NCBI RefSeq assembly: GCF_016775155.1
Contig: NZ_JAEUGD010000058.1
Location: 75,733-139,732 of the forward strand
Source: Fulvivirga marina
Lineage (GTDB): Bacteria > Bacteroidota > Bacteroidia > Cytophagales > Cyclobacteriaceae
DNA: 64,000 nt
Direction of reading: 5' to 3'
Shown here piece after piece: positions 1-64,000 of this stretch. The position numbers were made by a program, and so were the translations under genes. The stretch's first letter is position 1. Every line of letters begins with the position of its first letter. Under the pieces are notes generated by a model that saw nothing but the letters and a program-made list of their open reading frames with translations, was not told the origin of the DNA and made no database searches.

Positions 1-104
1 TAGTTGGCTTTAATTGATACAAGTATACTGCTTACCTATGGTAGAAGAAAACCCACATCGACCAACCGCAAAATGAAAGGTTGAATCCCTAATAATACCT
101 GCGA
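1..104. repeat. Direct repeat, copy 1
   Basis: Identical to 228-331 except for six bases (85-90 against 312-317). The left end may lie outside the window, so the unit is at least 104 bp. No convincing coding potential was seen, although one frame is open to a TGA at 82-84 and could be the tail of a gene outside the window. Confidence 0.9.
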
Positions 105-183
105 ATAAAAACAAGGGAAGGGAAGAATTCAAACTGGGTGAGGCTGGAAAGCGAATCTCATCACTCAACCTGACCGAAACAAA

Positions 184-217
184 AAATCCCTCCGGAACCT
201 GGTTCTCGGAGGGATTT
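184..217 (-). terminator. Long hairpin between the two direct repeats
   Basis: Stem of 11 bp (184-194 with 207-217) continued by a 5-bp inner stem (195-199 with 201-205), interrupted by one bulged T. On the minus strand it is followed by a run of T, as in an intrinsic terminator. No minus-strand gene sits directly upstream, so it could equally belong to a repeated element formed with the flanking 104-bp repeats. Confidence 0.5.
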
Positions 218-227
218 CTGTTGTCTA

Positions 228-331
228 TAGTTGGCTTTAATTGATACAAGTATACTGCTTACCTATGGTAGAAGAAAACCCACATCGACCAACCGCAAAA
301 TGAAAGGTTGAGTGTCAAATAATACCTGCGA
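228..331. repeat. Direct repeat, copy 2
   Basis: Second copy of the 1-104 unit, offset by exactly 227 bp, with only the six-base block 312-317 different. It ends 24 bp before the start of the receiver-less response-regulator fragment, which suggests that a duplication or element insertion shaped this locus. Confidence 0.9.
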
Positions 332-354
332 GTGTATCAGTTTGACAAAAAGGC

Positions 355-618
355 ATGACGCTTTCTCATAAATACAAAACCACCGAACTGTCTGGCAAAG
401 AAGCTGATTTACTATATCTACTCTACAGCTCCGAGAACCAAACTCTAAAAAGGGAGTATATCCTGAAAGTTGTTTGGGGAGATGAGGGCGATTATGTAGG
501 TCGTACGCTGGACGTTTTCATATCGAAATTACGCAAGAAACTCGTGGCCGACACAAGCCTGAAAATAATAAATATACGAGGTATAGGGTATAAATTTGTG
601 ATAGGCAACCGGGGTTAA
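355..618 (+). CDS. Winged-helix DNA-binding domain of an OmpR/PhoB-type response regulator, without receiver
   Basis: This 87-aa product matches only the C-terminal effector domain of OmpR/PhoB regulators. It has the recognition-helix region around residues 52-63 (RTLDVFISKLRKKL) and the closing wing IRGIGYKF at 73-80. Full family members are about 230 aa and carry a receiver with a phosphorylated Asp; none is encoded upstream, and an in-frame TGA stands at 343-345, four codons before the ATG. A 104-bp repeat ends just upstream. It is either a truncated remnant of a regulator broken by the repeat or a small stand-alone DNA-binding protein. No cognate kinase is adjacent. Confidence 0.6.
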   Translation: MTLSHKYKTTELSGKEADLLYLLYSSENQTLKREYILKVVWGDEGDYVGRTLDVFISKLRKKLVADTSLKIINIRGIGYKFVIGNRG

Positions 619-1036
619 AACCAGTCAGATATGATATTTCTCATCTTGCTATAAATAGACACGAGACTCACCTAAGAAAGAGGCATACCTCTATATAAAG
701 AAGAAAATTAACAGTCCAGGTGCTTCTCTTTTCAAAAAGATTTTTTCTGTTGAAATATGGCATTAGGTATGAGTATATGGTTTTACATAAAATAAAAGAA
801 CCAGAGAATAATTCCCTGGTTCTCAAACTATAACAGTTTCTAAAGTAATCGACCCAGATTACCTTAGCACTCGCACATCAAAGTGTGCATTACAATTATC
901 GCTATATCAGGACGCTCAAATCATATTGAATTAACCAGTGTGTGGTTTCAATTGACGGATGTGGCCATCAATTGATGGTGTAATTAACCCTGGGCATTAA
1001 CAGCTCTCAGAAATACATGAAGTACATAAAAGTCAT
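619..1036. other. Intergenic region without a recognisable gene
   Basis: About 420 bp between the regulator fragment and the peptide gene. It contains the hairpin at 797-823 and a 28-bp stretch at 928-955 that resembles 1376-1403. The palindromic word TCAATTGA occurs twice near 950-976. No plausible coding frame was seen. Confidence 0.5.
797..823 (-). terminator. Hairpin, terminator-like on the minus strand
   Basis: Arms AGAACCAG (797-804) and CTGGTTCT (816-823), with a further GAAT/ATTC pairing inside. Read on the minus strand, the stem is followed by a TTTTATTTT tail. It could end a transcript coming from the peptide gene at 1088-1309. Confidence 0.45.
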
Positions 1037-1065
1037 AGCAGAATCTCACAAACCGAGACTCTGCT
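1037..1065 (-). terminator. Hairpin just downstream of the peptide gene
   Basis: Two 11-bp arms (1037-1047 and 1055-1065) with one mismatch and a 7-nt loop, starting about 22 bp after the stop of the 1088-1309 gene. The tail on the minus strand is only moderately T-rich. A hairpin with the same outer arms (GCAGA...TCTGC) occurs at about 1445-1472. Confidence 0.45.
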
Positions 1066-1087
1066 ACAAACTTAATGAGAGAACACT

Positions 1088-1309
1088 TTAGCATGCTGTA
1101 TTTCCAGCAGTAGCCGGACATTCAGCATCCCAGGTATACAATGGGTCCTTAATTTCACAAACGAAGGCAACACTTTGGAATGGACAAAGAACTGAGTTAA
1201 GTATCACGGCTCTTCCTCCTCCCTGAGCAGTATTTTGAGATTCTTTAGGAACCTCTGTAACGAAGCTATTAACTTTTAAATCATCGAGTTTTAACTTTGA
1301 CTTTTTCAT
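1088..1309 (-). CDS. Putative RiPP precursor, class I lanthipeptide (pinensin-like) type
   Basis: A 73-aa peptide whose N-terminus (KLKLDDLKVNSFVTEV, residues 5-20) closely fits the conserved leader of Bacteroidota class I lanthipeptide precursors (LxLxxLxVxSFVT). A GGG at 30-32 may mark the leader/core border. The 41-residue core then has Cys at 42, 51, 64 and 73 and Ser/Thr at 39, 46, 59, 67 and 71, suitable for dehydration and thioether rings. No LanB, LanC, protease or ABC exporter of this class lies in the window; they could lie left of base 1 or elsewhere. The ATG at 1309 is the only good start. The family call is by leader resemblance; ring formation is inference. Confidence 0.65.
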   Translation of the reverse strand: MKKSKLKLDDLKVNSFVTEVPKESQNTAQGGGRAVILNSVLCPFQSVAFVCEIKDPLYTWDAECPATAGNTAC

Positions 1310-1375
1310 AATTGTGATTTTTGGTTGGTTATATTCATCACAATTATAGAGGCTATAATGTATTCAGGAGATGGC

Positions 1376-1472
1376 CGATTAACCAATGCGTGGTTTCAGT
1401 TGATATTTGCTGGGTGTGGATTGATAGGGTTTTGGGAGGTAGGCGCAGAGCCCTCCTCGAGAGAACTCTGCT
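1376..1472. repeat. Degenerate copy of the 3' flank of the peptide gene
   Basis: 1376-1403 resembles 928-955 (shared core ATTAACCA, then GTGGTTTCA). Further right, a hairpin at about 1445-1472 has the same outer arms as 1037-1065, in the same order. This suggests that the 3' flank of the peptide gene was once duplicated, with a second gene copy possibly lost. By-eye alignment only. Confidence 0.35.
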
Positions 1473-1543
1473 GAGAAAGAGGCTTAACTCTTCTCGAAAT
1501 TAAATTTTACAACTTATTTCTTTCACGGGAATTGCGAATCCGT

Positions 1544-2077
1544 TTACATCATCATAGTCCTGACTTTTTCTAATAAAGTCACGAGCTCAGGAAAATCATC
1601 TTTTTTTAAGAACAAATAAGATTTCCCATCATTTTGCATCAATTTCAAGTATGTTGACCAAGTCCCTTTATTCCAATAGCAACCCGCTTCAAACCCTCCA
1701 CGGCTTTTATAAATAACTTCTGTATAATTTATCGGAGTTGAAGAAAGCACTTTTTGTTGCATCATTTTTATTGACTTCAGTAGTCCATCAATTTCATCGG
1801 CATCCAACGAAGCAACCTTTGTATCTGCTGAATAACTGCCTACTACTTCATACTCAAACCTTACTGCACTAATTGATTCATCTGATACTAAGTCGGTATA
1901 ACGAACAACTTTAACATCAGCTTTATTAATTCTCGATACATCAATAAATTCCTTTTGAATTAGAGTTCCCGCTTTTGCTGAAAACTTTTCAGCATTACTT
2001 ACTTCATGTTTGTTTTCAATCTGTCCATAGCTGATCTTGAAAGCTAAAAGTGGTATTAGTATAAATAAATGTTTCAT
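1544..2077 (-). CDS. Hypothetical secreted protein
   Basis: A 177-aa protein with a clear signal peptide (MKHLFILIPLLAF, cleavage after SYGQ near residue 19). The rest is soluble and of mixed alpha/beta character, ending in a helix (PELVTLLEKVRTMMM). No family was recognised. It stands alone on the minus strand upstream of the peptide gene, separated from it by 234 bp. Periplasmic or exported location is inferred from the signal peptide only. Confidence 0.75.
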   Translation of the reverse strand: MKHLFILIPLLAFKISYGQIENKHEVSNAEKFSAKAGTLIQKEFIDVSRINKADVKVVRYTDLVSDESISAVRFEYEVVGSYSADTKVASLDADEIDGLLKSIKMMQQKVLSSTPINYTEVIYKSRGGFEAGCYWNKGTWSTYLKLMQNDGKSYLFLKKDDFPELVTLLEKVRTMMM

Positions 2078-2383
2078 TGTTTTACCTTTTTAATTTTCAT
2101 TTATTTTGTTGCCCCCTACAAAGGAGTCTGTCCACTTGTGAAATAAATCATTCGCACCCCTACTATCAATCTAACTTTCCCAATGATAGCAATCACTTTC
2201 CTAAAGTCATTAGGTGGCCTTCAAGAGATAATTAGATAGATTGCCGAATAATTATAATACTTTCAACTTCGCTCCCCGAAAGTGTTCGGAACAGTCCGTA
2301 CCTCTCTCCACGCAGTGACGATCAAAATATGGTTATTCGTTATTAATTTCACGGTACAGCGATTACCACTTACCGAAATACCA
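2078..2383. other. Intergenic region, nothing recognised
   Basis: About 306 bp between the secreted protein and the end of the polymerase gene. It has no strong hairpin with a T tail and no convincing reading frame. A plus-strand frame from 2282 is antisense to the polymerase C-terminus and is treated as a shadow. Confidence 0.4.
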
Positions 2384-5374
2384 TCACCGATTACTAACCA
2401 CCCTCAACACCCCAGTATCATCCGTATATCTCGGATCATCGATATAGGGCAGTTTTTCCATGGCGGAGACTTCGAGGGTACAGAATTCAAATTCTACTAC
2501 TACTTTGCCTGTAATTTTGTAAATGCCTTTGCCTCTGAAGGGGTGCTTGTAGGCCACTTGTGGGAAGTGCACGGTATCAATGAAGTGGCCACCACGATCC
2601 AGGAAGGTGCCAAAGTTCATGCGATCGCCTTTACTCGTGCTCGTGTTTTTGATGGCCACGAGGTATCCGAGTATGGTTATTTCCTGATTGAGAAAATCCA
2701 TCATCTCACTAACTCTGTTTATACTTACCGCAGGTTCATCACGGAGTAGCGTGAACGGGTCGCATAGAGGAAAACCAAACAACTCCATTTCCTCAAAAGC
2801 ATCTTCAAACCGGTAAGTATATAGCTTGGGGAGCTTAATTTCTTTGGTTGGTGCATCATCAAACAAAGACGGTACCAGGTTTGTCTTTTTGGTGCTACCC
2901 AAGGCGATATGTGCCTGCCAAAGCAGTTCTTTTTTCGACTTACCGGTAAACCGGAAGCCTCCGGAACGAATAAGCAGGCTCAGCTGCTCCAATGAAATAA
3001 AAACACGTTTTAAAAAATCATTCAGGTTTAGGAAAAGTCGCTTACTACGAGCCATTAATATATTTTCTATTACCTGGCCCTCAAGATCCTTGATCAGATC
3101 AAACCCCAGGTAAATCCTCTCCCTTTCTATCACAGCATAAGCCGCACTTTTATTTACACACGGATGCACAATCTGCGCTCCATGCATACGTGCTTCATGG
3201 ATGTATAGCTCTCTCCTATAAAAACCACCCCCATTATTGAGCACACTTACCATATACTCCAACGGATAGTGAGCTTTCAAAAAAAGACTTTGGTAACTCT
3301 CCACTGCATACGAGGCAGAGTGCCCTTTTGCAAAAGCATAACCGGCAAAGCTTTCTATTTGCCGCCACACATCCGCAGCTAATTCATAGGAATGCCCTTC
3401 TGCTTTGCAATTGGCAAAGTACTTCTCTTTCACCTTCTGAAACTCTTCCCTTGAACGAAATTTACCTGACATCCCACGGCGAAGTACATCGGCCTCTCCC
3501 AGGTCCAGCTTGGCAAAATAGTGCGCCACTTTGATCACATCCTCCTGGTACACCATCACCCCAAAGGTATCTGGCATAATCTTCAACAATACAGGGTGTG
3601 CATCCTTCACCCTTTCAGGATCACGAAACCTCAAAATATATTCACGCATCATCCCCGACTTAGCCACGCCGGGCCTGATGATGGAGCTGGCAGCCACAAG
3701 CCCCAAATAATGATCTACCCGAAGCTTCTTTAGCAGCATACGCATAGCCGGTGACTCCACATAAAAGCAACCAATGGCCTGCCCCTCTCTCAAAATGGCT
3801 TTTACCTGCCTATCTTCTTTAAAGCGCTTGATATCGTGAATATCAATCTCTTCATCTTCGGGCCGATTCTCCCTGATGATCTCCAGTGTATCTTTAATCT
3901 TCCCCAGCCCTCGCTGACCTAAAATATCAAACTTATAAAGTCCGATATCTTCTGCAATCACCATATCGAAATGAGTAACAGGAAAGCCTTTTGGCGGCAA
4001 GCTGGTAGCAGTATAGTTGTGAATAGATTTTTCAGCGATTAAGATGCCTCCGGCATGCACACTCATATGACTGGGGAAGCCTGATATCAACTGACCATAC
4101 CTCAACACCAGGGCTGATACCTGATCCACTGCTTCACCTCCCTCAGTCAACCGGTCAATCTCATGAGGTGGCAGACCAAACACCTTACTAAGTTCTCTTA
4201 CCATAGCCCGGTACTGAAAGGTACTGTAGGTAGCCAACAGTGCCACCCCGTTGGGCACCCTTTTGTTGAAATACTCAAAAATAAACCTTGTTACATCTTC
4301 CCGGTCACGCCACGAAAAGTCGATATCAAAGTCGGGCGGATTTTTCCTGTACAGGTTGATAAACCGCTCAAAGTACAGATCCAGCTCTATCGGGTCCACA
4401 TCCGTGATCCTTAGCAGGTAGGCTACTATGCTATTAGCTCCACTTCCCCTGCCTACATAAAAGTACCCCCTCTTACGTGCATAGCATACTATTTTACAGT
4501 TGATAAGAAAATAAGCCAAAAAGCCCTTCTGCCTTATAGTGGCCAGTTCGTTCTCCACTCTGTCCAAAATATCATCACCAGGATCGTCATAGCGATATTT
4601 CAACCCGCGCATGCACAACCGGTGTACCAGCCGGTAGTCCTCCTCCTCAGAGCCTGTATATGTTTTCAGGTTGAGCTGAGCACTTTCCCCAAATTCAAAT
4701 GAGATATGGCACCCATCCAAAAGTTTGGCCGCATTGTCTACCAGCCCCGTAAACTCTTCGTACTTTTCCCTCAGTTCTTCCGCGGGCATCATCCTGTGGT
4801 GCGACTCACCTTCCTCTGATTTGGACAACTTGCTAAGCAGGGTGTTGTTATCAATAGCCCGTAACAACCGATGAGCATTGTAGTCTCTCTTTTTGCGAAA
4901 GGTAACAGTTTGCAATGCTACTAATTTCTCTTGCCGGTGCCTCCATGGAGAAAAGCGCAAACGCATAATGTCTTCAGGACGCACACCAATGAATTCGTTC
5001 TTCCTTAAAACCTCTCCTGAAAAACCCGCAAAAGGATAGATCACATAAACATGCTCAAAAGCCGGCGCCCGAGTTGAAATACTTTCCTTCTTATGCAGAT
5101 GCCATGAAACATACTCATTGAGTTCCCTAAAACCCTCATTGTTTATAGCAATACCAATAAACTGCTGCTGCGCACCATTCCTGAAATCAATCCCCAACAC
5201 AGGCCTTACTCCATACTTCTCCGACAGCCGAACGAAGTTCAGACAACCTGCTGTAGAGTTGATGTCGGTCAATGCCAGGCAATCTACTCCAAACCGCTGT
5301 GCCTCCTCTAATAGCTCTCCGGGACTGATAGCACCATATTTAAAGCTGTAATATGTATGATTGTTCAAGTACAT
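2384..5374 (-). CDS. dnaE2: DNA polymerase III alpha subunit, error-prone DnaE2/ImuC-like
   Basis: About 996 aa of C-family replicative polymerase. The N-terminal PHP domain (about 1-200) has TDIN where active PHP domains have TDH, so a metal ligand is probably lost. The palm carries GRGSGANS (about 308-315) and the catalytic pair in PDFDIDF (about 347-353). Further on come YQEDVIKVA and LGEADVLRRGMSGK. At about 1000 aa it is shorter than replicative DnaE (about 1160) and fits the DnaE2/ImuC size. It lies 110 bp downstream of dinB on the same strand, like imuB-imuC mutasome operons, but no imuA is present. The start is placed at the ATG at 5374 (MYLNNHTYYS) instead of 11 codons upstream, because the family begins there and GGGA lies about 12 bp before it. 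Role inferred: lesion bypass synthesis. Confidence 0.88.
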   Translation of the reverse strand: MYLNNHTYYSFKYGAISPGELLEEAQRFGVDCLALTDINSTAGCLNFVRLSEKYGVRPVLGIDFRNGAQQQFIGIAINNEGFRELNEYVSWHLHKKESISTRAPAFEHVYVIYPFAGFSGEVLRKNEFIGVRPEDIMRLRFSPWRHRQEKLVALQTVTFRKKRDYNAHRLLRAIDNNTLLSKLSKSEEGESHHRMMPAEELREKYEEFTGLVDNAAKLLDGCHISFEFGESAQLNLKTYTGSEEEDYRLVHRLCMRGLKYRYDDPGDDILDRVENELATIRQKGFLAYFLINCKIVCYARKRGYFYVGRGSGANSIVAYLLRITDVDPIELDLYFERFINLYRKNPPDFDIDFSWRDREDVTRFIFEYFNKRVPNGVALLATYSTFQYRAMVRELSKVFGLPPHEIDRLTEGGEAVDQVSALVLRYGQLISGFPSHMSVHAGGILIAEKSIHNYTATSLPPKGFPVTHFDMVIAEDIGLYKFDILGQRGLGKIKDTLEIIRENRPEDEEIDIHDIKRFKEDRQVKAILREGQAIGCFYVESPAMRMLLKKLRVDHYLGLVAASSIIRPGVAKSGMMREYILRFRDPERVKDAHPVLLKIMPDTFGVMVYQEDVIKVAHYFAKLDLGEADVLRRGMSGKFRSREEFQKVKEKYFANCKAEGHSYELAADVWRQIESFAGYAFAKGHSASYAVESYQSLFLKAHYPLEYMVSVLNNGGGFYRRELYIHEARMHGAQIVHPCVNKSAAYAVIERERIYLGFDLIKDLEGQVIENILMARSKRLFLNLNDFLKRVFISLEQLSLLIRSGGFRFTGKSKKELLWQAHIALGSTKKTNLVPSLFDDAPTKEIKLPKLYTYRFEDAFEEMELFGFPLCDPFTLLRDEPAVSINRVSEMMDFLNQEITILGYLVAIKNTSTSKGDRMNFGTFLDRGGHFIDTVHFPQVAYKHPFRGKGIYKITGKVVVEFEFCTLEVSAMEKLPYIDDPRYTDDTGVLRVVSNR

Positions 5375-5484
5375 TTTTTTGTTACTAGTCCCTAGTTCAT
5401 GATTCACTACCGCTCACCAGATACCTATCGCCAAATACCAATGTCTTCCATCTTCGGTCTTCTGTCTCCAGACTTCCCACTTCT

Positions 5485-6699
5485 CTAAGCCCTCCTGTTA
5501 GGCAAAAGTGGCGGTGGCTCTCCTCTAAAAGGATTAAACCGGCTAATCGTCTTGGCTTCTATACCAGCCGCACGCATCACGCTTCTGTCTCCATGCTTAT
5601 CTCTCACTTTATCCATAGCCTGATACAGGTTGATCATCTCGGTGGCATCTTCAAAAAGGTTGATCTGATACCCTCCATTCACCAGGTGACTGAACCGGAC
5701 ACCTATCAGCCGGACCAGTAGCCGTTTGTTGTATAGCTTATCAAACAATTCCAGCACCTTAGGTATAAGAACATGATCGGCAGAGGTATAAGGAATACGG
5801 TTTTGCAGGGTATGGGTATTAAAATCAGAATACCGCACTTTTACCGTCACGCATGAGGTAAGTTTTTCTCCCCTCCGAAGCTGGAAGGCAAGGTTTTCTG
5901 CCATTGCCAGTAAGATCCCTTTTAACTTGATCACATCTATGGTGTCTCTGTCAAAAGTTCGCTCTGTAGAAATAGATTTACGCTCCGAATATGGTATCAC
6001 CAGGGAACGGTCAATACCATTGGCTTTTTCCCAAATGGTGACTCCATTCTTGCCAAACACTTTTTCCATCAGCTCCATAGGCATTTCCTGGATGGTCTGT
6101 ATCTTCCTTATGCCCAGATCACGCAATGCATGGTAGGTCTTCTCTCCCACCATCGGTATTTTGGTCACAGATAGCGGACCAAGGAAGGCTTTTTCCAAAC
6201 CATAATCAACTTTAAGCTGATTATTAGGCTTGGCCTCTCCGGTAGCTACTTTCGAAACCGTTTTATTCTCAGACAAACCAAACGAAATGGGCAGCCCGGT
6301 TTCTTTCATTATTTTCTTACGCAGCTCTGAGGCCAGCACCAGACTGTTGAAAAACCGGTCCATCCCCGAAAGGTCAACATAAAACTCATCTATGGAAGTT
6401 TTTTCATATACCGGTACTCCTTCTTTAATGATCTCTGTTACCTCCTCCGATTTTTTAGAGTATGTGCCGGCGTTACCCTTAATAATAATAGCCTCCGGAC
6501 ATAGCTGGCGAGCCAGCTTCATAGGCATAGCCGAATGGACTCCAAACTTCCTGGCCTCGTAGCTACACGATGCGACCACCCCCCGGTCAGTTGTGCCTCC
6601 TATCAGGATGGGTTTACCTATAAGCTTACTGTCAATAAGCCTTTCGCAAGAAACGAAAAAGGTATCAAGGTCCATATGTAAAATTGAGCGCTCTGCCAT
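5485..6699 (-). CDS. dinB: DNA polymerase IV (DinB, Y-family translesion polymerase)
   Basis: A 404-aa Y-family polymerase. The palm residues are intact: the first catalytic Asp in HMDLDTFF (residues 9-16) and the Asp-Glu pair in SIDEFYVDL (near 103). This makes it a true Pol IV, not the inactive ImuB type. A helix-hairpin-helix and little-finger domain follow. QINLF near the C-terminus matches the beta-clamp-binding motif QxxLF. The ATG at 6699 (MAERSILHMD) was chosen because a good promoter (-7 at 6724-6731) would start transcription near 6717, inside the longer GTG-initiated frame at 6720. The DnaE2-like gene follows on the same strand, so both probably act together in damage tolerance. 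Confidence 0.93.
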   Translation of the reverse strand: MAERSILHMDLDTFFVSCERLIDSKLIGKPILIGGTTDRGVVASCSYEARKFGVHSAMPMKLARQLCPEAIIIKGNAGTYSKKSEEVTEIIKEGVPVYEKTSIDEFYVDLSGMDRFFNSLVLASELRKKIMKETGLPISFGLSENKTVSKVATGEAKPNNQLKVDYGLEKAFLGPLSVTKIPMVGEKTYHALRDLGIRKIQTIQEMPMELMEKVFGKNGVTIWEKANGIDRSLVIPYSERKSISTERTFDRDTIDVIKLKGILLAMAENLAFQLRRGEKLTSCVTVKVRYSDFNTHTLQNRIPYTSADHVLIPKVLELFDKLYNKRLLVRLIGVRFSHLVNGGYQINLFEDATEMINLYQAMDKVRDKHGDRSVMRAAGIEAKTISRFNPFRGEPPPLLPNRRA

Positions 6700-6723
6700 A
6701 AAGTTGTGATCCCGTATCACTTA

Positions 6724-6752
6724 CAAATATAATATCCGTAGACTAAATTCAA
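6724..6752 (-). promoter_or_regulatory. Bacteroidota-type promoter of dinB
   Basis: On the minus strand, TTG (6750-6752), 18 bp spacer and TATATTTG (6724-6731) match the primary-sigma consensus TTG-N17-23-TAnnTTTG. The predicted transcription start lies about 20 bp before the ATG at 6699. No LexA-like palindrome was noticed. Confidence 0.6.
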
Positions 6753-6830
6753 TAGCTAATACTAATAATTTTAGTATTATAAATATTGAGAGATTTAAGC
6801 TAGTTTTAGGCTTTAGTATGCAATGGAGAG

Positions 6831-8186
6831 ATGAGGTTCTATAAAAAATTCACTTTTAAGGTTGCTGCCAGGCTTTTTATGATCCTCGCAGTGATGGCGG
6901 CTTTTGCCTTGATCTTTGGAGACGACAGGCTGTTCTTCAATCAAATTATTTTATTCATCGTTCTTGTTTTACAGGTAGTGGAATTACTCAAGTTCATTAA
7001 CCACACCAACCGGGAGCTGGCAAAATTCCTGCTTGCTATAAAATACCGAGATTTTTCAATCAATTTCAGTAAAAGCAAGATCGGGCAGTCGTTTGATGAG
7101 CTTAATGAAGCCTTTACGGAGATTATTGATACCTATAAAAATGTGACTATCGAGAATGAGGGCCAGTTTCATTACTTAAAGATGGTCGTCAGCAATATCA
7201 ACATCGGCATCATATCTCTTGAAAACAATGAAAATATTGTATTGATCAACAAACCCGCAGAACAGGCACTAAGTGCAGAGGGAGTTAGAAACTGGAAGAT
7301 ACTAAAATCCAAACAACCTTCATTTGTACAGGAAATTGACGCTATTGGCGATACCGGCCGCAAGTTGATCAACATTGATGTTCATGGCGAAAACAGAACA
7401 CTTTCTGTCGATGTGAACTCAATGATCATGCTCAATAAAACTTATAAACTGATCACTTTTCAGGATATTAAAGGGGAAATTGAGCAAACGGAAATAGAGG
7501 CTTGGCATAAGCTCATCCGCATTCTTACCCACGAGATTATGAATAGCGCCACTCCTATCTCTTCCCTCACCGAAACCATGCAAACCATGCTGGAGAAAGA
7601 TGGGAAACAAAGGCCTCTGGAGGAACTGGATGAGGAAACTATTGAAGACCTGCGCTTTTCATTAAAAACCATACAAAAACGTAGCAACGGCATGGTTGCT
7701 TTTATTAATGATTACAGAAAGTTAACCAAGGTAGCCAAACCAAAACTTGAGTCTGTAACGGTACAGGAATTGTTCAGTTCTATCGAGAACCTGATGAGCA
7801 GTCAGTTAAGCAAAGAAAACATCCGGCTTGAAATCCGGATCGATAAAATAACCACCATGCAAATGGATAGTCACCTGATTGAGCAGGTGCTAATTAACCT
7901 GATCACCAATAGTATCCATGCCCTTGAAGGGGCGACCAACCCCACCATTCACTTAAAGGCCTATAAAGATTACGACAAGCAAGTGATTGAGATCAGGGAC
8001 AACGGTTGTGGTATCTCTAAAAAGGAACTCAATCAAATATTTGTACCTTTCTTCTCCACCAAAAAGCATGGCTCCGGCATTGGTTTAAGTCTCTCAAAAC
8101 AGATCATGCATCTGCACGGTGGCAACATCAAAGTAAGCTCGGAACTTGGCGAAGGTACGGAGATACGGTTGTTTTTTAGGGAGTAG
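6831..8186 (+). CDS. Sensor histidine kinase, NtrY-like
   Basis: A 451-aa membrane kinase. Two close transmembrane segments (about 10-30 and 36-54) are followed by a linker and a PAS-like region (about 115-220). The HisKA domain has the phospho-accepting His at 234 (LTHEIMNSATPIS), and the ATPase domain has the N box (LINLITNS, 354-361), DNGCGI (390-395) and GSGIGLS (414-420). The N-terminus is predicted cytoplasmic with almost no periplasmic loop, so the signal may be intramembrane or cytosolic. Relatives are often paired with an NtrC-type regulator, but none is adjacent here; dinB is divergent and the next gene is convergent. Confidence 0.88.
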   Translation: MRFYKKFTFKVAARLFMILAVMAAFALIFGDDRLFFNQIILFIVLVLQVVELLKFINHTNRELAKFLLAIKYRDFSINFSKSKIGQSFDELNEAFTEIIDTYKNVTIENEGQFHYLKMVVSNINIGIISLENNENIVLINKPAEQALSAEGVRNWKILKSKQPSFVQEIDAIGDTGRKLINIDVHGENRTLSVDVNSMIMLNKTYKLITFQDIKGEIEQTEIEAWHKLIRILTHEIMNSATPISSLTETMQTMLEKDGKQRPLEELDEETIEDLRFSLKTIQKRSNGMVAFINDYRKLTKVAKPKLESVTVQELFSSIENLMSSQLSKENIRLEIRIDKITTMQMDSHLIEQVLINLITNSIHALEGATNPTIHLKAYKDYDKQVIEIRDNGCGISKKELNQIFVPFFSTKKHGSGIGLSLSKQIMHLHGGNIKVSSELGEGTEIRLFFRE

Positions 8187-8296
8187 TATGCTGCCTCCGT
8201 AGAGCAACCTGATCCAAACCGGTGTATGTCCCCTGACCATGAAGAGGGAATAACATAAAACATAAAGGAACCTGTAAGGAAGAGTATAAACAAAAA

Positions 8297-8319
8297 AGGC
8301 CTGCTATAATAGCAGGCCT
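8297..8319 (-). terminator. Intrinsic terminator of the outer-membrane barrel gene
   Basis: Perfect 10-bp arms (8297-8306 and 8310-8319) with a 3-nt loop. On the minus strand they are followed by six T. It ends the convergent barrel transcript and may also block read-through from the kinase gene. Confidence 0.8.
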
Positions 8320-8424
8320 CAAGGGACAGTTATTCCGATAAGCACCTCTCCTTAAATACTTAGAAATAAGTGTCTGTCCCTATAATTGATTTTGGCTCTC
8401 GAACAGACATTCTTATGTTGACCT

Positions 8425-10857
8425 TTAAAACCCATCATCTCCATTAAAATCACCACCTCTTTCTCCATTTCTTTCTCGGGTCTTTTTCTGTTTCAGGCGG
8501 TAAGTAAATGTTGCCATGATCTGTCTGGCCCTCCATTGAAACTCAGAATCCTGATAAAGGTCTTCCGTATCGGTTTCCCACCTCCATTTCCTGGAATTCA
8601 AGAGGTCTCGTACATTAAGTGCTATGGTACCTTTGCCCTTAAAAACATCTTTACTCAGCCCCATATCAATCATATAAAAGGCTTTTACTCTACCTTGAGT
8701 ATCATTTTGTGGCGCTCTGTATCGGCCACTGATCTGGTAGTCTAACACCTTAAACAATGTCATTTTTGAAGTAACTCTGGCCCACATGGTATAGGTATCG
8801 TTTGAAAGGTCCTGCTCCAGATATTGCCCTTTGGTAATTGAGCGATAAAAGTTGGCGCTACCGTTTAGCTTCCACCACTTATCCACCTCTTTGGAAAATG
8901 TAAATTCAATACCATAGGCATCGCGACTATTCAGGTTTAAGGGGATGGCATAGGTAATGCTATCTTCCACATAGCGAATCCTGTCAATCACACCGGTAGA
9001 GTGGCGGTAGTAGAAGCTTGTAAACAGTGATGCTGAGTTCCAGTTTTTCAAGTATCCAATTTCATAGGCATCGGTATACTCGGGATCAAGATCAGGGTTT
9101 CCCGCTCTGATGTTACGCGGGTCGGTAAAGTTCGAAAACGGATTCAAACTCCAAAACCCCGGACGGTCGAGCCTTCTGCTATAGCTCGCCTGTATGGAGT
9201 TCTGGTTTTTAAGCTCATAAGTCAGGTGCGCACTGGGGAACAAACCTGTATAGTTCTTATCATTTTTGAGATCAGTCTGTACCAACTCTGTTGTGATATC
9301 AGTGATCTCAGTTCTAAGCCCAAGCTGATAGGAAAATTTCCCGGCTTTATTACCATATATAGCATAAACTGCATGAATATTCTCATCATAATTAAAGTCA
9401 TTGGTAAAGCCTTCCAGTGTCTCAAACTGGCCATTTCCATCCAATTGTTCTACAATGTATGCATTATCAATTCTTCTAAATGACCCTCGATATCCAGCTT
9501 CAACCTTTGCATTTTTACCGGTGGGATGTACATAATCTGTTTGTAATAACAGGTTATTTTCAAATTCATCATTTAAAGACTGCTGCAACACATCAGGCTT
9601 AAATATTTCGCCTGGCAGCGGAACAACACCTTGTCTTTGCTCTGCATCCTCAACTTCACTGCTTTCTCTATATTGAATATCAGCTGTGAGTTTATGCTTT
9701 TCATTGCTAAAGGTTTTGGTATAGTTCAATGAAAATTCAATATTCTCTTCATCCTCCAACTCATCATCAAATCTTTGGGTTCTTGATATCAGATTGCGAT
9801 TAATATCATAATCAGTATAGAACAATTCTGTCTCATTGTCTTCGTCAGATATTCTGTAAAGCGCAGCTACAGTAATGGTATTTTTATCGTTGAGGTAAAA
9901 GTCTGAACCAAACCTGAAGTTATTGGATATACCTCCACGCGTCCGGTCTCGGGTAATATCGGTATAGTACGTAGTATCTTCTTTATAAAAGATCTGATTG
10001 GCAAAACCTGAACCCGGGCTTTTCCTATAATTGATACCATAATTAGCAAACAGATTCATCCACCTTTTTCTGTAGTTCACATTAAAAGAGAGTCCATAGT
10101 TATCAGGGTATCCGGCATTAGCACTGAATGAACCATTAACACCGTCATTATTCTCTTTTTTCAAAATAATATTGATGATACCGGCATTTCCCTGGGCTTC
10201 ATATTTTGCCGATGGATTAGTAACTACCTCTACCCGCTCGATGAGATTCCCCTGCAATTGTCTTAGGGCGTCAGTACTGCTTATACCCACCAAGCCTGAT
10301 GGCTTACCGTTGATAAGCACCCTTACATTCTCACTACCTCTAAGGCTTACGTTACCATCAATATCTACACTTACGGAAGGTATGTTATCCAATATATCCG
10401 CAGCATTTGCTCCGGTGTTGCTAAGGTCCTGCCCTACGTTAAATATACGCTTATCAAGCTCCATCACCATTTGACTCTTCTCTCCTGTAATCACCACCTC
10501 TTTGAGGGTTTCAGCATCAGTACTAAGTTTAATTACCCCAAGATCCTTACCTCCTGCTTCTAAAGTAATGTTGAAATTTCTAGACACATATGAAATAAAC
10601 TGAACTTGCACGATGTATTTTCCCGGCCTGCCTTTTATAATAAAGCGACCATTGGCATCAGTAATACCTCCATCAACCAGTGTGCTGTCCATGGCTTTTA
10701 ACAAACTTACTGACGCATACTCTAACGGGGAGCCTGACTCGGCATCAATCACAGCACCAGTCACCGTAGGTGCTTGAAGCCCACCCTGATCCCCTCTCTG
10801 GGCAAATGACATTGAGATGGTTAGAAATGCGACTAGAAGTAAAAAATTTTGTTTCAT
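8425..10857 (-). CDS. Outer-membrane beta-barrel protein with carboxypeptidase-regulatory domain (TonB-receptor-like)
   Basis: An 810-aa protein with signal peptide (cleavage after SFAQ near residue 20). An Ig-like carboxypeptidase-regulatory domain (about 32-112: VTGAVIDAESGSPLEYASV) is followed by a plug-like region (about 125-220, VRVLINGKPSGLVG). A long barrel rich in alternating aromatic strands ends near residue 790. It fits the outer membrane beta-barrel family (PF14905 type) common in Bacteroidota, related to TonB-dependent receptors; no SusD partner is next to it, so a SusC role is unlikely. It lies 111 bp downstream of the two-component genes on the same strand and has its own -7-like box (TAGTTTTG at 10911-10918), so it may be their regulatory target. 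Substrate unknown. Confidence 0.88.
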   Translation of the reverse strand: MKQNFLLLVAFLTISMSFAQRGDQGGLQAPTVTGAVIDAESGSPLEYASVSLLKAMDSTLVDGGITDANGRFIIKGRPGKYIVQVQFISYVSRNFNITLEAGGKDLGVIKLSTDAETLKEVVITGEKSQMVMELDKRIFNVGQDLSNTGANAADILDNIPSVSVDIDGNVSLRGSENVRVLINGKPSGLVGISSTDALRQLQGNLIERVEVVTNPSAKYEAQGNAGIINIILKKENNDGVNGSFSANAGYPDNYGLSFNVNYRKRWMNLFANYGINYRKSPGSGFANQIFYKEDTTYYTDITRDRTRGGISNNFRFGSDFYLNDKNTITVAALYRISDEDNETELFYTDYDINRNLISRTQRFDDELEDEENIEFSLNYTKTFSNEKHKLTADIQYRESSEVEDAEQRQGVVPLPGEIFKPDVLQQSLNDEFENNLLLQTDYVHPTGKNAKVEAGYRGSFRRIDNAYIVEQLDGNGQFETLEGFTNDFNYDENIHAVYAIYGNKAGKFSYQLGLRTEITDITTELVQTDLKNDKNYTGLFPSAHLTYELKNQNSIQASYSRRLDRPGFWSLNPFSNFTDPRNIRAGNPDLDPEYTDAYEIGYLKNWNSASLFTSFYYRHSTGVIDRIRYVEDSITYAIPLNLNSRDAYGIEFTFSKEVDKWWKLNGSANFYRSITKGQYLEQDLSNDTYTMWARVTSKMTLFKVLDYQISGRYRAPQNDTQGRVKAFYMIDMGLSKDVFKGKGTIALNVRDLLNSRKWRWETDTEDLYQDSEFQWRARQIMATFTYRLKQKKTRERNGERGGDFNGDDGF

Positions 10858-10968
10858 TTGTGCTTTATGAATATTGAAAAATAACTGTCGTCCTTTTTAA
10901 TTGTTAACTACAAAACTATATCCCGGGTTTGATTTAAATATGTATGAAACCTGAAGTAATTCTGAAGT

Positions 10969-12222
10969 TTAAAATATTATCTCAATCTTATGGCTCTCAT
11001 CCTGATGTTGATAAGTAATATCAAACGAACTCACCTCACATATTTTTTTTACTATCGACAGCCCAAGTCCTATAGACTCTTTACTTTGGTTGTCTTTCCT
11101 GAACCTCTCAAATAACAACCCAGGATCTGATTTAAGTGCTGCCCCTGTATTACTGATGGACAGGGATTTAGCACTTAAAACTACCTTGACCCACCCTTCT
11201 TCGTAGTTATGCCTGATGGCATTTTGTATCAGGTTGGTAACCATAATAGCCGCCAGAGTATTGTCAATTTTTACTTTAACATTTTCCTGTATCTCTGTCT
11301 CAATTTTTATGGATTTCAACCCTGCCAGCTCCTTAAAGTCAAATAGCAACTTTGATAAAAGTTTATTAAGGTCGATCTCCTCGGTACTCTCAAACTCTTT
11401 GTTCTCAATTTTGGTCAATAGCGACAGGGCTTTACCCATTCTGGAAAGACGCTGAACCGACCCTTGAGCAGAAACAATTAATGCAACCTGCTCATCGGTA
11501 AGATTATCTGACTCCATAAGCAGCTCAAGCTTGCCATTAGCAATGGAAAGTGGCGTTTGCATTTCGTGTGATGCATTTTCGGTAAATTCCTTAAGTGACT
11601 GATAATCCGTTTGGATTTTTTCCGTCATTTCCTCCACAAATTTATTGAGCTTATCAAACTCCCGGGTGCTTGACTTTTTGTACTTAATATGGTCGTTTTT
11701 TCTGAGGCTGAAATTTTTAATATGCTCCAGGGTAAAATTGAAAGGTTTCAACAGAAAAACAGAAGCTACCCAACTAAGAATAAGCACCACTACGAGCAGA
11801 AGTAAATACACTTTGATCAAGGCTTCGTTTACTCCTTCTGCAACATCATCTTCTTCAACAATTAGATCATACAATGTGACCTTATAGTATTGATCACCTA
11901 CTTTTTTAACCACGTCAAGCTTGTTATGAGGCTCCATCCGTTGCAAGGTGCTATGCATAACTACAGTATCAGAAAAAGCTATTTCTGTTTCTTTAGCCCT
12001 GGTGCCCAAGGGTATGATCTTGATTTTATCGCGTTCAAACGGCTTATGAAGCTTTCTGCGTTCTATCATCCGAATGGCAAAATCCAACCGCTCTTTCAAG
12101 AACCGTTGTTCTTCAAACACCACCTCGCGCATAATAATCTGATGTGTAATAAGACCTCCTATCAAAAAAACGACCAGAGAGATCAGTAAATAAAGGAGTG
12201 TGATCTTAAAGATTAGCTTCAT
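10969..12222 (-). CDS. Sensor histidine kinase of a two-component pair
   Basis: A 417-aa kinase with an N-terminal transmembrane segment (about 5-27), a periplasmic sensor of roughly 110 residues and a second segment (about 137-162). The HisKA domain has its His at 219 (NASHEMQTPLS); the ATPase C-terminus has the G2 box IGLGLSIVKK. The regulator gene ends 5 bp upstream, so both are translated from one transcript. The sensor is short with no recognised domain. A barrel gene follows on the same strand. Confidence 0.92.
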   Translation of the reverse strand: MKLIFKITLLYLLISLVVFLIGGLITHQIIMREVVFEEQRFLKERLDFAIRMIERRKLHKPFERDKIKIIPLGTRAKETEIAFSDTVVMHSTLQRMEPHNKLDVVKKVGDQYYKVTLYDLIVEEDDVAEGVNEALIKVYLLLLVVVLILSWVASVFLLKPFNFTLEHIKNFSLRKNDHIKYKKSSTREFDKLNKFVEEMTEKIQTDYQSLKEFTENASHEMQTPLSIANGKLELLMESDNLTDEQVALIVSAQGSVQRLSRMGKALSLLTKIENKEFESTEEIDLNKLLSKLLFDFKELAGLKSIKIETEIQENVKVKIDNTLAAIMVTNLIQNAIRHNYEEGWVKVVLSAKSLSISNTGAALKSDPGLLFERFRKDNQSKESIGLGLSIVKKICEVSSFDITYQHQDESHKIEIIF

Positions 12223-12227
12223 GGCCG

Positions 12228-12908
12228 TTATATGTTAGGGTTAAATTTATACCCTGAGCCATACATGGTCTGTATATAATCCCGGCCACCTGCCTGTACA
12301 ATTTTCTTCCTTAGGTTCTTAATATGCTGATAAACAAAATCAAAGGAGTCTACAGAATCCATATAATCACCCCAGAGGTGCTCGGCGATTGACTGCTTGG
12401 TCAGCAACCTGCTTTTATTGACGATCATGTAGAGCAGCATTTCGTACTCTTTGCGGGTAAGGTCCAGATATTCGTCATTGACTTTAACCTCCATGGTATC
12501 TGTATTGAGACTTATTTCATTAAATATAATGTCATGGGCTCCCCCCAGATGCCTTCTTCGGTAAATAGCCTTAAGTCTTGCATTCAGTTCCGACAAATGA
12601 AAAGGTTTGGGCAAATAATCATCAGCTCCCAAATCCAGCCCTTTGATCTTATCATCAAGGGCATTTTTAGCTGACAGGATCAGTACACCCGTGTCAGCAC
12701 TCTGCTGTTTCACAAATTTGAGAATATCCAAACCATCTCCATCTGGCAACATAAGATCGAGCATAATAATATCATACTCAAAGCCGGACAGTTTATTTAT
12801 CGCGTTCTGATAGTTGTTACACCACTCGCACACATAGCCTGCCTTAGCCAGGTAAGAAATTATATTGCTGGCTAACTCGGCGTGATCTTCTACTAATAAC
12901 AGTTTCAT
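12228..12908 (-). CDS. Response regulator, OmpR/PhoB family
   Basis: A 226-aa regulator. The receiver has the acidic pocket EDH at 7-9, phospho-acceptor Asp51 (MLDLMLPDGDG) and the conserved Lys in DDYLPKPFHL. The winged-helix domain (about 128-224) ends with the typical MYGSGYKF. First gene of a regulator-kinase operon, 5 bp before the kinase start. A candidate promoter with -7 TATATTTG lies at 12986-12993. The two-component system probably controls the neighbouring outer-membrane barrel protein (inference from order). Confidence 0.94.
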   Translation of the reverse strand: MKLLLVEDHAELASNIISYLAKAGYVCEWCNNYQNAINKLSGFEYDIIMLDLMLPDGDGLDILKFVKQQSADTGVLILSAKNALDDKIKGLDLGADDYLPKPFHLSELNARLKAIYRRRHLGGAHDIIFNEISLNTDTMEVKVNDEYLDLTRKEYEMLLYMIVNKSRLLTKQSIAEHLWGDYMDSVDSFDFVYQHIKNLRKKIVQAGGRDYIQTMYGSGYKFNPNI

Positions 12909-12985
12909 TGATTTTAATAGTTTCTACATCTGCACCGAACATGGCTCCAATGCATTCAGCATGTTTGTTAAGCTTCGTTTGTTTT

Positions 12986-12993
12986 CAAATATA
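12986..12993 (-). promoter_or_regulatory. -7 box upstream of the two-component operon
   Basis: TATATTTG on the minus strand matches TAnnTTTG. No clear TTG at the usual -33 distance was found, so only the -7 half is supported. It would give a leader of about 70 nt. Confidence 0.35.
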
Positions 12994-13105
12994 TCAATAG
13001 TTTCTGAAGAGATTTTGAAGAAATAAAATGTCATTTACAGTACATATCATACTGATCATGGCTTATCAACTACAATACCTTAACTTTCTACTTTAAATTA
13101 CAGCC

Positions 13106-14284
13106 TTGAAAGACGCTCATCCAACGCCCGGTTATATTCTGCCGATCATAGTGATCGCCCAGTTTGCAGGCACCTCATTGTGGTTTGCCGGCAACGCTAT
13201 TTTACCTGATTTGGAAAAGGCATTATCTCTCCCTGCCGATGCGCTTGGGGTTATTACCTCCGCAGTCCAGCTCGGGTTTATTACAGGTACACTTACTTTT
13301 GCATTTTTGACTATCGCTGATCGTTTTTCGCCATCAAGGGTATTTTTCATCTGCGCCCTACTGGGGAGCATCTTCAACCTCGGTCCGTTAATCTCTAACA
13401 GCTACGAAATGATCCTCTCCTTCAGGTTTATAACAGGATTTTTCCTTGCCGGAATATACCCCATTGGCATGAAAATCGCCTCTGACTGGCACAAGAAGGG
13501 GTTGGGCAAGGCCTTAGGCTATCTGGTTGGCGCTTTGGTACTAGGTACGGCATTCCCTCATTTGATCAGAGATCTTACAGGTAGCCTGCCATGGAAATAT
13601 ATATTGATCGCCACCTCATCAGTAGCAGTTATGGGAGGCATTGCCATTCTGGCTGGTGTTGGCGATGGACCATTCAGAAAAAGAGGTAGCAAATTTGATT
13701 TGGGAGTGATCTTTAAGTTATTCAGGCATAATGATTTCAGAAATGCCGCTTTTGGATATTTTGGACACATGTGGGAGTTGTATGCCTTTTGGGCCTTCAC
13801 CCCCTTTATATTAAGATACTATAATTCATCAGTCGGTACTGAGCTAAATGTATCCCTCTGGTCTTTTATAACTATAGCAGTAGGTGCATTATCCTGCGCT
13901 TTAGGTGGTCATTTAGCTATGAGCATTAGCAGTAAAAAAGTAGCTTTTTTTGCACTAGCCCTATCCGGCATCTGTTGTATCCTGTCACCTTTGCTATTCA
14001 TGGCTCCTATAGTTATTTTCATTGCCATCTTACAAGTATGGGGTATGGCTGTAGTAGCTGACTCGCCTCAGTTCTCCACTTTAGTAGCCCAGACGGCAAA
14101 CAAGGCCTATATTGGAACCGGCCTTACTGTAGTCAATTCTATAGGTTTTGCTATTACAATTATAAGTATTCAGCTGTTGACGTGGCTCAATGGTTTTGTT
14201 CAATCTGATTATCTGTTTCTTACACTGGCAGTCGGACCTGTCTTCGGACTGATGCACCTTACTAAGGTAGAGACCAGTAAATAG
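13106..14284 (+). CDS. Major facilitator superfamily transporter
   Basis: A 392-aa integral membrane protein with about 12 hydrophobic segments; the opening GYILPIIVIAQFAGTSLWFAGNAI is the first. The MFS loop-2 region is replaced by ADRFSPSRVF. The start is TTG at 13106: an in-frame TAA stands at 13094-13096 and no ATG occurs before the first membrane segment. Substrate cannot be read from the sequence; the family includes drug and metabolite exporters. It is a single gene closed by a terminator. Confidence 0.85.
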   Translation: MKDAHPTPGYILPIIVIAQFAGTSLWFAGNAILPDLEKALSLPADALGVITSAVQLGFITGTLTFAFLTIADRFSPSRVFFICALLGSIFNLGPLISNSYEMILSFRFITGFFLAGIYPIGMKIASDWHKKGLGKALGYLVGALVLGTAFPHLIRDLTGSLPWKYILIATSSVAVMGGIAILAGVGDGPFRKRGSKFDLGVIFKLFRHNDFRNAAFGYFGHMWELYAFWAFTPFILRYYNSSVGTELNVSLWSFITIAVGALSCALGGHLAMSISSKKVAFFALALSGICCILSPLLFMAPIVIFIAILQVWGMAVVADSPQFSTLVAQTANKAYIGTGLTVVNSIGFAITIISIQLLTWLNGFVQSDYLFLTLAVGPVFGLMHLTKVETSK

Positions 14285-14287
14285 AAC

Positions 14288-14343
14288 AGGAGCCTCCTCA
14301 GTTCAATAACCTTAAAATATTAAACTCATCTTCGGAGGCTCCT
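14288..14343. terminator. Bidirectional terminator-like hairpin
   Basis: Perfect 10-bp arms AGGAGCCTCC (14288-14297) and GGAGGCTCCT (14334-14343) around a 36-nt AT-rich loop, lying 3 bp after the MFS gene and 6 bp after the end of the convergent small gene. Short T-containing tails on both sides suit termination of both transcripts. Confidence 0.6.
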
Positions 14344-14349
14344 TTCAAA

Positions 14350-14658
14350 TTAACTAATCTTAAATCTGTATTTCGGCATCTCTACTATTTCCCTACTAGC
14401 AGCCGGCATAGGTGAGCAACCACTATTGCAGGCTTGTATACAGGATTTTGATATTTCACCCACAGCAATCAGGTTAACAACCCCCAGAGACTCTCTGGGA
14501 GATAATACTTCTACGGAAACCACAGTAAACAAATTCATTAGGGTCTTCAAGCACATCGAAAAAAAGTCAGTAGTATATGATTCGTTTCGAGCAGTTGCAG
14601 GAAGCGATGTAATGAGGAGTAAGGTCAGACCCCAAGAGGAAATAAAAGCTTTTTTCAT
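14350..14658 (-). CDS. Possible small secreted cysteine-containing peptide
   Basis: 102 aa starting with a plausible signal peptide (MKKAF, then LTLLLITSLPATA near residues 11-23). The C-terminal part holds three clustered cysteines (SCIQACNSGCSP, about 72-83). No family was recognised. Support for reality: ATG start, a promoter-like TTG-N19-ATAATTTG directly upstream overlapped by a perfect 10-bp inverted repeat, and a hairpin just after the stop. An overlapping plus-strand frame (14426-14683) starts with TTG and is less likely. It is divergent from an ABC transporter gene pair, so a secreted or modified peptide with its exporter is possible, but this is speculation. Confidence 0.4.
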   Translation of the reverse strand: MKKAFISSWGLTLLLITSLPATARNESYTTDFFSMCLKTLMNLFTVVSVEVLSPRESLGVVNLIAVGEISKSCIQACNSGCSPMPAASREIVEMPKYRFKIS

Positions 14659-14672
14659 AAAATTTAGGGGAA

Positions 14673-14704
14673 CAAATTATTGATAAGAAACTCCCTTATC
14701 AATA
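14673..14704 (-). promoter_or_regulatory. Promoter with overlapping inverted-repeat operator
   Basis: Minus strand: TTG (14700-14702), 19 bp, ATAATTTG (14673-14680, one mismatch to TAnnTTTG). The spacer is filled by a perfect inverted repeat, TATTGATAAG (14678-14687) and CTTATCAATA (14695-14704), with 7 nt between. A repressor or MerR-type activator bound here would control the small secreted peptide gene. Confidence 0.45.
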
Positions 14705-14923
14705 TACAAAAAGATGAATAGAATCAGAAGTCAAATTATTAGAAAAATTATATACTAATAATATTATACCCAAACATAATCACCAATAGTAAGGTAAAAT
14801 TCTATATTCAAAATATGAATTACAATTAAAAATCGACTCCAATTGCCCATTAAAGCATTTTTCTGTATTAACCTGTAAGGATATACCTGGCAGATATACT
14901 ATTAAACAAAATAATAAACTTTG

Positions 14924-15553
14924 ATGCTTTCTATATCCGATTACTCCAAGAGCTATGGCTTCGAACCTGTTTTAGACATCCGTAAGCAAAACTTTCCTGT
15001 GGGCAATCACCTCATCCAGGGCAGCAACGGATCTGGCAAAACCACATTATTCAAATCTATTGCAGGCATGTTAAAATTTGACGGAGAAATTGCCCTGCAA
15101 GGTGAGATTAGCCTGGTGAAAGACCCTGTTAAATACAGGTTACATGTCAGCTATTGTGAAGCTGAACCTAGGTTCCCTCCTTTTTTAACTGCACACGATC
15201 TTATTTCTTTTGTAGCCAAAGCCAAGAAGGCTTCTAAACAGCAAGTAAACAGCCTCATAGAAGCACTAAACCTAGACAGCTTTATTCATCAGCCGGTAAA
15301 GACCTACTCCTCAGGCATGCTAAAAAAGACCTCACTACTTCTGGGTTTCCTGGGGCACCCCAGAGTAATCTTGCTGGATGAACCTTTTACCACCATCGAT
15401 GCTGACACGCTTAAATCACTGGCCCAACTCATCTCTCAACATCAGCAGGGATGTGTATTCCTCATCTCCACACACCAAGACCTGAAACAGATTCCTGTCA
15501 ATTTTAAGAGTACCTTTTTCATCGATAACAAAAAGCTTAACATCAGGTCATGA
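14924..15553 (+). CDS. ABC transporter ATP-binding protein
   Basis: A 209-aa nucleotide-binding subunit with Walker A GSNGSGKT (33-40), signature YSSGMLKK (about 126-133), Walker B VILLDEPF (about 145-152) and the H loop in ISTHQDL. The signature is SSGM, typical of ABC-2 type exporters. The ATG at 14924 was chosen over the TTG one codon before it. Its stop overlaps the start of the next gene by 4 bp, so it works with that membrane protein. Confidence 0.9.
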   Translation: MLSISDYSKSYGFEPVLDIRKQNFPVGNHLIQGSNGSGKTTLFKSIAGMLKFDGEIALQGEISLVKDPVKYRLHVSYCEAEPRFPPFLTAHDLISFVAKAKKASKQQVNSLIEALNLDSFIHQPVKTYSSGMLKKTSLLLGFLGHPRVILLDEPFTTIDADTLKSLAQLISQHQQGCVFLISTHQDLKQIPVNFKSTFFIDNKKLNIRS

Positions 15554-16641
15554 GATATACCTATATCCTCCTAAAGCTCATAGCGAAGCAGTTTTATATT
15601 CAAAACAGTGGCATATTTCTTTTATTCTTGTTTTTTGGCCTGGGTTTTCTTAGTGGCAAAGAGCATATTGCACTGGCATCATCCATTGCACAGAGTCCTG
15701 CACTTTTATTTTATATTATAATCTGCTGGTCAGCTTACCTATGGGCAAGCGTTAGATTCGTGCAGGAAGCCATTGCTTCTAAAGAAAACCTTTGGGTTAG
15801 GAATATTATTTTCTTTAAGGCCAAACAGCAATGGATCATGTTGATCATTACCCAAATAGTACTCAATGCTCCAATCATTGCCTATGCCGGGTTCATTAGC
15901 ATATTTATAGCCAAATATAACCAGTGGAGTAATCTGGCCATGTTGACCACTTATATCGTTTTAAGTAACTTATTACCCATAGTTTTTTACAGGAAACGGC
16001 TCGCGGCGCCTATAGGTGACAATAAATCAAGTCGACTAAAAGTCAGAGCCAACCGACTGATAGCAACTCCGGTGTGGCTATGGTCACTCAACAGCTTACT
16101 ACACAATCGTTCTTTCCTCTACCTGATCACCAAAACACTGTCTATTGGAGTATTGATAGCATTTACGACCATAGATAATGCAAGTGTTTATGACTGGAGA
16201 TGGCTAAGCATTGGTGTGATACTGGTTTCTATGATCAATATTACGCTTATCACGGAACTTTTCAACTTCTTTAAACGAGATGTCCCATGGATGATGAACA
16301 TGCCTCTTTCTGGTTTGGAAAGAACTTTTATTCAATGGAACAGCCTCCTCTTGCTAATACTGCCAGAAGGGTTCGTTTTTATAAAATATTTTCCCAAAGA
16401 CCGTCCCCTGGGTTTGTTTGTTGAGCTAACCATCTTTGCTCTTAGCATCTGTCTGTCATTGTTTGCCTCTTTTTCTGTTTTATCACCAGAGGCTGACAAT
16501 AATCTAAAGAAATATTTCTTTTTCGCTATCATACTGTTTTTACTTTGCCTTTTTGGCATTCCGCCAACTCTGAGTGCATTTTTACTTTTTTCATTTACGC
16601 TAACCGTACATGTCTCCCACTATAAAATTAACCTCGAATAA
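15550..16641 (+). CDS. Multi-spanning membrane protein, presumed permease of the ABC transporter
   Basis: 363 aa with about 9-11 hydrophobic segments and no recognised motif. Translational coupling (ATGA overlap) with the ATPase gene argues that it is the transport channel. It is longer than a usual ABC-2 permease. The closest general analogues are permeases of peptide or lipid exporters in Bacteroidota, but the substrate is unknown. Confidence 0.75.
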   Translation: MRYTYILLKLIAKQFYIQNSGIFLLFLFFGLGFLSGKEHIALASSIAQSPALLFYIIICWSAYLWASVRFVQEAIASKENLWVRNIIFFKAKQQWIMLIITQIVLNAPIIAYAGFISIFIAKYNQWSNLAMLTTYIVLSNLLPIVFYRKRLAAPIGDNKSSRLKVRANRLIATPVWLWSLNSLLHNRSFLYLITKTLSIGVLIAFTTIDNASVYDWRWLSIGVILVSMINITLITELFNFFKRDVPWMMNMPLSGLERTFIQWNSLLLLILPEGFVFIKYFPKDRPLGLFVELTIFALSICLSLFASFSVLSPEADNNLKKYFFFAIILFLLCLFGIPPTLSAFLLFSFTLTVHVSHYKINLE

Positions 16642-16706
16642 GTAACACCAACAGGAGTTAAAAAGGATTTAATTACATTTGAGGTTATTTTGCAAATTTT
16701 ACCCAT

Positions 16707-17480
16707 GTGAAAGATTACTACAGCATACTCCAAGTAAATAGAGAAGCCTCAAAAAAAGAGATCAAGGAAGCTTACAGAAAGCTGGCTTTGCTGTATCACC
16801 CTGACACCAGCTCTCAGCCTGGTACTTCTGAAAAATTTCACGACATTAGTGAGGCATACGAAGTTTTAGAAAATGAGGAAAAACGACTTCAATATGACTC
16901 GTTACTTCGTAGTATTGAGTCAACCGCACACAAGATATACAAGAAAAAAAAGAGACCTCAGCCACATAGCACTGCTGAGCAACTTACTAAGGAAGAGTAT
17001 GACGAAAGCATCAGGCCGTACCTGAAATACTCTATACTATTGAGCAGAGTTGCATTTGCATTTTGTATGTTTCTTTTTCTGGACTATTATTTACCTAGCA
17101 AAACCACTTTAGATATTGTCAGCGCAGTAGAAAAAAACTATACAAACACCAGCAGCTATGACCTTGCTATTGAAGTATTCATTGGAAATGGTACGGGCCT
17201 GCGCATTCCTGACGACTATCACGATTATTTTAAAGCTGGGGACAGCGTAGCCTTAAAGCGGACCCTCATCACAAATACAGCTATTAATATTACGAAAAAA
17301 GCAAGGTTTGCGACGCCAATCAGGGCCTATAATAATATTTATGGCCCTAAAATGTTTCTGGTGTATATATTAGCAACCTGTTCGCTACTGGGTGGGTTAG
17401 TAAACCTCTCTCCACATGGGAAAATCAGTTTTGGTATTGCCAGCGCATTCTTTTTGCTTATTGTCTATATTTTAATTTAG
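16707..17480 (+). CDS. J-domain (DnaJ-like) membrane protein
   Basis: 257 aa: an N-terminal J domain (about 2-66) with the essential HPD at 31-33 that stimulates DnaK-type chaperones, then a basic linker (KKKKRPQ), a transmembrane segment (about 108-127), a central region, and two more segments (about 216-234 and 241-257). It has no zinc-finger or substrate domains of canonical DnaJ, so it is a type III J protein that may recruit DnaK to the membrane. It starts with GTG at 16707; no other start fits the J-domain N-terminus. The C-terminal part resembles nothing I recognise. Confidence 0.82.
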
Positions 17481-17511
17481 TTGTGTAAGTTTTACATCAC
17501 CCTGAACTTTC

Positions 17512-18444
17512 ATGTTAAAACTCATATGTCCTTTTCTGCTGGAGTTGTTATGCAGTACCATGCTTTACGGTCAAAATACTGCAGATACTACTGCTCAACT
17601 TTTCGAGCCTGGCCTGATTTCTACGAAATACCCTAACCGTGACATCGCCATATCGACAGATGGCAATGAAGTGTTTTATACTTTGCAAAGCTATAAGCGT
17701 GAGGTCAGCGTTATTATGCGGCTGGTTAAAGTCAAAGGAAAGTGGTCAAAACCACAGGTTGCTTCATTCTCCGGACAACATGGCGACCTGGAGCCTGCAT
17801 TTTCTCCTGATGGCAAACGCTTGTATTTTGTAAGCAACCGTTCGGCAAATGGTACGACAAAGGAGGATTATGACATTTGGTATGTTGATAAAACCAATGA
17901 TAAATGGGGTGATCCTATAAACATTGGAACACCTGTTAATACCGAAGAAAATGAGTTTTACCCTTCGATTACCAGCAAGGGAGACCTATATTTTACAGCA
18001 GAATATGAAGACAACAAAGGCAAGGAAGACATCTACGTAAGTCGTTTGGTTAATGGAAAGTACACCAACCCAGAAAGCATTTCTGAGGCTGTTAACAGTA
18101 AAACCTATGAGTTCAATGCTTTTATAGTTCCAGACGAAAGCTATATTTTGTTCACCTCATATGGAAGACCTGACGATTTGGGTGGTGGGGACCTTTACAT
18201 AAGCTCAAAAAATGATCAGGGTGAGTGGTCTCCAGCCCGACATCTATCTCATTCTGTAAATTCTACCGCCCTGGATTATTGTCCATTTGTATCTGCTGAT
18301 AGTAAATACCTTTACTTCACCAGCGACAGAAGCTCCGTAACATCAGCAAGAGACTATAAGTCCATTATAAACATGATGGAAAGTATCGAAAATGGCTTCG
18401 ACAATGTTTACCGTATCAGTTGGGATAAAATTCTAAGCGAATAA
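17512..18444 (+). CDS. Secreted PD40 (WD40-like) beta-propeller protein
   Basis: 310 aa with signal peptide (cleavage after LYGQ near 21), then repeated blades of the TolB/PD40 type, e.g. LEPAFSPDGKRLYFVSNR and DYCPFVSADSKYLYFTSDR, with DIW or DIY motifs between. Such propellers in Bacteroidota are usually periplasmic or outer-membrane-attached and often accompany OmpA-type proteins. No peptidase or OmpA domain follows here, so it is a free propeller of unknown ligand. It follows the J protein by 31 bp and may be co-transcribed. Confidence 0.82.
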   Translation: MLKLICPFLLELLCSTMLYGQNTADTTAQLFEPGLISTKYPNRDIAISTDGNEVFYTLQSYKREVSVIMRLVKVKGKWSKPQVASFSGQHGDLEPAFSPDGKRLYFVSNRSANGTTKEDYDIWYVDKTNDKWGDPINIGTPVNTEENEFYPSITSKGDLYFTAEYEDNKGKEDIYVSRLVNGKYTNPESISEAVNSKTYEFNAFIVPDESYILFTSYGRPDDLGGGDLYISSKNDQGEWSPARHLSHSVNSTALDYCPFVSADSKYLYFTSDRSSVTSARDYKSIINMMESIENGFDNVYRISWDKILSE

Positions 18445-18514
18445 CCCAAGAGGTTAGCATACCTTCAGAAGCCCCCTTGCACAAATTTTTATTTGTCCTT
18501 TCACTTGCAGATTA

Positions 18515-18555
18515 ATGATACAAATATTGTAGCAATGCTACAATATTTGTATCAT
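18515..18555. promoter_or_regulatory. Large palindrome, candidate tandem operator for the HxlR regulator
   Basis: Perfect 19-bp arms (18515-18533 and 18537-18555) with 3 nt between. Each arm itself contains a near-symmetric 13-mer, TACAAATATTGTA at 18519-18531 and TACAATATTTGTA at 18539-18551, whose centres are 20 bp apart (about two helical turns). It lies 115 bp before the HxlR start. There is no T tail, so an operator is more likely than a terminator. Confidence 0.6.
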
Positions 18556-18670
18556 CGCAAAAGCATTACCAGTATCGGTGAGTAAAGAAAATTTCAGAAA
18601 ACCAAGGTTATACTATTTGGAACCAGCAGGTTCAAAATTTTTAAATAATAGCCAGACACATACAAGGCAT

Positions 18671-18994
18671 ATGAAAATACCCAAACCAGGTGCTCCGGTT
18701 AGAGGCTCCAAATCCGGCCAGCCCATCATGGCACTGTTTGACCTGCTCGGCCGCAGTTGGGCCATGGGTGTAATATGGAACCTCAACCGAGGTCCATGTA
18801 CTTTCAGAGAATTACAAACACGGTGTAACATGGTGTCCCTTACTACCTTGAATAGCCGGTTAAAAGAACTTACCGAGGCATACCTGATTGAAAGATGTCT
18901 GGAAGGGTACCAATTGACTTCTTCAGGAGAAGAACTTTTCTCACTACTCAGCCCCTTAGGTAAGTGGTCAGGAAAATGGGCTGAAAAATTCTGA
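18671..18994 (+). CDS. HxlR-family transcriptional regulator
   Basis: 107 aa of winged helix-turn-helix. Typical features: an opening Pro/Lys segment, ALFDLLGRSWAMGVIWNL, the GPCTFRELQ turn, SLTTLNSRLKELTEAYLIER and a wing with YQLTSSGEELF. The usual HxlR N-terminal Cys is absent, so a thiol redox sensor is unlikely. The start is placed at the ATG at 18671, matching the family length; a longer GTG frame from 18578 would run just downstream of the palindrome. Its stop lies 10 bp before nudC, so the two form an operon. Autoregulation through the palindrome is inferred. Confidence 0.88.
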   Translation: MKIPKPGAPVRGSKSGQPIMALFDLLGRSWAMGVIWNLNRGPCTFRELQTRCNMVSLTTLNSRLKELTEAYLIERCLEGYQLTSSGEELFSLLSPLGKWSGKWAEKF

Positions 18995-19004
18995 ATACTA
19001 CATT

Positions 19005-19934
19005 ATGGAAATGAAATTATATTATTGCCACAACCAAATTGACAGAGCAGGAAACCTTAGAAAAGATGAGGTCTGGCTCTCCGGTCAGCTGAAATCACCA
19101 CAAGCCTTACTTATGCCCTATTGGCGTAGCAAGAGCCTATTATCTGCAGACCACTCAAGTCTTGGCTACCTCTTGCTCCGGCAATCCGAACATGTTTTTT
19201 CAGCGGCCTCTGAAACCATATTTCTCGGACTAGACAATGACAGGCCAATATTTGCTGCAGACCTTTCCTGTCATGAATTAGAAGAAGCATCACAACTGGT
19301 GGGTATCGGTGAATTTCAGGATTTACGAAAGGTAGCTCCCCAACTATCACAGGAGCAGGCATCATTGGCTGCCTACGCCAGAGGACTAATGCAATGGCAC
19401 AAGTCACATGCATTTTGCAGCCACTGCGGGTCTCGGTCAGCGGTGATACAGGGTGGCCATGCAAGAGAATGTGCTAATGAAGCCTGCAAGACCATGTGCT
19501 TTCCCCGACTTGACCCAGCTATCATCACACTTATAGAGCATATCCCTGAACATGGCGATCCAGTATGCCTATTGGGTGTTCATGATACGCCTTCGGGCAG
19601 ATTCTGTACAACACTGGCAGGCTTTGTAGAACCGGGTGAGACGCTGGAAGGTGCTGTAGAAAGAGAAATGATGGAAGAGGTTGGGCTTGTCGTAAAAGAT
19701 ATCCGCTATGTGGCCTCTCAACCCTGGCCTTTTCCTGCTTCAATCATGATCGGATTTACCGCAAAAAGTGACTCTCTAAAATTCACGCTGGATAAGGATG
19801 AAGTTCCTAACGCAGCCTGGTTTACGGCCAAAGAATTGCTGGACGCCTCTAAAGCTAAAAAATTCAGCTTATCAAAGACAGACTCCATCGCACGTTTTCT
19901 TATAGAAAACTGGATTTATAAAAACATCAGTTAA
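19005..19934 (+). CDS. nudC: NAD(+) diphosphatase NudC
   Basis: 309 aa. The middle zinc ribbon uses Cys 138, 141, 156 and 161 (CSHCG ... CANEAC). The Nudix box at 206-228 is complete, with GFVEPGETLEG and REMMEEVGL. It is followed by SQPWPFP (238-244), the motif that distinguishes NADH pyrophosphatases. The enzyme cuts NAD(H) to NMN(H) and AMP and in other bacteria also removes NAD caps from RNA. Cytosolic. Co-transcribed with the HxlR regulator, suggesting regulated NAD turnover. Confidence 0.93.
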   Translation: MEMKLYYCHNQIDRAGNLRKDEVWLSGQLKSPQALLMPYWRSKSLLSADHSSLGYLLLRQSEHVFSAASETIFLGLDNDRPIFAADLSCHELEEASQLVGIGEFQDLRKVAPQLSQEQASLAAYARGLMQWHKSHAFCSHCGSRSAVIQGGHARECANEACKTMCFPRLDPAIITLIEHIPEHGDPVCLLGVHDTPSGRFCTTLAGFVEPGETLEGAVEREMMEEVGLVVKDIRYVASQPWPFPASIMIGFTAKSDSLKFTLDKDEVPNAAWFTAKELLDASKAKKFSLSKTDSIARFLIENWIYKNIS

Positions 19935-20136
19935 ACTTCTTAAGTTTATAAACCTGAGCAGTTCATGACCATAAACCCTGCAAGGTTTTTTAGGAATTTT
20001 GCGTTTGAACAACCGCAAAACGTAAAGGAATATACATCCCATCACACAACTGTCTGGAACAAACCTATCGCCATTCCGTTCTATGTGAGGTAACAACCTG
20101 TCAATAATTATTTACTAATCTTTGAAGAGTGTTAAA

Positions 20137-20763
20137 ATGAATAACCAAGAAGGATATAACAACTGGGCAGCTACTTATGATACTGTAGCGAATAAGACCA
20201 GAGACCTGGAAGCTGAAGTGCTAAGAAAGATACTAACCGGACGTAAATTCAATCACATATTAGAAGCAGGATGTGGAACTGGAAAGAATACTCGCTGGCT
20301 TGCATCCCTCACCAACAACTTAACAGCTTTCGATCTTTCTGAAGAAATGATGGATAAGGCTCGCAAGAAAGTAAGCGATACAAATGTAACTTTTCAACAA
20401 GTTGATCTCACTCAAAGTTGGCCTGAACTGCCCCAACCTGCAGACCTTATTGTCTCCAGTCTCGTACTTGAGCATATCGAACATCTCGATTTCATCTTCA
20501 AACAAGCTAATATCGCTCTGGCAAATGGTGGGCTTTTTTACATCTGTGAACTACATCCCTTTAAACAATACTCCGGAAGTAAAGCCAGGTACGAGACAGA
20601 TGAGCGCCTGGTGGTGCTGAAGTGTTTCACTCACCACTTGTCTGACTTTATAAAAGCAGCAGGAAAGCAAGGGTTCTCGCTAACGGAAGTAGATGAGTGG
20701 TTTGATACTGACAGACAAAATGAAATACCTCGCCTAGTGTCTTTTGTTTTTAGAAAAATCTAG
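20137..20763 (+). CDS. Class I SAM-dependent methyltransferase
   Basis: 208 aa with motif I LEAGCGTGKNT (about 43-53), an acidic end of strand 2 (TAFDLSEEMM) and motif IV-like PADLIVSSLVLEHIEH. UbiE/Methyltransf_11 type; substrate unknown. The ATG at 20137 (MNNQEGYNNWAATYD) fits the family N-terminus; the TTG five codons earlier is less likely. Single gene, 200 bp after nudC. Confidence 0.85.
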   Translation: MNNQEGYNNWAATYDTVANKTRDLEAEVLRKILTGRKFNHILEAGCGTGKNTRWLASLTNNLTAFDLSEEMMDKARKKVSDTNVTFQQVDLTQSWPELPQPADLIVSSLVLEHIEHLDFIFKQANIALANGGLFYICELHPFKQYSGSKARYETDERLVVLKCFTHHLSDFIKAAGKQGFSLTEVDEWFDTDRQNEIPRLVSFVFRKI

Positions 20764-20896
20764 AATGAGAGCACCCTTAAAAGCTCTGAACAACTAAACT
20801 CACCCGCTGTTGAGTTTCGACCTGATCCACAACAGGAGATACTTTAATAAAGAAGTAACCGCTGTTTCCGTTTCTCCACCAATCAGAAAAAAACAA

Positions 20897-20920
20897 GGGC
20901 CGTATCTTACAATACGGCCC
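20897..20920 (-). terminator. Intrinsic terminator of the first M43 protease gene
   Basis: Perfect 9-bp arms GGGCCGTAT (20897-20905) and ATACGGCCC (20912-20920) with a 6-nt loop. On the minus strand they are followed by TTG and a run of seven T. Confidence 0.85.
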
Positions 20921-20953
20921 TCATAACTACTACTACTTATATTCTTAAGGTGA

Positions 20954-23491
20954 TTATTTCACCAATAACTTCTTAGTTTGGTTCATGTCTTTTCCTCTGA
21001 TCACAACATGATACAGTCCTTTTTTCAAGCTACTGATATCAATAGTCTCGTCGTGCGATCCACTTACTTGAGATATAGTTTGCTTATAAACAGAACGTCC
21101 CATTGCATCAAAGATGCTTAAATCAACATCCTGAACATCTCCGGCTACTGAGAAATGAACAGTAGTGTAAGTAAATGCAGGGTTAGGGAATAATCCAATA
21201 TCAGACATATCAGCAGCCTGAACTGATCTTGCAGATCCGCCAACCACTACTGTATAATCTTCTACTTCACCATAAGTGAATGTCTCACAAGATGTAGGAT
21301 CTGCATTATATTTCATAGAAACTCTCATTCTTGTAGCACCTGAAAGAGCACTTGAAGGAATAGTAAAGCTTCCACTTACTGATGAAGCATTTGTTCTGCT
21401 TCTGCTATATACCTGCTCACCGGCATCAGCAAAGTCACCATCCTGATTGTAATCGATCCATACACCATAAGCTTCTCTGTAAACAGTTCCTGCCCATGCT
21501 GGAGTTATTGTTATAGTGTAGCTAGAACCTTTACTCACTGAAGTTGACTGTGAAGTGAAGTCAGCATAACCTCCGTTTGAACCAGAGTTATTGTTAATGC
21601 TTCCAATCTGTACACTTTGAATCCACTCATCGCTAGTATTGTTTCCTTTTGAATCGCAGTATGTGATGCTATTAGAAAGTGTAGTAACACTCACTGAGCT
21701 AGCAGGAGACTCATTTCCAGCAGCATCCTTAGCTCTTACAGCAATAGTATAAGTAGTGCTGGCAGTAAGTCCGGTAATTGTACTTGATGTAGAAGTTGTA
21801 GATCCGTTCAATGATCCATTCACATACACATCATATCCCGTTACACCAACATTGTCAGTTGACGCTGTCCATGATACAGTTGCTGAAGTTTGAGTTACAC
21901 CTGATGCAGAAAGGTTACCAGGAGCAGTAGGAGCCTGCGTATCAGAACCACTACCTTCAGTACAATAGTTTACAGATTCTGAAGAACCGAAGCTTCCACC
22001 TGTAGCTATTACGTTGTTGCTCGCATCTCTCAAAGTGTATGATCCGTTACCATATGAGCAGCAGATACCGTCACCGTATGAGTCGTTGATAGTAAATGTG
22101 TAAGCACCAGCTCCAACATTAAAAGTTTCTGTTATTGTAGCACCTTTTGTAGAGTAACCACTACCAGAAGCTACAGTGCTACCACCTGAAGTTACAGACC
22201 AGCTGGTCTCTGCAGGGTAGTCATCAAACACTAAAGTTAAAGTAACCGGACCTGCGTAGCAGTTGCTGCCAGTTGTTGTTACAGTGATTTCTGAAGAGTA
22301 TGCGCCACTGCCACTTGCGCAGTTAGCTCTTACTTTACATGCATAAGCTGTACCTGCTGTAAGGCCAGTAAAAGTTCTTGAAGTACCTGCAACTGTAGTT
22401 ACAGTACCACCTACACTTACATCGTAAGAAGCTGCTCCTGAAACAGCGTTCCATGAAAGTGTAAAACTATTATCTGCAATATTTGATGAAGCCAACCCTG
22501 AAGGTGCTGCCAAAGAACATCCTCCAGTAGAAGAACCAAGATTTTCTCTTGCACCACCTGGCTCAAAGATAGCATCTACTCTAGCCTTCTGGCCTGCAGT
22601 AAACATAAACATACAAGCATCATCAACATAGTCCATGTAGTTCATGAACATATCGCTAGTAAAACCTCCATTGTTAGTACAAGATTTTGAAGGGTAGTTA
22701 GGGCATCCGTAGTTAGGAGCTGATGCAGTTGGAGTATCTGATACAAAGTCATCAACATTACAGTTACCGTCTCCCCAGATGTGTCTCAGGTTAAGGTAGT
22801 GACCTACTTCGTGAGTTGCAGTACGACCTTTGTCAAAAGGAGCACTCAGGTAAAATGTTTCACCAACAGGCTCTTTATCTTTGCTACCACAGTACTGAGG
22901 TGAGAATACTACACCGTCAGTAGATGCCGGACCACCAGGAAACTGAGCGTATCCTAAGATACCGCCACCAATGTTACAGATCCACATGTTCATGTTATGA
23001 GCAGGGTCTATTGGATCTACACCACCTTGAGATGATTTTTTCATATCATCGTTAGTTCCCCATGAGGTTCTTGTGCTAGATTTTCTAGTGATCTGAGATA
23101 AAGAGAATTCAATCTGCATATCAGTAGCAGTAAATTCTGCAGGCACACCACTCACATCGCTATTCAGTTTGCGAAAATCTTCATTCAAAACATCAATCTG
23201 AGACTGGATCTGAGCATCGCTAATGTTCTCCTGAGAATTACTATAGATAACATGTACAATTACAGGGATAGTAAGTACTCCGGTTCTGGCTTGAGCCATT
23301 CCCTTGCTTTTTCTTTGTAAAAATTCCCTGGTGTGTTGTTCGATTTGCTTTCTTTTCTCAGCAATCTTGGGGTTGTCATTTTGCTTCTCAAGCAATTCCT
23401 GAGCAGCACAGTTTCTGACTGGTCCTACTTGCGCATAAGTAGAATATACGCTGCATAGAACCATGCAGGTAATTAGTAAACGTTTTAACAT
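20954..23491 (-). CDS. Secreted M43 (cytophagalysin-type) metalloprotease with FN3, GEVED and T9SS sorting domains
   Basis: 845 aa. A signal peptide (about 1-20) is followed by a pappalysin/M43 catalytic domain with zinc motif HEVGHYLNLRH (227-237) and the Met-turn MNYMDY (about 283-288). Then come a fibronectin III domain (about 328-408), an unnamed beta domain with SYGDGICC (about 410-512), a second FN3 (about 518-605), a GEVED domain (about 609-750) and a type IX sorting tail (765-845, LFPNPA...KKGLYHVVIRG...KLLVK). The zinc motif has Asn where M43 normally has Gly. Predicted to cross the inner membrane by Sec and the outer membrane by the T9SS, then act on extracellular protein. Paralogue of the next gene, which lacks the second FN3. 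Confidence 0.92.
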   Translation of the reverse strand: MLKRLLITCMVLCSVYSTYAQVGPVRNCAAQELLEKQNDNPKIAEKRKQIEQHTREFLQRKSKGMAQARTGVLTIPVIVHVIYSNSQENISDAQIQSQIDVLNEDFRKLNSDVSGVPAEFTATDMQIEFSLSQITRKSSTRTSWGTNDDMKKSSQGGVDPIDPAHNMNMWICNIGGGILGYAQFPGGPASTDGVVFSPQYCGSKDKEPVGETFYLSAPFDKGRTATHEVGHYLNLRHIWGDGNCNVDDFVSDTPTASAPNYGCPNYPSKSCTNNGGFTSDMFMNYMDYVDDACMFMFTAGQKARVDAIFEPGGARENLGSSTGGCSLAAPSGLASSNIADNSFTLSWNAVSGAASYDVSVGGTVTTVAGTSRTFTGLTAGTAYACKVRANCASGSGAYSSEITVTTTGSNCYAGPVTLTLVFDDYPAETSWSVTSGGSTVASGSGYSTKGATITETFNVGAGAYTFTINDSYGDGICCSYGNGSYTLRDASNNVIATGGSFGSSESVNYCTEGSGSDTQAPTAPGNLSASGVTQTSATVSWTASTDNVGVTGYDVYVNGSLNGSTTSTSSTITGLTASTTYTIAVRAKDAAGNESPASSVSVTTLSNSITYCDSKGNNTSDEWIQSVQIGSINNNSGSNGGYADFTSQSTSVSKGSSYTITITPAWAGTVYREAYGVWIDYNQDGDFADAGEQVYSRSRTNASSVSGSFTIPSSALSGATRMRVSMKYNADPTSCETFTYGEVEDYTVVVGGSARSVQAADMSDIGLFPNPAFTYTTVHFSVAGDVQDVDLSIFDAMGRSVYKQTISQVSGSHDETIDISSLKKGLYHVVIRGKDMNQTKKLLVK

Positions 23492-23919
23492 GCAATTTAT
23501 GGTTTAGGTTAATTAATGGATTACTATTTTGGATTGTAATGTATGAAATAACATCCACCTTCTGACTAGAGATGTAAAGAGAGGGTACTTCTTTAAAACT
23601 TCCTAAGATTGATGTCATTTAAAGATCGATTCAAGAATTAGTTCCGCTATTTACAAAAATATATCCTTGAAATCAAAAGAAAATTTCAACATTTTGAAAT
23701 AAATGGAAACTTTATTCATGTCACTCAATTTTTTACAGAATTATTCATACTAGCAGTTTAAATAACTTACTCTCCAAACAAAATAAATCATGTTACCATC
23801 AATCATGTTAGCTTCATTAGAACGATATTATAGTGCCTCGGCATGAAACTGAACTGGTATATAAAAAAAAAGCTGCCCAGCCCTAACTGCGCAGCCCTAA
23901 CTGAATCATTTTCCCCTAA
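23492..23919. other. Intergenic region between the two protease genes
   Basis: Holds the upstream region of the 20954-23491 gene and the terminator of the next one. The stretch 23646-23700 is clearly similar to 26347-26400, upstream of the paralogue (shared core CTATTTACAAAAATATA), so the duplication included the promoter region. No gene seen. Confidence 0.6.
23872..23895 (-). terminator. Intrinsic terminator of the second M43 protease gene
   Basis: Arms GCTGC (23872-23876) and GCAGC (23891-23895) with possible inner pairs, followed on the minus strand by nine T. Confidence 0.7.
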
Positions 23920-26190
23920 TTATTTCACTAATAATTTCTTAGTATGATTAATATCTCTTCCTCTGATCACCACATGATACAGACCTTTCTCCAGGCTACT
24001 AATATCAATGGTTTCATCATGTGATCCGCTTACCTGAGAAATGATTTGGCGATAGACGGAGCGGCCCATCGAATCGAAGACAGTTAAATCGACATCCTGA
24101 CTGTCTCCAGCTATAGAGAAACGAACTGTAGCATGGGTAGTATATGCAGGGTTAGGGTACAGTCCCACATCGGACTTCTCAGCAACCTGAACAGACCTAG
24201 CCGTCCCGCCTACAACTATGGTGTAATCCTCTACTTCACCATAGCTAAATATTTCACAAGATGTAGAGTTGCCATTATATTTCATAGAAACTCTCATTCG
24301 GGTTGCACCAGAAAGCGCACTTGAAGGAACAGTGAAACTTCCGCTTATAGAAGTCGAAGTGGTTTTATTTCTGCTGTAAACCTGCTCTCCTGGATCAGCA
24401 AAATCACCATCCTGATTATAATCTACCCAAACAGTATAAGCTTCACTATAAACAGTGCCTGCCCATGCCGGCGTGATAGTAATGTTATAGCTTGAACCTG
24501 GGTTTACTGAGGTTGACAGTGAAGTAAAATCAGCATATCCACCATTTGAGCCAGAGTTATTATTAATGCTTCCTATCTGCACACTTTGTATCCATTCATC
24601 ACTAGTGCTATTACCCTTTGAATTACAATAAACAGGTGCAGAGGTATCATTGCCCTCAGTACAATAATTTACAGACTCTGAAGAACCGAAGTCTCCTCCT
24701 GTTGCAATTACATTGTTATTGGCATCTCTCAAAGTATAAGATCCATTGCCATTCGAGCAACAAATACCATCACCATAAGAGTCATTGATGGTAAATGTAT
24801 ATGCGCCTCCTCCAACATTAAATGTCTCTGTAATCGTATCGCCTTTTTTATTATAACCACTACCCGAAGCAACAGTGCTCCCACCTGATATTACCGTCCA
24901 GCTTGTTTCAGAAGGATAATTATCAAGCACAAGCGTCAAAGTAACAGGACCGACAGCACAGCTACCACCTGTTGTAGTCACTGTGATTGAAGAAGAATAT
25001 GCTCCATTGCCACTATCACAATTAGCTCTTACCTTACACGTATAGGCTGTACCCGCAGTAAGCCCGGTCAAGGTTCTTGAAGTACCTGAAACTGTAGTTA
25101 CCGTTCCGCCTACATTTACGTCATAAGAAACCGCTCCGGAAACAGCGTTCCAGGAAAGCGTAAAGCCGTTATCTCCAATATTTGAGGAAGCCACCCCTGA
25201 AGGCGCTGCCAAAGAACATCCTCCTGTAGAGGAGCCCAGTTCTGCTCTTGCACCGCCCGGCTCCAGAACAGCGTCTACTCGGGCTTTCTGGCCAGCAGTA
25301 AACATGAACATACAAGCATCATTAACATAGTCCATGTAGTTCATGAACATGTCACTGGTAAAACCTCCATTGCTACTGCATGATTTTGAAGGGTAACTTG
25401 GACAATTATAATTAGGAGCTGTCGCTGTGGGAGTGTCAGACACAAAGTCATCAACACTACAGTCACCGTCTCCCCAGATATGTCTCAGGTTAAGATAGTG
25501 ACCTACTTCATGGGTTGCTGTACGGCCTTTATCAAAAGGCGCACTTAGATAGAAAGTCTCTCCTGCCGGCTGCTTATCCCGGCTACCACAGAATTGTGGA
25601 GAAAAAACAACGCCATCAGTGGCCGCAGGCCCTCCCGGAAATTGAGCATACCCAAGAATATCATTGCCTATGTTACAGATCCACATATTCATATTATGCG
25701 CGGGATCTACAGGATCTACACCTCCCTGAGATGATCTTTTCATAGCATCATTTGTGCCCCAAGATGTTCTGGTACTCGACTTTCTGGTAATCTGAGACAG
25801 GGAAAACTGGATTTGCATATCAGTAGCAGTAAACTCTGAAGGTACTCCACTTACATCACTGTTCACCTTACGGTAATCCTCATTCAAAACATCGATCTGA
25901 GACTGAATCTGTGCATCGCTAATGTTCTCCTGAGCATTACTATAAATAACATGTACAATTACAGGGATAGTGAGTACACCTGTTCTTGCCTGCCCTATTC
26001 CCTTATCTTTTCTTCGTAAAAAATCTCTGGTGTGTTGCTCAATCAGATTTCTCCTCTCTGCAATTTTCGGATTGCTATTTTGCTCCTCAAATACTTCCTG
26101 AGCTGCGCATTTTCTCACAGGCCCCACTTGTGCATAAGTAGAATACGTACTACACAATGCCATGAAAAAAACAAGTAAATGTTTCAACAT
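23920..26190 (-). CDS. Secreted M43 metalloprotease paralogue with T9SS sorting domain
   Basis: 756 aa, with the same order as the downstream paralogue: signal peptide, M43 catalytic domain with HEVGHYLNLRH at 227-237, one FN3 (about 328-408), the SYGDGICC beta domain, GEVED and the T9SS tail (LYPNPA...KKLLVK). The second FN3 is missing: the sequence passes directly from YCTEGNDTSAP to VYCNSKGN. Length differs by 89 residues, the size of one FN3. Catalytic domains are very similar between the two. Tandem arrangement on the same strand points to a local duplication followed by FN3 loss or gain. Own terminator and upstream region, so probably transcribed separately. Confidence 0.92.
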   Translation of the reverse strand: MLKHLLVFFMALCSTYSTYAQVGPVRKCAAQEVFEEQNSNPKIAERRNLIEQHTRDFLRRKDKGIGQARTGVLTIPVIVHVIYSNAQENISDAQIQSQIDVLNEDYRKVNSDVSGVPSEFTATDMQIQFSLSQITRKSSTRTSWGTNDAMKRSSQGGVDPVDPAHNMNMWICNIGNDILGYAQFPGGPAATDGVVFSPQFCGSRDKQPAGETFYLSAPFDKGRTATHEVGHYLNLRHIWGDGDCSVDDFVSDTPTATAPNYNCPSYPSKSCSSNGGFTSDMFMNYMDYVNDACMFMFTAGQKARVDAVLEPGGARAELGSSTGGCSLAAPSGVASSNIGDNGFTLSWNAVSGAVSYDVNVGGTVTTVSGTSRTLTGLTAGTAYTCKVRANCDSGNGAYSSSITVTTTGGSCAVGPVTLTLVLDNYPSETSWTVISGGSTVASGSGYNKKGDTITETFNVGGGAYTFTINDSYGDGICCSNGNGSYTLRDANNNVIATGGDFGSSESVNYCTEGNDTSAPVYCNSKGNSTSDEWIQSVQIGSINNNSGSNGGYADFTSLSTSVNPGSSYNITITPAWAGTVYSEAYTVWVDYNQDGDFADPGEQVYSRNKTTSTSISGSFTVPSSALSGATRMRVSMKYNGNSTSCEIFSYGEVEDYTIVVGGTARSVQVAEKSDVGLYPNPAYTTHATVRFSIAGDSQDVDLTVFDSMGRSVYRQIISQVSGSHDETIDISSLEKGLYHVVIRGRDINHTKKLLVK

Positions 26191-26746
26191 ACAATTGGTT
26201 TTTAGGTTTAGAAATAATTAAAATGGTTGATTTAATTATATGGGGTATGTATCAATTTCAACTCAACAGCTTAAGGGTGGGGCGTTCTTTAAAACTTTTA
26301 AAAGACTGATATCAACTGCTGATTGATCCGAGAATTAATACGACGCGCTATTTACAAAAATATACACTCAGAATCAAAATAAAATTTTAACATTTCAGAT
26401 AAAACAAAAATTTTATTCTTAATTCTAAATTAATACAGTATTGTTCATACTCAATTTGTCTATATAAGTTGGTAAACAACTAGCCGGGCAAGTAAAAATC
26501 GACAGCAAATGGGTCACGCAGAAATAATTCAGACCAAAAGAACGCTTTGAACGTAAAGAATGTGTCATCAAGTTGTTTAATGAAAAATTATTTGCCAACG
26601 ACTATACCATCATATATATTGCGATACTTTTCTTAAACCCGACTATAAGGACACCTTTACTTAAATCAGTATTATGCCTGAATCCAAACAACAATGTTTG
26701 AAACAAAATATTATCATTAATGTTCTAAGGCAAGACAAGAGAATAA
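26191..26746. other. Divergent intergenic region between the proteases and the carotenoid cluster
   Basis: About 556 bp, AT-rich. 26347-26400 resembles 23646-23700 and is the upstream region of the protease paralogue. Nothing coding is seen. The right part must contain the start signals of the MerR-type regulator, but no clear TTG/TAnnTTTG pair was found. Confidence 0.5.
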
Positions 26747-27631
26747 ATGGGGAAATATTCGATAAAGGAACTTGAAAAACTTTCAGGCATTAAAGCCCAC
26801 ACCATACGTATATGGGAAAAACGCTATAAAGTCATTACGCCTAAAAGGACTCCTACTAACATTCGTTATTATTCTGACGATGATCTGAAAAAGATACTTA
26901 ACATCTCTATTCTCAACAATCATGGGCACAAAATCTCAAAAATAGCATCTCTTTCGACCAGCGAGATGTACCAGAAGGTGGCAGAGCTTAGCAGCGAAGA
27001 GTCTGACTTCGAACTGCTTATAGATGAACTCACCATTTGCATGATAGAACTGGATGAAGGCAAATTCGACAAGCTTCTTTCAAGCTACATCGTAAGATTT
27101 GGTTTTGAGAAAACTATGATAGACATCATATATCCCTTTCTGGAAAAAATAGGCATTTTATGGCTTTCTGATAACATTTCTCCTATTCAGGAACATTTTA
27201 TCTCTAACCTTGTTAAACAAAAAGTAATAGTGGCCATTGATGGTCTCACTATAAATAGCCAAAAAGATGCAGAAAAAGTTGTCTTATTTCTCCCTGAAGA
27301 AGAATTACATGAGATCGCTCTGCTCTTTTTCAATTATTTACTAAAAAAAGCAGGATACAAAACCTTTTATTTAGGACAAGCCGTTCCTCTTAACGACCTG
27401 GAAAAGGTAGTCAGCGAGCTAAGACCAAAATACCTCATCACCTGCATCACTTACTATCCGAAAGGTGAAAGCCTCGAGGAATTTATTACCCTACTGTCGG
27501 AAAAATTCCACAATACTGAACTCTATATAACTGGCAAACCTGTTTTTGACCTTGGAGTTAAAAACACCAAAAACACTCATATTTTCCAAAACGCTAAGGA
27601 TTTGAGGAACATATTCAGGCTTCAGTCCTAA
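26747..27631 (+). CDS. MerR-family regulator with cobalamin-binding domain (CarH/LitR-like photoreceptor)
   Basis: 294 aa: MerR-type DNA-binding domain (about 3-70, YSIKELEKLSGIKAHTIRIWEKRY), then a helical B12-cap and a Rossmann-like B12 domain. The CarH signature W-x9-EH is present as Trp139, Glu149 and His150. The lower-ligand motif ExHxxG is present as ELHEIA with His188, with the final Gly replaced by Ala. In CarH, adenosylcobalamin in the dark holds a DNA-bound tetramer, and light breaks it to relieve repression. It heads the crt cluster, so light-induced carotenogenesis is the likely output. Function is inferred from motifs and context. Confidence 0.85.
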   Translation: MGKYSIKELEKLSGIKAHTIRIWEKRYKVITPKRTPTNIRYYSDDDLKKILNISILNNHGHKISKIASLSTSEMYQKVAELSSEESDFELLIDELTICMIELDEGKFDKLLSSYIVRFGFEKTMIDIIYPFLEKIGILWLSDNISPIQEHFISNLVKQKVIVAIDGLTINSQKDAEKVVLFLPEEELHEIALLFFNYLLKKAGYKTFYLGQAVPLNDLEKVVSELRPKYLITCITYYPKGESLEEFITLLSEKFHNTELYITGKPVFDLGVKNTKNTHIFQNAKDLRNIFRLQS

Positions 27632-27692
27632 GCGACATAATTCTAGCATGATTTTTCATCTATTCAGAATATCACCTGAAGCGTAAATGATA

Positions 27693-27724
27693 TTGTCTAA
27701 TCATCAAAAGTAAATATTAGACAA
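27693..27724. promoter_or_regulatory. Inverted repeat next to the carotenoid promoter, candidate regulator operator
   Basis: Perfect 9-bp arms TTGTCTAAT (27693-27701) and ATTAGACAA (27716-27724) with a 14-bp spacer. It ends 3 bp before the -33 TTG of the sigma-crt promoter. Position suits repression by the upstream CarH-like protein; binding is untested. Confidence 0.5.
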
Positions 27725-27727
27725 ACA

Positions 27728-27758
27728 TTGACAAAATCAGTTAATTAATTTATTTTTG
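27728..27758 (+). promoter_or_regulatory. Promoter of the ECF sigma-carotenoid operon
   Basis: TTG (27728-27730), 20-bp spacer, TATTTTTG (27751-27758) match the Bacteroidota primary-sigma consensus. The start of transcription would be near 27765, about 25 bp before the sigma-factor ATG. Confidence 0.6.
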
Positions 27759-27789
27759 TTTAACGTTTAATTAAAATTATTAAACAGAT

Positions 27790-28296
27790 ATGACTGCAAT
27801 AGAATTCAACCATAGAATTGCCTCCCTGAAAGACACCTTAGAATTATTTACCAGAAGATTCACAAAAGATCAAGAGGAGTCAGAAGACCTGATACAAGAC
27901 ACCGTACTCAAGGCCCTTACCTATCGAGATAAATTCAAGCAGAATACCAACCTCAAAGGTTGGCTATATACCATCATGAGAAACACCTTTATAAATAATT
28001 ACAGAAAAGCGCAACGTGCAAGAACCACTCATGATGATACCAAGGAACTATATTATCTTAATGTAGCTGACAGCCATACTTTTAACTCACCGGATTCATC
28101 ATATGAATATAAAGACATTGTTAACTGTATGAATGATGTTAAAAGTGATTTATTGATTCCTTTTAAAATGCATGTTGATGGGTATAAATATCATGAAATA
28201 GCAGACTCTCTGGAAATTCCGATTGGGACTGTAAAAAACAGGATATTCCATGCCCGAAAGGAAATACAAAAAAAACTAGTGGCTTATAGCACCTAA
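27790..28296 (+). CDS. RNA polymerase ECF sigma factor
   Basis: 168 aa with sigma region 2 (about 8-75, EDLIQDTVLKAL and GWLYTIMRNTFINNYRK) and region 4 (about 113-165, IPFKMHVDGYKYHEIADSLEIPIGTVKNRIFHARKEIQ). No anti-sigma gene is adjacent. The next gene, crtI, starts 1 bp after its stop, so it is co-transcribed with the carotenoid genes. Such sigma factors next to CarH/LitR-type regulators and crt genes occur in other bacteria as a light-response cascade; here it may amplify expression of the crt and photolyase genes (inference). Confidence 0.9.
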   Translation: MTAIEFNHRIASLKDTLELFTRRFTKDQEESEDLIQDTVLKALTYRDKFKQNTNLKGWLYTIMRNTFINNYRKAQRARTTHDDTKELYYLNVADSHTFNSPDSSYEYKDIVNCMNDVKSDLLIPFKMHVDGYKYHEIADSLEIPIGTVKNRIFHARKEIQKKLVAYST

Positions 28297-28297
28297 T

Positions 28298-29773
28298 ATG
28301 ACAAAAACGAATATTGCCATTATCGGAGCAGGTTTTGCGGGCATCTCTGCAGCCTGCTGTCTTGCAAAAGCAGGCTGTACCGTAACCGTTTACGAAAAAA
28401 ACGAATCTCCGGGAGGAAGGGCAAGAAAGTTTGAAGCTGATGGCTTTACTTTCGATATGGGACCAAGTTGGTATTGGATGCCAGATGTCTTCGAGAAGTT
28501 TTTTAACCGATTTGGTAAATCAACCTCTGACTATTATGACCTAATAAGATTAGACCCATCCTATAAAGTTCTTTTTGACCAAAATGATGTTGTAGATATT
28601 CCCACGGCTCCTGATGATATTTACGCCTTATTTGAAAAACTTGAACCAGGGAGCTCCAGGCAATTAAAATTATTTCTAAAGGAAGCCGCCTACAAATATG
28701 AAGTGGGTATCAATGATCTGGTCTATAAACCTGGCAGGTCTGTTAAGGAGTTTATCGATAAGCGCTTGCTTCTGGGGATATTCAAACTTCACGTCTTTCA
28801 ATCTATTGCCTCATACATCAGAAAACACTTCACAAACCCCAGACTTATCCAACTTCTGGAGTTCCCCATTCTCTTTTTGGGGGCTATGCCTTCTAAAACA
28901 CCTGCTTTATATAGCCTGATGAATTATGCAGATATTGCCTTGGGCACATGGTATCCTAAAGGCGGTATGTTTAAGATTGTTGAAGGTATGGTTTCCCTGG
29001 CAGAGTCTCTCGGAGTTGAATTCAAATACAATTCACCGGTTTCATCTATTGTTATGGAAGGCTCAAAAGCTAAAAGCCTTATTGTCAATAGTACTGAGTA
29101 TATACACGACTACATTATTGGTGGCGCGGATTATCATCATATAGAGCAAAATCTATTGCCCAAAAATTACCGTAAGTATGACGAAAAATACTGGAACAAG
29201 CGGGATATGGCTCCCTCCTCTTTGATATTTTATTTAGGGATCAACAAAAAGCTTAAAAACCTGCTTCACCATAACCTCTTCTTCGATGAAGAGTTTGAGC
29301 AACACGCCAAAGATATCTATGTAACCCCGAGATGGCCGCACAAACCTCTCTTTTACACCTGTATAGCATCAAAAACCGACAAAGGGTGTGCACCCGAAGG
29401 TATGGAAAATGTATTTATACTGATCCCGGTAGCTCCCGGGCTGGAGGATAATGATGAAGTAAGGGAGCGCTATTTTAATCTTACTATTTCACGAATGGAA
29501 AGTTTGACGGGAGAATCCATCAAGGAACATATAATATATAAAAGAAGCTATGCCCACAGCAACTTCATTGAAGACTATCATGCCTTCAAAGGAAATGCTT
29601 ACGGGCTGGCAAATACATTAAAGCAAACGGCCATATTGAAGCCGTCAATAAACAATCGAAAAGTACAGAACTTATTTTATACAGGACAGCTTACAGTACC
29701 CGGACCTGGAGTTCCTCCGTCTATTATTTCAGGACAGGTAGTAGCAAGTGAAATTATCAACCAATTACATTAA
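28298..29773 (+). CDS. crtI: Phytoene desaturase (CrtI)
   Basis: 491 aa. The N-terminal FAD Rossmann motif IGAGFAGISAACCLAKAG (about 8-25) is followed by EKNESPGGRARKFEADGF. The C-terminus carries the carotenoid-desaturase signature region FYTGQLTVPGPGVPPSI. It removes hydrogens from phytoene stepwise to give lycopene, at the membrane and with FAD. Four bp before crtB, in the usual crtI-crtB order. Confidence 0.95.
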   Translation: MTKTNIAIIGAGFAGISAACCLAKAGCTVTVYEKNESPGGRARKFEADGFTFDMGPSWYWMPDVFEKFFNRFGKSTSDYYDLIRLDPSYKVLFDQNDVVDIPTAPDDIYALFEKLEPGSSRQLKLFLKEAAYKYEVGINDLVYKPGRSVKEFIDKRLLLGIFKLHVFQSIASYIRKHFTNPRLIQLLEFPILFLGAMPSKTPALYSLMNYADIALGTWYPKGGMFKIVEGMVSLAESLGVEFKYNSPVSSIVMEGSKAKSLIVNSTEYIHDYIIGGADYHHIEQNLLPKNYRKYDEKYWNKRDMAPSSLIFYLGINKKLKNLLHHNLFFDEEFEQHAKDIYVTPRWPHKPLFYTCIASKTDKGCAPEGMENVFILIPVAPGLEDNDEVRERYFNLTISRMESLTGESIKEHIIYKRSYAHSNFIEDYHAFKGNAYGLANTLKQTAILKPSINNRKVQNLFYTGQLTVPGPGVPPSIISGQVVASEIINQLH

Positions 29774-29776
29774 CCT

Positions 29777-30613
29777 ATGAAAGAGCTCTATGATAAGGTT
29801 TCAACAAAGTGTAGTTATCTTGCAACTCAATCGTACAGTACTTCCTTTTCATTGGCTATTAAATGCCTTGACGCAAAGCTGCGCAACCCCATATGTGCGA
29901 TATATGGCTTTGTTAGGTTTGCAGATGAGATCGTAGATACTTTTCATGATTATGATAAACCGCAACTGCTGGACCGGTTTGAAAAGGACACCTACCTGGC
30001 CATTGAAGAAGGTATAAGCCTCAACCCTATTCTTAACAGCTTTCAATTTGCTGTCAACAAATATAATATTGACAGAGAGTTGATAGAGCAGTTTCTTTAC
30101 AGCATGCGTATGGACCTGGGCAAAACCACCCATAATAATGATAGTTTTAAAACATACATTCTGGGTTCTGCAGAAGTTGTTGGCCTTATGTGCTTAAAAG
30201 TATTTTGCGAAGGAGACAAAGCCGAGTATGACCGACTGAAACCCTACGCGATGAAACTAGGCTCTGCTTTTCAAAAGATTAACTTTCTACGAGATCTCCG
30301 TGATGACTATAAGCACATGGGACGGACCTATTTCCCCGGACTGAACATGGACCGTTTTGATGAACCAAGCAAAGCTGAAATAGAAAAAAGCATTGAAAGT
30401 GATTTTAAAATGGGCTTTAAAGGGATTAAACAATTGCCGCGGTCAGCCCGTTTTGGGGTTTATCTGGCTTATGTTTATTATTACACACTCTTTAATAAAA
30501 TTAGAAGAACACCTTCTTCTAATGTAATGGAAAAGCGGATCAGGATACCTAACCAGAAAAAGTTTTCCATACTTTTTTACTCGTATTTAAAACATAGACT
30601 TAATCTGATTTGA
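29777..30613 (+). CDS. crtB: Phytoene synthase (CrtB)
   Basis: 278 aa trans-isoprenyl diphosphate synthase. The first Asp-rich motif is DEIVD in FVRFADEIVDTF (about 48-59); the second is LRDLRDDYKHMGRTYFP (about 171-187). It joins two GGPP to phytoene with Mg2+. The GGPP synthase gene (crtE) is not in the window. Stop is 2 bp before the idi start, so translation is probably coupled. Confidence 0.95.
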   Translation: MKELYDKVSTKCSYLATQSYSTSFSLAIKCLDAKLRNPICAIYGFVRFADEIVDTFHDYDKPQLLDRFEKDTYLAIEEGISLNPILNSFQFAVNKYNIDRELIEQFLYSMRMDLGKTTHNNDSFKTYILGSAEVVGLMCLKVFCEGDKAEYDRLKPYAMKLGSAFQKINFLRDLRDDYKHMGRTYFPGLNMDRFDEPSKAEIEKSIESDFKMGFKGIKQLPRSARFGVYLAYVYYYTLFNKIRRTPSSNVMEKRIRIPNQKKFSILFYSYLKHRLNLI

Positions 30614-30615
30614 GC

Positions 30616-31137
30616 ATGGAAGAAGTTGTATTGGTAGACTCACAAGATCGAGAGATTGGTAGAATGGAAAAGCTTGAGGCCCACAAAAAAGGGCTTCTAC
30701 ATAGAGCGTTTTCAATACTCATATTCAACTCAAGGGGGGAATTACTTATTCATAAACGAGATGTCAATAAATACCATTCGGGTGGTCTGTGGACAAATAC
30801 TTGTTGCAGTCATCCCAGGCCTTCAGAACCCCTTCACGAGGCCGCAAAAAGAAGATTGATGGAGGAAATGGGTATAGACCTTCAACCAGAATATCTTTAC
30901 AAGTTCATATATAAAACCCCGCTGGATAACCAGCTTATTGAGCATGAGCTTGATCATATATTTACCGGCATATTCGATGGCAAACCTGTCATCAATAGAG
31001 ATGAAGTAGAAGACTGGAAATATATAGATCTGAAAAGCTTAAAAGCAGATATGGAAATCAACGCGGATAACTATACCCATTGGTTTAAAATAATCATTGA
31101 CAACATAACACCTCATATAAAACTGGAGGTGGCATAG
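30616..31137 (+). CDS. idi: Isopentenyl-diphosphate delta-isomerase, type 1
   Basis: 173 aa Nudix-fold enzyme. It has the type 1 residues TNTCCSHPRPSE (catalytic Cys and metal His, about 57-68) and the Nudix helix RRLMEEMGI, and a Glu-rich EHELDHIF. It interconverts IPP and DMAPP, supplying the carotenoid route. The start is taken at the ATG at 30616, two codons after a TTG that overlaps the crtB stop. Confidence 0.94.
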   Translation: MEEVVLVDSQDREIGRMEKLEAHKKGLLHRAFSILIFNSRGELLIHKRDVNKYHSGGLWTNTCCSHPRPSEPLHEAAKRRLMEEMGIDLQPEYLYKFIYKTPLDNQLIEHELDHIFTGIFDGKPVINRDEVEDWKYIDLKSLKADMEINADNYTHWFKIIIDNITPHIKLEVA

Positions 31138-31219
31138 GAATCGGGACATTAGGATGTTCTCATTTTTTACACAAGACGCGGAGCCCATTAGAGTGAGATT
31201 GATAACAAAGTAGTTTAAA

Positions 31220-32521
31220 ATGGATTCGATAAACATCTTTTGGTTCAGAAGAGATTTACGGCTGGATGACAACATGGGGCTGTACCATGCATTAATTGAT
31301 GACCAGCCTGTACTCCCTCTGTTTATTTTTGACACCAATATTCTCAACCAACTGGAAGACAGGCATGATCCTCGCGTATCGTTTATTCATCAGCAAATCA
31401 TATCTATAAATAACCTGCTCAAAAGCAAAGGCAGCTCACTTTTGGTGAAATATGGCGCACCTATCGAAATTTGGAAAAAACTGATCCAGGAATACCAGAT
31501 CACCAAGGTTTACACCAACCATGACTATGAACCCTACGCTCTTGACAGGGATAAAAAAGTGGCTTCTTTATTCAACGGGCATGGCATAACATTCAACACT
31601 TATAAAGATCAAGTGCTACTTGAGAAAAATGAAGTACTGAAAGAAAATGGCGACCCTTATGTGGTATTTACTCCTTATAGCAGGCAGTGGCACAACACTA
31701 TTTCAGACAAAAATTATGACCCGGTGCCATCTGCCCTGCTTTTTAAGAACTTTATCAAAAAAAGATTTAACGAGCCTCTTAGCCTCGAACAAATAGACTT
31801 TAAGCCTACAAGAATAGAAATTCCACCTGCTAGCTTAGCTGATACTACCCTAAAACATTATGAAGAGCATCGGGATTTTCCTTCTATGGATGGCACATCG
31901 CGCTTGGGCGTTCACCTGCGTTTTGGTACGGTTAGTATAAGAAAGATTGCAAATGATGCCAGAAAAAAGAGTAAGGTTTTCCTCAATGAACTCATCTGGC
32001 GAGAGTTTTATCAGATGATACTCTGGCATTTTCCAAGAGTTGTGGTTGAGAATTTTCAAACGAAATATAATAAGCTCAACTGGCGCAATAACGAAAAGGA
32101 GTTTGAAGCCTGGTGCAACGGTCAAACGGGCTACCCCATTGTAGATGCCGGAATGCGCGAGCTTAACACCACAGGACACATGCATAACCGGGTACGAATG
32201 ATCGTAGCCAGCTTTCTTACTAAGCACTTGCTAATAGACTGGCGTTGGGGAGAGGCTTATTTTGCGAAAAAGTTATTAGACTATGAACTGGCTTCCAACA
32301 ATGGGGGCTGGCAATGGGCTGCCGGTACTGGTGTAGATGCGGCACCATATTTCAGAGTATTTAACCCTGAATTGCAAACCAAAAGATTTGATCCTGAACT
32401 GAAATACATCAGACAATGGGTACCTGAATTTCAAGAGCTTAACTACCCAAGACCTATTGTCGAGCATAAGCAAGCTCGAGAAAGGGCTATCCAAACCTAC
32501 AAAGAGGCTTTAGACTCATGA
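31220..32521 (+). CDS. phrB: Cryptochrome/photolyase family protein, class I CPD photolyase-like
   Basis: 433 aa. The N-terminal antenna domain starts NIFWFRRDLRLDDN. The C-terminal FAD domain has GYPIVDAGMREL, HNRVRMIVASFL, LLIDWRWGE and NNGGWQWAAGTGVDAAPYF, where the Asn and Trp fit the flavin site and the electron-transfer chain of CPD photolyases. Predicted role: light-driven reversal of cyclobutane pyrimidine dimers. Its stop overlaps the next ATG by 4 bp. An 82-bp gap separates it from idi. A signalling cryptochrome cannot be excluded. Confidence 0.92.
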   Translation: MDSINIFWFRRDLRLDDNMGLYHALIDDQPVLPLFIFDTNILNQLEDRHDPRVSFIHQQIISINNLLKSKGSSLLVKYGAPIEIWKKLIQEYQITKVYTNHDYEPYALDRDKKVASLFNGHGITFNTYKDQVLLEKNEVLKENGDPYVVFTPYSRQWHNTISDKNYDPVPSALLFKNFIKKRFNEPLSLEQIDFKPTRIEIPPASLADTTLKHYEEHRDFPSMDGTSRLGVHLRFGTVSIRKIANDARKKSKVFLNELIWREFYQMILWHFPRVVVENFQTKYNKLNWRNNEKEFEAWCNGQTGYPIVDAGMRELNTTGHMHNRVRMIVASFLTKHLLIDWRWGEAYFAKKLLDYELASNNGGWQWAAGTGVDAAPYFRVFNPELQTKRFDPELKYIRQWVPEFQELNYPRPIVEHKQARERAIQTYKEALDS

Positions 32522-33963
32522 AAATTCTTCTCACAGGTTCAACGGGGTATATTGGAAGGCGGCTACTCCCTGTATTAGTAGACGAAGGTCATCATGTTGT
32601 ATGTCTCGTCCGCGATAAGCGCAGGTTTGACTGGGAAGATTTTGATGAAGAATTCCTGAAACAGGTAACCGTTATAGAGGCGGATCTTGAAAAAAAGGAA
32701 ACACTATACGATCTACCCAAGGATATTGATATTGCCTACTACATGGTACATTCCATGAGTAGTTCCTATGCTGGTTTTTCCGTAGCGGAAAGAAATACCG
32801 CACTAAACTTTGCGACATACCTCAAGGGTACTTCAGCCCGACAGATCATCTATCTTAGTGGTATAGTCAATGACGATAAGCTTTCAGAACACCTGAGTTC
32901 CAGAAAAAATGTAGAAGGTTTCCTTAAAACTTCAGAAAAGCCATTGACTGTTTTAAGGGCTGCAATTATTATAGGTTCGGGAAGTGCTTCCTTTGAGATC
33001 ATCAGGGATCTGGTGGAGAAACTGCCCATTATGATAGCTCCTAAATGGCTTAAAACTAAATGTCAACCCATCAGCATCCGTAATGTAATCCAGTATTTGA
33101 CTGGAGTTCTTGATAACAAAAAAACTTATGACCGGGTATATGATATTGGGGGACCGGACATATTATCCTACAAGCAAATGCTCATGGAATATGCCACTGT
33201 AAGAAAACTGAAAAGGCTCATTATTACAGTACCTGTACTTTCTCCCAAGCTATCATCTTTATGGCTATATTTTGTTACGTCCACTTCCTATCCACTGGCC
33301 AGAAATCTGGTAGATAGTATGCGTCATGATGTGGTAGCCAAACTTGGCAATATAGATGAGCATGTGCATATCAAAAAATACTCCTACCATGAAGCACTGG
33401 AGATGGCTTTCAGCAGAATCAGCCAAAAGAATGTTGTTTCCAGCTGGAAGGATGCCATTGCCAATGAGGGAATGAACCATAGTTTCAGGAATTTCATTGA
33501 AGTACCACGACACGGGTGTTTTAACGATATCAGGACAGTTGAATTCGATGCAGATATCCAGAAAGTGAGAAAAAAGCTCTGGGCTATTGGAGGAATCAAT
33601 GGCTGGTATTATGGGAACTTCCTTTGGGAAATTCGCGGCTTTCTGGACAAAGCGGTTGGTGGTGTAGGCCTAAGACGAGGCCGAAGGAGTCCCACTGACC
33701 TAAAGGCTGGTGATGCTCTTGATTTTTGGCGTGTACTGCTAGCCAGCGAAAAGGATCGCAAGCTTTTGCTATATGCAGAAATGAAGCTTCCCGGAGAGGC
33801 ATGGCTGGAGTTTCATATCAAAGAGACTGAAGGAAAAAAGCTATTGACGCAAAAAGCTACTTTCAGACCTTTGGGCATTTGGGGACGCATTTACTGGTAT
33901 TGTGTATTGCCTTTTCATTTTCTCATTTTCCCGGGTATGGCCTCCAGGATTGTGAAAGTTTAG
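32518..33963 (+). CDS. NAD(P)-binding SDR protein with DUF2867 domain
   Basis: 481 aa. An atypical SDR domain (about 1-300) begins with the dinucleotide motif LTGSTGYIGRRLLPVL. It is followed by a DUF2867 domain (about 340-475; NGWYYGNFLWEIRGFLDKAVGG, then hydrophobic FHFLIFPGMA at the end). These proteins are common in light-induced carotenoid/photolyase clusters, but the reaction is not known to me. It overlaps the photolyase gene by 4 bp, so co-translation is likely. Membrane association through the C-terminal hydrophobic stretch is possible. Confidence 0.87.
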   Translation: MKILLTGSTGYIGRRLLPVLVDEGHHVVCLVRDKRRFDWEDFDEEFLKQVTVIEADLEKKETLYDLPKDIDIAYYMVHSMSSSYAGFSVAERNTALNFATYLKGTSARQIIYLSGIVNDDKLSEHLSSRKNVEGFLKTSEKPLTVLRAAIIIGSGSASFEIIRDLVEKLPIMIAPKWLKTKCQPISIRNVIQYLTGVLDNKKTYDRVYDIGGPDILSYKQMLMEYATVRKLKRLIITVPVLSPKLSSLWLYFVTSTSYPLARNLVDSMRHDVVAKLGNIDEHVHIKKYSYHEALEMAFSRISQKNVVSSWKDAIANEGMNHSFRNFIEVPRHGCFNDIRTVEFDADIQKVRKKLWAIGGINGWYYGNFLWEIRGFLDKAVGGVGLRRGRRSPTDLKAGDALDFWRVLLASEKDRKLLLYAEMKLPGEAWLEFHIKETEGKKLLTQKATFRPLGIWGRIYWYCVLPFHFLIFPGMASRIVKV

Positions 33964-33989
33964 CGAAGTGGATAATTGAAAAAAGACAT

Positions 33990-34466
33990 ATGAAAATATA
34001 TAACCTCAAAAGAACCCAGTATTTACCAATCTCCTTATCTGAGGCATGGAAGTTCTTTTCGACTCCCAAGAACTTAAAGGAAATAACCCCAGAGCGTATG
34101 GGGTTCAGAATACGATATTCTTCGGGGAATGAAAGAATGTACCCCGGGCAGATCATTTGTTACAAGGTGAACATTTTACCAGCTATGCAGGTTGACTGGG
34201 TAACGGAGATTACACATGTTAGGGAACCATACTACTTTGTTGATGAGCAAAGATTCGGTCCCTATGCTCTTTGGCATCATCAGCACCATTTCAGGGAAGT
34301 CAAGGATGGTGTAGAAATGATAGATGAAGTGAACTACGCCATCCCTTTTGGTATTATTGGCAGGTTGGCCAATAGCATCTTTGTTGGAAAAGAGGTAAAA
34401 GCTATCTTTGATTACAGGCACAAAGTGCTACAAAACTACTTTCAAAACAGGGCCGTAATCGTTTAA
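33990..34466 (+). CDS. SRPBCC-family ligand-binding protein
   Basis: 158 aa of START/Bet v1-like fold: RTQYLPISLSEAWKFFSTPKN at the start, WVTEITHVREPYYFVDEQRFGPYALWHHQHHF in the middle. The family binds hydrophobic ligands in a deep cavity. The ATG at 33990 gives the family N-terminus; the longer frame from 33879 would lie inside the preceding gene. It sits between the SDR and crtZ, so a lipid or carotenoid-related ligand is possible but unproved. Confidence 0.85.
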   Translation: MKIYNLKRTQYLPISLSEAWKFFSTPKNLKEITPERMGFRIRYSSGNERMYPGQIICYKVNILPAMQVDWVTEITHVREPYYFVDEQRFGPYALWHHQHHFREVKDGVEMIDEVNYAIPFGIIGRLANSIFVGKEVKAIFDYRHKVLQNYFQNRAVIV

Positions 34467-34479
34467 ATAAGGTGGAAAT

Positions 34480-34947
34480 ATGGAAATATCAACAATTCTA
34501 ATTTGCGCATCGATCGTTATTGCCACTTTCCTGTTTATGGAGTTTGTGGCATGGTTTACTCATAAATATATTATGCATGGCTTTTTATGGGTCTGGCATC
34601 AGTCGCATCACAAAAAACATAAGCATAAGCTGGAAAAGAACGATCTTTTCGCCGTTGTCTTTAGTCTGCCAAGCATCAGCCTGATTTACTACTCCACCCT
34701 GATTTACTACTCCCCTTACTTGCTTTCAGCAGGAATAGGAATATTTGGCTATGGTGCATTCTATTTTGTTTTTCACGATGTGATAGTCCATCAACGCATC
34801 AAATGGCGCCCTAAAAAAAGGAGCAAATACCTAAATCGCATGATCAATGCCCACTATATTCATCACAAAAAGCACTCAAAAGAAGGTTGTGAAGCCTTCG
34901 GTTTCCTTTATGCTCCTAAAAAATATAAAATTCAAAAAATCAAATAG
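34480..34947 (+). CDS. crtZ: Beta-carotene hydroxylase (CrtZ)
   Basis: 155 aa membrane di-iron hydroxylase. The His clusters are HKYIMH (28-33), HQSHHKKH (about 40-47), FHDVIVHQ and HYIHHKKHS (about 125-133). About four transmembrane helices. It hydroxylates beta-ionone rings at C3 and C3', giving zeaxanthin from beta-carotene. Starts 13 bp after the SRPBCC gene. Confidence 0.93.
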   Translation: MEISTILICASIVIATFLFMEFVAWFTHKYIMHGFLWVWHQSHHKKHKHKLEKNDLFAVVFSLPSISLIYYSTLIYYSPYLLSAGIGIFGYGAFYFVFHDVIVHQRIKWRPKKRSKYLNRMINAHYIHHKKHSKEGCEAFGFLYAPKKYKIQKIK

Positions 34948-35000
34948 TTATAAACTATCGGTTATATTTTTAGAAGCATGCTTTTTAAACTGCCATAGCA

Positions 35001-35693
35001 ATGGATTCTCATTACCTATACCTTTTACTTAATTCGCTGGCCATAGCAGTACCACTAGCTTTTAGTTTTTACCCTAGGGCCAACTTTTCAAAAAAATGGC
35101 AATACCTCATGCCTGCTATAGCTGTACCGGGAACAATTTTTATTCTTTGGGATGTATATTTTACTAAGTGGGGTATATGGGGCTTTAATGAAACATATCT
35201 GACAGGGGTCGATATCGCTAATCTTCCAGTAGAAGAGTGGTTATTCTTTATCTGTATCCCCTACGCCTGCGTATTTACATACTTCAGTTTTAAATACCTT
35301 TTTAAGCATGATTACTTGGGTAAATATGCGTCATCCATCACCTGGGCACTTATTGTCATGTCCTTTTTGATAGCCGTAATCAATGTCGATCGTGCATATA
35401 CCTCTGCTACATTTTTTGCACTATGTGCCTTTTTATTAGTACATGTCTTTATTCTTAAGTCTGCATATCTTGGCAGATTCTATTTCAGTTTTATATTCAT
35501 ACTCATCCCCTTTTTCCTTATCAACGGTATACTAACCGGATCATTTATTGAAGATCAGGTAGTTTGGTATAACAACAGCGAAAATTTAGGCATCCGAATG
35601 GGTACTATTCCGGTTGAAGATACTTTTTATGGGATGCTACTACTTTTGATGAACGTAACGTTATTTGAAGAATTAGAAAACAAACCCAGGTAA
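35001..35693 (+). CDS. crtY: Lycopene beta-cyclase, fused CrtYcd type
   Basis: 230 aa with about seven transmembrane segments and two halves. Each half has a motif of the heterodimeric cyclases: LPVEEWLFFICIPY (about 71-84) and IPVEDTFYGMLLLLMN (about 203-218). Actinobacterial CrtYc and CrtYd are separate; the fused form is typical of Bacteroidota and archaea. It closes the ends of lycopene to give beta-carotene. Last gene of the crt operon; no clear terminator follows. Confidence 0.93.
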   Translation: MDSHYLYLLLNSLAIAVPLAFSFYPRANFSKKWQYLMPAIAVPGTIFILWDVYFTKWGIWGFNETYLTGVDIANLPVEEWLFFICIPYACVFTYFSFKYLFKHDYLGKYASSITWALIVMSFLIAVINVDRAYTSATFFALCAFLLVHVFILKSAYLGRFYFSFIFILIPFFLINGILTGSFIEDQVVWYNNSENLGIRMGTIPVEDTFYGMLLLLMNVTLFEELENKPR

Positions 35694-36029
35694 TACAAAC
35701 TTACTCATTCCTCAGTGTATCCACAGCGATCATCATATCTGCTCCGGTGGAGTAAATAACCAATAGTGATCAAAAAAGCAACAATGCTGCTAACAAAACA
35801 GCAAACAGACCTATAGTCACTTTGCATTAAAATCAGTAAGCTATACTAAGCTATTATATTGTTCTGTCAGCCTCATCCTAAAGAGCTACAAGAACAAACT
35901 TGATAGATATTATTTCTGATGAATTTTATAGATACCATAGTCCAAGATCAGGCTTTTGGCAGAGTACTTGGTAACCTAACTAACATTAGTTTATTTTGGT
36001 TATATTTGATGCTTAAAAAAATTATATAA
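35694..36029. other. Intergenic region before fabH
   Basis: About 336 bp with no intact gene. Apart from the possible remnant at 35701-35797, it holds a -7-like TATATTTG at 36001-36008, 22 bp before the fabH ATG, without a clear -33 partner. Confidence 0.5.
35701..35797 (-). pseudogene. Possible decayed tail of an FtsX/MacB-type permease gene
   Basis: On the minus strand, a frame ending in TAA (35701-35703) reads GADMMIAVDTLRNE before the stop, with an upstream hydrophobic run broken by a stop codon. This resembles the usual C-terminal NPVxSLRxE tail of MacB/FtsX permeases. Only about 30 codons are present. A remnant is possible, but chance is not excluded. Confidence 0.2.
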
Positions 36030-37028
36030 ATGCACTATTCAAAAATTGCTGGAGTTGGTCATTACGTACCAGAAAGGGTTGTCACTAACGATGACCTATC
36101 CAAGTTAATGGACACAAACAATGAATGGATCATCGAGAGAACCGGTATTAAGGAAAGGAGATTTATTGACCCTAAAACAGATACCGTAGCCAATATGTCT
36201 GCCAAAGCAGCCCATATGGCCCTTGAACGAGCCAATTTAAAGGTTGAGGATATAGATTTTATTGTGTTGGCTACCATCACCCCTGACTACTTCTTCCCTG
36301 GTTCAGGTGTGCTATTACAGCGTGAGCTTGGACTGGAGTCCATAGGGGCCTTGGATATCAGAAATGCCTGTTCTGGCTTTATTTATGCACTTTCTACCGC
36401 AGACCAGTTTATCAAAACAGGAATGTATAAGAATATACTGGTAATAGGCGCTGAGATTCAATCCACTGCTCTTGACCTGACCACCCGGGGCCGGGGTACA
36501 GCGGTGATCTTCGGTGATGGTGCCGGAGCAGTTATTTTACAGCCATCAGATCAACCGGGTATTCTATCATCACACTTGCACTCCGATGGTCGTTACGCTG
36601 AAGAGCTTTATGTAAAAGACCCGGGCAGCAGTCGCCCTCATGAAGAAAGACAACCAGAACAAATACTTGATACGTCTACATTCAAAGTTCATATGAATGG
36701 TAACATGGTATTTAAGCATGCCATTGTGCGTTTCCACGAAGTAATCATGGAAGCCCTGGAAGCCAACAACTTAACCAAGGATGATATAGACTTATTGATA
36801 CCTCATCAGGCTAATCTAAGAATTAGCAATTACATCCAGCAAAAGCTTGGATTAGCTGACGAAAAGGTGTATAATAACATAATGAGGTATGGAAATACTA
36901 CTGCCGGCTCCATTCCGATTGCTATGAGCGAAGCCTGGGGTGAAGGAAAAATAAAAGATGGTGATTTGATCTGTGTGGCAGCTTTTGGTAGTGGGTTTAC
37001 TTGGGCCTCTTCACTTATTAAATGGTAA
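36030..37028 (+). CDS. fabH: Beta-ketoacyl-ACP synthase III (FabH)
   Basis: 332 aa with the full Cys-His-Asn triad: Cys114 (RNACSGF), His259 (IPHQAN) and Asn289 (YGNTTAGS). It joins acetyl-CoA or branched acyl-CoA to malonyl-ACP to start fatty-acid synthesis. A housekeeping fabH normally stands by plsX, rpmF or fabD; here it does not, so this may be a second FabH for special or branched starters. It is followed by a 75-aa gene 6 bp after its stop. Confidence 0.93.
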   Translation: MHYSKIAGVGHYVPERVVTNDDLSKLMDTNNEWIIERTGIKERRFIDPKTDTVANMSAKAAHMALERANLKVEDIDFIVLATITPDYFFPGSGVLLQRELGLESIGALDIRNACSGFIYALSTADQFIKTGMYKNILVIGAEIQSTALDLTTRGRGTAVIFGDGAGAVILQPSDQPGILSSHLHSDGRYAEELYVKDPGSSRPHEERQPEQILDTSTFKVHMNGNMVFKHAIVRFHEVIMEALEANNLTKDDIDLLIPHQANLRISNYIQQKLGLADEKVYNNIMRYGNTTAGSIPIAMSEAWGEGKIKDGDLICVAAFGSGFTWASSLIKW

Positions 37029-37034
37029 TATTTT

Positions 37035-37262
37035 ATGAAGACTTCAACATACAATCCCAGTACTTTGGAAGTGCAAATAGCCCAGGCTATCGAAAACATG
37101 CAGGAAAACCTGCAGAAGCAATTATCTTCTGGCACCAAAATTGTAAAAATTGAAAATAGAATTACAGAGGACAACCCTCTCGTAAAACTATTTCTGGAAG
37201 ATAATGATGGCGACCCACATGAAGTGGTACTCAAAATAATTCAGACTCCGGATAAGTTTTAA
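37035..37262 (+). CDS. Small hypothetical protein
   Basis: 75 aa, acidic in its second half, with no signal peptide or membrane segment. Not recognised. The 6-bp distance to fabH and the following hairpin suggest a two-gene transcription unit, so it might relate to the ketoacyl synthase. Confidence 0.65.
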   Translation: MKTSTYNPSTLEVQIAQAIENMQENLQKQLSSGTKIVKIENRITEDNPLVKLFLEDNDGDPHEVVLKIIQTPDKF

Positions 37263-37271
37263 CCATCAAAG

Positions 37272-37315
37272 TTGAATTTTTTACTACGGATCAATCAGTT
37301 CTAAATTCAATTTTT
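37272..37315 (+). terminator. Weak AT-rich terminator
   Basis: Arms TTGAATTT (37272-37279) and AAATTCAA (37303-37310), then five T. The stem is AT-rich and the loop is long (23 nt), so efficiency is uncertain. It would end the fabH unit. Confidence 0.35.
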
Positions 37316-37333
37316 AAACTTAAACCAGTACCT

Positions 37334-38044
37334 ATGAGAACCTTTTTAATGGCCATGCTATTCACTTTGGTATATACCATAGCCTCTTCACAGTCAACCA
37401 ACCAAGAAATATCGATTCTGGATAGAAATGTTAACCCAGGACAGATTATCAATGAACTTCCTTTACCTCCTCCAGGAGTAGAAGGGAGCTTTTACCTGAA
37501 TGAGAGCTGGTTGATTGGAGATTTTACAATTACCAATAGCGATAAGTTATACAAAAATTTTCCATTGAGGTATGATCTGAAAAACCATATACTTGAAATT
37601 GAGAATGATAACAAAACCAAGGTCTGCACCCTTCCCGTATTGAAGACATTTTCATACAGAAACCAAAATAACGTAGTAGAAAGCTATATTAATACCTCCC
37701 TTATTGATGATGCTAACAAAATTTTACCAAAATCAATTGCTCAGATTTTCTATGAGGACAAGTTATTGCTTATTGGTGTACCCTACATAGAAGTAAAAGA
37801 CCCTACTTATGTAGCAGCTATTGATATGGGAAACCGTAATAAGACGATTCTAAAAAAGGTTGATTATTATGTTGTGATCAATAAAAAAGCACACAAAATA
37901 ACGGGATCATCTTTCAAAAAAAACCAAGAAATCTTTGGTAATAAGGGAAATGATATTGAAAGCTTCACAAAAGAAAATAAGCTAAAGTTTAACAGGGAAA
38001 TGGATCTGGTAAAAATATTTGATTATTACAACTCATTTATATAA
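37334..38044 (+). CDS. Hypothetical secreted protein
   Basis: 236 aa with signal peptide (TFLMAMLFTLVYTIASSQ). Beta-rich, including SFYLNESWLIGDFTI and a segment with the repeated idea of field values (LRYDLKNHILEIENDNK). This is the kind of periplasmic protein that in Bacteroidota precedes a membrane system, but no known family was recognised. Single gene closed by a strong terminator. Confidence 0.7.
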   Translation: MRTFLMAMLFTLVYTIASSQSTNQEISILDRNVNPGQIINELPLPPPGVEGSFYLNESWLIGDFTITNSDKLYKNFPLRYDLKNHILEIENDNKTKVCTLPVLKTFSYRNQNNVVESYINTSLIDDANKILPKSIAQIFYEDKLLLIGVPYIEVKDPTYVAAIDMGNRNKTILKKVDYYVVINKKAHKITGSSFKKNQEIFGNKGNDIESFTKENKLKFNREMDLVKIFDYYNSFI

Positions 38045-38065
38045 TAATCAAATGTACCTTTCTTT

Positions 38066-38093
38066 AAATGGGCAGCTTTGGGCTGCCCATTTT
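38066..38093 (+). terminator. Intrinsic terminator of the secreted-protein gene
   Basis: Arms AAATGGGCAGC (38066-38076) and the matching GCTGCCCATTT (38082-38092) with a short loop, followed by T. Strong GC-rich stem right after the gene. Confidence 0.8.
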
Positions 38094-38294
38094 TATTATC
38101 AGTATTTCCGATTAGCCTTTTCCTACAATCACCTCGCCAACTTTTTTTTGCTATCTGACGCCTATCTCAAACGCTCTTTTTCAGACATTTACGGAATAAA
38201 ATTAAAATGTCTCCCAATTTGTCCTCCTACAAAGTATATAAACCGTAAAATAAAAACTGTAAATTGTAAATAATAAGGTGGTTTTACTATCCAC

Positions 38295-38316
38295 TTAAGT
38301 TTAACTTAACAAGTTA
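38295..38316 (+). promoter_or_regulatory. Overlapping palindromes before the V4R operon
   Basis: TTAAGTT-T-AACTTAA (38295-38309) is a perfect palindrome. It overlaps a second one, TAACTT-AAC-AAGTTA (38302-38316). They end 6 bp before the ATG at 38322, where a bound repressor would block transcription or translation start. Candidate operator. Confidence 0.4.
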
Positions 38317-38321
38317 CTAAA

Positions 38322-38546
38322 ATGCAAACAACTATTGGAGATGTTAAAAATTATCTCAACCAAAAAATAACTTCAATGGCATGGCAAAGAATTCAGATGC
38401 GTTTACTTCCTGAGTTTAATAAAAGAGGAATTTTCCTACACGCAATCACTGATAGCATGCAAATAGATCGTGACCTGATGGCAGCAATCAACACTGCAGT
38501 CAATACACTGTATAATGAATCTTTACCATCAGAATTTTTGAACTAA
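38322..38546 (+). CDS. Small hypothetical protein, first gene of the V4R operon
   Basis: 74 aa, mostly helical, no membrane segment. Not recognised. Separated by 16 bp from the V4R-like gene and preceded by overlapping palindromes, it is probably the first gene of a three-gene unit. Confidence 0.65.
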   Translation: MQTTIGDVKNYLNQKITSMAWQRIQMRLLPEFNKRGIFLHAITDSMQIDRDLMAAINTAVNTLYNESLPSEFLN

Positions 38547-38562
38547 CTTAACCTTTGAAGTC

Positions 38563-39822
38563 ATGTCAATAAAAATATTAAGAGGGGAATTTTACCCAGA
38601 TAGAAATGCCTATGTTGCAGCAGGCGAACCTGCAATCTTTCATTGTCATCATTATAACAGCTACCTCCAGGCTGTTTTGCTTGATGCGTCCAGTTATATA
38701 GACGGAATAGAAACTCTACTTGCAGATAGCGCCCAGGAAATTGCACACACTCAATTTAAAGCTTTTTACGGATCAAATTCCTTAAACGAAGAAGAGCGAA
38801 AAAAAGCTGTGGAAGACTATTTCAAATTTGCCGGTTTTGGTAAGATAGACCTGAAAGGGATTGATGCAACAGGAGGAGTAGTAGAAACCTCATCTGATCA
38901 TTATGGAGTAGCGTTTAAATCCAAATTTGGAATAAATAAGAAGCCTGTTTCATATTTCACTTGTGGCTATTTAGCTGGCGCAATAGAAGCTATTTACGAT
39001 ATGGAGCTCGGCTCACTTGAAGCTAATCAGGATTTATGTATTGGTAAAGGAGATGAAATAAGTCGTTTCACAATCATTAGGTCAAATAATAGAAAAAATA
39101 AACTGATTGCTTCCCAGCAAGAAGGCAACTACCAGCTACACTCACTGATTCAACCTGACACAACAAAAGTAGACTATACCGCAATACGTCAAGCTCTTAC
39201 TAATATGCCATTAGAAGGCGCTGAAAATACAGGTCTTATAGACGCTTTTGGTGTGTTACTCACTAGACATTACGCCAATTATTATTGCAACATTTCATAT
39301 GGCTTTTTAGATCTATTTACTACTCAAATGGGTATAGATCAAATTGAAATAGCCAAAGAATTAATGACGGAAGCCGGACATGTTTGTGCATTCAACACCT
39401 TTGGAGGTATTATGCAATCCAACGAATGGAATGCTATGATCAAACCTATGCTATCAAGTAAAGAGGATTGGATTCATGGTATAACAGCCGTAGTTAATTC
39501 ATTTGGTTGGGGTTTTTGGGAAATACAGGAACTGACTGATGAAAAGATTATCATGAAAATCACCGGAGGGTATGAGGCTAACGCATACCTGGGCAGATAT
39601 AAAGAGAAACCTTCAATCCCTATTTCATTCCTTGCATCCGGAGGAGTTGCTGGTCTTATGAACCTGGTATATGTGCTTGATCTTCCCGGACGAACTCCGG
39701 TTACATTAGATGAAAATTTATATAGAGAAATTAGCAACAAGCCAGAGTTCTTTAAAGCAAAACAATTGAAATGCAGAGCACTCGGAGATGAATTTGACCT
39801 GATTGAGGCTGTTAAAGGCTAG
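38563..39822 (+). CDS. Protein with two V4R (4-vinyl reductase-like) domains
   Basis: 419 aa. The first half ends with a V4R fold sequence: YFTCGYLAGAIEAIYDMELGS, a conserved Cys-Gly-Asp step (QDLCIGKGDEISRFTI, about 159-174) and the preceding ETSSDHYG. The second half (about 225-415) repeats the plan with LASGGVAGLMNLVYVLD and AKQLKCRALGDEFDLIEA, so it looks like an internal duplication. V4R domains bind small ligands in regulators such as XylR and in BchJ; no DNA-binding or output domain is present here. Function unknown; cytosolic. Confidence 0.7.
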   Translation: MSIKILRGEFYPDRNAYVAAGEPAIFHCHHYNSYLQAVLLDASSYIDGIETLLADSAQEIAHTQFKAFYGSNSLNEEERKKAVEDYFKFAGFGKIDLKGIDATGGVVETSSDHYGVAFKSKFGINKKPVSYFTCGYLAGAIEAIYDMELGSLEANQDLCIGKGDEISRFTIIRSNNRKNKLIASQQEGNYQLHSLIQPDTTKVDYTAIRQALTNMPLEGAENTGLIDAFGVLLTRHYANYYCNISYGFLDLFTTQMGIDQIEIAKELMTEAGHVCAFNTFGGIMQSNEWNAMIKPMLSSKEDWIHGITAVVNSFGWGFWEIQELTDEKIIMKITGGYEANAYLGRYKEKPSIPISFLASGGVAGLMNLVYVLDLPGRTPVTLDENLYREISNKPEFFKAKQLKCRALGDEFDLIEAVKG

Positions 39823-39829
39823 GACATAT

Positions 39830-40141
39830 ATGAAGGTATTTCAATGCAAAGAAATTAGAAATTGCAGAAGGTTCTATCGGTATTGTTATACACTAAATGC
39901 ACCTATAGATGCTATCCTGATGGATAAGCTAAGCCTTCTCGGTTTTATTGAGGTGAATAAATTATCAGAATATTCACCTCAGTTTCGAGATACCTTCAAA
40001 ATTTCTTTTGACGATCAAATTGAAATTAGTGGTACAGTTTCAGATAAACAACTGTACCTTACTGTAAGTAAACAATACCCTGAACTCAAGAAAGTTTTGG
40101 AAGACACTATAATTGAATGGTTTACTTCAAAACCGACCTGA
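39830..40141 (+). CDS. Small hypothetical protein, third gene of the V4R operon
   Basis: 103 aa starting at the ATG at 39830, 7 bp after the V4R gene; a TTG further upstream lies inside that gene. Mixed alpha/beta with no signal peptide. Cys-rich basic N-terminus (FQCKEIRNCRRFYRYCY). Not recognised. It may act with the two preceding proteins. Confidence 0.7.
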   Translation: MKVFQCKEIRNCRRFYRYCYTLNAPIDAILMDKLSLLGFIEVNKLSEYSPQFRDTFKISFDDQIEISGTVSDKQLYLTVSKQYPELKKVLEDTIIEWFTSKPT

Positions 40142-40153
40142 TCCCTACTTAAA

Positions 40154-40182
40154 CGGCAAAAGGACTGCACAAGAAGTGTAGT
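40154..40182 (+). terminator. Hairpin ending the V4R operon
   Basis: A 9-bp stem GGACTGCAC/GTGTAGTCC with one G-T pair and a 5-nt loop, followed by CTTTC. It starts about 20 bp after the operon stop codon. The T tail is short. Confidence 0.5.
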
Positions 40183-40716
40183 CCCTTTCAACAAACAATG
40201 TAACTAACGTTTAATTCGGAGTAATGGTAAATGTAAATTGAGTACCTGCCAGTCCACAACACTAAACATCCCCCCTTTCGTCCTAAAACCAAATTGGCTC
40301 TTAATCAAAGTTCACTAAACTGCATGCATGAAAAATCCTCCGAAATGATGGATTTTGAGGTTATTTTTAACCTAAGCATATAAAAAAGTCGGTATTTAGC
40401 TCCTCTTTTGGGTAAAATCAGGTCGGGATATGAGATACAATAATTGGCAAAAGTGTTAGGCACTGGTGTGGCAGCGATTAATTCAAAGTTGATCCTTCCA
40501 AATTGGGTAATAACAGAGTCTCCCTAAACGGTTTGCTAGTTTATGTAGGGTACTTTCCATAAGGCTCTGCCTGGAAACAAAAAAGAAAAGTTACTCTGTA
40601 TAATAGCCAAGTTTCTTGTACAGGATTGAGCCACATCAAAACAAATAGAATTAAGAAATATATAAGGCTACATGAAGGTGAATACACTGCGGGAAAGAGT
40701 ACTTTTTACTTATCTC
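40183..40716. other. Intergenic region with possible decayed coding remnant
   Basis: About 530 bp with no intact frame. On the minus strand, 40216-40262 reads CGLAGTQFTFTITPN before a stop, the phrase common in repeats of large T9SS-exported adhesins; it may be a fragment of one. The rest shows no gene. Convergent boundary between the V4R operon and the NarL-type regulator. Confidence 0.3.
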
Positions 40717-41346
40717 TTAAATTAATTTCTCCTTGGTAGCTTTAGCTATAGCCTCCGACTTACTATTCACCTGAAGCTTGGAGTATATATTTTTAATGTG
40801 TGATTTGGCTGTCTCTTTGGTTATGAATAACTCCTGAGCTATCATACTGTAACTTTTGCCTTTAGCTAACAACTCCAGAACCTCGGTCTCCCGACTGGAA
40901 AGTGGTGAATTTGGATTTTTCTGAAATGAATTAACAACCAACTTGGCTATCTTACTACTCATTGGGGCACCACCTTGTATTACTTCATCAATGGCATCCA
41001 GCAATTCTGTATGACTGGTGTTTTTAGTGATATAACCGGAGGCTCCGGCACACAAAGCCTGGAAAACCAGATCGCTATTTTCATAAATGGTATTTACAAT
41101 TAACTCTATCCCGGGGTTTTGCTTCTTGATCAAAGCAATGGCTTCTATACCATTGATTCCTGGCAGTTCCAGGTCCATAAGTATAATCTCTGGTTTATCC
41201 TTTTTTAAATTTTTGATGCAGTCCTCAGCGTTATCGTAAGCATTTACCACATAATAATCGCTAACACTATTGATAATCAAAGCAAAGCCTTCCCTTACCG
41301 CGTCGTTGTCCTCAACGATTACAATTCTTGACCTGAAGTAATTCAT
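40717..41346 (-). CDS. Response regulator, NarL/FixJ (LuxR) family
   Basis: 209 aa: receiver with phospho-acceptor Asp58 (LMDLELPG) and a C-terminal LuxR helix-turn-helix (about 148-205, LSSRETEVLELLAKGKSYSMIAQEL). It starts 11 bp after the stop of the kinase gene on the same strand, so both form a two-component operon. Confidence 0.94.
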   Translation of the reverse strand: MNYFRSRIVIVEDNDAVREGFALIINSVSDYYVVNAYDNAEDCIKNLKKDKPEIILMDLELPGINGIEAIALIKKQNPGIELIVNTIYENSDLVFQALCAGASGYITKNTSHTELLDAIDEVIQGGAPMSSKIAKLVVNSFQKNPNSPLSSRETEVLELLAKGKSYSMIAQELFITKETAKSHIKNIYSKLQVNSKSEAIAKATKEKLI

Positions 41347-41357
41347 CTCATGTTCAT

Positions 41358-44300
41358 TTAATTATTAAATCTTAATTTCTCGTTCTTGGGTTCTAACTGA
41401 ATACTTCCTCTAAAGCGAATAATGGTACCGTAACTCTTGATTTTACTTTCGACCTCCACTGTACAACTTATCTGCGAGGCTCGGGAACGCATGTTTTTAA
41501 AGCCATGCCCTTTTCCAAGCCTGTTATGATCAAGGCCAACACCGTTATCTTTAAAGACTATAACGAATTCATTTTTGACAAGGTTTAAATCCAGGTGAAC
41601 TTCATCAGCCTGTGCATGTTTCAAAGCATTGGTCATAGCTTCTTTAAATATCAGTACAATCTGCCTGCTCCAACCAGAAGGTAGAGACAGATCTTTGCGC
41701 GTCAGGTCGTCCGCTTTAGAGAAAAAAGAAACATTGGTATTATTAAAAAGGTCTTCACCAAAATCCTTTATGTAGGTAAAAACCTCTCCGAGGTGATCAC
41801 TTTCAGGGTCTATAGACCAGATAAAATCCTTGGTGCCATTGAAAAGGGATTTGGTATGCTTTTCTATGTTTTTGAGCAGTTCATCAATCTCATCGGATTT
41901 ATCCTTAAGCTTGAGACTGATCAGGTTAGCAAATACTGTTATGCTGGCCAGTTGGTTTCCCATATTGTCATGAAAGTCCCTGGCCATCCGTTTTCTTACT
42001 TTCACCAGTTCTTCTGCACGTATGCGCTCTACAGTAAGTATTTTATTCAGGTTAGCCCTTACCCGGTAGTCATTAAATAACTTAATACCTGCCACAATCA
42101 ACACCAGAAGTAAAAGGAAAAACCACACTTCCTGCCAGAATGGAGGCACAATCTCAAACTTGAAAGTTGCAGGTTCCTCATTCCAAACACCATCACTATT
42201 AGAGGCCAGCACCTCAAAGGTGTACTCGCCTGGTGACAAATTGGTATACACCGCCTCCGATTTTGCAGTCAACGGACTCCACTCCTTCTCCAGGCCCAAT
42301 AAGCGGAATTTATAGGTCACCTCAGGTTGATTATTAAGACTGCTGCCAAAATACTCAATCACCAAATTGTTTTCATTGTAGGGCAACTGCAGATCAATGG
42401 GAAGGTTGTGCCAATTAGAAGTGCTATCAGCATAATTACCCCAGTTTACCTCATGATAGAAAAGCTTCACCCCAGAAATATAGGTTACAGGTTCTACCCG
42501 GTTAGGATGCTCTTTATAGGGCTGAAACTTAAATACACCATCGGGTGCACCAAACCAAATATTGCCTTCTTTATCTTTATATACTGCATTATGAGTAGTT
42601 TGAATATTTTTGAACCCTTCGGTCTTTCCGTAATTTTTTATCCTCCTTATCTCATTCTTACCTTCTAGAAAAAGCTTATCCACTCCACGCTCCATGCCTA
42701 CTATCAGGTTTCCATCATCATCAAATATCAGATTATATACCAAATCTGAAGTCAGTCCATTATCCGTTGTCAGCAATTCGTATTCTTTTCTGTCTTTACT
42801 AATCCTAAGCAATCCATGCCCGGAGTAGCCAATCCAATAGTTACCATAAACATCTTCAAGAGCTACATTTACTCTTTTATTAAAGACCTTCTTATCATTA
42901 AAGCCCTTCTTCATTTCGCCCTCCATATAATAGCTGAACCCTTTACGGGTGACAATCATTATTTTTCCTTCCATGGGTTCTGAAATACTCCATATGGTAT
43001 TGTCATATAGACCATTGTCTACATTGTAATTGTAAAACGACTTCCCATCATAACAACTCAAACCATTAGCTGTACCGATCCATAAATTATTCTGGCTATC
43101 ACTGAATAGGCACCGTATAGAATTATAAACCAGTCCGTCTTCCATGTCAAGGTAAGTATAGTTTTCACCGTCCAGCCTTATTAAGCCAGATCCCTTGGTA
43201 CCCAGCCACACATTGCCTTGCTTATCCAGTGTACTGGCCCAGATATAGGCATTACTCAAACCATCTGAAGTGCTGAGATTGCGAAAGCTTCCTTTATCAA
43301 ATACATCTACCCCTCCTCCATAGGAACTTACCCAGTACTTACCCTCATAGTCCTGTAGTATTGAGGTGATAAAATAGTTGTGTAGTCCATGCTCACGGCC
43401 ATAACGCACAAAAATCTCATTAGAGAGCTTATAGATGCCATCACCATCCGTGCCTACCCAAATGATTCCCTCCCGATCGCAGTATATATTATTAACTACA
43501 AGGTTAGTAAAACCCTGCTGCTCCCCAAATGTCCGCACCTGCCCATGATCATATTGCATGATGCCATAGGCAGAAACGCTCCAAAAATTGGATGTATCCT
43601 TTACAATTGCTGATTTGATAAAAATACCCTTGAGGGGAGGGAAAAAATCATTGATAACTTTAGGCCGTGCCGGATCAAATCTGAGTAAACCTTTGTTAGA
43701 GCCCAGCCAAAGCACCCCATTGTCATCTGCACAAACAGATAAAAGATAACCTTTGAACTCAGAATTATCAACATAATTTACAAAGCCACTGCCATCATAA
43801 GCAAAAAGTCCTTTTACAGCTGAAATAAACCAAAGCACACCATGTTTATCTTCAGTAATTGCAATAACCTTGTCATTAGGAGTGCTGCCAGGAACCTCAA
43901 AAACCTCTATCTGTTCTGTTTTTGTATCAATCTTACCTATACCTCCTGTTGGTGCAGAAAACCAGATATTACCATCACTAGCTTCATAGATAACATTAAC
44001 AGAGTTTTCTCTGTCATTATTATCGGCAATATTAAAATTTCGGACCTGCCTACCGTCATAACGAGATATACCTACAGCCGTAGCTGCCCATATGTTACCT
44101 TGGTTATCCACCATTACATCCCGGACATAATTACTTGCCAAGCCATCGCGGATGGTCAGGTTTTGAAATGTAAGGCCATTGAATTTTGACAGACCTCCAC
44201 CTAAAGTAGCTATCCAAAGATTGCCAAACTTATCTTCACAAAAATCCAGTACTTTCTCATGGGCAAGACCATCAGAAATGCCATAGTTAATAAAGTTATA

Positions 44301-44375
44301 AGATTGTCCATAGCCCGAATATTCCTGAACCAGGAAACTTAACATTAGGACATATTGAAGAATACGACGAATCAC
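41358..44375 (-). CDS. Two-component sensor kinase with beta-propeller and Y_Y_Y domain (HisKA_3)
   Basis: 1005 aa. Signal-like N-terminus, then about fourteen reg_prop blades (GNLWIATLGGGLSKFNG type) forming two seven-bladed propellers (about 30-650). A Y_Y_Y domain (about 690-750) comes next, one transmembrane segment (about 750-770), and a HisKA_3 dimerisation domain with the His in RDFHDNMGNQL (near 800). The HATPase has NALKHA and KGHGFKNM. The architecture matches hybrid-type sensors that detect glycans or other periplasmic ligands, but without a fused regulator; the regulator is the next gene. GTG start at 44375, as a stop codon stands directly upstream in frame. Confidence 0.92.
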   Translation of the reverse strand: MIRRILQYVLMLSFLVQEYSGYGQSYNFINYGISDGLAHEKVLDFCEDKFGNLWIATLGGGLSKFNGLTFQNLTIRDGLASNYVRDVMVDNQGNIWAATAVGISRYDGRQVRNFNIADNNDRENSVNVIYEASDGNIWFSAPTGGIGKIDTKTEQIEVFEVPGSTPNDKVIAITEDKHGVLWFISAVKGLFAYDGSGFVNYVDNSEFKGYLLSVCADDNGVLWLGSNKGLLRFDPARPKVINDFFPPLKGIFIKSAIVKDTSNFWSVSAYGIMQYDHGQVRTFGEQQGFTNLVVNNIYCDREGIIWVGTDGDGIYKLSNEIFVRYGREHGLHNYFITSILQDYEGKYWVSSYGGGVDVFDKGSFRNLSTSDGLSNAYIWASTLDKQGNVWLGTKGSGLIRLDGENYTYLDMEDGLVYNSIRCLFSDSQNNLWIGTANGLSCYDGKSFYNYNVDNGLYDNTIWSISEPMEGKIMIVTRKGFSYYMEGEMKKGFNDKKVFNKRVNVALEDVYGNYWIGYSGHGLLRISKDRKEYELLTTDNGLTSDLVYNLIFDDDGNLIVGMERGVDKLFLEGKNEIRRIKNYGKTEGFKNIQTTHNAVYKDKEGNIWFGAPDGVFKFQPYKEHPNRVEPVTYISGVKLFYHEVNWGNYADSTSNWHNLPIDLQLPYNENNLVIEYFGSSLNNQPEVTYKFRLLGLEKEWSPLTAKSEAVYTNLSPGEYTFEVLASNSDGVWNEEPATFKFEIVPPFWQEVWFFLLLLVLIVAGIKLFNDYRVRANLNKILTVERIRAEELVKVRKRMARDFHDNMGNQLASITVFANLISLKLKDKSDEIDELLKNIEKHTKSLFNGTKDFIWSIDPESDHLGEVFTYIKDFGEDLFNNTNVSFFSKADDLTRKDLSLPSGWSRQIVLIFKEAMTNALKHAQADEVHLDLNLVKNEFVIVFKDNGVGLDHNRLGKGHGFKNMRSRASQISCTVEVESKIKSYGTIIRFRGSIQLEPKNEKLRFNN

Positions 44376-44732
44376 TGGCTATTAATCTCAATTATTACGC
44401 AAAATAGCATGAAAAAATATATCACCCATTTAGGGGGAGGTTATACTATTAAGATAAGTGTTTGAATTGTCTTTACCTCACCTTAAATATCCTTTCCTTC
44501 AGACTACTCCATGCCAACAATATGTGCCAGCAGCCATAGTATTAGTATCCAAATAAGCCCTAAAGGTTGGGGTTAAATGCTGTTTGGAATAATGCTCCCG
44601 CCAGTACTGACGAACGGTAAGCTTTATCAAACTATTAGCAGCTTAACTAAGCAAATGCTTAGTGCCTTTCTCCACCGTCCTATAACTTTACCGGAATACG
44701 CAAGGAAAGTGACTTACAAAGGTTTCATACAA
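44376..44732. other. Intergenic region, nothing recognised
   Basis: About 357 bp between the propeller kinase and the protease gene. It must contain the kinase promoter and the end of the protease transcript, but no clear hairpin with T tail or TTG/TAnnTTTG pair was found. No gene seen. Confidence 0.4.
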
Positions 44733-47700
44733 TCAGCGTAGCAGGTACATCTTTCCAAATCCATTTTTGAAAGCCTTATCAGCGGAGGTTTCTCTATGGT
44801 CCAAAGTTTCTCCATTCTGACGCACAATTACCCTGTAAAGGTAAACTCCATTGGCCAATTGATCACCAAACTCATCTTTCCCATCCCAAGCAAAATCAGA
44901 AACGTTATTACCAACCCTCACAGGACCCAATTCATTTTGAGTAATCTCTCTAACTATCTTTCCCGACACTGTCATAATCTGGATCTTGATCTCATCGGGT
45001 ATTTCGCTTCCAGTCAAAGTAAAAATGAACCTTGTGCTGGAAGAGAACGGATTCGGATAAGGATAAAAGTTAGTGATTGAAGATTCAAACACCACTTCAA
45101 AATTTATGGAGTAAGGTTCGCTACCCGAGGCGTTGCCGCTGGCATCTTCTGCTTCTACCCTTAAGGTGTATATATAAGGATCAGTTTTGGCAGGGTCGAA
45201 ATCTTCATTGAAATCAGGCTTATATTCCACGCGAAAATCGTTCTTATCATCTGCTGGGAACCACTGCAATCGTTCTGAAGAAAAAGCTATTCGTTTGAAA
45301 TCACAAGTCTCGCATTTACGCAGGAAGATGTTCACATCGGTAGTATCCTGCTTGAGTATAAACTGGTTTTCGTCCTTCAGCCTGATGGAAATTAGCGGAG
45401 TCGGTGAAACAATATCTCCATCCATAATATAATTACCATCAAAAACCACATCAATAAGTGGATTGATATTATCCTTAATAACTTTCAAATAGCCTTTATA
45501 ATCAAAGACATTGTTCTCAAGGTACTGCTCTGGGTAATCATCCGGGTTGACAAAAACATTAAAATCATTCAGACCTACCTTACCCAGTGTTTTCAAATTA
45601 AAACCAAAATTAGTTGTGTCTCCCGGTAACGGAGATTTAATCTTGAGATTTTTAACTTCCGAAGACCGGTTATCCTGGTTAAACAGTGTGTACTTTACGG
45701 TGACCGAATCCGGGAAGTTTTTAGCAGAGATGTTCTTAAACCCAAAAGCAGTTTCAACAATATCCCCTTCAGGGCGTTCCTTTTTCTGGGCGGTCTCATC
45801 GCCTACCAATAATATACCTTCAGGCACACCAGAGTATAGCACTTGCCATTTGCGAAGCTGGCCTGGAGTGAGATTCACATCATCCTCAATATTATACTTC
45901 AACCTTAAAAATGGATACTGTCCTGCATCAATAGTACTAATATCTACCTCTTTTGCTGTTTCATTGTTTCGTATGAGTTGTTCATCACCCGCCGCACTTA
46001 CTCCATACACATCTATGCCATAAACATCTGTTTGAGGGGTCTCTGAAATAGCAACATTAGACAGCAGGGATTGCCACTGTGTAGCAGGGCCAATGAGCGT
46101 GGAGTACATCATACCATTGGAGTAAATGCCAGTTATCTTCTCATTTAACTCAATTTCCTGCTCATCTGCAGGAGCTATCGTAGCTTTTATCTCTGTGGCA
46201 CTGCCTGCTGAGGCCCCCTTTTTTCCCAATAGCATATAAGGTTCTCCATCAGCCAGCGCATTAATGTTTGCTGTTGAGGCTCCTATTTCCTCCAGTTTGT
46301 TTTTAACCGCGGCAGACCACAAACTAAACTGGGGATTACCAATGGTAAACACAATAACAGAATCTCCAACGTTAATATTATCGATGCAAGTCAACAGGTT
46401 TTCATCACCAACCTCAAATTCAGAACGAGTAAAACTATTAATAACTTGTGGGAGTCTTCCGCAAGTTCGGCTATCAGTGATTATGAATGGGATTGCCGGG
46501 TATGGAATTGTCGAAGATTTATCAAATGAAAGGATATTCAATGTGTTATCACGGCATGGCCTGCCGTTAGCAATAATATACTCTGTTCCATTAAGCCTCA
46601 CAGAGATATCATAAACCCCCGCAGGGTTTGCAGCCCCATAAGTTTTAACATAAACATCAATTTCAGACTTTTTATAAATCAGCTTTTTATTTGGGTCATC
46701 TCTATTCAGTCCGTCCAGTTCGTTCTCATCATATTGAGAAAATTTACTTTGCGACCACCCTTCCGGTCCATCTTTTATATAAATGAACGAACTGACAACC
46801 CACTCTTCATTCTCATCCTCCCCAGCCTGGGCTAATTTTGACCTCCAAAAATATACTACACTATCATTAGCTGCAATATCTGGCAACAAAGACACCTGCC
46901 AGCTTGCTAACAGCTTACTGTTGATGGTATTCTGTTTTTTAAAGGGACTGCTAAACGTTTTTACCGTATCTATTTCTATGATAAAGTCTCTGCTTGCTGA
47001 TAAAATATCAGTGGCTTGCACCAATAGTTCAACTGGCTGAGCAGAAACAATGGAATAATTTACCGGATACAAATTTTTAGTACCAAACAGTGGTATGAAA
47101 GCGTTGAGTATTGCTGTATTGTTTCCTTCATTGAGTTCATCTATTTCTGCAGTATAATCCAGTTCTACTAAAAACTGGTTATTGCCAAACCCTGCCGCAG
47201 ATTCATTTTTAATAACCATGGTGAGTGTATCCTGAAAATATACAGGGGAAAATATTGAGTCGTAGACCATTATATCATTATTACTCAAAGTACGAGTCAC
47301 TCTCATGGTCACGTTTCTGGACGAAACCCTTCCAAAATTCCTGACAATTACTTTAACCGCAAAAGAATCCAGCTGAGCCGATACTACACTTCCATCAAAT
47401 GATTCCAGATACACATTATTATCATTTATCTCATAATCTGCCTTTTCTGCCCCAAAAAGATTCACAGCCGGATCACCCAACAATACCATCTGCTGCACTT
47501 GGGTAATGTTTGCAGATGAGGCTGATGATGTAGCCATATACCTTTTAACCGTTTCCTGCATGATGTCTCCTGCTCCTTTGCTGATATAAACTGAATCAGC
47601 ATAACCAGTACTATAAAAAGTATCTGTATATTTTTTTAGATTACTCGCAAAACCAAATGAACTATGAGCAATGAACCCCAGTGCACCTTTATCTTCTGCC

Positions 47701-49775
47701 AGCACCCAGTCTTCTCCAAAAAGCACATTGGCATTGAAAAATTGGCCCGCATTGCAACCATTTACCAGGAAGAAAGGGTACTTGCCACTATTATTATAAC
47801 CTAGCAAAGGATCAGAAACATAACCAATATCAATATCTGTTACCGATGGCGCTGAGTGTCCGTAAAAAGTGACCAGATTAAGACCATTATTGACCTCTTC
47901 ATCAACATTAATAAGTTCCACGGTACTATTGGATTCCTTGGAAATGGTTTTCGATTTTCCTCCCAGGTATTTACTCTCCGCTATATTGGAAAAACCATCC
48001 ATGTAACTCCTGAACACTGTCAATTCAGTAGTTGAAATCCCACCACTGAGGTGTAAGAGCCTCTTTCTCCATAATGCATCAAAAGGCAATGCCTCCATTT
48101 CCCTGACCTTATCAAGGTAAGCTAAAACCTGTCCAGAATTGACTGCAGGAAGCCTACCTACCGGAACAGCCGGCTCATACGTTGTTCCATTCAGGCCGGC
48201 CGTATATAAAATATCTGACGCCGGGGAACCTGCAGAGGGCACCAGATCTCTAACTTTATAAGTGACTCCAAATTTGATAACAGGTACGTAGCCGGTAGTA
48301 TTTCTATGAAAGTTAGCCATTGGGTCAATACCTTTTCCTATCAGAAACAGGTATTTCGGATTCCCGTTATTCACCATATAGCGCATAAAACGATAAATAG
48401 CCAGAGGGTTTACAATACCATAATTAAACTGATTGTAAAGCATGTTGATATCGACCTTCAGCACATTATACCCAAAGGATGCCCGATAATCTGCATAGGC
48501 CTGAACCGGATCACTGACACTGCCTGCAGGCTTCATCAATATGGGGTGGCTAATAATGATATAATCGTAATTGGCAGGATTAATATTTTGAAAGGTAACT
48601 TTACTTAGAACCGGAGTAATAAAGCTCGTACCATTAACCCACAATTTCCTGGCGGAACTGGTGTTATCCACGATTGCATTAATGGTAGAACCAGATGTAT
48701 TGTATCCTATTTTTCTAACATTTTCCGGGTCTGTAATATCAAATATCAAAGGTGTAACAGGTGCGTTTTGCACCTCCACATAAGACTTATTGCCTACGTT
48801 TGTATTCAGGTTAAACTTTTGGGTATTGGCTGACGCCATGTTGAAAGCCTGTGGATACACCAGTTGCAAATAAGAAATGCTTAACCTGTCATTATTGCCA
48901 CTCACTCCCAATGCGGATATTCTTACGTACAGTTCCCCGCTTGAGTTAATATCTGACCAGTTTATGGTTCCATCATATAAATAAGCATTGTATTGATCAA
49001 ACTGTACTGGTCCGAGTGACCTCAAAGATGCCGGGTTTTGTCCTACAAATATTTCAGCTCTATGTATTACATTATCCCGTCCAACCAGTAGTATTTTTAA
49101 CCTTGGATTACCTGCTGATTGCACTGACTGACTCACACCACCAAGTATGTAATCTATACTTTGCCCTTCCTGAATCATTTGTCCGGTCCACCCCTCTCCA
49201 TAATCGAAGTAGCTGTACTTGGTAACATCGCTGGCATTAAAGCTTTGTCCACCGGAATACTGGTCAGTATTTATAAGCATGGTTTCAGCCCCATGCGAGG
49301 TCTGCACAGGTAGTCCGTTGATATTGTTTTCTGAGAATGTTGCCATCCTCTTACCATTGACGGGCAACACATTATAGGTTAGAAAATAGGCTGTAGTATC
49401 GGTATAAATATTATAAAATTGATGTGGCTGTGCCGCTGTAGGTTTGTATAAATCTGCATCTGACTTCCCATCATTTTTCTGACCATAAAATTCAATGTAA
49501 TCAGAGGTATTAAATATAGCATCCCCCTGCCCCCGCACATTAATAGCCAGCTCTTTACCTCTATGAAAGAGCTGCAATCTGCGAGGATCAACAGAGTTTA
49601 CAGGAAAACCGGCATTGACCAGATCTGCATGGGAGATCCTATAGATCCCTTCTTTGGCCACCGGTATTTTATAATATTGCTTGTTATAATCTATCCACTC
49701 ATTGCCGTAGTCCTGTCCATACCCCGTAACGGCTGCAAAAGCGAATATTATCAAATGTGCTAATCTCTTCATCAT
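44733..49775 (-). CDS. porU2: C25 (gingipain-type) protease, PorU2-like T9SS sortase
   Basis: 1680 aa. A signal peptide (to about 20) and an N-terminal beta domain lead to the C25 peptidase region (about 390-700), with the catalytic His in FYGHSAPS (about 638) and Cys in LVNGCNAGQF (about 674). Then follow long Ig/CARDB-like regions (about 750-1500) and a C-terminal FlgD-like domain (FYPYPNPFSSSTRF ... NGVYLYRVIV). PorU cuts sorting signals of T9SS cargo; this protein is longer than PorU itself (about 1100-1300 aa), fitting the PorU2 form. Its start overlaps the PorV-like gene by 4 bp. The assignment rests on motifs plus partner. Confidence 0.8.
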   Translation of the reverse strand: MMKRLAHLIIFAFAAVTGYGQDYGNEWIDYNKQYYKIPVAKEGIYRISHADLVNAGFPVNSVDPRRLQLFHRGKELAINVRGQGDAIFNTSDYIEFYGQKNDGKSDADLYKPTAAQPHQFYNIYTDTTAYFLTYNVLPVNGKRMATFSENNINGLPVQTSHGAETMLINTDQYSGGQSFNASDVTKYSYFDYGEGWTGQMIQEGQSIDYILGGVSQSVQSAGNPRLKILLVGRDNVIHRAEIFVGQNPASLRSLGPVQFDQYNAYLYDGTINWSDINSSGELYVRISALGVSGNNDRLSISYLQLVYPQAFNMASANTQKFNLNTNVGNKSYVEVQNAPVTPLIFDITDPENVRKIGYNTSGSTINAIVDNTSSARKLWVNGTSFITPVLSKVTFQNINPANYDYIIISHPILMKPAGSVSDPVQAYADYRASFGYNVLKVDINMLYNQFNYGIVNPLAIYRFMRYMVNNGNPKYLFLIGKGIDPMANFHRNTTGYVPVIKFGVTYKVRDLVPSAGSPASDILYTAGLNGTTYEPAVPVGRLPAVNSGQVLAYLDKVREMEALPFDALWRKRLLHLSGGISTTELTVFRSYMDGFSNIAESKYLGGKSKTISKESNSTVELINVDEEVNNGLNLVTFYGHSAPSVTDIDIGYVSDPLLGYNNSGKYPFFLVNGCNAGQFFNANVLFGEDWVLAEDKGALGFIAHSSFGFASNLKKYTDTFYSTGYADSVYISKGAGDIMQETVKRYMATSSASSANITQVQQMVLLGDPAVNLFGAEKADYEINDNNVYLESFDGSVVSAQLDSFAVKVIVRNFGRVSSRNVTMRVTRTLSNNDIMVYDSIFSPVYFQDTLTMVIKNESAAGFGNNQFLVELDYTAEIDELNEGNNTAILNAFIPLFGTKNLYPVNYSIVSAQPVELLVQATDILSASRDFIIEIDTVKTFSSPFKKQNTINSKLLASWQVSLLPDIAANDSVVYFWRSKLAQAGEDENEEWVVSSFIYIKDGPEGWSQSKFSQYDENELDGLNRDDPNKKLIYKKSEIDVYVKTYGAANPAGVYDISVRLNGTEYIIANGRPCRDNTLNILSFDKSSTIPYPAIPFIITDSRTCGRLPQVINSFTRSEFEVGDENLLTCIDNINVGDSVIVFTIGNPQFSLWSAAVKNKLEEIGASTANINALADGEPYMLLGKKGASAGSATEIKATIAPADEQEIELNEKITGIYSNGMMYSTLIGPATQWQSLLSNVAISETPQTDVYGIDVYGVSAAGDEQLIRNNETAKEVDISTIDAGQYPFLRLKYNIEDDVNLTPGQLRKWQVLYSGVPEGILLVGDETAQKKERPEGDIVETAFGFKNISAKNFPDSVTVKYTLFNQDNRSSEVKNLKIKSPLPGDTTNFGFNLKTLGKVGLNDFNVFVNPDDYPEQYLENNVFDYKGYLKVIKDNINPLIDVVFDGNYIMDGDIVSPTPLISIRLKDENQFILKQDTTDVNIFLRKCETCDFKRIAFSSERLQWFPADDKNDFRVEYKPDFNEDFDPAKTDPYIYTLRVEAEDASGNASGSEPYSINFEVVFESSITNFYPYPNPFSSSTRFIFTLTGSEIPDEIKIQIMTVSGKIVREITQNELGPVRVGNNVSDFAWDGKDEFGDQLANGVYLYRVIVRQNGETLDHRETSADKAFKNGFGKMYLLR

Positions 49776-50845
49776 TTTTTATTCAAACCAGCCTTAAGTG
49801 AAAAAACATGTGAGTATAGCGACTCAGACTGGTCACCGATGTCAGTAAGTGCATAATCAATAGTTATATTCTTGATCTTTACTCCCAACCCAAAATTTGT
49901 CTGAAAAGTTTTATAAGTAGACTCATCAAAGTCTTTTACTTCCTGTATATTACCTGCTCCCATTCTTAAAAAGACTATTCTTTTATAATCGAACTCCAAA
50001 CCAAGAGCCGGCTCTATAGATGCAAAGTCTGACTTCACTACCGTATTGCGCTTACCATCGAAGGTAGTAATCAAATCTAAAGATGCGAGTATCCCAAATT
50101 TTGATTTTACAGGTATGTATCTACCTACTCCCAATATAGCCTTAGGTAAAGTTACTTCTACCGAATTTTCAGGTATTTCGTTACCTGTCTGGGTATACAC
50201 ATCTATCACTAGCTCCGTGTTATGTGTCCAGGCATTAAAAGTACCTGTTACATCTCTCAGCATTAACCCAAACTGCCAATTCTTTCGCTTCAGCTGGGCA
50301 CCAGCATCTAAACCAAACCCCCATGCGTTGGCAAAATCGCCTGCTTTCCTGTGCACTATCTTAAAATTGGCACCAAGTTTTAGTCCCTCGATCAGATTGA
50401 CCCTTCGGGCATAGGTCAGCAAAAAGGCATAATCGGCCGCTGAGAAAAACCGGATTTTGTCATAGTTAATTGCACCATTGGCATCATATAAAAAGCGTGT
50501 ATCAGGAATATCATCAATAGCAAACCTAATGATTGAAATACCTAAATGGCTCATTGAATCTACGGGCGTAGCAAAAGCTGCGTAATCATACTTGGCGATG
50601 CCTGCAAAATATTCTGCATGCATTAAAGTAAACTCGTATTGATCCTTAACCTCTAACAATCCCGCAGGGTTCCAGTAACCTGAAGTGACATCAGAAACAT
50701 GAGCCACCTGGCTGTTGGACATTGCTAACCCCCGAGCCCCTACCCCAATAGACAAGAACTCATTGCTATACTTAGGAGCACTTTGAGCCAGTACCTCAGA
50801 AGAAAGCAGAAAGAATACGAAGATAAATATTATGTTTTTAGCCAT
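49772..50845 (-). CDS. porV2: PorV-family outer-membrane beta-barrel (PorV2-like)
   Basis: 357 aa with signal peptide (cleavage after VLAQ near 21). The PorV/PorQ signature GVGARGLAMSNSQVAHVSDVTSGYWNPAGL follows (about 34-63), with alternating barrel strands to the end (SLKAGLNKK). PorV is the outer-membrane shuttle that passes cargo to PorU. Its 3' end overlaps the PorU2-like gene by 4 bp, so the two are made together. A weak promoter (TTG-N18-TATATTTA) is seen on the minus strand upstream of the ATG. Confidence 0.88.
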   Translation of the reverse strand: MAKNIIFIFVFFLLSSEVLAQSAPKYSNEFLSIGVGARGLAMSNSQVAHVSDVTSGYWNPAGLLEVKDQYEFTLMHAEYFAGIAKYDYAAFATPVDSMSHLGISIIRFAIDDIPDTRFLYDANGAINYDKIRFFSAADYAFLLTYARRVNLIEGLKLGANFKIVHRKAGDFANAWGFGLDAGAQLKRKNWQFGLMLRDVTGTFNAWTHNTELVIDVYTQTGNEIPENSVEVTLPKAILGVGRYIPVKSKFGILASLDLITTFDGKRNTVVKSDFASIEPALGLEFDYKRIVFLRMGAGNIQEVKDFDESTYKTFQTNFGLGVKIKNITIDYALTDIGDQSESLYSHVFSLKAGLNKK

Positions 50846-51177
50846 TTGAACAACGCCTGAATGATATGTTGTAAATATATCTAAAATGAATCCGACACAA
50901 AAGAAGTTCTTACCACATAAAGTTCAACTGTTTAATACCTTATCATTGAAAAGAGTAACAGACCTCCTCTACAAATCAGCCAAACATTTAACATTTTTAA
51001 TAATTGATATAAAATAAATACGAACTTTTAATACAAGCTAATATTTTTTACTTAGTACTTGGCCATACACAGTACCTTTTCCGTATACTTGAACAAGGTC
51101 AAAAACTCAGAGATGTTTATGGAGTGGTTGTGACCACGCAACCATTCCAATGACATTTCTTATAAAAGGAAGAATGT
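50846..51177. other. Divergent intergenic region between porV2-like and padR genes
   Basis: About 332 bp, AT-rich. It holds the likely porV2 promoter on the left and, near 51125-51144, an inverted repeat close to the padR start. No gene seen. Confidence 0.5.
51125..51144 (+). promoter_or_regulatory. Inverted repeat upstream of padR
   Basis: TGGTTG (51125-51130), 8-bp spacer, CAACCA (51139-51144). The arm spacing fits PadR-type operators (ATGT-N8-ACAT). It ends 33 bp before the padR ATG. Autoregulatory operator by position. Confidence 0.35.
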
Positions 51178-51516
51178 ATGAATCTAGAAAACACACAAGT
51201 GCAGATGCGAAAGGGTATTCTTGAGTATTGCATCCTGCATATCATCTCCCGTGGTGAGGTTTACGCCTCCGACATGCTGGAGGAATTAACAACGGCAAAA
51301 ATCATGGTTGTTGAAGGTACTTTGTACCCATTACTCACACGACTAAGGAAATCAGGCCTGGTAGAGTATAAATGGGTAGAGTCTAATTCAGGTCCGCCCC
51401 GTAAGTATTACACGCTTACGGATAAAGGCAATGGCTTTCTTAATAGTCTTGACAGCACCTGGAAAGATCTGGTAAAGTCTACCAAACTAATAACTTCAAA
51501 AAAGGTCAAGAGCTAA
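51178..51516 (+). CDS. PadR-family transcriptional regulator
   Basis: 112 aa: winged helix with MRKGILEYCILHIISRGEVYASDMLEEL, VVEGTLYPLLTRLRKSGLVEY (recognition and wing) and PPRKYYTLTDKG. A good ribosome site (AGGAAG) precedes the ATG. The PspC gene follows 54 bp later, a pairing common in Bacteroidota where PadR governs an envelope-stress-type membrane protein. Confidence 0.9.
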   Translation: MNLENTQVQMRKGILEYCILHIISRGEVYASDMLEELTTAKIMVVEGTLYPLLTRLRKSGLVEYKWVESNSGPPRKYYTLTDKGNGFLNSLDSTWKDLVKSTKLITSKKVKS

Positions 51517-51570
51517 TTTGACAACAGCTCGCCAGAAACTTTAACTCTATCGATTAAAAAACTCAAAACA

Positions 51571-54030
51571 ATGAAAAAGAATATCAGTATAAATATCAGC
51601 GGCATCATCTTTCACATAGAAGAAGATGCATTTGAAAAGCTTCGGGACTATCTGGACTCCATCAACCGGTACTTTTCCAGTTTTGAAGGCAGCCAAGAGA
51701 TCATTGCAGACATTGAAAGCCGTATTGCTGAAATATTCCTTGCCAAATTAAATGAAGGCAAACAGATTATCAATACGGAAGATGTTGACTCCCTCATAGC
51801 TACTATGGGTAGCATCAAGGATTTTCAGGCCGTGGAAGAGCAAGACACTCCCGATGAAGGTCAAAAACACAGTGGATCTCAACAGGAATCGGACCAAAGC
51901 TGGTCAGACACTACATCCAGAAAGATGTACCGTGACGAGAAAAGGAAATTACTGGCCGGTGTTTGTGCAGGAATGGCCCATTACTTTAACATAGATCCCT
52001 TGTGGATACGCTTAATTACCATTATCCTGTTCTTAGGCAGCTATGGAGGCCTGATACTGGCATACATCATACTTTGGGTAGTGCTCCCTCCTAGTTATGA
52101 CCTTTCTGAAGATAAAAAGCTTAAGAAGATGTACAGGAACCCGGATGGGAAAGTCATCGCCGGGGTTTCGTCAGGCGTAGCCACTTACTTTGGTGTAGAT
52201 GTGGTAGTAATACGCGTATTGTTCGTGATCTTTACATTTCTTGGTGGCTCAGGCTTATTAGCCTATATTATCCTCTGGATTATACTCCCGGAAGCTAAGT
52301 CCATCACAGACAAAGTTCAAATGCAGGGGGACCCTGTTACGCTTAGCAACATTGAGTCCAACATTAAAAAAGGACTTCATGTAGAGGAGGGTGAAGAGAA
52401 TATCCTGATCAAGATCCTACTTTTCCCATTCAGGTTAATTGCAGCTATTATCAATGGCTTAGGCAAGGCTTTGGGACCAATCATGCTTTTTCTCGTTGAG
52501 TTCATAAGAGTCATTGCAGGGGTTATATTTATTATCACCGGGGTGTCAGCAGTTCTTGCTATGGTAATAGCCTTAGGAGCGTTTCTTGGCATCTTCACAA
52601 CCGGCTTCCTGTACGACCCCGCATTTGGCGGCTATGAAAATATGGGGCTTCCGTTAGACCTTATCACTGATAGTTTTCCAACATTTACTTCTATTGCCGC
52701 TTTTCTGGTAATAACGGTACCCAGCATTTTCCTTATTCTCTTAGGAGCATCCATCATTGGCAAGAGAATAATTTTTAATGCCACCGTAGGCTGGTCATTA
52801 TTTGCCATATTTATCATTAGTGGCATCGTCGTATCTGCCAACATTCCAAGGATTGTTTATAACTTCAGAGAAGAGGGTGAGCACAAAGTAACTGAAAACT
52901 ATGATCTGGGTAACAAGACTGCAATATTAACCCTGAAAGAAGTGGGTATGGAAGACTATGATGTAACCACCTTAAAACTCAGAGGTCATAGCGGCTCGGG
53001 TTATGAATTAGTTCAGGTTTTTGAATCTCGTGGCCGTTCAAGAAAAGAAGCTTCTGAAAATGCTCAGATGATCTCTTACAATGTAACCTTTATGGACTCT
53101 GTATTTACTTTTGACTCTAACATCAGGTTTAAAGATGATGCTATTTTCAGGGCTCAGCACCTTGACATGACATTGTATATACCTTACAACAAACCCTTTA
53201 TGATGGAGGAAGATATGAAACATATCATCAGAAACACCATCTATCGCAATGGTTACAGGGTATCCGATATGGAAAACAATACATGGATATTCACTGAAGA
53301 GGGTAGCCTGAAATGTACCACCTGCCCTGAACGTTTTGAAGATGAGGGTAGGTTTGAAGAAGATAGCAATGACACATATCCAACAAAAACCAGTAGGTAC
53401 AGTAATGGTGAGTTTGATAAGGAATATACATTTCGTGACGGCTTCCAAGCCATAGATGCAGAAAGTGCCTTCATCATTAATGTAGTGAATGCCAAAGCAT
53501 ACAAAGTGGGGATCAATGGACAAGAAAAGTATATTGATGACATTGATGTATATGTTGAAGGGGATAAACTTTTTATAGACTATGACGGTCCAAGGAGATT
53601 GATATTACGCGATCTTACCCGAAATGATATTGAAATTACCGTTTATACTCCCGAATTAACGGAAGTAGAACTAACCGGAGCATGCAAGTTTTATATGAAT
53701 AACTTCAAGCAACGCAACTTGAGCCTCTCTATAACGGGAGCATCTTACGCAAAACTATCAGACATTCAGATTGATGACATGGATGTTGAGCTTACCGGAG
53801 CCTCGGAAATGATCTTAAGCGGAGAATCATTGAACCTCCGTGCCGACCTATCCGGAGCCTCGCATATGGATGCCGATGATTTTAAAGTTAGCAATGCCGC
53901 TATTGAGGCACACGGTGCTTCTACCGCCAAAGTTTATGTTACTAAAGAACTGGAAATCGAAGAGACGTTTGCAAGTAAAGTAAACTATCGAGGAGGAGCC
54001 AGAGTAACCAGCGAGCGCAATGGTTTATAA
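51571..54030 (+). CDS. PspC-domain membrane protein with C-terminal auto-transporter-like (GIN/DUF2807) adhesin domain
   Basis: 819 aa. An N-terminal soluble part (about 1-110) is followed by two PspC domains in tandem (about 119-180 and 184-247), each with LAGVCAGMAHYFNID or IAGVSSGVATYFGVD and a transmembrane helix. Several further transmembrane segments (about 285-430) precede a large extracytoplasmic region. The C-terminus has repeated VELTGA/LSGAS beta-helix turns (about 690-800) of the GIN domain type. PspC proteins respond to membrane stress in other bacteria; here control by PadR is expected. The whole is a frequent Bacteroidota architecture, function unproved. Confidence 0.88.
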   Translation: MKKNISINISGIIFHIEEDAFEKLRDYLDSINRYFSSFEGSQEIIADIESRIAEIFLAKLNEGKQIINTEDVDSLIATMGSIKDFQAVEEQDTPDEGQKHSGSQQESDQSWSDTTSRKMYRDEKRKLLAGVCAGMAHYFNIDPLWIRLITIILFLGSYGGLILAYIILWVVLPPSYDLSEDKKLKKMYRNPDGKVIAGVSSGVATYFGVDVVVIRVLFVIFTFLGGSGLLAYIILWIILPEAKSITDKVQMQGDPVTLSNIESNIKKGLHVEEGEENILIKILLFPFRLIAAIINGLGKALGPIMLFLVEFIRVIAGVIFIITGVSAVLAMVIALGAFLGIFTTGFLYDPAFGGYENMGLPLDLITDSFPTFTSIAAFLVITVPSIFLILLGASIIGKRIIFNATVGWSLFAIFIISGIVVSANIPRIVYNFREEGEHKVTENYDLGNKTAILTLKEVGMEDYDVTTLKLRGHSGSGYELVQVFESRGRSRKEASENAQMISYNVTFMDSVFTFDSNIRFKDDAIFRAQHLDMTLYIPYNKPFMMEEDMKHIIRNTIYRNGYRVSDMENNTWIFTEEGSLKCTTCPERFEDEGRFEEDSNDTYPTKTSRYSNGEFDKEYTFRDGFQAIDAESAFIINVVNAKAYKVGINGQEKYIDDIDVYVEGDKLFIDYDGPRRLILRDLTRNDIEITVYTPELTEVELTGACKFYMNNFKQRNLSLSITGASYAKLSDIQIDDMDVELTGASEMILSGESLNLRADLSGASHMDADDFKVSNAAIEAHGASTAKVYVTKELEIEETFASKVNYRGGARVTSERNGL

Positions 54031-54058
54031 ATCTTTATAATCAACGAGATAAAGGAAC

Positions 54059-54100
54059 ACCCGTCATTCTGAATATTTTCAGGGTGACGGGTTTATTTTT
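54059..54100 (+). terminator. Terminator after the pspC gene
   Basis: ACCCGTCA (54059-54066) pairs with TGACGGGT (54085-54092); the stem continues inward with two G-T pairs. It is followed by TTATTTTTA. It ends the padR-pspC operon. Confidence 0.8.
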
Positions 54101-54215
54101 ATCAATTCAATCATAAAACGACTATTTCATTACTCCATGTTTTAATAAAACAGTGCCAAATTGTAGCAATTAGCCAAATGCAGTGTAACTTTATATCAGA
54201 CCAAGTTTTTAATAC

Positions 54216-54656
54216 ATGAAGTTCTCACTGCTCTTCATTATGGCTGCGTCCTTTATAGCATGCAGAAGCAGCACTGCTCAACAAACATCGCAAGGCGTTA
54301 AAGGTCAGGTTTTTTGGTTTGAAGGAAACTTTATGCCTGGTCCCGGCCAATCTAATAAAGGCAGACCCGTACAAAGGGATATACTCATCTATGAGGTAAC
54401 GTCCATGGATGAAGCCACAAAGGAAAATCAACTTTACAATGAGATACCCTCCAGGCTAATCAAAACAGTTATAACAGATAAAAACGGGAAATTTTCTACT
54501 GACCTGCCTCCTGGAACATACTCTATTTTCACAAAAGAGAAAGAAGGACTGTTCGCCAATGTATTTGATGGAGAAGGCCATATTAACCCCGTCACTATCA
54601 AAGCAGGTGAAATAACCGAGATAATCATAAACATTAACTATAAAGCTGTTTACTAA
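54216..54656 (+). CDS. Lipoprotein with carboxypeptidase-regulatory-like domain
   Basis: 146 aa with a lipobox (FIAC, Cys at about 16), so probably a lipoprotein. An Ig-like fold of the carboxypeptidase-regulatory type is suggested by VKGQVFWFEGN and TVITDKNGKFSTDLPPGTYSIF. Overlaps the next ATG by one base (TAATG), so translation is coupled. Confidence 0.8.
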   Translation: MKFSLLFIMAASFIACRSSTAQQTSQGVKGQVFWFEGNFMPGPGQSNKGRPVQRDILIYEVTSMDEATKENQLYNEIPSRLIKTVITDKNGKFSTDLPPGTYSIFTKEKEGLFANVFDGEGHINPVTIKAGEITEIIININYKAVY

Positions 54657-55078
54657 TGATATCTACTCTATCTGTTATCAATACCACCATTTTGTCGCTG
54701 CTAGGTGCTCTACATATTTATTGGGCATTTGGCGGCAATTGGGCTGCCAAAAATGTCTTACCTAGGACACAAAACGGGGAACTATTGTTCGTACCCCGTA
54801 CCATTGATTGCATTGTAGTGGCGGCTGGCCTCCTCGCATTTGCCTCATTTTTTATGATCTACTCTTTTATTCCCGTACCTTCATTACCGAAATGGCTAAT
54901 TACTAATGGCCTCTGGTTTATCGGAGCAATATTTACCATACGCGCTATAGGGGATTTCAGGTATGTTGGCTTTATGAAAAAAATCAAGAATAATACATTT
55001 GCCTCACTTGACACAAAGTACTACTCCCCACTTTGTCTGTATCTAGGTTTAAGTAGCTTTCTGATCAATGTAGGCTAA
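54656..55078 (+). CDS. DUF3995-like membrane protein
   Basis: 140 aa with four predicted transmembrane helices and the opening ALHIYWAFGGNWAAKNVLPR, plus AIGDFRYVGF near the end, which suits the DUF3995 family. Function unknown. It is coupled to the preceding lipoprotein gene. Confidence 0.75.
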   Translation: MISTLSVINTTILSLLGALHIYWAFGGNWAAKNVLPRTQNGELLFVPRTIDCIVVAAGLLAFASFFMIYSFIPVPSLPKWLITNGLWFIGAIFTIRAIGDFRYVGFMKKIKNNTFASLDTKYYSPLCLYLGLSSFLINVG

Positions 55079-55156
55079 TCATTTTTCCCAGCAGCCATAA
55101 AGAATTTTTTTTCATGGTCTGGAGTTCGTATTTTTATATTTAAAAATTAATATATA

Positions 55157-56560
55157 ATGGTAAAAACTAACCGTACACTTCTGCTGCTATTAGCCGTTCT
55201 TATCAGCTTCTCAAGCTGTAAGGATGATGATCCTTCATTAAGCCCCGAAGAACAGTTAAAAGTAGACACCAACAACTGGCTCTACGATATTATGAAAGAG
55301 GTCTATTATTGGACCGATGAAATACCTGCGAACGTAGACAAATCAAAAGATACTGAAGAGCTTTTCTACGACCTTGTTTATTCAGATGACAGATTCTCCG
55401 TGATCGTCCCTAATTATCAAGACCTCATCAACTCTTTGAGCGGTGTAAGTAAGGATGCCGGGTATGAATTTGCGTTGGCAAAAGTTGAAAATAGCAACGA
55501 TGTAATTGTCATTGTTGTTTATACCAAAGACAACTCGTCAGCAAAAACTGCAGGTCTAAAAAGAGGAGATGTGATCTACAAGATCAATGGAACCACCATC
55601 ACTTTATCAAACTATCGGACATTAGTCCCTGAAATCTACAATGACCACTCCATCACCTACAGAAGATACAATGAAAGCTTATCTGCCTACGAAGACCAGG
55701 GCAACGTCAACCTGTCAGCGGTAGTTTTGGCTGAGAACCCTAACTTACTGGATACGGTCCTCACCATCGGCGACCGAAAAATTGGTTACTATGTATATAA
55801 CTTCTTTTCTCCCGGTACAACTGATGCAAAAGAATATGATACAGAAATGAATCAGATTATAGCCAATTTCAAAAGCAACGGTGTAAATGAAATGATCCTA
55901 GATCTGAGATACAATAGTGGTGGTTCGGTATCATCAGCCACTAACCTGGCCAGCTTGTTAGCACCGGGTGTTAGCTCTACTGATGTTTTCTATCAAAACC
56001 AGTGGAATGACCTGTATCAAAATTATATCGAAAGTCAGCCTGATGGAGATGATATACTAAGAGGAAAGTTTCTTAGCAAACCAGAGAATATAGGCAGCGA
56101 TATTGGCAATCAACTTTATGTACTCACCGGATCAAATACAGCTTCCGCCAGTGAATTGATCATCAACGGGCTTGATCCCTATATGAATGTGACGATTATA
56201 GGTGACACCACTGTAGGTAAAAACGTAGGCTCCATTCCTATTGATGATCAGGACAATGAAAATAATAAGTATGGTATACTTCCAATAGTCTTCAAGATTT
56301 TTAATAGTGAAATGTATTCTGGCTATGACAATGGCTTTGCTCCTTTAGGAAGCAACCTGGTTAACGACTTCCAATACCCAATGAAGGCTCTGGGTGATAT
56401 CGAAGAACCCTTGTTGGCCCGTGCCATTGAGTTAATCCAGGGAACCAGCTTGGGCGGACGCCAGAGCAGAACCTCAGGAAAGGAGTTCAGCCCGATAATG
56501 ACTTCTGTTGACAAAAAACCAAGAACCAACAGACTTATTTTTGACAGGCCTCTGAAATAA
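55157..56560 (+). CDS. S41-family C-terminal-processing protease, lipoprotein
   Basis: 467 aa. Lipobox FSSC (Cys at about 21) followed by acidic residues (KDDDPS). An N-terminal helical domain (about 30-80), a PDZ domain (about 95-190; AGLKRGDVIYKING) and the S41 core. The catalytic Ser332 is in TASASELI and Lys355 in TVGKNVG, both present. It is of tail-specific protease type in the periplasm or outer membrane. Substrates unknown. Confidence 0.9.
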   Translation: MVKTNRTLLLLLAVLISFSSCKDDDPSLSPEEQLKVDTNNWLYDIMKEVYYWTDEIPANVDKSKDTEELFYDLVYSDDRFSVIVPNYQDLINSLSGVSKDAGYEFALAKVENSNDVIVIVVYTKDNSSAKTAGLKRGDVIYKINGTTITLSNYRTLVPEIYNDHSITYRRYNESLSAYEDQGNVNLSAVVLAENPNLLDTVLTIGDRKIGYYVYNFFSPGTTDAKEYDTEMNQIIANFKSNGVNEMILDLRYNSGGSVSSATNLASLLAPGVSSTDVFYQNQWNDLYQNYIESQPDGDDILRGKFLSKPENIGSDIGNQLYVLTGSNTASASELIINGLDPYMNVTIIGDTTVGKNVGSIPIDDQDNENNKYGILPIVFKIFNSEMYSGYDNGFAPLGSNLVNDFQYPMKALGDIEEPLLARAIELIQGTSLGGRQSRTSGKEFSPIMTSVDKKPRTNRLIFDRPLK

Positions 56561-56578
56561 AGCTCACATGATATTATA

Positions 56579-56611
56579 CAAACGGCTACTTCTTTACGGG
56601 GTAGCCGTTTG
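56579..56611 (+). terminator. Terminator of the S41 protease gene
   Basis: 11-bp arms CAAACGGCTAC (56579-56589) and GTAGCCGTTTG (56601-56611), with an 11-nt loop and T-rich tail. Confidence 0.8.
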
Positions 56612-56685
56612 TATTTTTGGATAGTCACTATTATGTGCATTTATTCCTTTTTCCTAGATTCACAGCTGCACTTCAAAAGCAAACT

Positions 56686-57528
56686 ATGGCATTTAATATT
56701 GATGAATACCAGAAAATCCTTTTTCCCTATGCATATAACATTTTAGGAAATGCCGAAGATGCCAAAGACATCATACAGGATACGATGATCAAATGGCAAA
56801 ATGTAGATCACGCAAAGGTTGAGAATGAGAAGTCATACCTGATCAGGTCAGTGATAAATGCCGCCATCAACTTCAAAGACAAACAAAAAGAAAGGCTCTC
56901 TGATTATCCCGGAGACTGGTTGCCTGAACCTGTACACCTGGATACCGAGATGGATCGCAGACACATCCTTTCCTATTCATTATTGGTCTTGCTGGAGCAA
57001 CTAACCGCAAAGGAAAGAGCCATATTCATCTTAAAGGAATCATTTGATTTCAGTCATGCTGAAATTTCAAAATTACTAAACATTTCTGTCGAAAACTGTC
57101 GACAAATACTCAAGAGATCAAAGCAACGGTTAAACCCATCTATAACTCCCAGCGCAGAAAAGAATGAGACCAAACTGAAGCTATTTGTTGAAGCCATGAT
57201 TAATGGTAATGCAGAAGCATTGCAACAAATGTTAACCAACGATATTAAAGCCGTTTCTGATGGAGGCAAGGAAGTCTCTGCTATAAGAAAGGCTATTTTT
57301 GGACCTAAAAATGTTAGAAAACTGCTCCTTGGCATCTATGAGAAATTTTATAAACATAGCAATGTCAAAATAAACCTTGCCGAGTTAAACCATCAACCTG
57401 CCCTATTGTATACCGAAGGTCAAGCCATTCGCCTTTGTCAAGTATTCCAGTTTAGCAAAACCGGCACTATAGAACGTATCTACTTCGTAAGGAATCCTGA
57501 AAAGTTAAAAAACCTGACTTCCCTATAA
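56686..57528 (+). CDS. ECF41-type sigma factor with SnoaL-like C-terminal domain
   Basis: 280 aa: region 2 (about 3-70, LFPYAYNILGNAEDAKDIIQDTMIKW) and region 4 (about 100-150, LTAKERAIFILKESFDFSHAEISKLL) followed by an SnoaL-like domain (about 163-278) with DGGK at 192-195. This is the mark of the ECF41 group, in which the C-terminal extension controls activity in place of an anti-sigma factor. The ATG at 56686 was chosen over the TTG frame at 56617, which runs into the terminator. A carboxymuconolactone decarboxylase-like gene follows, the standard ECF41 partner. Confidence 0.9.
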   Translation: MAFNIDEYQKILFPYAYNILGNAEDAKDIIQDTMIKWQNVDHAKVENEKSYLIRSVINAAINFKDKQKERLSDYPGDWLPEPVHLDTEMDRRHILSYSLLVLLEQLTAKERAIFILKESFDFSHAEISKLLNISVENCRQILKRSKQRLNPSITPSAEKNETKLKLFVEAMINGNAEALQQMLTNDIKAVSDGGKEVSAIRKAIFGPKNVRKLLLGIYEKFYKHSNVKINLAELNHQPALLYTEGQAIRLCQVFQFSKTGTIERIYFVRNPEKLKNLTSL

Positions 57529-57568
57529 TTCAGTTTTTTTATTCTTTTTGCAAAAAATCAACTAAAAG

Positions 57569-57595
57569 CGTCACGCTCTCCCGCGATTTTCTGTC
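57569..57595 (+). promoter_or_regulatory. ECF41-like promoter of the CMD gene
   Basis: CGTCACG (57569-57575), 16-bp spacer, TGTC (57592-57595). The published ECF41 consensus as I recall it is TGTCACA-N16-CGTC, so the -35 core GTCAC and the spacing match and the -10 differs by one base. It lies 43 bp upstream of the CMD ATG. It should make this gene a direct target of the neighbouring sigma factor. Confidence 0.5.
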
Positions 57596-57638
57596 ATATC
57601 CATGAATCATTTTTAAAATCAAAAAACTATATAAAATC

Positions 57639-58094
57639 ATGGAAAGAATTTCATATCAGGAGTTACCACAGGATTTGTTTTCAGGAATGTTAAAAACTGA
57701 AGAAAAGCTACGTGATTCAGGGATCAGCACTAAAGAGTTGGAACTTATGCGCTACAGAGCTTCTCAGATCAACAATTGCGCATATTGCCTCGACATGCAC
57801 TTCAAAGAAGCCACTCATGCAGGTGAATCACCACTTCGTTTGTATTCAGTATCTGCATGGCGAGAAGCTCCATATTACTCAGAAAGGGAACAAGCTATGT
57901 TAGCCATGGCTGAGGCATTAACACTTTTACCAGAAGAGGGAATACACGAGGCCCTTTATGAAGAGCTTCAAAAACACTTTTCGAAGGCAGAGATTGCCAA
58001 CCTTGCTTTGGCTGTTGCCCAGATCAATTCGTGGAACAGATTAGTTAATTGCTTTAAGTTTACTCCTGGAAATTACGAGGTAGGGCAGCATTAA
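57639..58094 (+). CDS. Carboxymuconolactone decarboxylase/AhpD-like protein
   Basis: 151 aa helical protein with the AhpD redox motif CAYC (Cys47, Cys50) and His54 in NNCAYCLDMHFKEA. It may act as a peroxidase or decarboxylase. ECF41 genes are typically next to such COE proteins (carboxymuconolactone decarboxylase, oxidoreductase or epimerase), and here an ECF41-like promoter stands before it. Separate from the sigma gene by 110 bp. Confidence 0.9.
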   Translation: MERISYQELPQDLFSGMLKTEEKLRDSGISTKELELMRYRASQINNCAYCLDMHFKEATHAGESPLRLYSVSAWREAPYYSEREQAMLAMAEALTLLPEEGIHEALYEELQKHFSKAEIANLALAVAQINSWNRLVNCFKFTPGNYEVGQH

Positions 58095-58118
58095 CTTTTA
58101 GTAGTGACAGCCTAAACA

Positions 58119-58160
58119 TGAGGCCGTCTCAAAAGCAATTTGAACGGCCTCAGTTTTTTT
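58119..58160 (+). terminator. Terminator of the CMD gene
   Basis: Arms TGAGGCCGT (58119-58127) and ACGGCCTCA (58144-58152), then seven T. It is convergent with the fdhD unit and may also limit that from the right. Confidence 0.8.
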
Positions 58161-58203
58161 GTATATAAGATTTTTTCAGATAAGCACCTGAATACGTACT
58201 TTC

Positions 58204-58575
58204 TTAGCAAACATCGTTTAATGGATTATCAAAAAGGTCGCTTTCATCTTCTCCTCGTCTTGGATTGAGACATTGGAAGTCTTTCTCCACTAAAATATGA
58301 AGCTTGTCACCATCCTTTAATGGCTGTTCTGCTTCAAAGCCAACCTGATTCGAACTAACCCATTGTTCTGAAACCTGAGAAGGAACATCGATCATAATAA
58401 AATCCCCATCATACGATGCCGTAACCTCTGGCTGATCAATTACCTGTAGTGTATAAATAAGCTTACGGACACCAAAATTAATGCTATCGCTAGTTCTACC
58501 TTCACTTTTCACCTCTTCCACTTCGCTCTGCGAGAGTCGAAGTCGCAGTGTATTTCCTTTAATTCTTATTTTCAT
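58204..58575 (-). CDS. Small hypothetical protein linked to fdhD
   Basis: 123 aa starting MKIRIKGNTLRLRLSQSEVEEV; beta-rich and acidic, ending in a Cys. A similar small protein often follows fdhD in Bacteroidota, but I cannot name a characterised function. The ATG at 58575 overlaps the fdhD end by about 17 bp; the GTG at 58596 would overlap further. Confidence 0.75.
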   Translation of the reverse strand: MKIRIKGNTLRLRLSQSEVEEVKSEGRTSDSINFGVRKLIYTLQVIDQPEVTASYDGDFIMIDVPSQVSEQWVSSNQVGFEAEQPLKDGDKLHILVEKDFQCLNPRRGEDESDLFDNPLNDVC

Positions 58576-59407
58576 AGGCCAGTCTTTCCCTTCCACAATA
58601 TACGTTAAAGCTCTGATTTCTTACAAAGCCCAACAAGGTCATATTAAAATCAGTAGCCAAAGCAACTGCCAGGCTTGACGGAGCACCTACAGCCGCCATT
58701 AGAGGCACTCCAGCCATTAACGACTTCTGCACCAACTCAAAGCTGGCTCGCCCACTTACCAGCACAAAGTAATCTGACAGAGGAATCATCTGCTTAACCA
58801 AAGCAGTTCCTACCAGTTTATCCAAGGCGTTGTGCCTTCCTACATCCTCTCTCATGATCATTAACTCTCCTTGTTTGTTAAACAAGCCTGCTGCATGCAA
58901 CCCTCCAGTATATTCAAATACACGTTGCTCAGCCCGTAATATATCAGGCGCCTGATGGATGACATTTTCATCAATCTTCAAAGCAGAGCTGATTACGGGA
59001 CAACCAGTTTTAACTGCATCTATAGACGTCTTACTGCAAACACCGCAACTAGACGATGTATAGAAATGTCGTTCAATCTTTTTAAAATCGATCTGCACAG
59101 AAGGTGACAGTTCCACTCGCACCACGTTCTCTTTCTCCGCCTGTTTGCCCGTACCCTGACAATAACGAATGCTTACTACCTCATCGTATGACAATATAAT
59201 ATTTTCGGTAAACAGAAACCCTAGTGCCAGTTCAAAATCATGCCCTGGGGTTCTCATAGTAACGGATATGCTTCGTTGCTCACGTTGCTGCTCAGCCCCA
59301 AAACCTATACGAATTTCAAGCGGTTCCTCAACAGCTATCAGGTCCGGCTTAATTTCAGGAGCCCTCTCCCCAACTTTTAATATCTCTGCCTTGTCTACTC
59401 TATCCAT
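58559..59407 (-). CDS. fdhD: Formate dehydrogenase accessory sulfurtransferase FdhD
   Basis: 282 aa. The CxxC pair is Cys121 and Cys124 (SSCGVCSK), used to pass sulfur to the molybdenum or tungsten cofactor of formate dehydrogenase. Further family blocks: GGLHAAGLF, MIMREDVGRHNALDKL and LVSGRASFELVQK. The ATG at 59407 is used; the longer frame lacks family similarity. No formate dehydrogenase lies in the window. It follows fhs by 33 bp, so co-transcription is likely. Confidence 0.93.
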   Translation of the reverse strand: MDRVDKAEILKVGERAPEIKPDLIAVEEPLEIRIGFGAEQQREQRSISVTMRTPGHDFELALGFLFTENIILSYDEVVSIRYCQGTGKQAEKENVVRVELSPSVQIDFKKIERHFYTSSSCGVCSKTSIDAVKTGCPVISSALKIDENVIHQAPDILRAEQRVFEYTGGLHAAGLFNKQGELMIMREDVGRHNALDKLVGTALVKQMIPLSDYFVLVSGRASFELVQKSLMAGVPLMAAVGAPSSLAVALATDFNMTLLGFVRNQSFNVYCGRERLAYENKN

Positions 59408-59440
59408 CGCTATTTGATTTAAAACAGCAAATGTTAACAA

Positions 59441-61135
59441 TTAGCTCAGCCCGGTGATTTTACCATTATTGTCAATATCCATACCCTCAGCCGCAGGTAA
59501 AGCAGGCAGCCCTGGCATTCGCAGCATGTTACCGGTTATCGGTATACAAAAACCAGCCCCGGCTGCTATTTCTATTTCTCTCACCGTCAAAGTAAAATTC
59601 TCAGGCCTTCCCAGCCACTTAGGGTCATCGCTGAAGGAGTTTTGCGTTTTGGCTATGCAAATCGGCTTATCATTCAGACCTATTCTTTCTATCTTTTTAA
59701 GGTTTTGCTTTGCTTTAGGTAAAAACTCCACATCACGCGCACCATATATTTTTCTCGCTACAGCCTCAATTTTCTCCTTTACCCCCCAGTTCCAGTCATA
59801 CACAGGGCTATATTTGCCTTTAAATGACTCTACAGAAGCCACCACCTGCTCTGCAAGCTCCCTGGTACCTTCTCCTCCATGTTCCCAGCCCTCACAAAGC
59901 GCCACACGGATACCCAATGCTTCACAACGTTTTTTCACCAAACTGATCTCTTCATCTGTATCGCTGATAAACTTGTTGATGGCAACAACTGCTGGTACAC
60001 CATAGGTTTTTGTATTTTCAAGGTGCTTCTCAAGGTTCAGGAGTCCCTTAGACAAACTCACTGTATCAGGTTCTTTCAATTCTGCCAATGGCTGGCCTCC
60101 ATGGTACTTCAAAGCACGTATAGTAGCTACAACTACAATAGTTTTGGGAGACAATCCTGAATATCCACACTTGATATTCAGGAATTTTTCAGCTCCAAGA
60201 TCAGCTCCAAAACCAGCTTCAGTTACCACATAGTCTGACAATGACATCCCCATTTTTGTGGCAATAACAGAGTTAGTACCCTGCGCAATATTGGCAAACG
60301 GCCCTCCATGGAGAATAGCAGGGTTACCCTCAAGTGTCTGAACCAGGTTAGGTTTGATGGCATCTTTTAACAAAACTGCCATAGCCCCTTCGGCTTTAAT
60401 ATCTCTCGCAAATACGGCTTCTCCCTGATAGGTATCCCCTATATAAATATTACCAATTTTAGCTTTTAGATCATCCATATTCCTGGCAAGACAAAGGATA
60501 GCCATAATCTCGGATGCGGCAGTAATGTTAAACCCAGTTTCACGCATCATACCTCCTGCCTTCCCCCCCATACCGGATACTATATTTCTCAACGAGCGAT
60601 CATTCATATCCATCACACGTTTCCACTCCACAGTACGAGGATCAATACCCAGGTTATTTTTAGCACTTTGAATATTATTATCAATCATAGCCGCAAGTAG
60701 ATTATTCGCTTTTTCTATGGCCGCAAAGTCTCCGGTAAAGTGTAGATTTATATCTTCCATCGGTACTACCTGAGAGTACCCTCCTCCGGCAGCCCCTCCT
60801 TTCATCCCAAAGACAGGGCCGAGTGATGGCTCCCTGAGTACTACTGTTGTTAACTTTCCTATACGATTCAATCCTTCTGTCAACCCAATTGAGGTAGTAG
60901 TTTTACCTTCGCCCGCCGGAGTAGGTGTCATTGCTGTAACCAATATAAGATTACTTTGAGCTACTTTCTTCTCATCTATAAGATCTAAAGGCAGCTTAGC
61001 CTTGTACTTACCGTACATTTCAAGACTATCTTCGGGTATACCGACTGAAGAAGCAACATCACGAACGTGACGCAGGTCTGCTGATTGGGCTATTTCCAGG
61101 TCAGTTCCCGGCTTTTTTTTCACTGAAGTACTCAT
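59441..61135 (-). CDS. fhs: Formate-tetrahydrofolate ligase
   Basis: 564 aa. P-loop TPAGEGKTTTSIGLTEG (about 71-87), PSLGPVFGMKGGAAGGGYSQV and the C-terminal PALPAAEGMDID. It makes 10-formyl-THF from formate, THF and ATP. The ATG at 61135 gives MSTSVKKKPG and the normal family length near 560; the upstream extension from 61252 is unlikely. A -7-like TAAATTTG at 61172-61179 lies 37 bp upstream. With fdhD in one unit, it points to formate use or disposal. Confidence 0.95.
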   Translation of the reverse strand: MSTSVKKKPGTDLEIAQSADLRHVRDVASSVGIPEDSLEMYGKYKAKLPLDLIDEKKVAQSNLILVTAMTPTPAGEGKTTTSIGLTEGLNRIGKLTTVVLREPSLGPVFGMKGGAAGGGYSQVVPMEDINLHFTGDFAAIEKANNLLAAMIDNNIQSAKNNLGIDPRTVEWKRVMDMNDRSLRNIVSGMGGKAGGMMRETGFNITAASEIMAILCLARNMDDLKAKIGNIYIGDTYQGEAVFARDIKAEGAMAVLLKDAIKPNLVQTLEGNPAILHGGPFANIAQGTNSVIATKMGMSLSDYVVTEAGFGADLGAEKFLNIKCGYSGLSPKTIVVVATIRALKYHGGQPLAELKEPDTVSLSKGLLNLEKHLENTKTYGVPAVVAINKFISDTDEEISLVKKRCEALGIRVALCEGWEHGGEGTRELAEQVVASVESFKGKYSPVYDWNWGVKEKIEAVARKIYGARDVEFLPKAKQNLKKIERIGLNDKPICIAKTQNSFSDDPKWLGRPENFTLTVREIEIAAGAGFCIPITGNMLRMPGLPALPAAEGMDIDNNGKITGLS

Positions 61136-61298
61136 TTTGATATAAAATTCATCGTTTGTGATTACATTATTCAAATTTAACAGGGTAATTGGAAACCATA
61201 TTATTTTTGTGAGTGTATTTAACTGACTTTTCACCAGACAGCTACATAACAAGATGCAAAATTACGACGCAACGAACGTTCCTCCATCCAATAATCTA

Positions 61299-61329
61299 TT
61301 GTTTTAGCTTTTTTCTACATGCATATTTG
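61299..61329 (+). promoter_or_regulatory. Promoter near the start of the tRNA methyltransferase gene
   Basis: TTG (61299-61301), 20 bp, CATATTTG (61322-61329; one mismatch to TAnnTTTG). If it is used, transcription would begin near 61334, which would favour GTG 61334 over ATG 61319 as start codon. Confidence 0.35.
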
Positions 61330-62053
61330 TAGTGTGAAAAGAAGAAAGGGGCAATTCGATTTTAAGCAATTTAGTATCAAACAAGAGAAAAGTGCCATGA
61401 AAGTTGGAACTGACGGTGTTTTGTTAGGAGCCTGGGCTTGTGTAAGCGGTTCCAAAACTGTACTTGACATTGGTACAGGCACAGGACTTATCGCTTTAAT
61501 GATAGCCCAGCGTAACCCCACCGCTATCATAGACTCCATTGAAATCGATCAGGAGTCAGTGATCGAAGCTACTAACAACGTGATGCATAGCCCCTGGACT
61601 GAAAGGGTAAGGGTTTTTCATGAGAGCATTCAAAATTTCAGCGAACATGCTGCACACACTTATGACCTCATTGTATCCAACCCTCCTTTTTTTAATTCAG
61701 GAACACCCTCCCCAATAACCAACAGGCACCAAGCCAGGCACACGGGTCAATTATCCCAAGAGGACCTAATCAAAGCTGTTACCAGGCTTTTATCAGACTC
61801 TGGTAAATTTTGTGTTATATTACCAGTTACGGAGAGTGAACACTTTATTTTTCTGGCCGCTAATAACAATTTATCGGTTAGTCACAAAACCATTTTTCAC
61901 CCTAAAGCCCGGAAACCTTCCGAACGCCTCTTAATTGAGTTTAGCCGCCAAGCTTCTCCCTTTACTGAGAACAAGCTAGTTCAGTACTGTGAAGATGGTA
62001 GTTGGACAGAAGAGTACAAAAAACTGACACGCGACTTTCATATTAAACTATAA
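61319..62053 (+). CDS. trmN: tRNA1(Val) (adenine(37)-N6)-methyltransferase
   Basis: 244 aa class I methyltransferase: motif I LDIGTGTGLIALMIAQ and the N6-adenine motif SNPPFF, with the family N-terminus KRRKGQFDFKQFSIKQEKSAMKVGTDGVLLGAW. It modifies A37 of tRNA-Val in the YfiC/TrmN6 group. The ATG at 61319 is used, but GTG at 61334 gives a more usual N-terminus and fits the promoter at 61299-61329. Stand-alone gene. Confidence 0.9.
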   Translation: MHICSVKRRKGQFDFKQFSIKQEKSAMKVGTDGVLLGAWACVSGSKTVLDIGTGTGLIALMIAQRNPTAIIDSIEIDQESVIEATNNVMHSPWTERVRVFHESIQNFSEHAAHTYDLIVSNPPFFNSGTPSPITNRHQARHTGQLSQEDLIKAVTRLLSDSGKFCVILPVTESEHFIFLAANNNLSVSHKTIFHPKARKPSERLLIEFSRQASPFTENKLVQYCEDGSWTEEYKKLTRDFHIKL

Positions 62054-62408
62054 TGTAAAATCAGAGTCTCTTTAAGCTTCAAAGCCAACTCAAAAGCCTC
62101 CCTTGGCATGTAGGTTGATGTTCTGATCAAAACAGGTTCGGAAGGTTAAAAAAATTTAAAAATAAGCGTCAAGCACAGACTAGAAACCATCTCCAAAAAC
62201 AACAACAAACTGACTTACAATAGGTTAAAATCCAAAATAACCTTAATGTTACCTAAAAATAAACAATGCTTATATCACTAGCATTAATGGATGAGTTCTA
62301 CTATCTTTATATCGATATTTGGGCCTCTTTGATATAGCAAGGGCCTCTTTTAACCTTGCTACTCCCTGACACTCAAACATCGTGTTTTTAATTAATTTAT
62401 TATTTCCA
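62054..62408. other. Intergenic region with a short direct repeat
   Basis: About 355 bp with no gene. GGGCCTCTTT occurs at 62321-62330 and again at 62341-62350, a period of 20 bp, about 60-80 bp before the RNA-binding gene. This could be a regulator site or part of a long 5' leader. No terminator for the preceding gene was seen. Confidence 0.5.
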
Positions 62409-62663
62409 ATGAACATTTTTGTAGCAAAGCTAAACTACCGAACCACCAGCGAAGAACTCCAAAGACAGTTTGAAGCATTTGGTGAAGTCAGTTCTGCCAA
62501 AGTTATCTTTGACAGAGAAACACAACGATCTAAAGGTTTCGGGTTTGTTGAAATGCCAGATGATGATGCCGCCAGAGAGGCTATTCAGGCACTCAATGAG
62601 TCTGAATTTGACGGAAGAACTATCGTTGTTAAAGAAGCGAGACCGAAAACTGAAACTTATTAA
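62409..62663 (+). CDS. RNA-binding protein with RRM domain
   Basis: 84 aa, a single RRM: RNP2 IFVAKL (3-8) and RNP1 KGFGFVEM (about 43-50). Short glycine-free C-terminus. Such small RRM proteins in Bacteroidota and cyanobacteria bind RNA and often respond to cold. The ATG at 62409 is used (MNIFVAKLNY); a longer frame from 62382 adds an unlikely hydrophobic start. Confidence 0.9.
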   Translation: MNIFVAKLNYRTTSEELQRQFEAFGEVSSAKVIFDRETQRSKGFGFVEMPDDDAAREAIQALNESEFDGRTIVVKEARPKTETY

Positions 62664-62687
62664 TTTATAATAAACATCAGTGTTACA

Positions 62688-62722
62688 AACCGTCCCAATT
62701 CATAATTGAGACGGTTTTTTTT
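62688..62722 (+). terminator. Terminator of the RRM gene
   Basis: An 11-bp stem with one mismatch (CCGTCCCAATT/AATTGAGACGG), a short loop and eight T. Confidence 0.8.
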
Positions 62723-62826
62723 ATTTTCAGCCACACCACCTCCTACCCAACACCTCCACCAGGTTAAACACAATAGCTAAAAGCTTGCTCTTGAAAATCT
62801 TAAAAGAAAATTTCAAAAAATTATTC

Positions 62827-62865
62827 ATTGTTTAAACATTATTGTTTTAACATCGTTTATATTTG
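62827..62865 (+). promoter_or_regulatory. Tandem 14-bp repeat and -7 box upstream of the YceI gene
   Basis: ATTGTTTAAACATT (62827-62840) and ATTGTTTTAACATC (62841-62854) stand head to tail. TATATTTG at 62858-62865 matches TAnnTTTG, but TTG is not at a normal -33 distance. A regulator, maybe the MarR protein encoded downstream, may bind the repeat. Confidence 0.4.
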
Positions 62866-62899
62866 CATGAAACAAATTGAAATCACAAAAATTAGAATC

Positions 62900-63478
62900 A
62901 TGAAAAAAGTAAGTCTATTATCAGCCTTAGTACTTATTGCTGGTATGTCTTTCGGCCAAACCAAATGGGGAATTGATGCCGCTCACTCTAACATCGGCTT
63001 CACTGTAAGTCATATGGTTATTTCAGAAACTGAAGGTAACTTCAAAGAATTTGATGCTACTGTTACCAGCAGCAAAGAAGATTTTGATGGCGCTGCAGTT
63101 GTATTTACTGCCAAAGTAGCTTCTATCGACACAGACAACGAGAAAAGAGATGAGCACTTAAAAGGAGAAGATTTCTTCAACGCTGAAAAGTATCCTGAAA
63201 TTAAATTTGATGGTAAGATCAAGAAATCAGGTTCTAAATATCAGCTAGTTGGAGATTTCACTATGAGAGGTGTAACTAAAAAAGTGACTTTTGATGTGAA
63301 GTACAACGGCACTGTTAAAGACCCTTGGGGAAACATCAAATCAGGTTTCAAAATTAACGGAATTGTTAACAGACAAGATTACGGGTTGAAATGGGGTGCA
63401 TTGACTGAAGCCGGTGGCGCTGTAGTAGGAGATGAAGTCAATATCATCTGTAATGTTGAGTTACAGAAAAAAGGTTAG
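62900..63478 (+). CDS. yceI: YceI-family secreted protein
   Basis: 192 aa with signal peptide (cleavage after SFGQ near 20), then the YceI lipocalin-like beta fold: WGIDAAHSNIGFTVSHMV, DEHLKGEDFFNAEKYPEIKF and FTMRGVTKKVTFDV. Family members bind isoprenoid-type lipids in the periplasm. The ATG at 62900 is used, since the longer frame from 62828 would precede the -7 box. Alone, followed by a terminator and then a MarR gene. Confidence 0.92.
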   Translation: MKKVSLLSALVLIAGMSFGQTKWGIDAAHSNIGFTVSHMVISETEGNFKEFDATVTSSKEDFDGAAVVFTAKVASIDTDNEKRDEHLKGEDFFNAEKYPEIKFDGKIKKSGSKYQLVGDFTMRGVTKKVTFDVKYNGTVKDPWGNIKSGFKINGIVNRQDYGLKWGALTEAGGAVVGDEVNIICNVELQKKG

Positions 63479-63484
63479 TATCTT

Positions 63485-63514
63485 GGAGGGTTAAAAAGAC
63501 CCTCCAGTTTTTTT
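63485..63514 (+). terminator. Terminator of the YceI gene
   Basis: Arms GGAGGGT (63485-63491) and ACCCTCC (63499-63505) with a 7-nt loop, then AG and seven T. Confidence 0.85.
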
Positions 63515-63584
63515 ATAAATTAATATGGGCTTAGGTTCTATCACCTATTACCCATATGCCTGTTTCACTTGTAGATCGCTGGAG

Positions 63585-64000
63585 ATGAATCCCATAGAAA
63601 TGAATTTTGAAGAAGAAATACAGCAAAAAAAATTTAAAAGTGAAAAACAGAAGGCTACTCTAAACCTGATTTTCACATCCGGATGGCTGGTTAACAGACA
63701 TAAGGAATTTTTTAAACCTTTTGGCATTACCAATCAACAATACAATGTCTTGCGTATTTTGCGTGGCCAACACCCCAAATCCATATCAACCTGCGTTATT
63801 AAAGAGCGGATGCTTGACAGAAACTCTGATGTATCCAGAATTGTAGATCGCCTTACCCTAAAAGGCTGGGTAAGTAAAGAAATTTGCCCCAATGACCGTA
63901 GACTTGTAGATGTCATCATCAGCGACGACGGCTTAGCTCTGCTTAAGAGAATGGATAGTGCTGTTGAAAAACTGGACAGTCAACTGGGGAATTTATCTGA
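63585..64000 (+). CDS. MarR-family transcriptional regulator, partial
   Basis: Open from the ATG at 63585 (GGAG just before it) to the window end without stop, 138 codons. The winged helix is clear: FFKPFGITNQQYNVLRILRG, SDVSRIVDRLTLKGWVSKE and the wing PNDRRLVDVIISDDGLALL. MarR proteins are about 140-160 aa, so only a few residues are missing. Being next to the YceI gene, it may control it. Confidence 0.88.
   Translation, partial: MNPIEMNFEEEIQQKKFKSEKQKATLNLIFTSGWLVNRHKEFFKPFGITNQQYNVLRILRGQHPKSISTCVIKERMLDRNSDVSRIVDRLTLKGWVSKEICPNDRRLVDVIISDDGLALLKRMDSAVEKLDSQLGNLS

What the first reader, a model, noticed from the sequence alone, without database searches (positions are those of the whole stretch)
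1088..1309. Orphan lanthipeptide-like (pinensin-type) precursor peptide
The leader KLKLDDLKVNSFVTEV strongly resembles the conserved leader of Bacteroidota class I lanthipeptide precursors, a triple Gly precedes the core, and the 41-residue core holds four Cys and five Ser/Thr. No biosynthetic enzyme is visible in the window, so the maturation partner lies outside or elsewhere. Possibly an undescribed antimicrobial or signalling RiPP.
Basis: partly seen in the sequence, partly recalled or inferred. Interest (0 to 1): 0.7.

Follow-up and report, generated by a model that had tools for sequence, protein, structure and literature searches.

The report
Scattered lanthipeptide precursors sharing one enzyme
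The small gene is one of about fifteen precursors for ring-containing secreted peptides that lie scattered around a marine Fulvivirga-type genome and appear to be finished by a single enzyme set encoded far away, a layout known for another enzyme class in marine cyanobacteria but not found reported here for this one.

Summary
The 73-aa ORF 1309..1088(-) has a pinensin-family leader (NF038180, 47.4 bits, cut-off 24), GGG, and a core with four Cys and five Ser/Thr. It is not a lone orphan. The genome (genus Fulvivirga by its nearest named relative) holds 15 such leader ORFs on 11 contigs, 13 intact, but over cut-off one LanB, one LanC and one C39 exporter, none on the window's contig. In a one-contig congener 16 of 19 leaders lie over 690 kb from its only LanB; another relative has 75 leaders. 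Orthologous cores are conserved: dN/dS 0.03-0.08, every aligned Cys kept. In 68 representative cores, 247 of 271 Cys have a Ser/Thr 2-7 residues N-terminal (shuffled 173.7 +/- 6.4; reversed 159), as thioether rings need. I read this as a class I counterpart of the class II prochlorosin layout: dispersed precursors, one tolerant enzyme set. Five of nine leader-bearing congeners have only one leader. Rings, export and activity are not shown. New variant of a known kind.

The parts
1088..1309 (-). Pinensin-family class I lanthipeptide precursor gene, 73 aa
   Evidence: ORF; NF038180 47.4 bits, cut-off 24; orthologues under purifying selection
1214..1309 (-). Leader, residues 1-32, ending in GGG; double-Gly cleavage site for a C39 peptidase
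   Evidence: NF038180 match to residues 4-31; leader alignment with 13 further own-genome leaders; exact cut within GGG not determined
1091..1213 (-). Core, 41 residues, 4 Cys and 5 Ser/Thr; possible rings with Ser/Thr to Cys distances of 3, 5, 5 and 2 or 6 residues
   Evidence: Translation; Ser/Thr and Cys positions; orthologous cores 90% and 83% identical with all four Cys kept
1308..1347 (-). 11-bp perfect inverted repeat (arms 1308-1318 and 1337-1347) whose downstream arm overlaps the start codon; candidate control element of this precursor
   Evidence: RNA hairpin -11.1 kcal/mol, z -3.8 and -3.4 in two frames of view; arms kept in two orthologues, one mismatch in one of them. In one search it has the lowest z of 15 own-genome starts (-4.2); the next lowest with partly paired starts are C1 (-2.6) and C63:346492 (-2.0)

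Best explanation
The gene encodes the precursor of a class I lanthipeptide of the pinensin family, one of a dispersed set of precursors sharing a leader. Proposed steps: the common leader is bound by the single split dehydratase (LanB1 994 aa glutamylates Ser/Thr, LanB2 344 aa eliminates glutamate); LanC joins Cys to the dehydrated residues N-terminal to it; the single C39-peptidase ABC exporter cuts after the double Gly and, with the HlyD-type adaptor, exports the ringed core. The enzymes must tolerate many unrelated cores, so one genome makes a repertoire of different thioether-ringed peptides from precursors spread over the chromosome. Shown by sequence: leader, GG, core conservation, Ser/Thr-before-Cys order, one enzyme set in this genome, co-occurrence, dispersal. 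Inferred: that these enzymes act on this peptide in trans, ring formation, export. The end use, most likely competition with other microbes, is a guess (about 0.5).
For: Leader model. 14 leader matches over cut-off in the own genome plus an intact one at C55 below it. Only one LanB-N, one LanC and one C39 over cut-off; LanB2, HlyD, response regulator and kinase beside LanB and LanC. Two further precursors sit at the enzyme genes: C63:1136953, and C58:86 beside the exporter. Leaders occur in 8 of 60 genomes of the family sample, and all 8 are among the 12 of the same 60 with LanB-N; in the genus the same 9 of 15 have both. One-contig congener G072: 16 of 19 leaders more than 690 kb from its only LanB and one LanC. 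An exporter gene 78-85% identical lies in the same fetched region as LanB in G036, G048, G035 and G013. Core dN/dS 0.034, 0.046 and 0.082; Cys 31/31, 44/44 and 63/63. Ser/Thr 2-7 residues before 247 of 271 Cys in 68 representatives, shuffles 173.7 +/- 6.4, 0 of 2000, reversed 159; own genome 48 of 54, shuffles 34.0 +/- 2.6. LanC aligns with LicM2 at its WCHG and CHG motifs.
Against: No product, transcript or enzyme assay. Two of 15 own leader ORFs are broken (C38 frame, C1 without GG or Cys core) and one has a single Cys; two further weak matches are fragments (C63:1136747 with a stop inside, C65:31447). So part of the set decays. Dispersal is not general: five of nine leader-bearing congeners have one leader only, and the six of G035 lie within about 10 kb of its LanB. 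Four family-sample genomes have LanB but no leader. Some relatives carry extra LanC-like genes, a few beside dispersed precursors (G013 5, G048 3, G062 2, G061 2), and G061 has a second LanB, so 'one enzyme set' is strict only in some genomes. The exporter was not found in the fetched LanB pieces of G019 and G022. At the narrower spacing of 2-4 residues the ring-order excess is weak (242 of 458 Cys, shuffled 206.6 +/- 9.2, reversed 228, orthologues included). dS is near saturation in own-genome pairs, so those ratios are rough. The own assembly is in 69 contigs; that C63 and C58 adjoin is inferred.
Confidence: 0.82

Rival explanations
1. The dispersed peptides are Cys-rich secreted peptides with disulfides or another modification, and only the one or two precursors beside the enzymes are true lanthipeptides.
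For: No chemistry is known; no LanB or LanC lies near the dispersed own genes, and other modifying enzymes beside them were not looked for systematically; some relatives have a single precursor beside LanB (G036, G066).
Against: The Ser/Thr-before-Cys order is directional (the reverse is below the shuffled mean) and holds within each of five genomes tested alone, which disulfides would not require; leaders do not occur without LanB-N in the 73 distinct genomes of the family and genus samples. The two other leader-bearing genomes of the phylum sample were not tested for LanB.
Confidence: 0.1
2. The dispersed precursors are relics or duplicates without function, drifting after copying of one leader gene.
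For: Two broken copies and one with a single Cys in the own genome, and two further fragments.
Against: Low dN/dS in cores and every aligned Cys kept, window gene at the same place in G072, no shared flanking DNA between copies that recent transposition would leave.
Confidence: 0.05
3. The peptides are lanthipeptides but act as signals or cell-surface or developmental factors of the producer rather than as weapons.
For: A NarL-type regulator and sensor kinase adjoin the LanB operon; orthologous cores are highly conserved, unlike what arms races often give (general knowledge).
Against: The number and divergence of cores within one genome fit poorly with one signalling circuit; pinensins are described as active against filamentous fungi and yeasts (PMC9248904 passage).
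Confidence: 0.35

Closest known systems
Pinensins (Chitinophaga; antifungal class I lantibiotics; Mohr et al. 2015 itself not read, described in passages of PMC7268733 and PMC9248904)
   Same: Leader model named for them; split LanB (stated in PMC7268733 passages); LanC related to class II LanM cyclase domains, as the same passages say of LanCs of the family that includes pinensin and as found here (TIGR03897 lanti_2_LanM is the best NCBIfam hit, 259 bits, below its cut-off of 304)
   Different: Here most precursors lie away from the enzymes and cores differ widely; core similarity to pinensin itself was not tested
Prochlorosins and synechococsins (class II, ProcM/SyncM)
   Same: One enzyme with many precursors that can be scattered in the genome: 29 for ProcM, 79 putative for SyncM (PMC10783134 passages)
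   Different: They are class II with Nif11-type leaders and one bifunctional LanM; here separate class I LanB1, LanB2 and LanC with a pinensin leader in Bacteroidota
Class I lanthipeptide family I 17 and LxLxKx5L precursors of Walker et al. 2020 (PMC7268733, passages)
   Same: Bacteroidota class I leaders with such a motif, many ending in Gly-Gly, with a C39-family protease often in the cluster
   Different: That survey limited the distance between a LanC-domain protein and its precursor to seven genes, so dispersed ones were outside its reach

Membership tests
Pinensin-family class I lanthipeptide precursor | Leader matches NF038180 | tested here: met
   47.4 bits, cut-off 24, residues 4-31
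Pinensin-family class I lanthipeptide precursor | Cleavage site ending the leader (double Gly) with a matching C39 exporter | tested here: met
   GGG at 30-32; one Peptidase_C39 over cut-off in the genome, in an ABC exporter
Pinensin-family class I lanthipeptide precursor | Core with Cys preceded by Ser/Thr | tested here: met
   Each of the 4 Cys has a Ser/Thr 2-5 residues before it; set-wide test
Pinensin-family class I lanthipeptide precursor | Cognate LanB and LanC genes | tested here: met
   Split LanB and LanC in the genome, but not co-clustered with the window gene
Pinensin-family class I lanthipeptide precursor | Lanthionine or methyllanthionine in the product | not testable with these tools
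   Needs enzyme assay or mass spectrometry
Pinensin-family class I lanthipeptide precursor | Core like that of pinensin | not tested
   Pinensin sequence was not obtained in any call
Prochlorosin-type dispersed lanthipeptides | Many precursors scattered, served by one enzyme set | tested here: met
   15 leader ORFs on 11 contigs with one LanB and one LanC over cut-off; one-contig congener. That the set serves them is inferred
Prochlorosin-type dispersed lanthipeptides | Class II LanM synthetase | tested here: not met
   Separate LanB-N, LanB-C and stand-alone LanC proteins; so it works like, but is not a member
Prochlorosin-type dispersed lanthipeptides | Nif11-type leader | tested here: not met
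   Only NF038180 matched in NCBIfam, nothing in Pfam, at E up to 10
Prochlorosin-type dispersed lanthipeptides | Demonstrated substrate tolerance of the enzyme | not testable with these tools
   Needs co-expression with several precursors

The most novel reading that the evidence does not exclude
A class I natural combinatorial system: one split LanB, one LanC and one C39 exporter finish a genome-wide, dispersed repertoire of unrelated cores (15 leader ORFs here, up to 75 leaders in a relative), kept by purifying selection between species. Some of these precursors, together with other double-Gly and secreted peptides, are additionally tied into a regulon by the DUF805b RNA element about 20 nt before the start codon.
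Probability: 0.68. Interest if true: 0.82.

Novelty: new variant of a known kind. Interest (0 to 1): 0.72.

Why it matters
Enzyme tolerance of this scale is known for class II synthetases. A class I set whose dehydratase, eliminase and cyclase are separate proteins would suggest that the dispersed-precursor strategy arose more than once and would give a new tool for making peptide libraries. It also means that surveys looking only next to the enzymes miss most products in such genomes: in G072, 16 of 19 leaders are over 690 kb away. The many orthologous, selected cores make the open question of what such repertoires are for directly testable, by deleting one LanB in a culturable Fulvivirga.

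Tried and rejected
Mobile cassette spreading the precursors: flanks of up to 1.2 kb around 15 precursors share no DNA (blastn word 9, E 0.001), except the two contig ends C58/C63 (26 bp), the two neighbouring C6 precursors, whose flanks are the same stretch, and repeats within single flanks. Not supported as a recent mechanism; older copying is not excluded.

Plasmid or phage origin of the window gene: not supported; no PHROG match, no match in the plasmid collection.

Shared RNA element: only 3 of 15 own precursors have DUF805b upstream, all under the gathering score. The window gene has none, so this is not its regulator.

Start-codon hairpin as a common feature: strong only for the window gene (z -4.2); two others have weaker folds that partly pair the start (C1 -2.6, C63:346492 -2.0) among 15. 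Kept as a side note.

Replacement of the LanB in this genome by a one-precursor type: not supported by the LanB tree, where G000 groups with G062, G072 and G061, all many-precursor genomes.

Phylum-wide trait: rejected; 3 of 296 sampled genomes of at least 90% completeness, own included, have leaders, against 8 of 60 in the family sample.

Rows dropped before counts: C38 and C1 (broken) from dN/dS; C38; 15 of 128 precursors without GG within 30 residues of the leader motif from the ring-order test. One search includes orthologues; one search uses one per core cluster (68 of 112). Only part of the relatives' precursors was fetched: G013 gives 23 cores (75 matches), G048 22 (40), G061 8 (30).

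Full report
What was checked. The ORF 1309..1088(-) encodes 73 residues beginning at ATG. The described leader, the GGG and the 41-residue core with four Cys and five Ser/Thr are present as written. NCBIfam's leader_pinensin model matches residues 4-31 at 47.4 bits, against a cut-off of 24. Pfam and PHROGs give nothing.

The partners. The window lies in contig C54 of a 6.78 Mb genome in 69 contigs. Over the family cut-offs this genome holds one LanB N-terminal domain and one LanC, both near the end of contig C63. There, on the same strand, stand LanC (648 aa), the separate LanB elimination domain (344 aa), the LanB N-terminal protein (994 aa) and an HlyD-type adaptor (456 aa); on the other strand follow a NarL-type response regulator, a sensor kinase and a 52-aa precursor. 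The only Peptidase_C39 over cut-off is in an ABC exporter at the start of C58, next to an 83-aa precursor. In G036, G048, G035 and G013 a 78-85% identical exporter lies within the same fetched 19-20 kb as LanB; in the fetched pieces of G019 and G022 none was found. So C63 and C58 probably adjoin; this is inference. LanC aligns with the cyclase domain of LicM2 at its WCHG and CHG motifs.

The set. The own genome has 14 leader matches over cut-off and four weaker ones. Reading them gave 15 leader ORFs on 11 contigs. Thirteen are intact, 12 of these with GG and two to nine Cys. One (C63:1136953) has one Cys and KGAG. Two are broken: C38, out of frame between ATG and leader, and C1, without GG or Cys. 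Of the other weak matches, C63:1136747 has a stop inside, C65:31447 keeps only the end of a leader, and C25:169105 is a 15-residue frame; these three are not counted. Flanks of the 15 are unrelated to each other, apart from the neighbouring pair on C6 and a 26-bp repeat at the C58/C63 ends.

Relatives. In a family sample of 60 genomes, spread over 59 genera, 8 have leaders: counts 75, 40, 18, 14, 6, 6, 3, 1 at E up to 5e-4. All 8 are among the 12 of the same 60 with LanB-N. If independent, the chance is 495 in 2,558,620,845 (my arithmetic); relatedness makes this only indicative. In the genus, 9 of 15 genomes have leaders (30, 22, 19, 14 and five times 1) and the same 9 have LanB-N. Across the phylum 3 of 296 genomes have leaders, the own one included; the other two were not tested for LanB. 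The genus is taken as Fulvivirga because the one relative of the window peptide found in named genomes is F. kasyanovii JCM 16186 (93% over 73 residues).

Dispersal is not an assembly artefact, but it is not general either. G072 is one contig of 6.98 Mb with 19 leaders. Three lie about 5-6 kb from its only LanB match (C1:4274429); the other 16 lie between 124,614 and 6,216,498, the nearest about 695 kb away. It has one LanC. It has five LanC-like genes. By contrast five congeners have a single leader, and the six of G035 lie within about 10 kb of its LanB.

Selection. The window core has orthologues in F. kasyanovii (G062 holds a contig of the same length, 6111, as the named record) and G072, 90% and 83% identical, all four Cys kept. 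The window gene lies between the same neighbours in G072. Over reciprocal-best ortholog pairs, core dN/dS is 0.034 (10 pairs, G000-G062), 0.046 (11, G000-G072) and 0.082 (17, G072-G062). Cys are kept 31/31, 44/44, 63/63; Ser/Thr 44/47, 56/59, 105/110; other core residues 157/195, 203/262, 350/406. dS is near saturation in the first two comparisons, so the ratios are rough. Pairs were chosen by core similarity, which favours conserved ones.

Ring signature. LanC joins Cys to a dehydrated Ser/Thr usually N-terminal to it (established knowledge). In 68 representative cores, one per similarity cluster of 112, 247 of 271 Cys have an unused Ser/Thr 2-7 residues before them. Shuffling non-Cys residues gives 173.7 +/- 6.4 (0 of 2000 reach the observed), and reading the cores backwards gives 159. 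Each of five genomes tested alone shows it (0 of 2000 each), with the cores fetched; in the own genome it is 48 of 54 against 34.0 +/- 2.6. In the set with orthologues the excess is clear at 2-5, 2-7 and 2-10 residues and weaker at 2-4 (242 of 458, shuffled 206.6 +/- 9.2, reversed 228). Disulfide peptides would have no reason for this direction.

Comparison with what is known. Prochlorosins (29 precursors, ProcM) and synechococsins (79 putative, SyncM) are class II precursors that can be scattered (PMC10783134 passages). Walker et al. limited the distance between LanC-domain protein and precursor to seven genes and note that distant prochlorosins were missed for that reason (PMC7268733 passages). 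A 2025 review on lanthipeptide enzyme promiscuity gave, in the passages read, nothing on dispersed class I precursors (PMC12328550). A 2025 F. kasyanovii paper lists lanthipeptide among its antiSMASH classes (PMC12565237 passages). In the listings of the searches, and in passages of seven papers, I saw no report of dispersed class I precursors. The library is open-access PMC only, no paper was read whole, and subscription papers, among them the pinensin paper and the Pedobacter lusitanus paper, were not read.

How it works. I commit to leader-guided, in-trans modification by the C63 enzymes, GG cleavage and export by the C58 exporter. The anatomy, co-occurrence, selection and ring signature are shown; catalysis on this core, ring topology, export and use are inferred.

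Verdict. A true precursor, and the window's part of a dispersed class I repertoire: new variant of a known kind.

Noticed in passing
G000 C25:208137-208169, C38:24157-24189, C6:129927-129969 and relatives (L063-L102): Rfam RF02914 (DUF805b RNA): of 46 elements whose downstream was read (of 67 listed in 11 genomes, a capped first look), 17 stand just before a pinensin-leader ORF, 16 of them 7-22 nt from its start and one (C38) before a broken one (own genome 3, G013 4, G048 9, G019 1). Of the other 29, 21 lie 15-25 nt before another ORF, several with double-Gly or signal-like N-termini by eye. It looks like a control element of a secreted-peptide regulon. A search for DUF805 listed 8 papers, none opened.
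   Followed up: partly
window 1308-1347: Perfect 11-bp inverted repeat overlapping the precursor's start codon, kept in two congeners with one mismatch in one; it could hide the start codon or bind a dimeric regulator.
   Followed up: partly
window 355-618 (+), repeats at 1-104 and 228-331: 87-aa ORF with little more than the DNA-binding domain (Trans_reg_C) of a regulator that is 306 aa long, with signal- and membrane-like stretches by eye, in F. kasyanovii (L150:2125-3045). A 104-nt direct repeat lies just before it; L150 carries similar DNA away from the regulator.
   Followed up: partly
window 930-955 and 1378-1403: 26-nt direct repeats (88% alike, no other match with up to 3 mismatches in the window) flank the precursor gene; the downstream copy is less alike in congeners. 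Origin unknown.
   Followed up: no
G062:C186:9663-10481, G048:C101:15617-16759, G013:C1:4165987-4167063: Extra LanC-like genes within about 0.5 kb (G062, G048) or 3-10 kb (G013) of dispersed leader matches, away from the LanB gene; perhaps specialised cyclases.
   Followed up: no
G012:C1:3036576-3041138 (L070): Four DUF805b elements in 5 kb, each before a small ORF with a leader ending in ITGGY or VTGGY and a variable core, three of them Cys-rich, in a genome without pinensin leaders or LanB-N; possibly another double-Gly peptide family.
   Followed up: no
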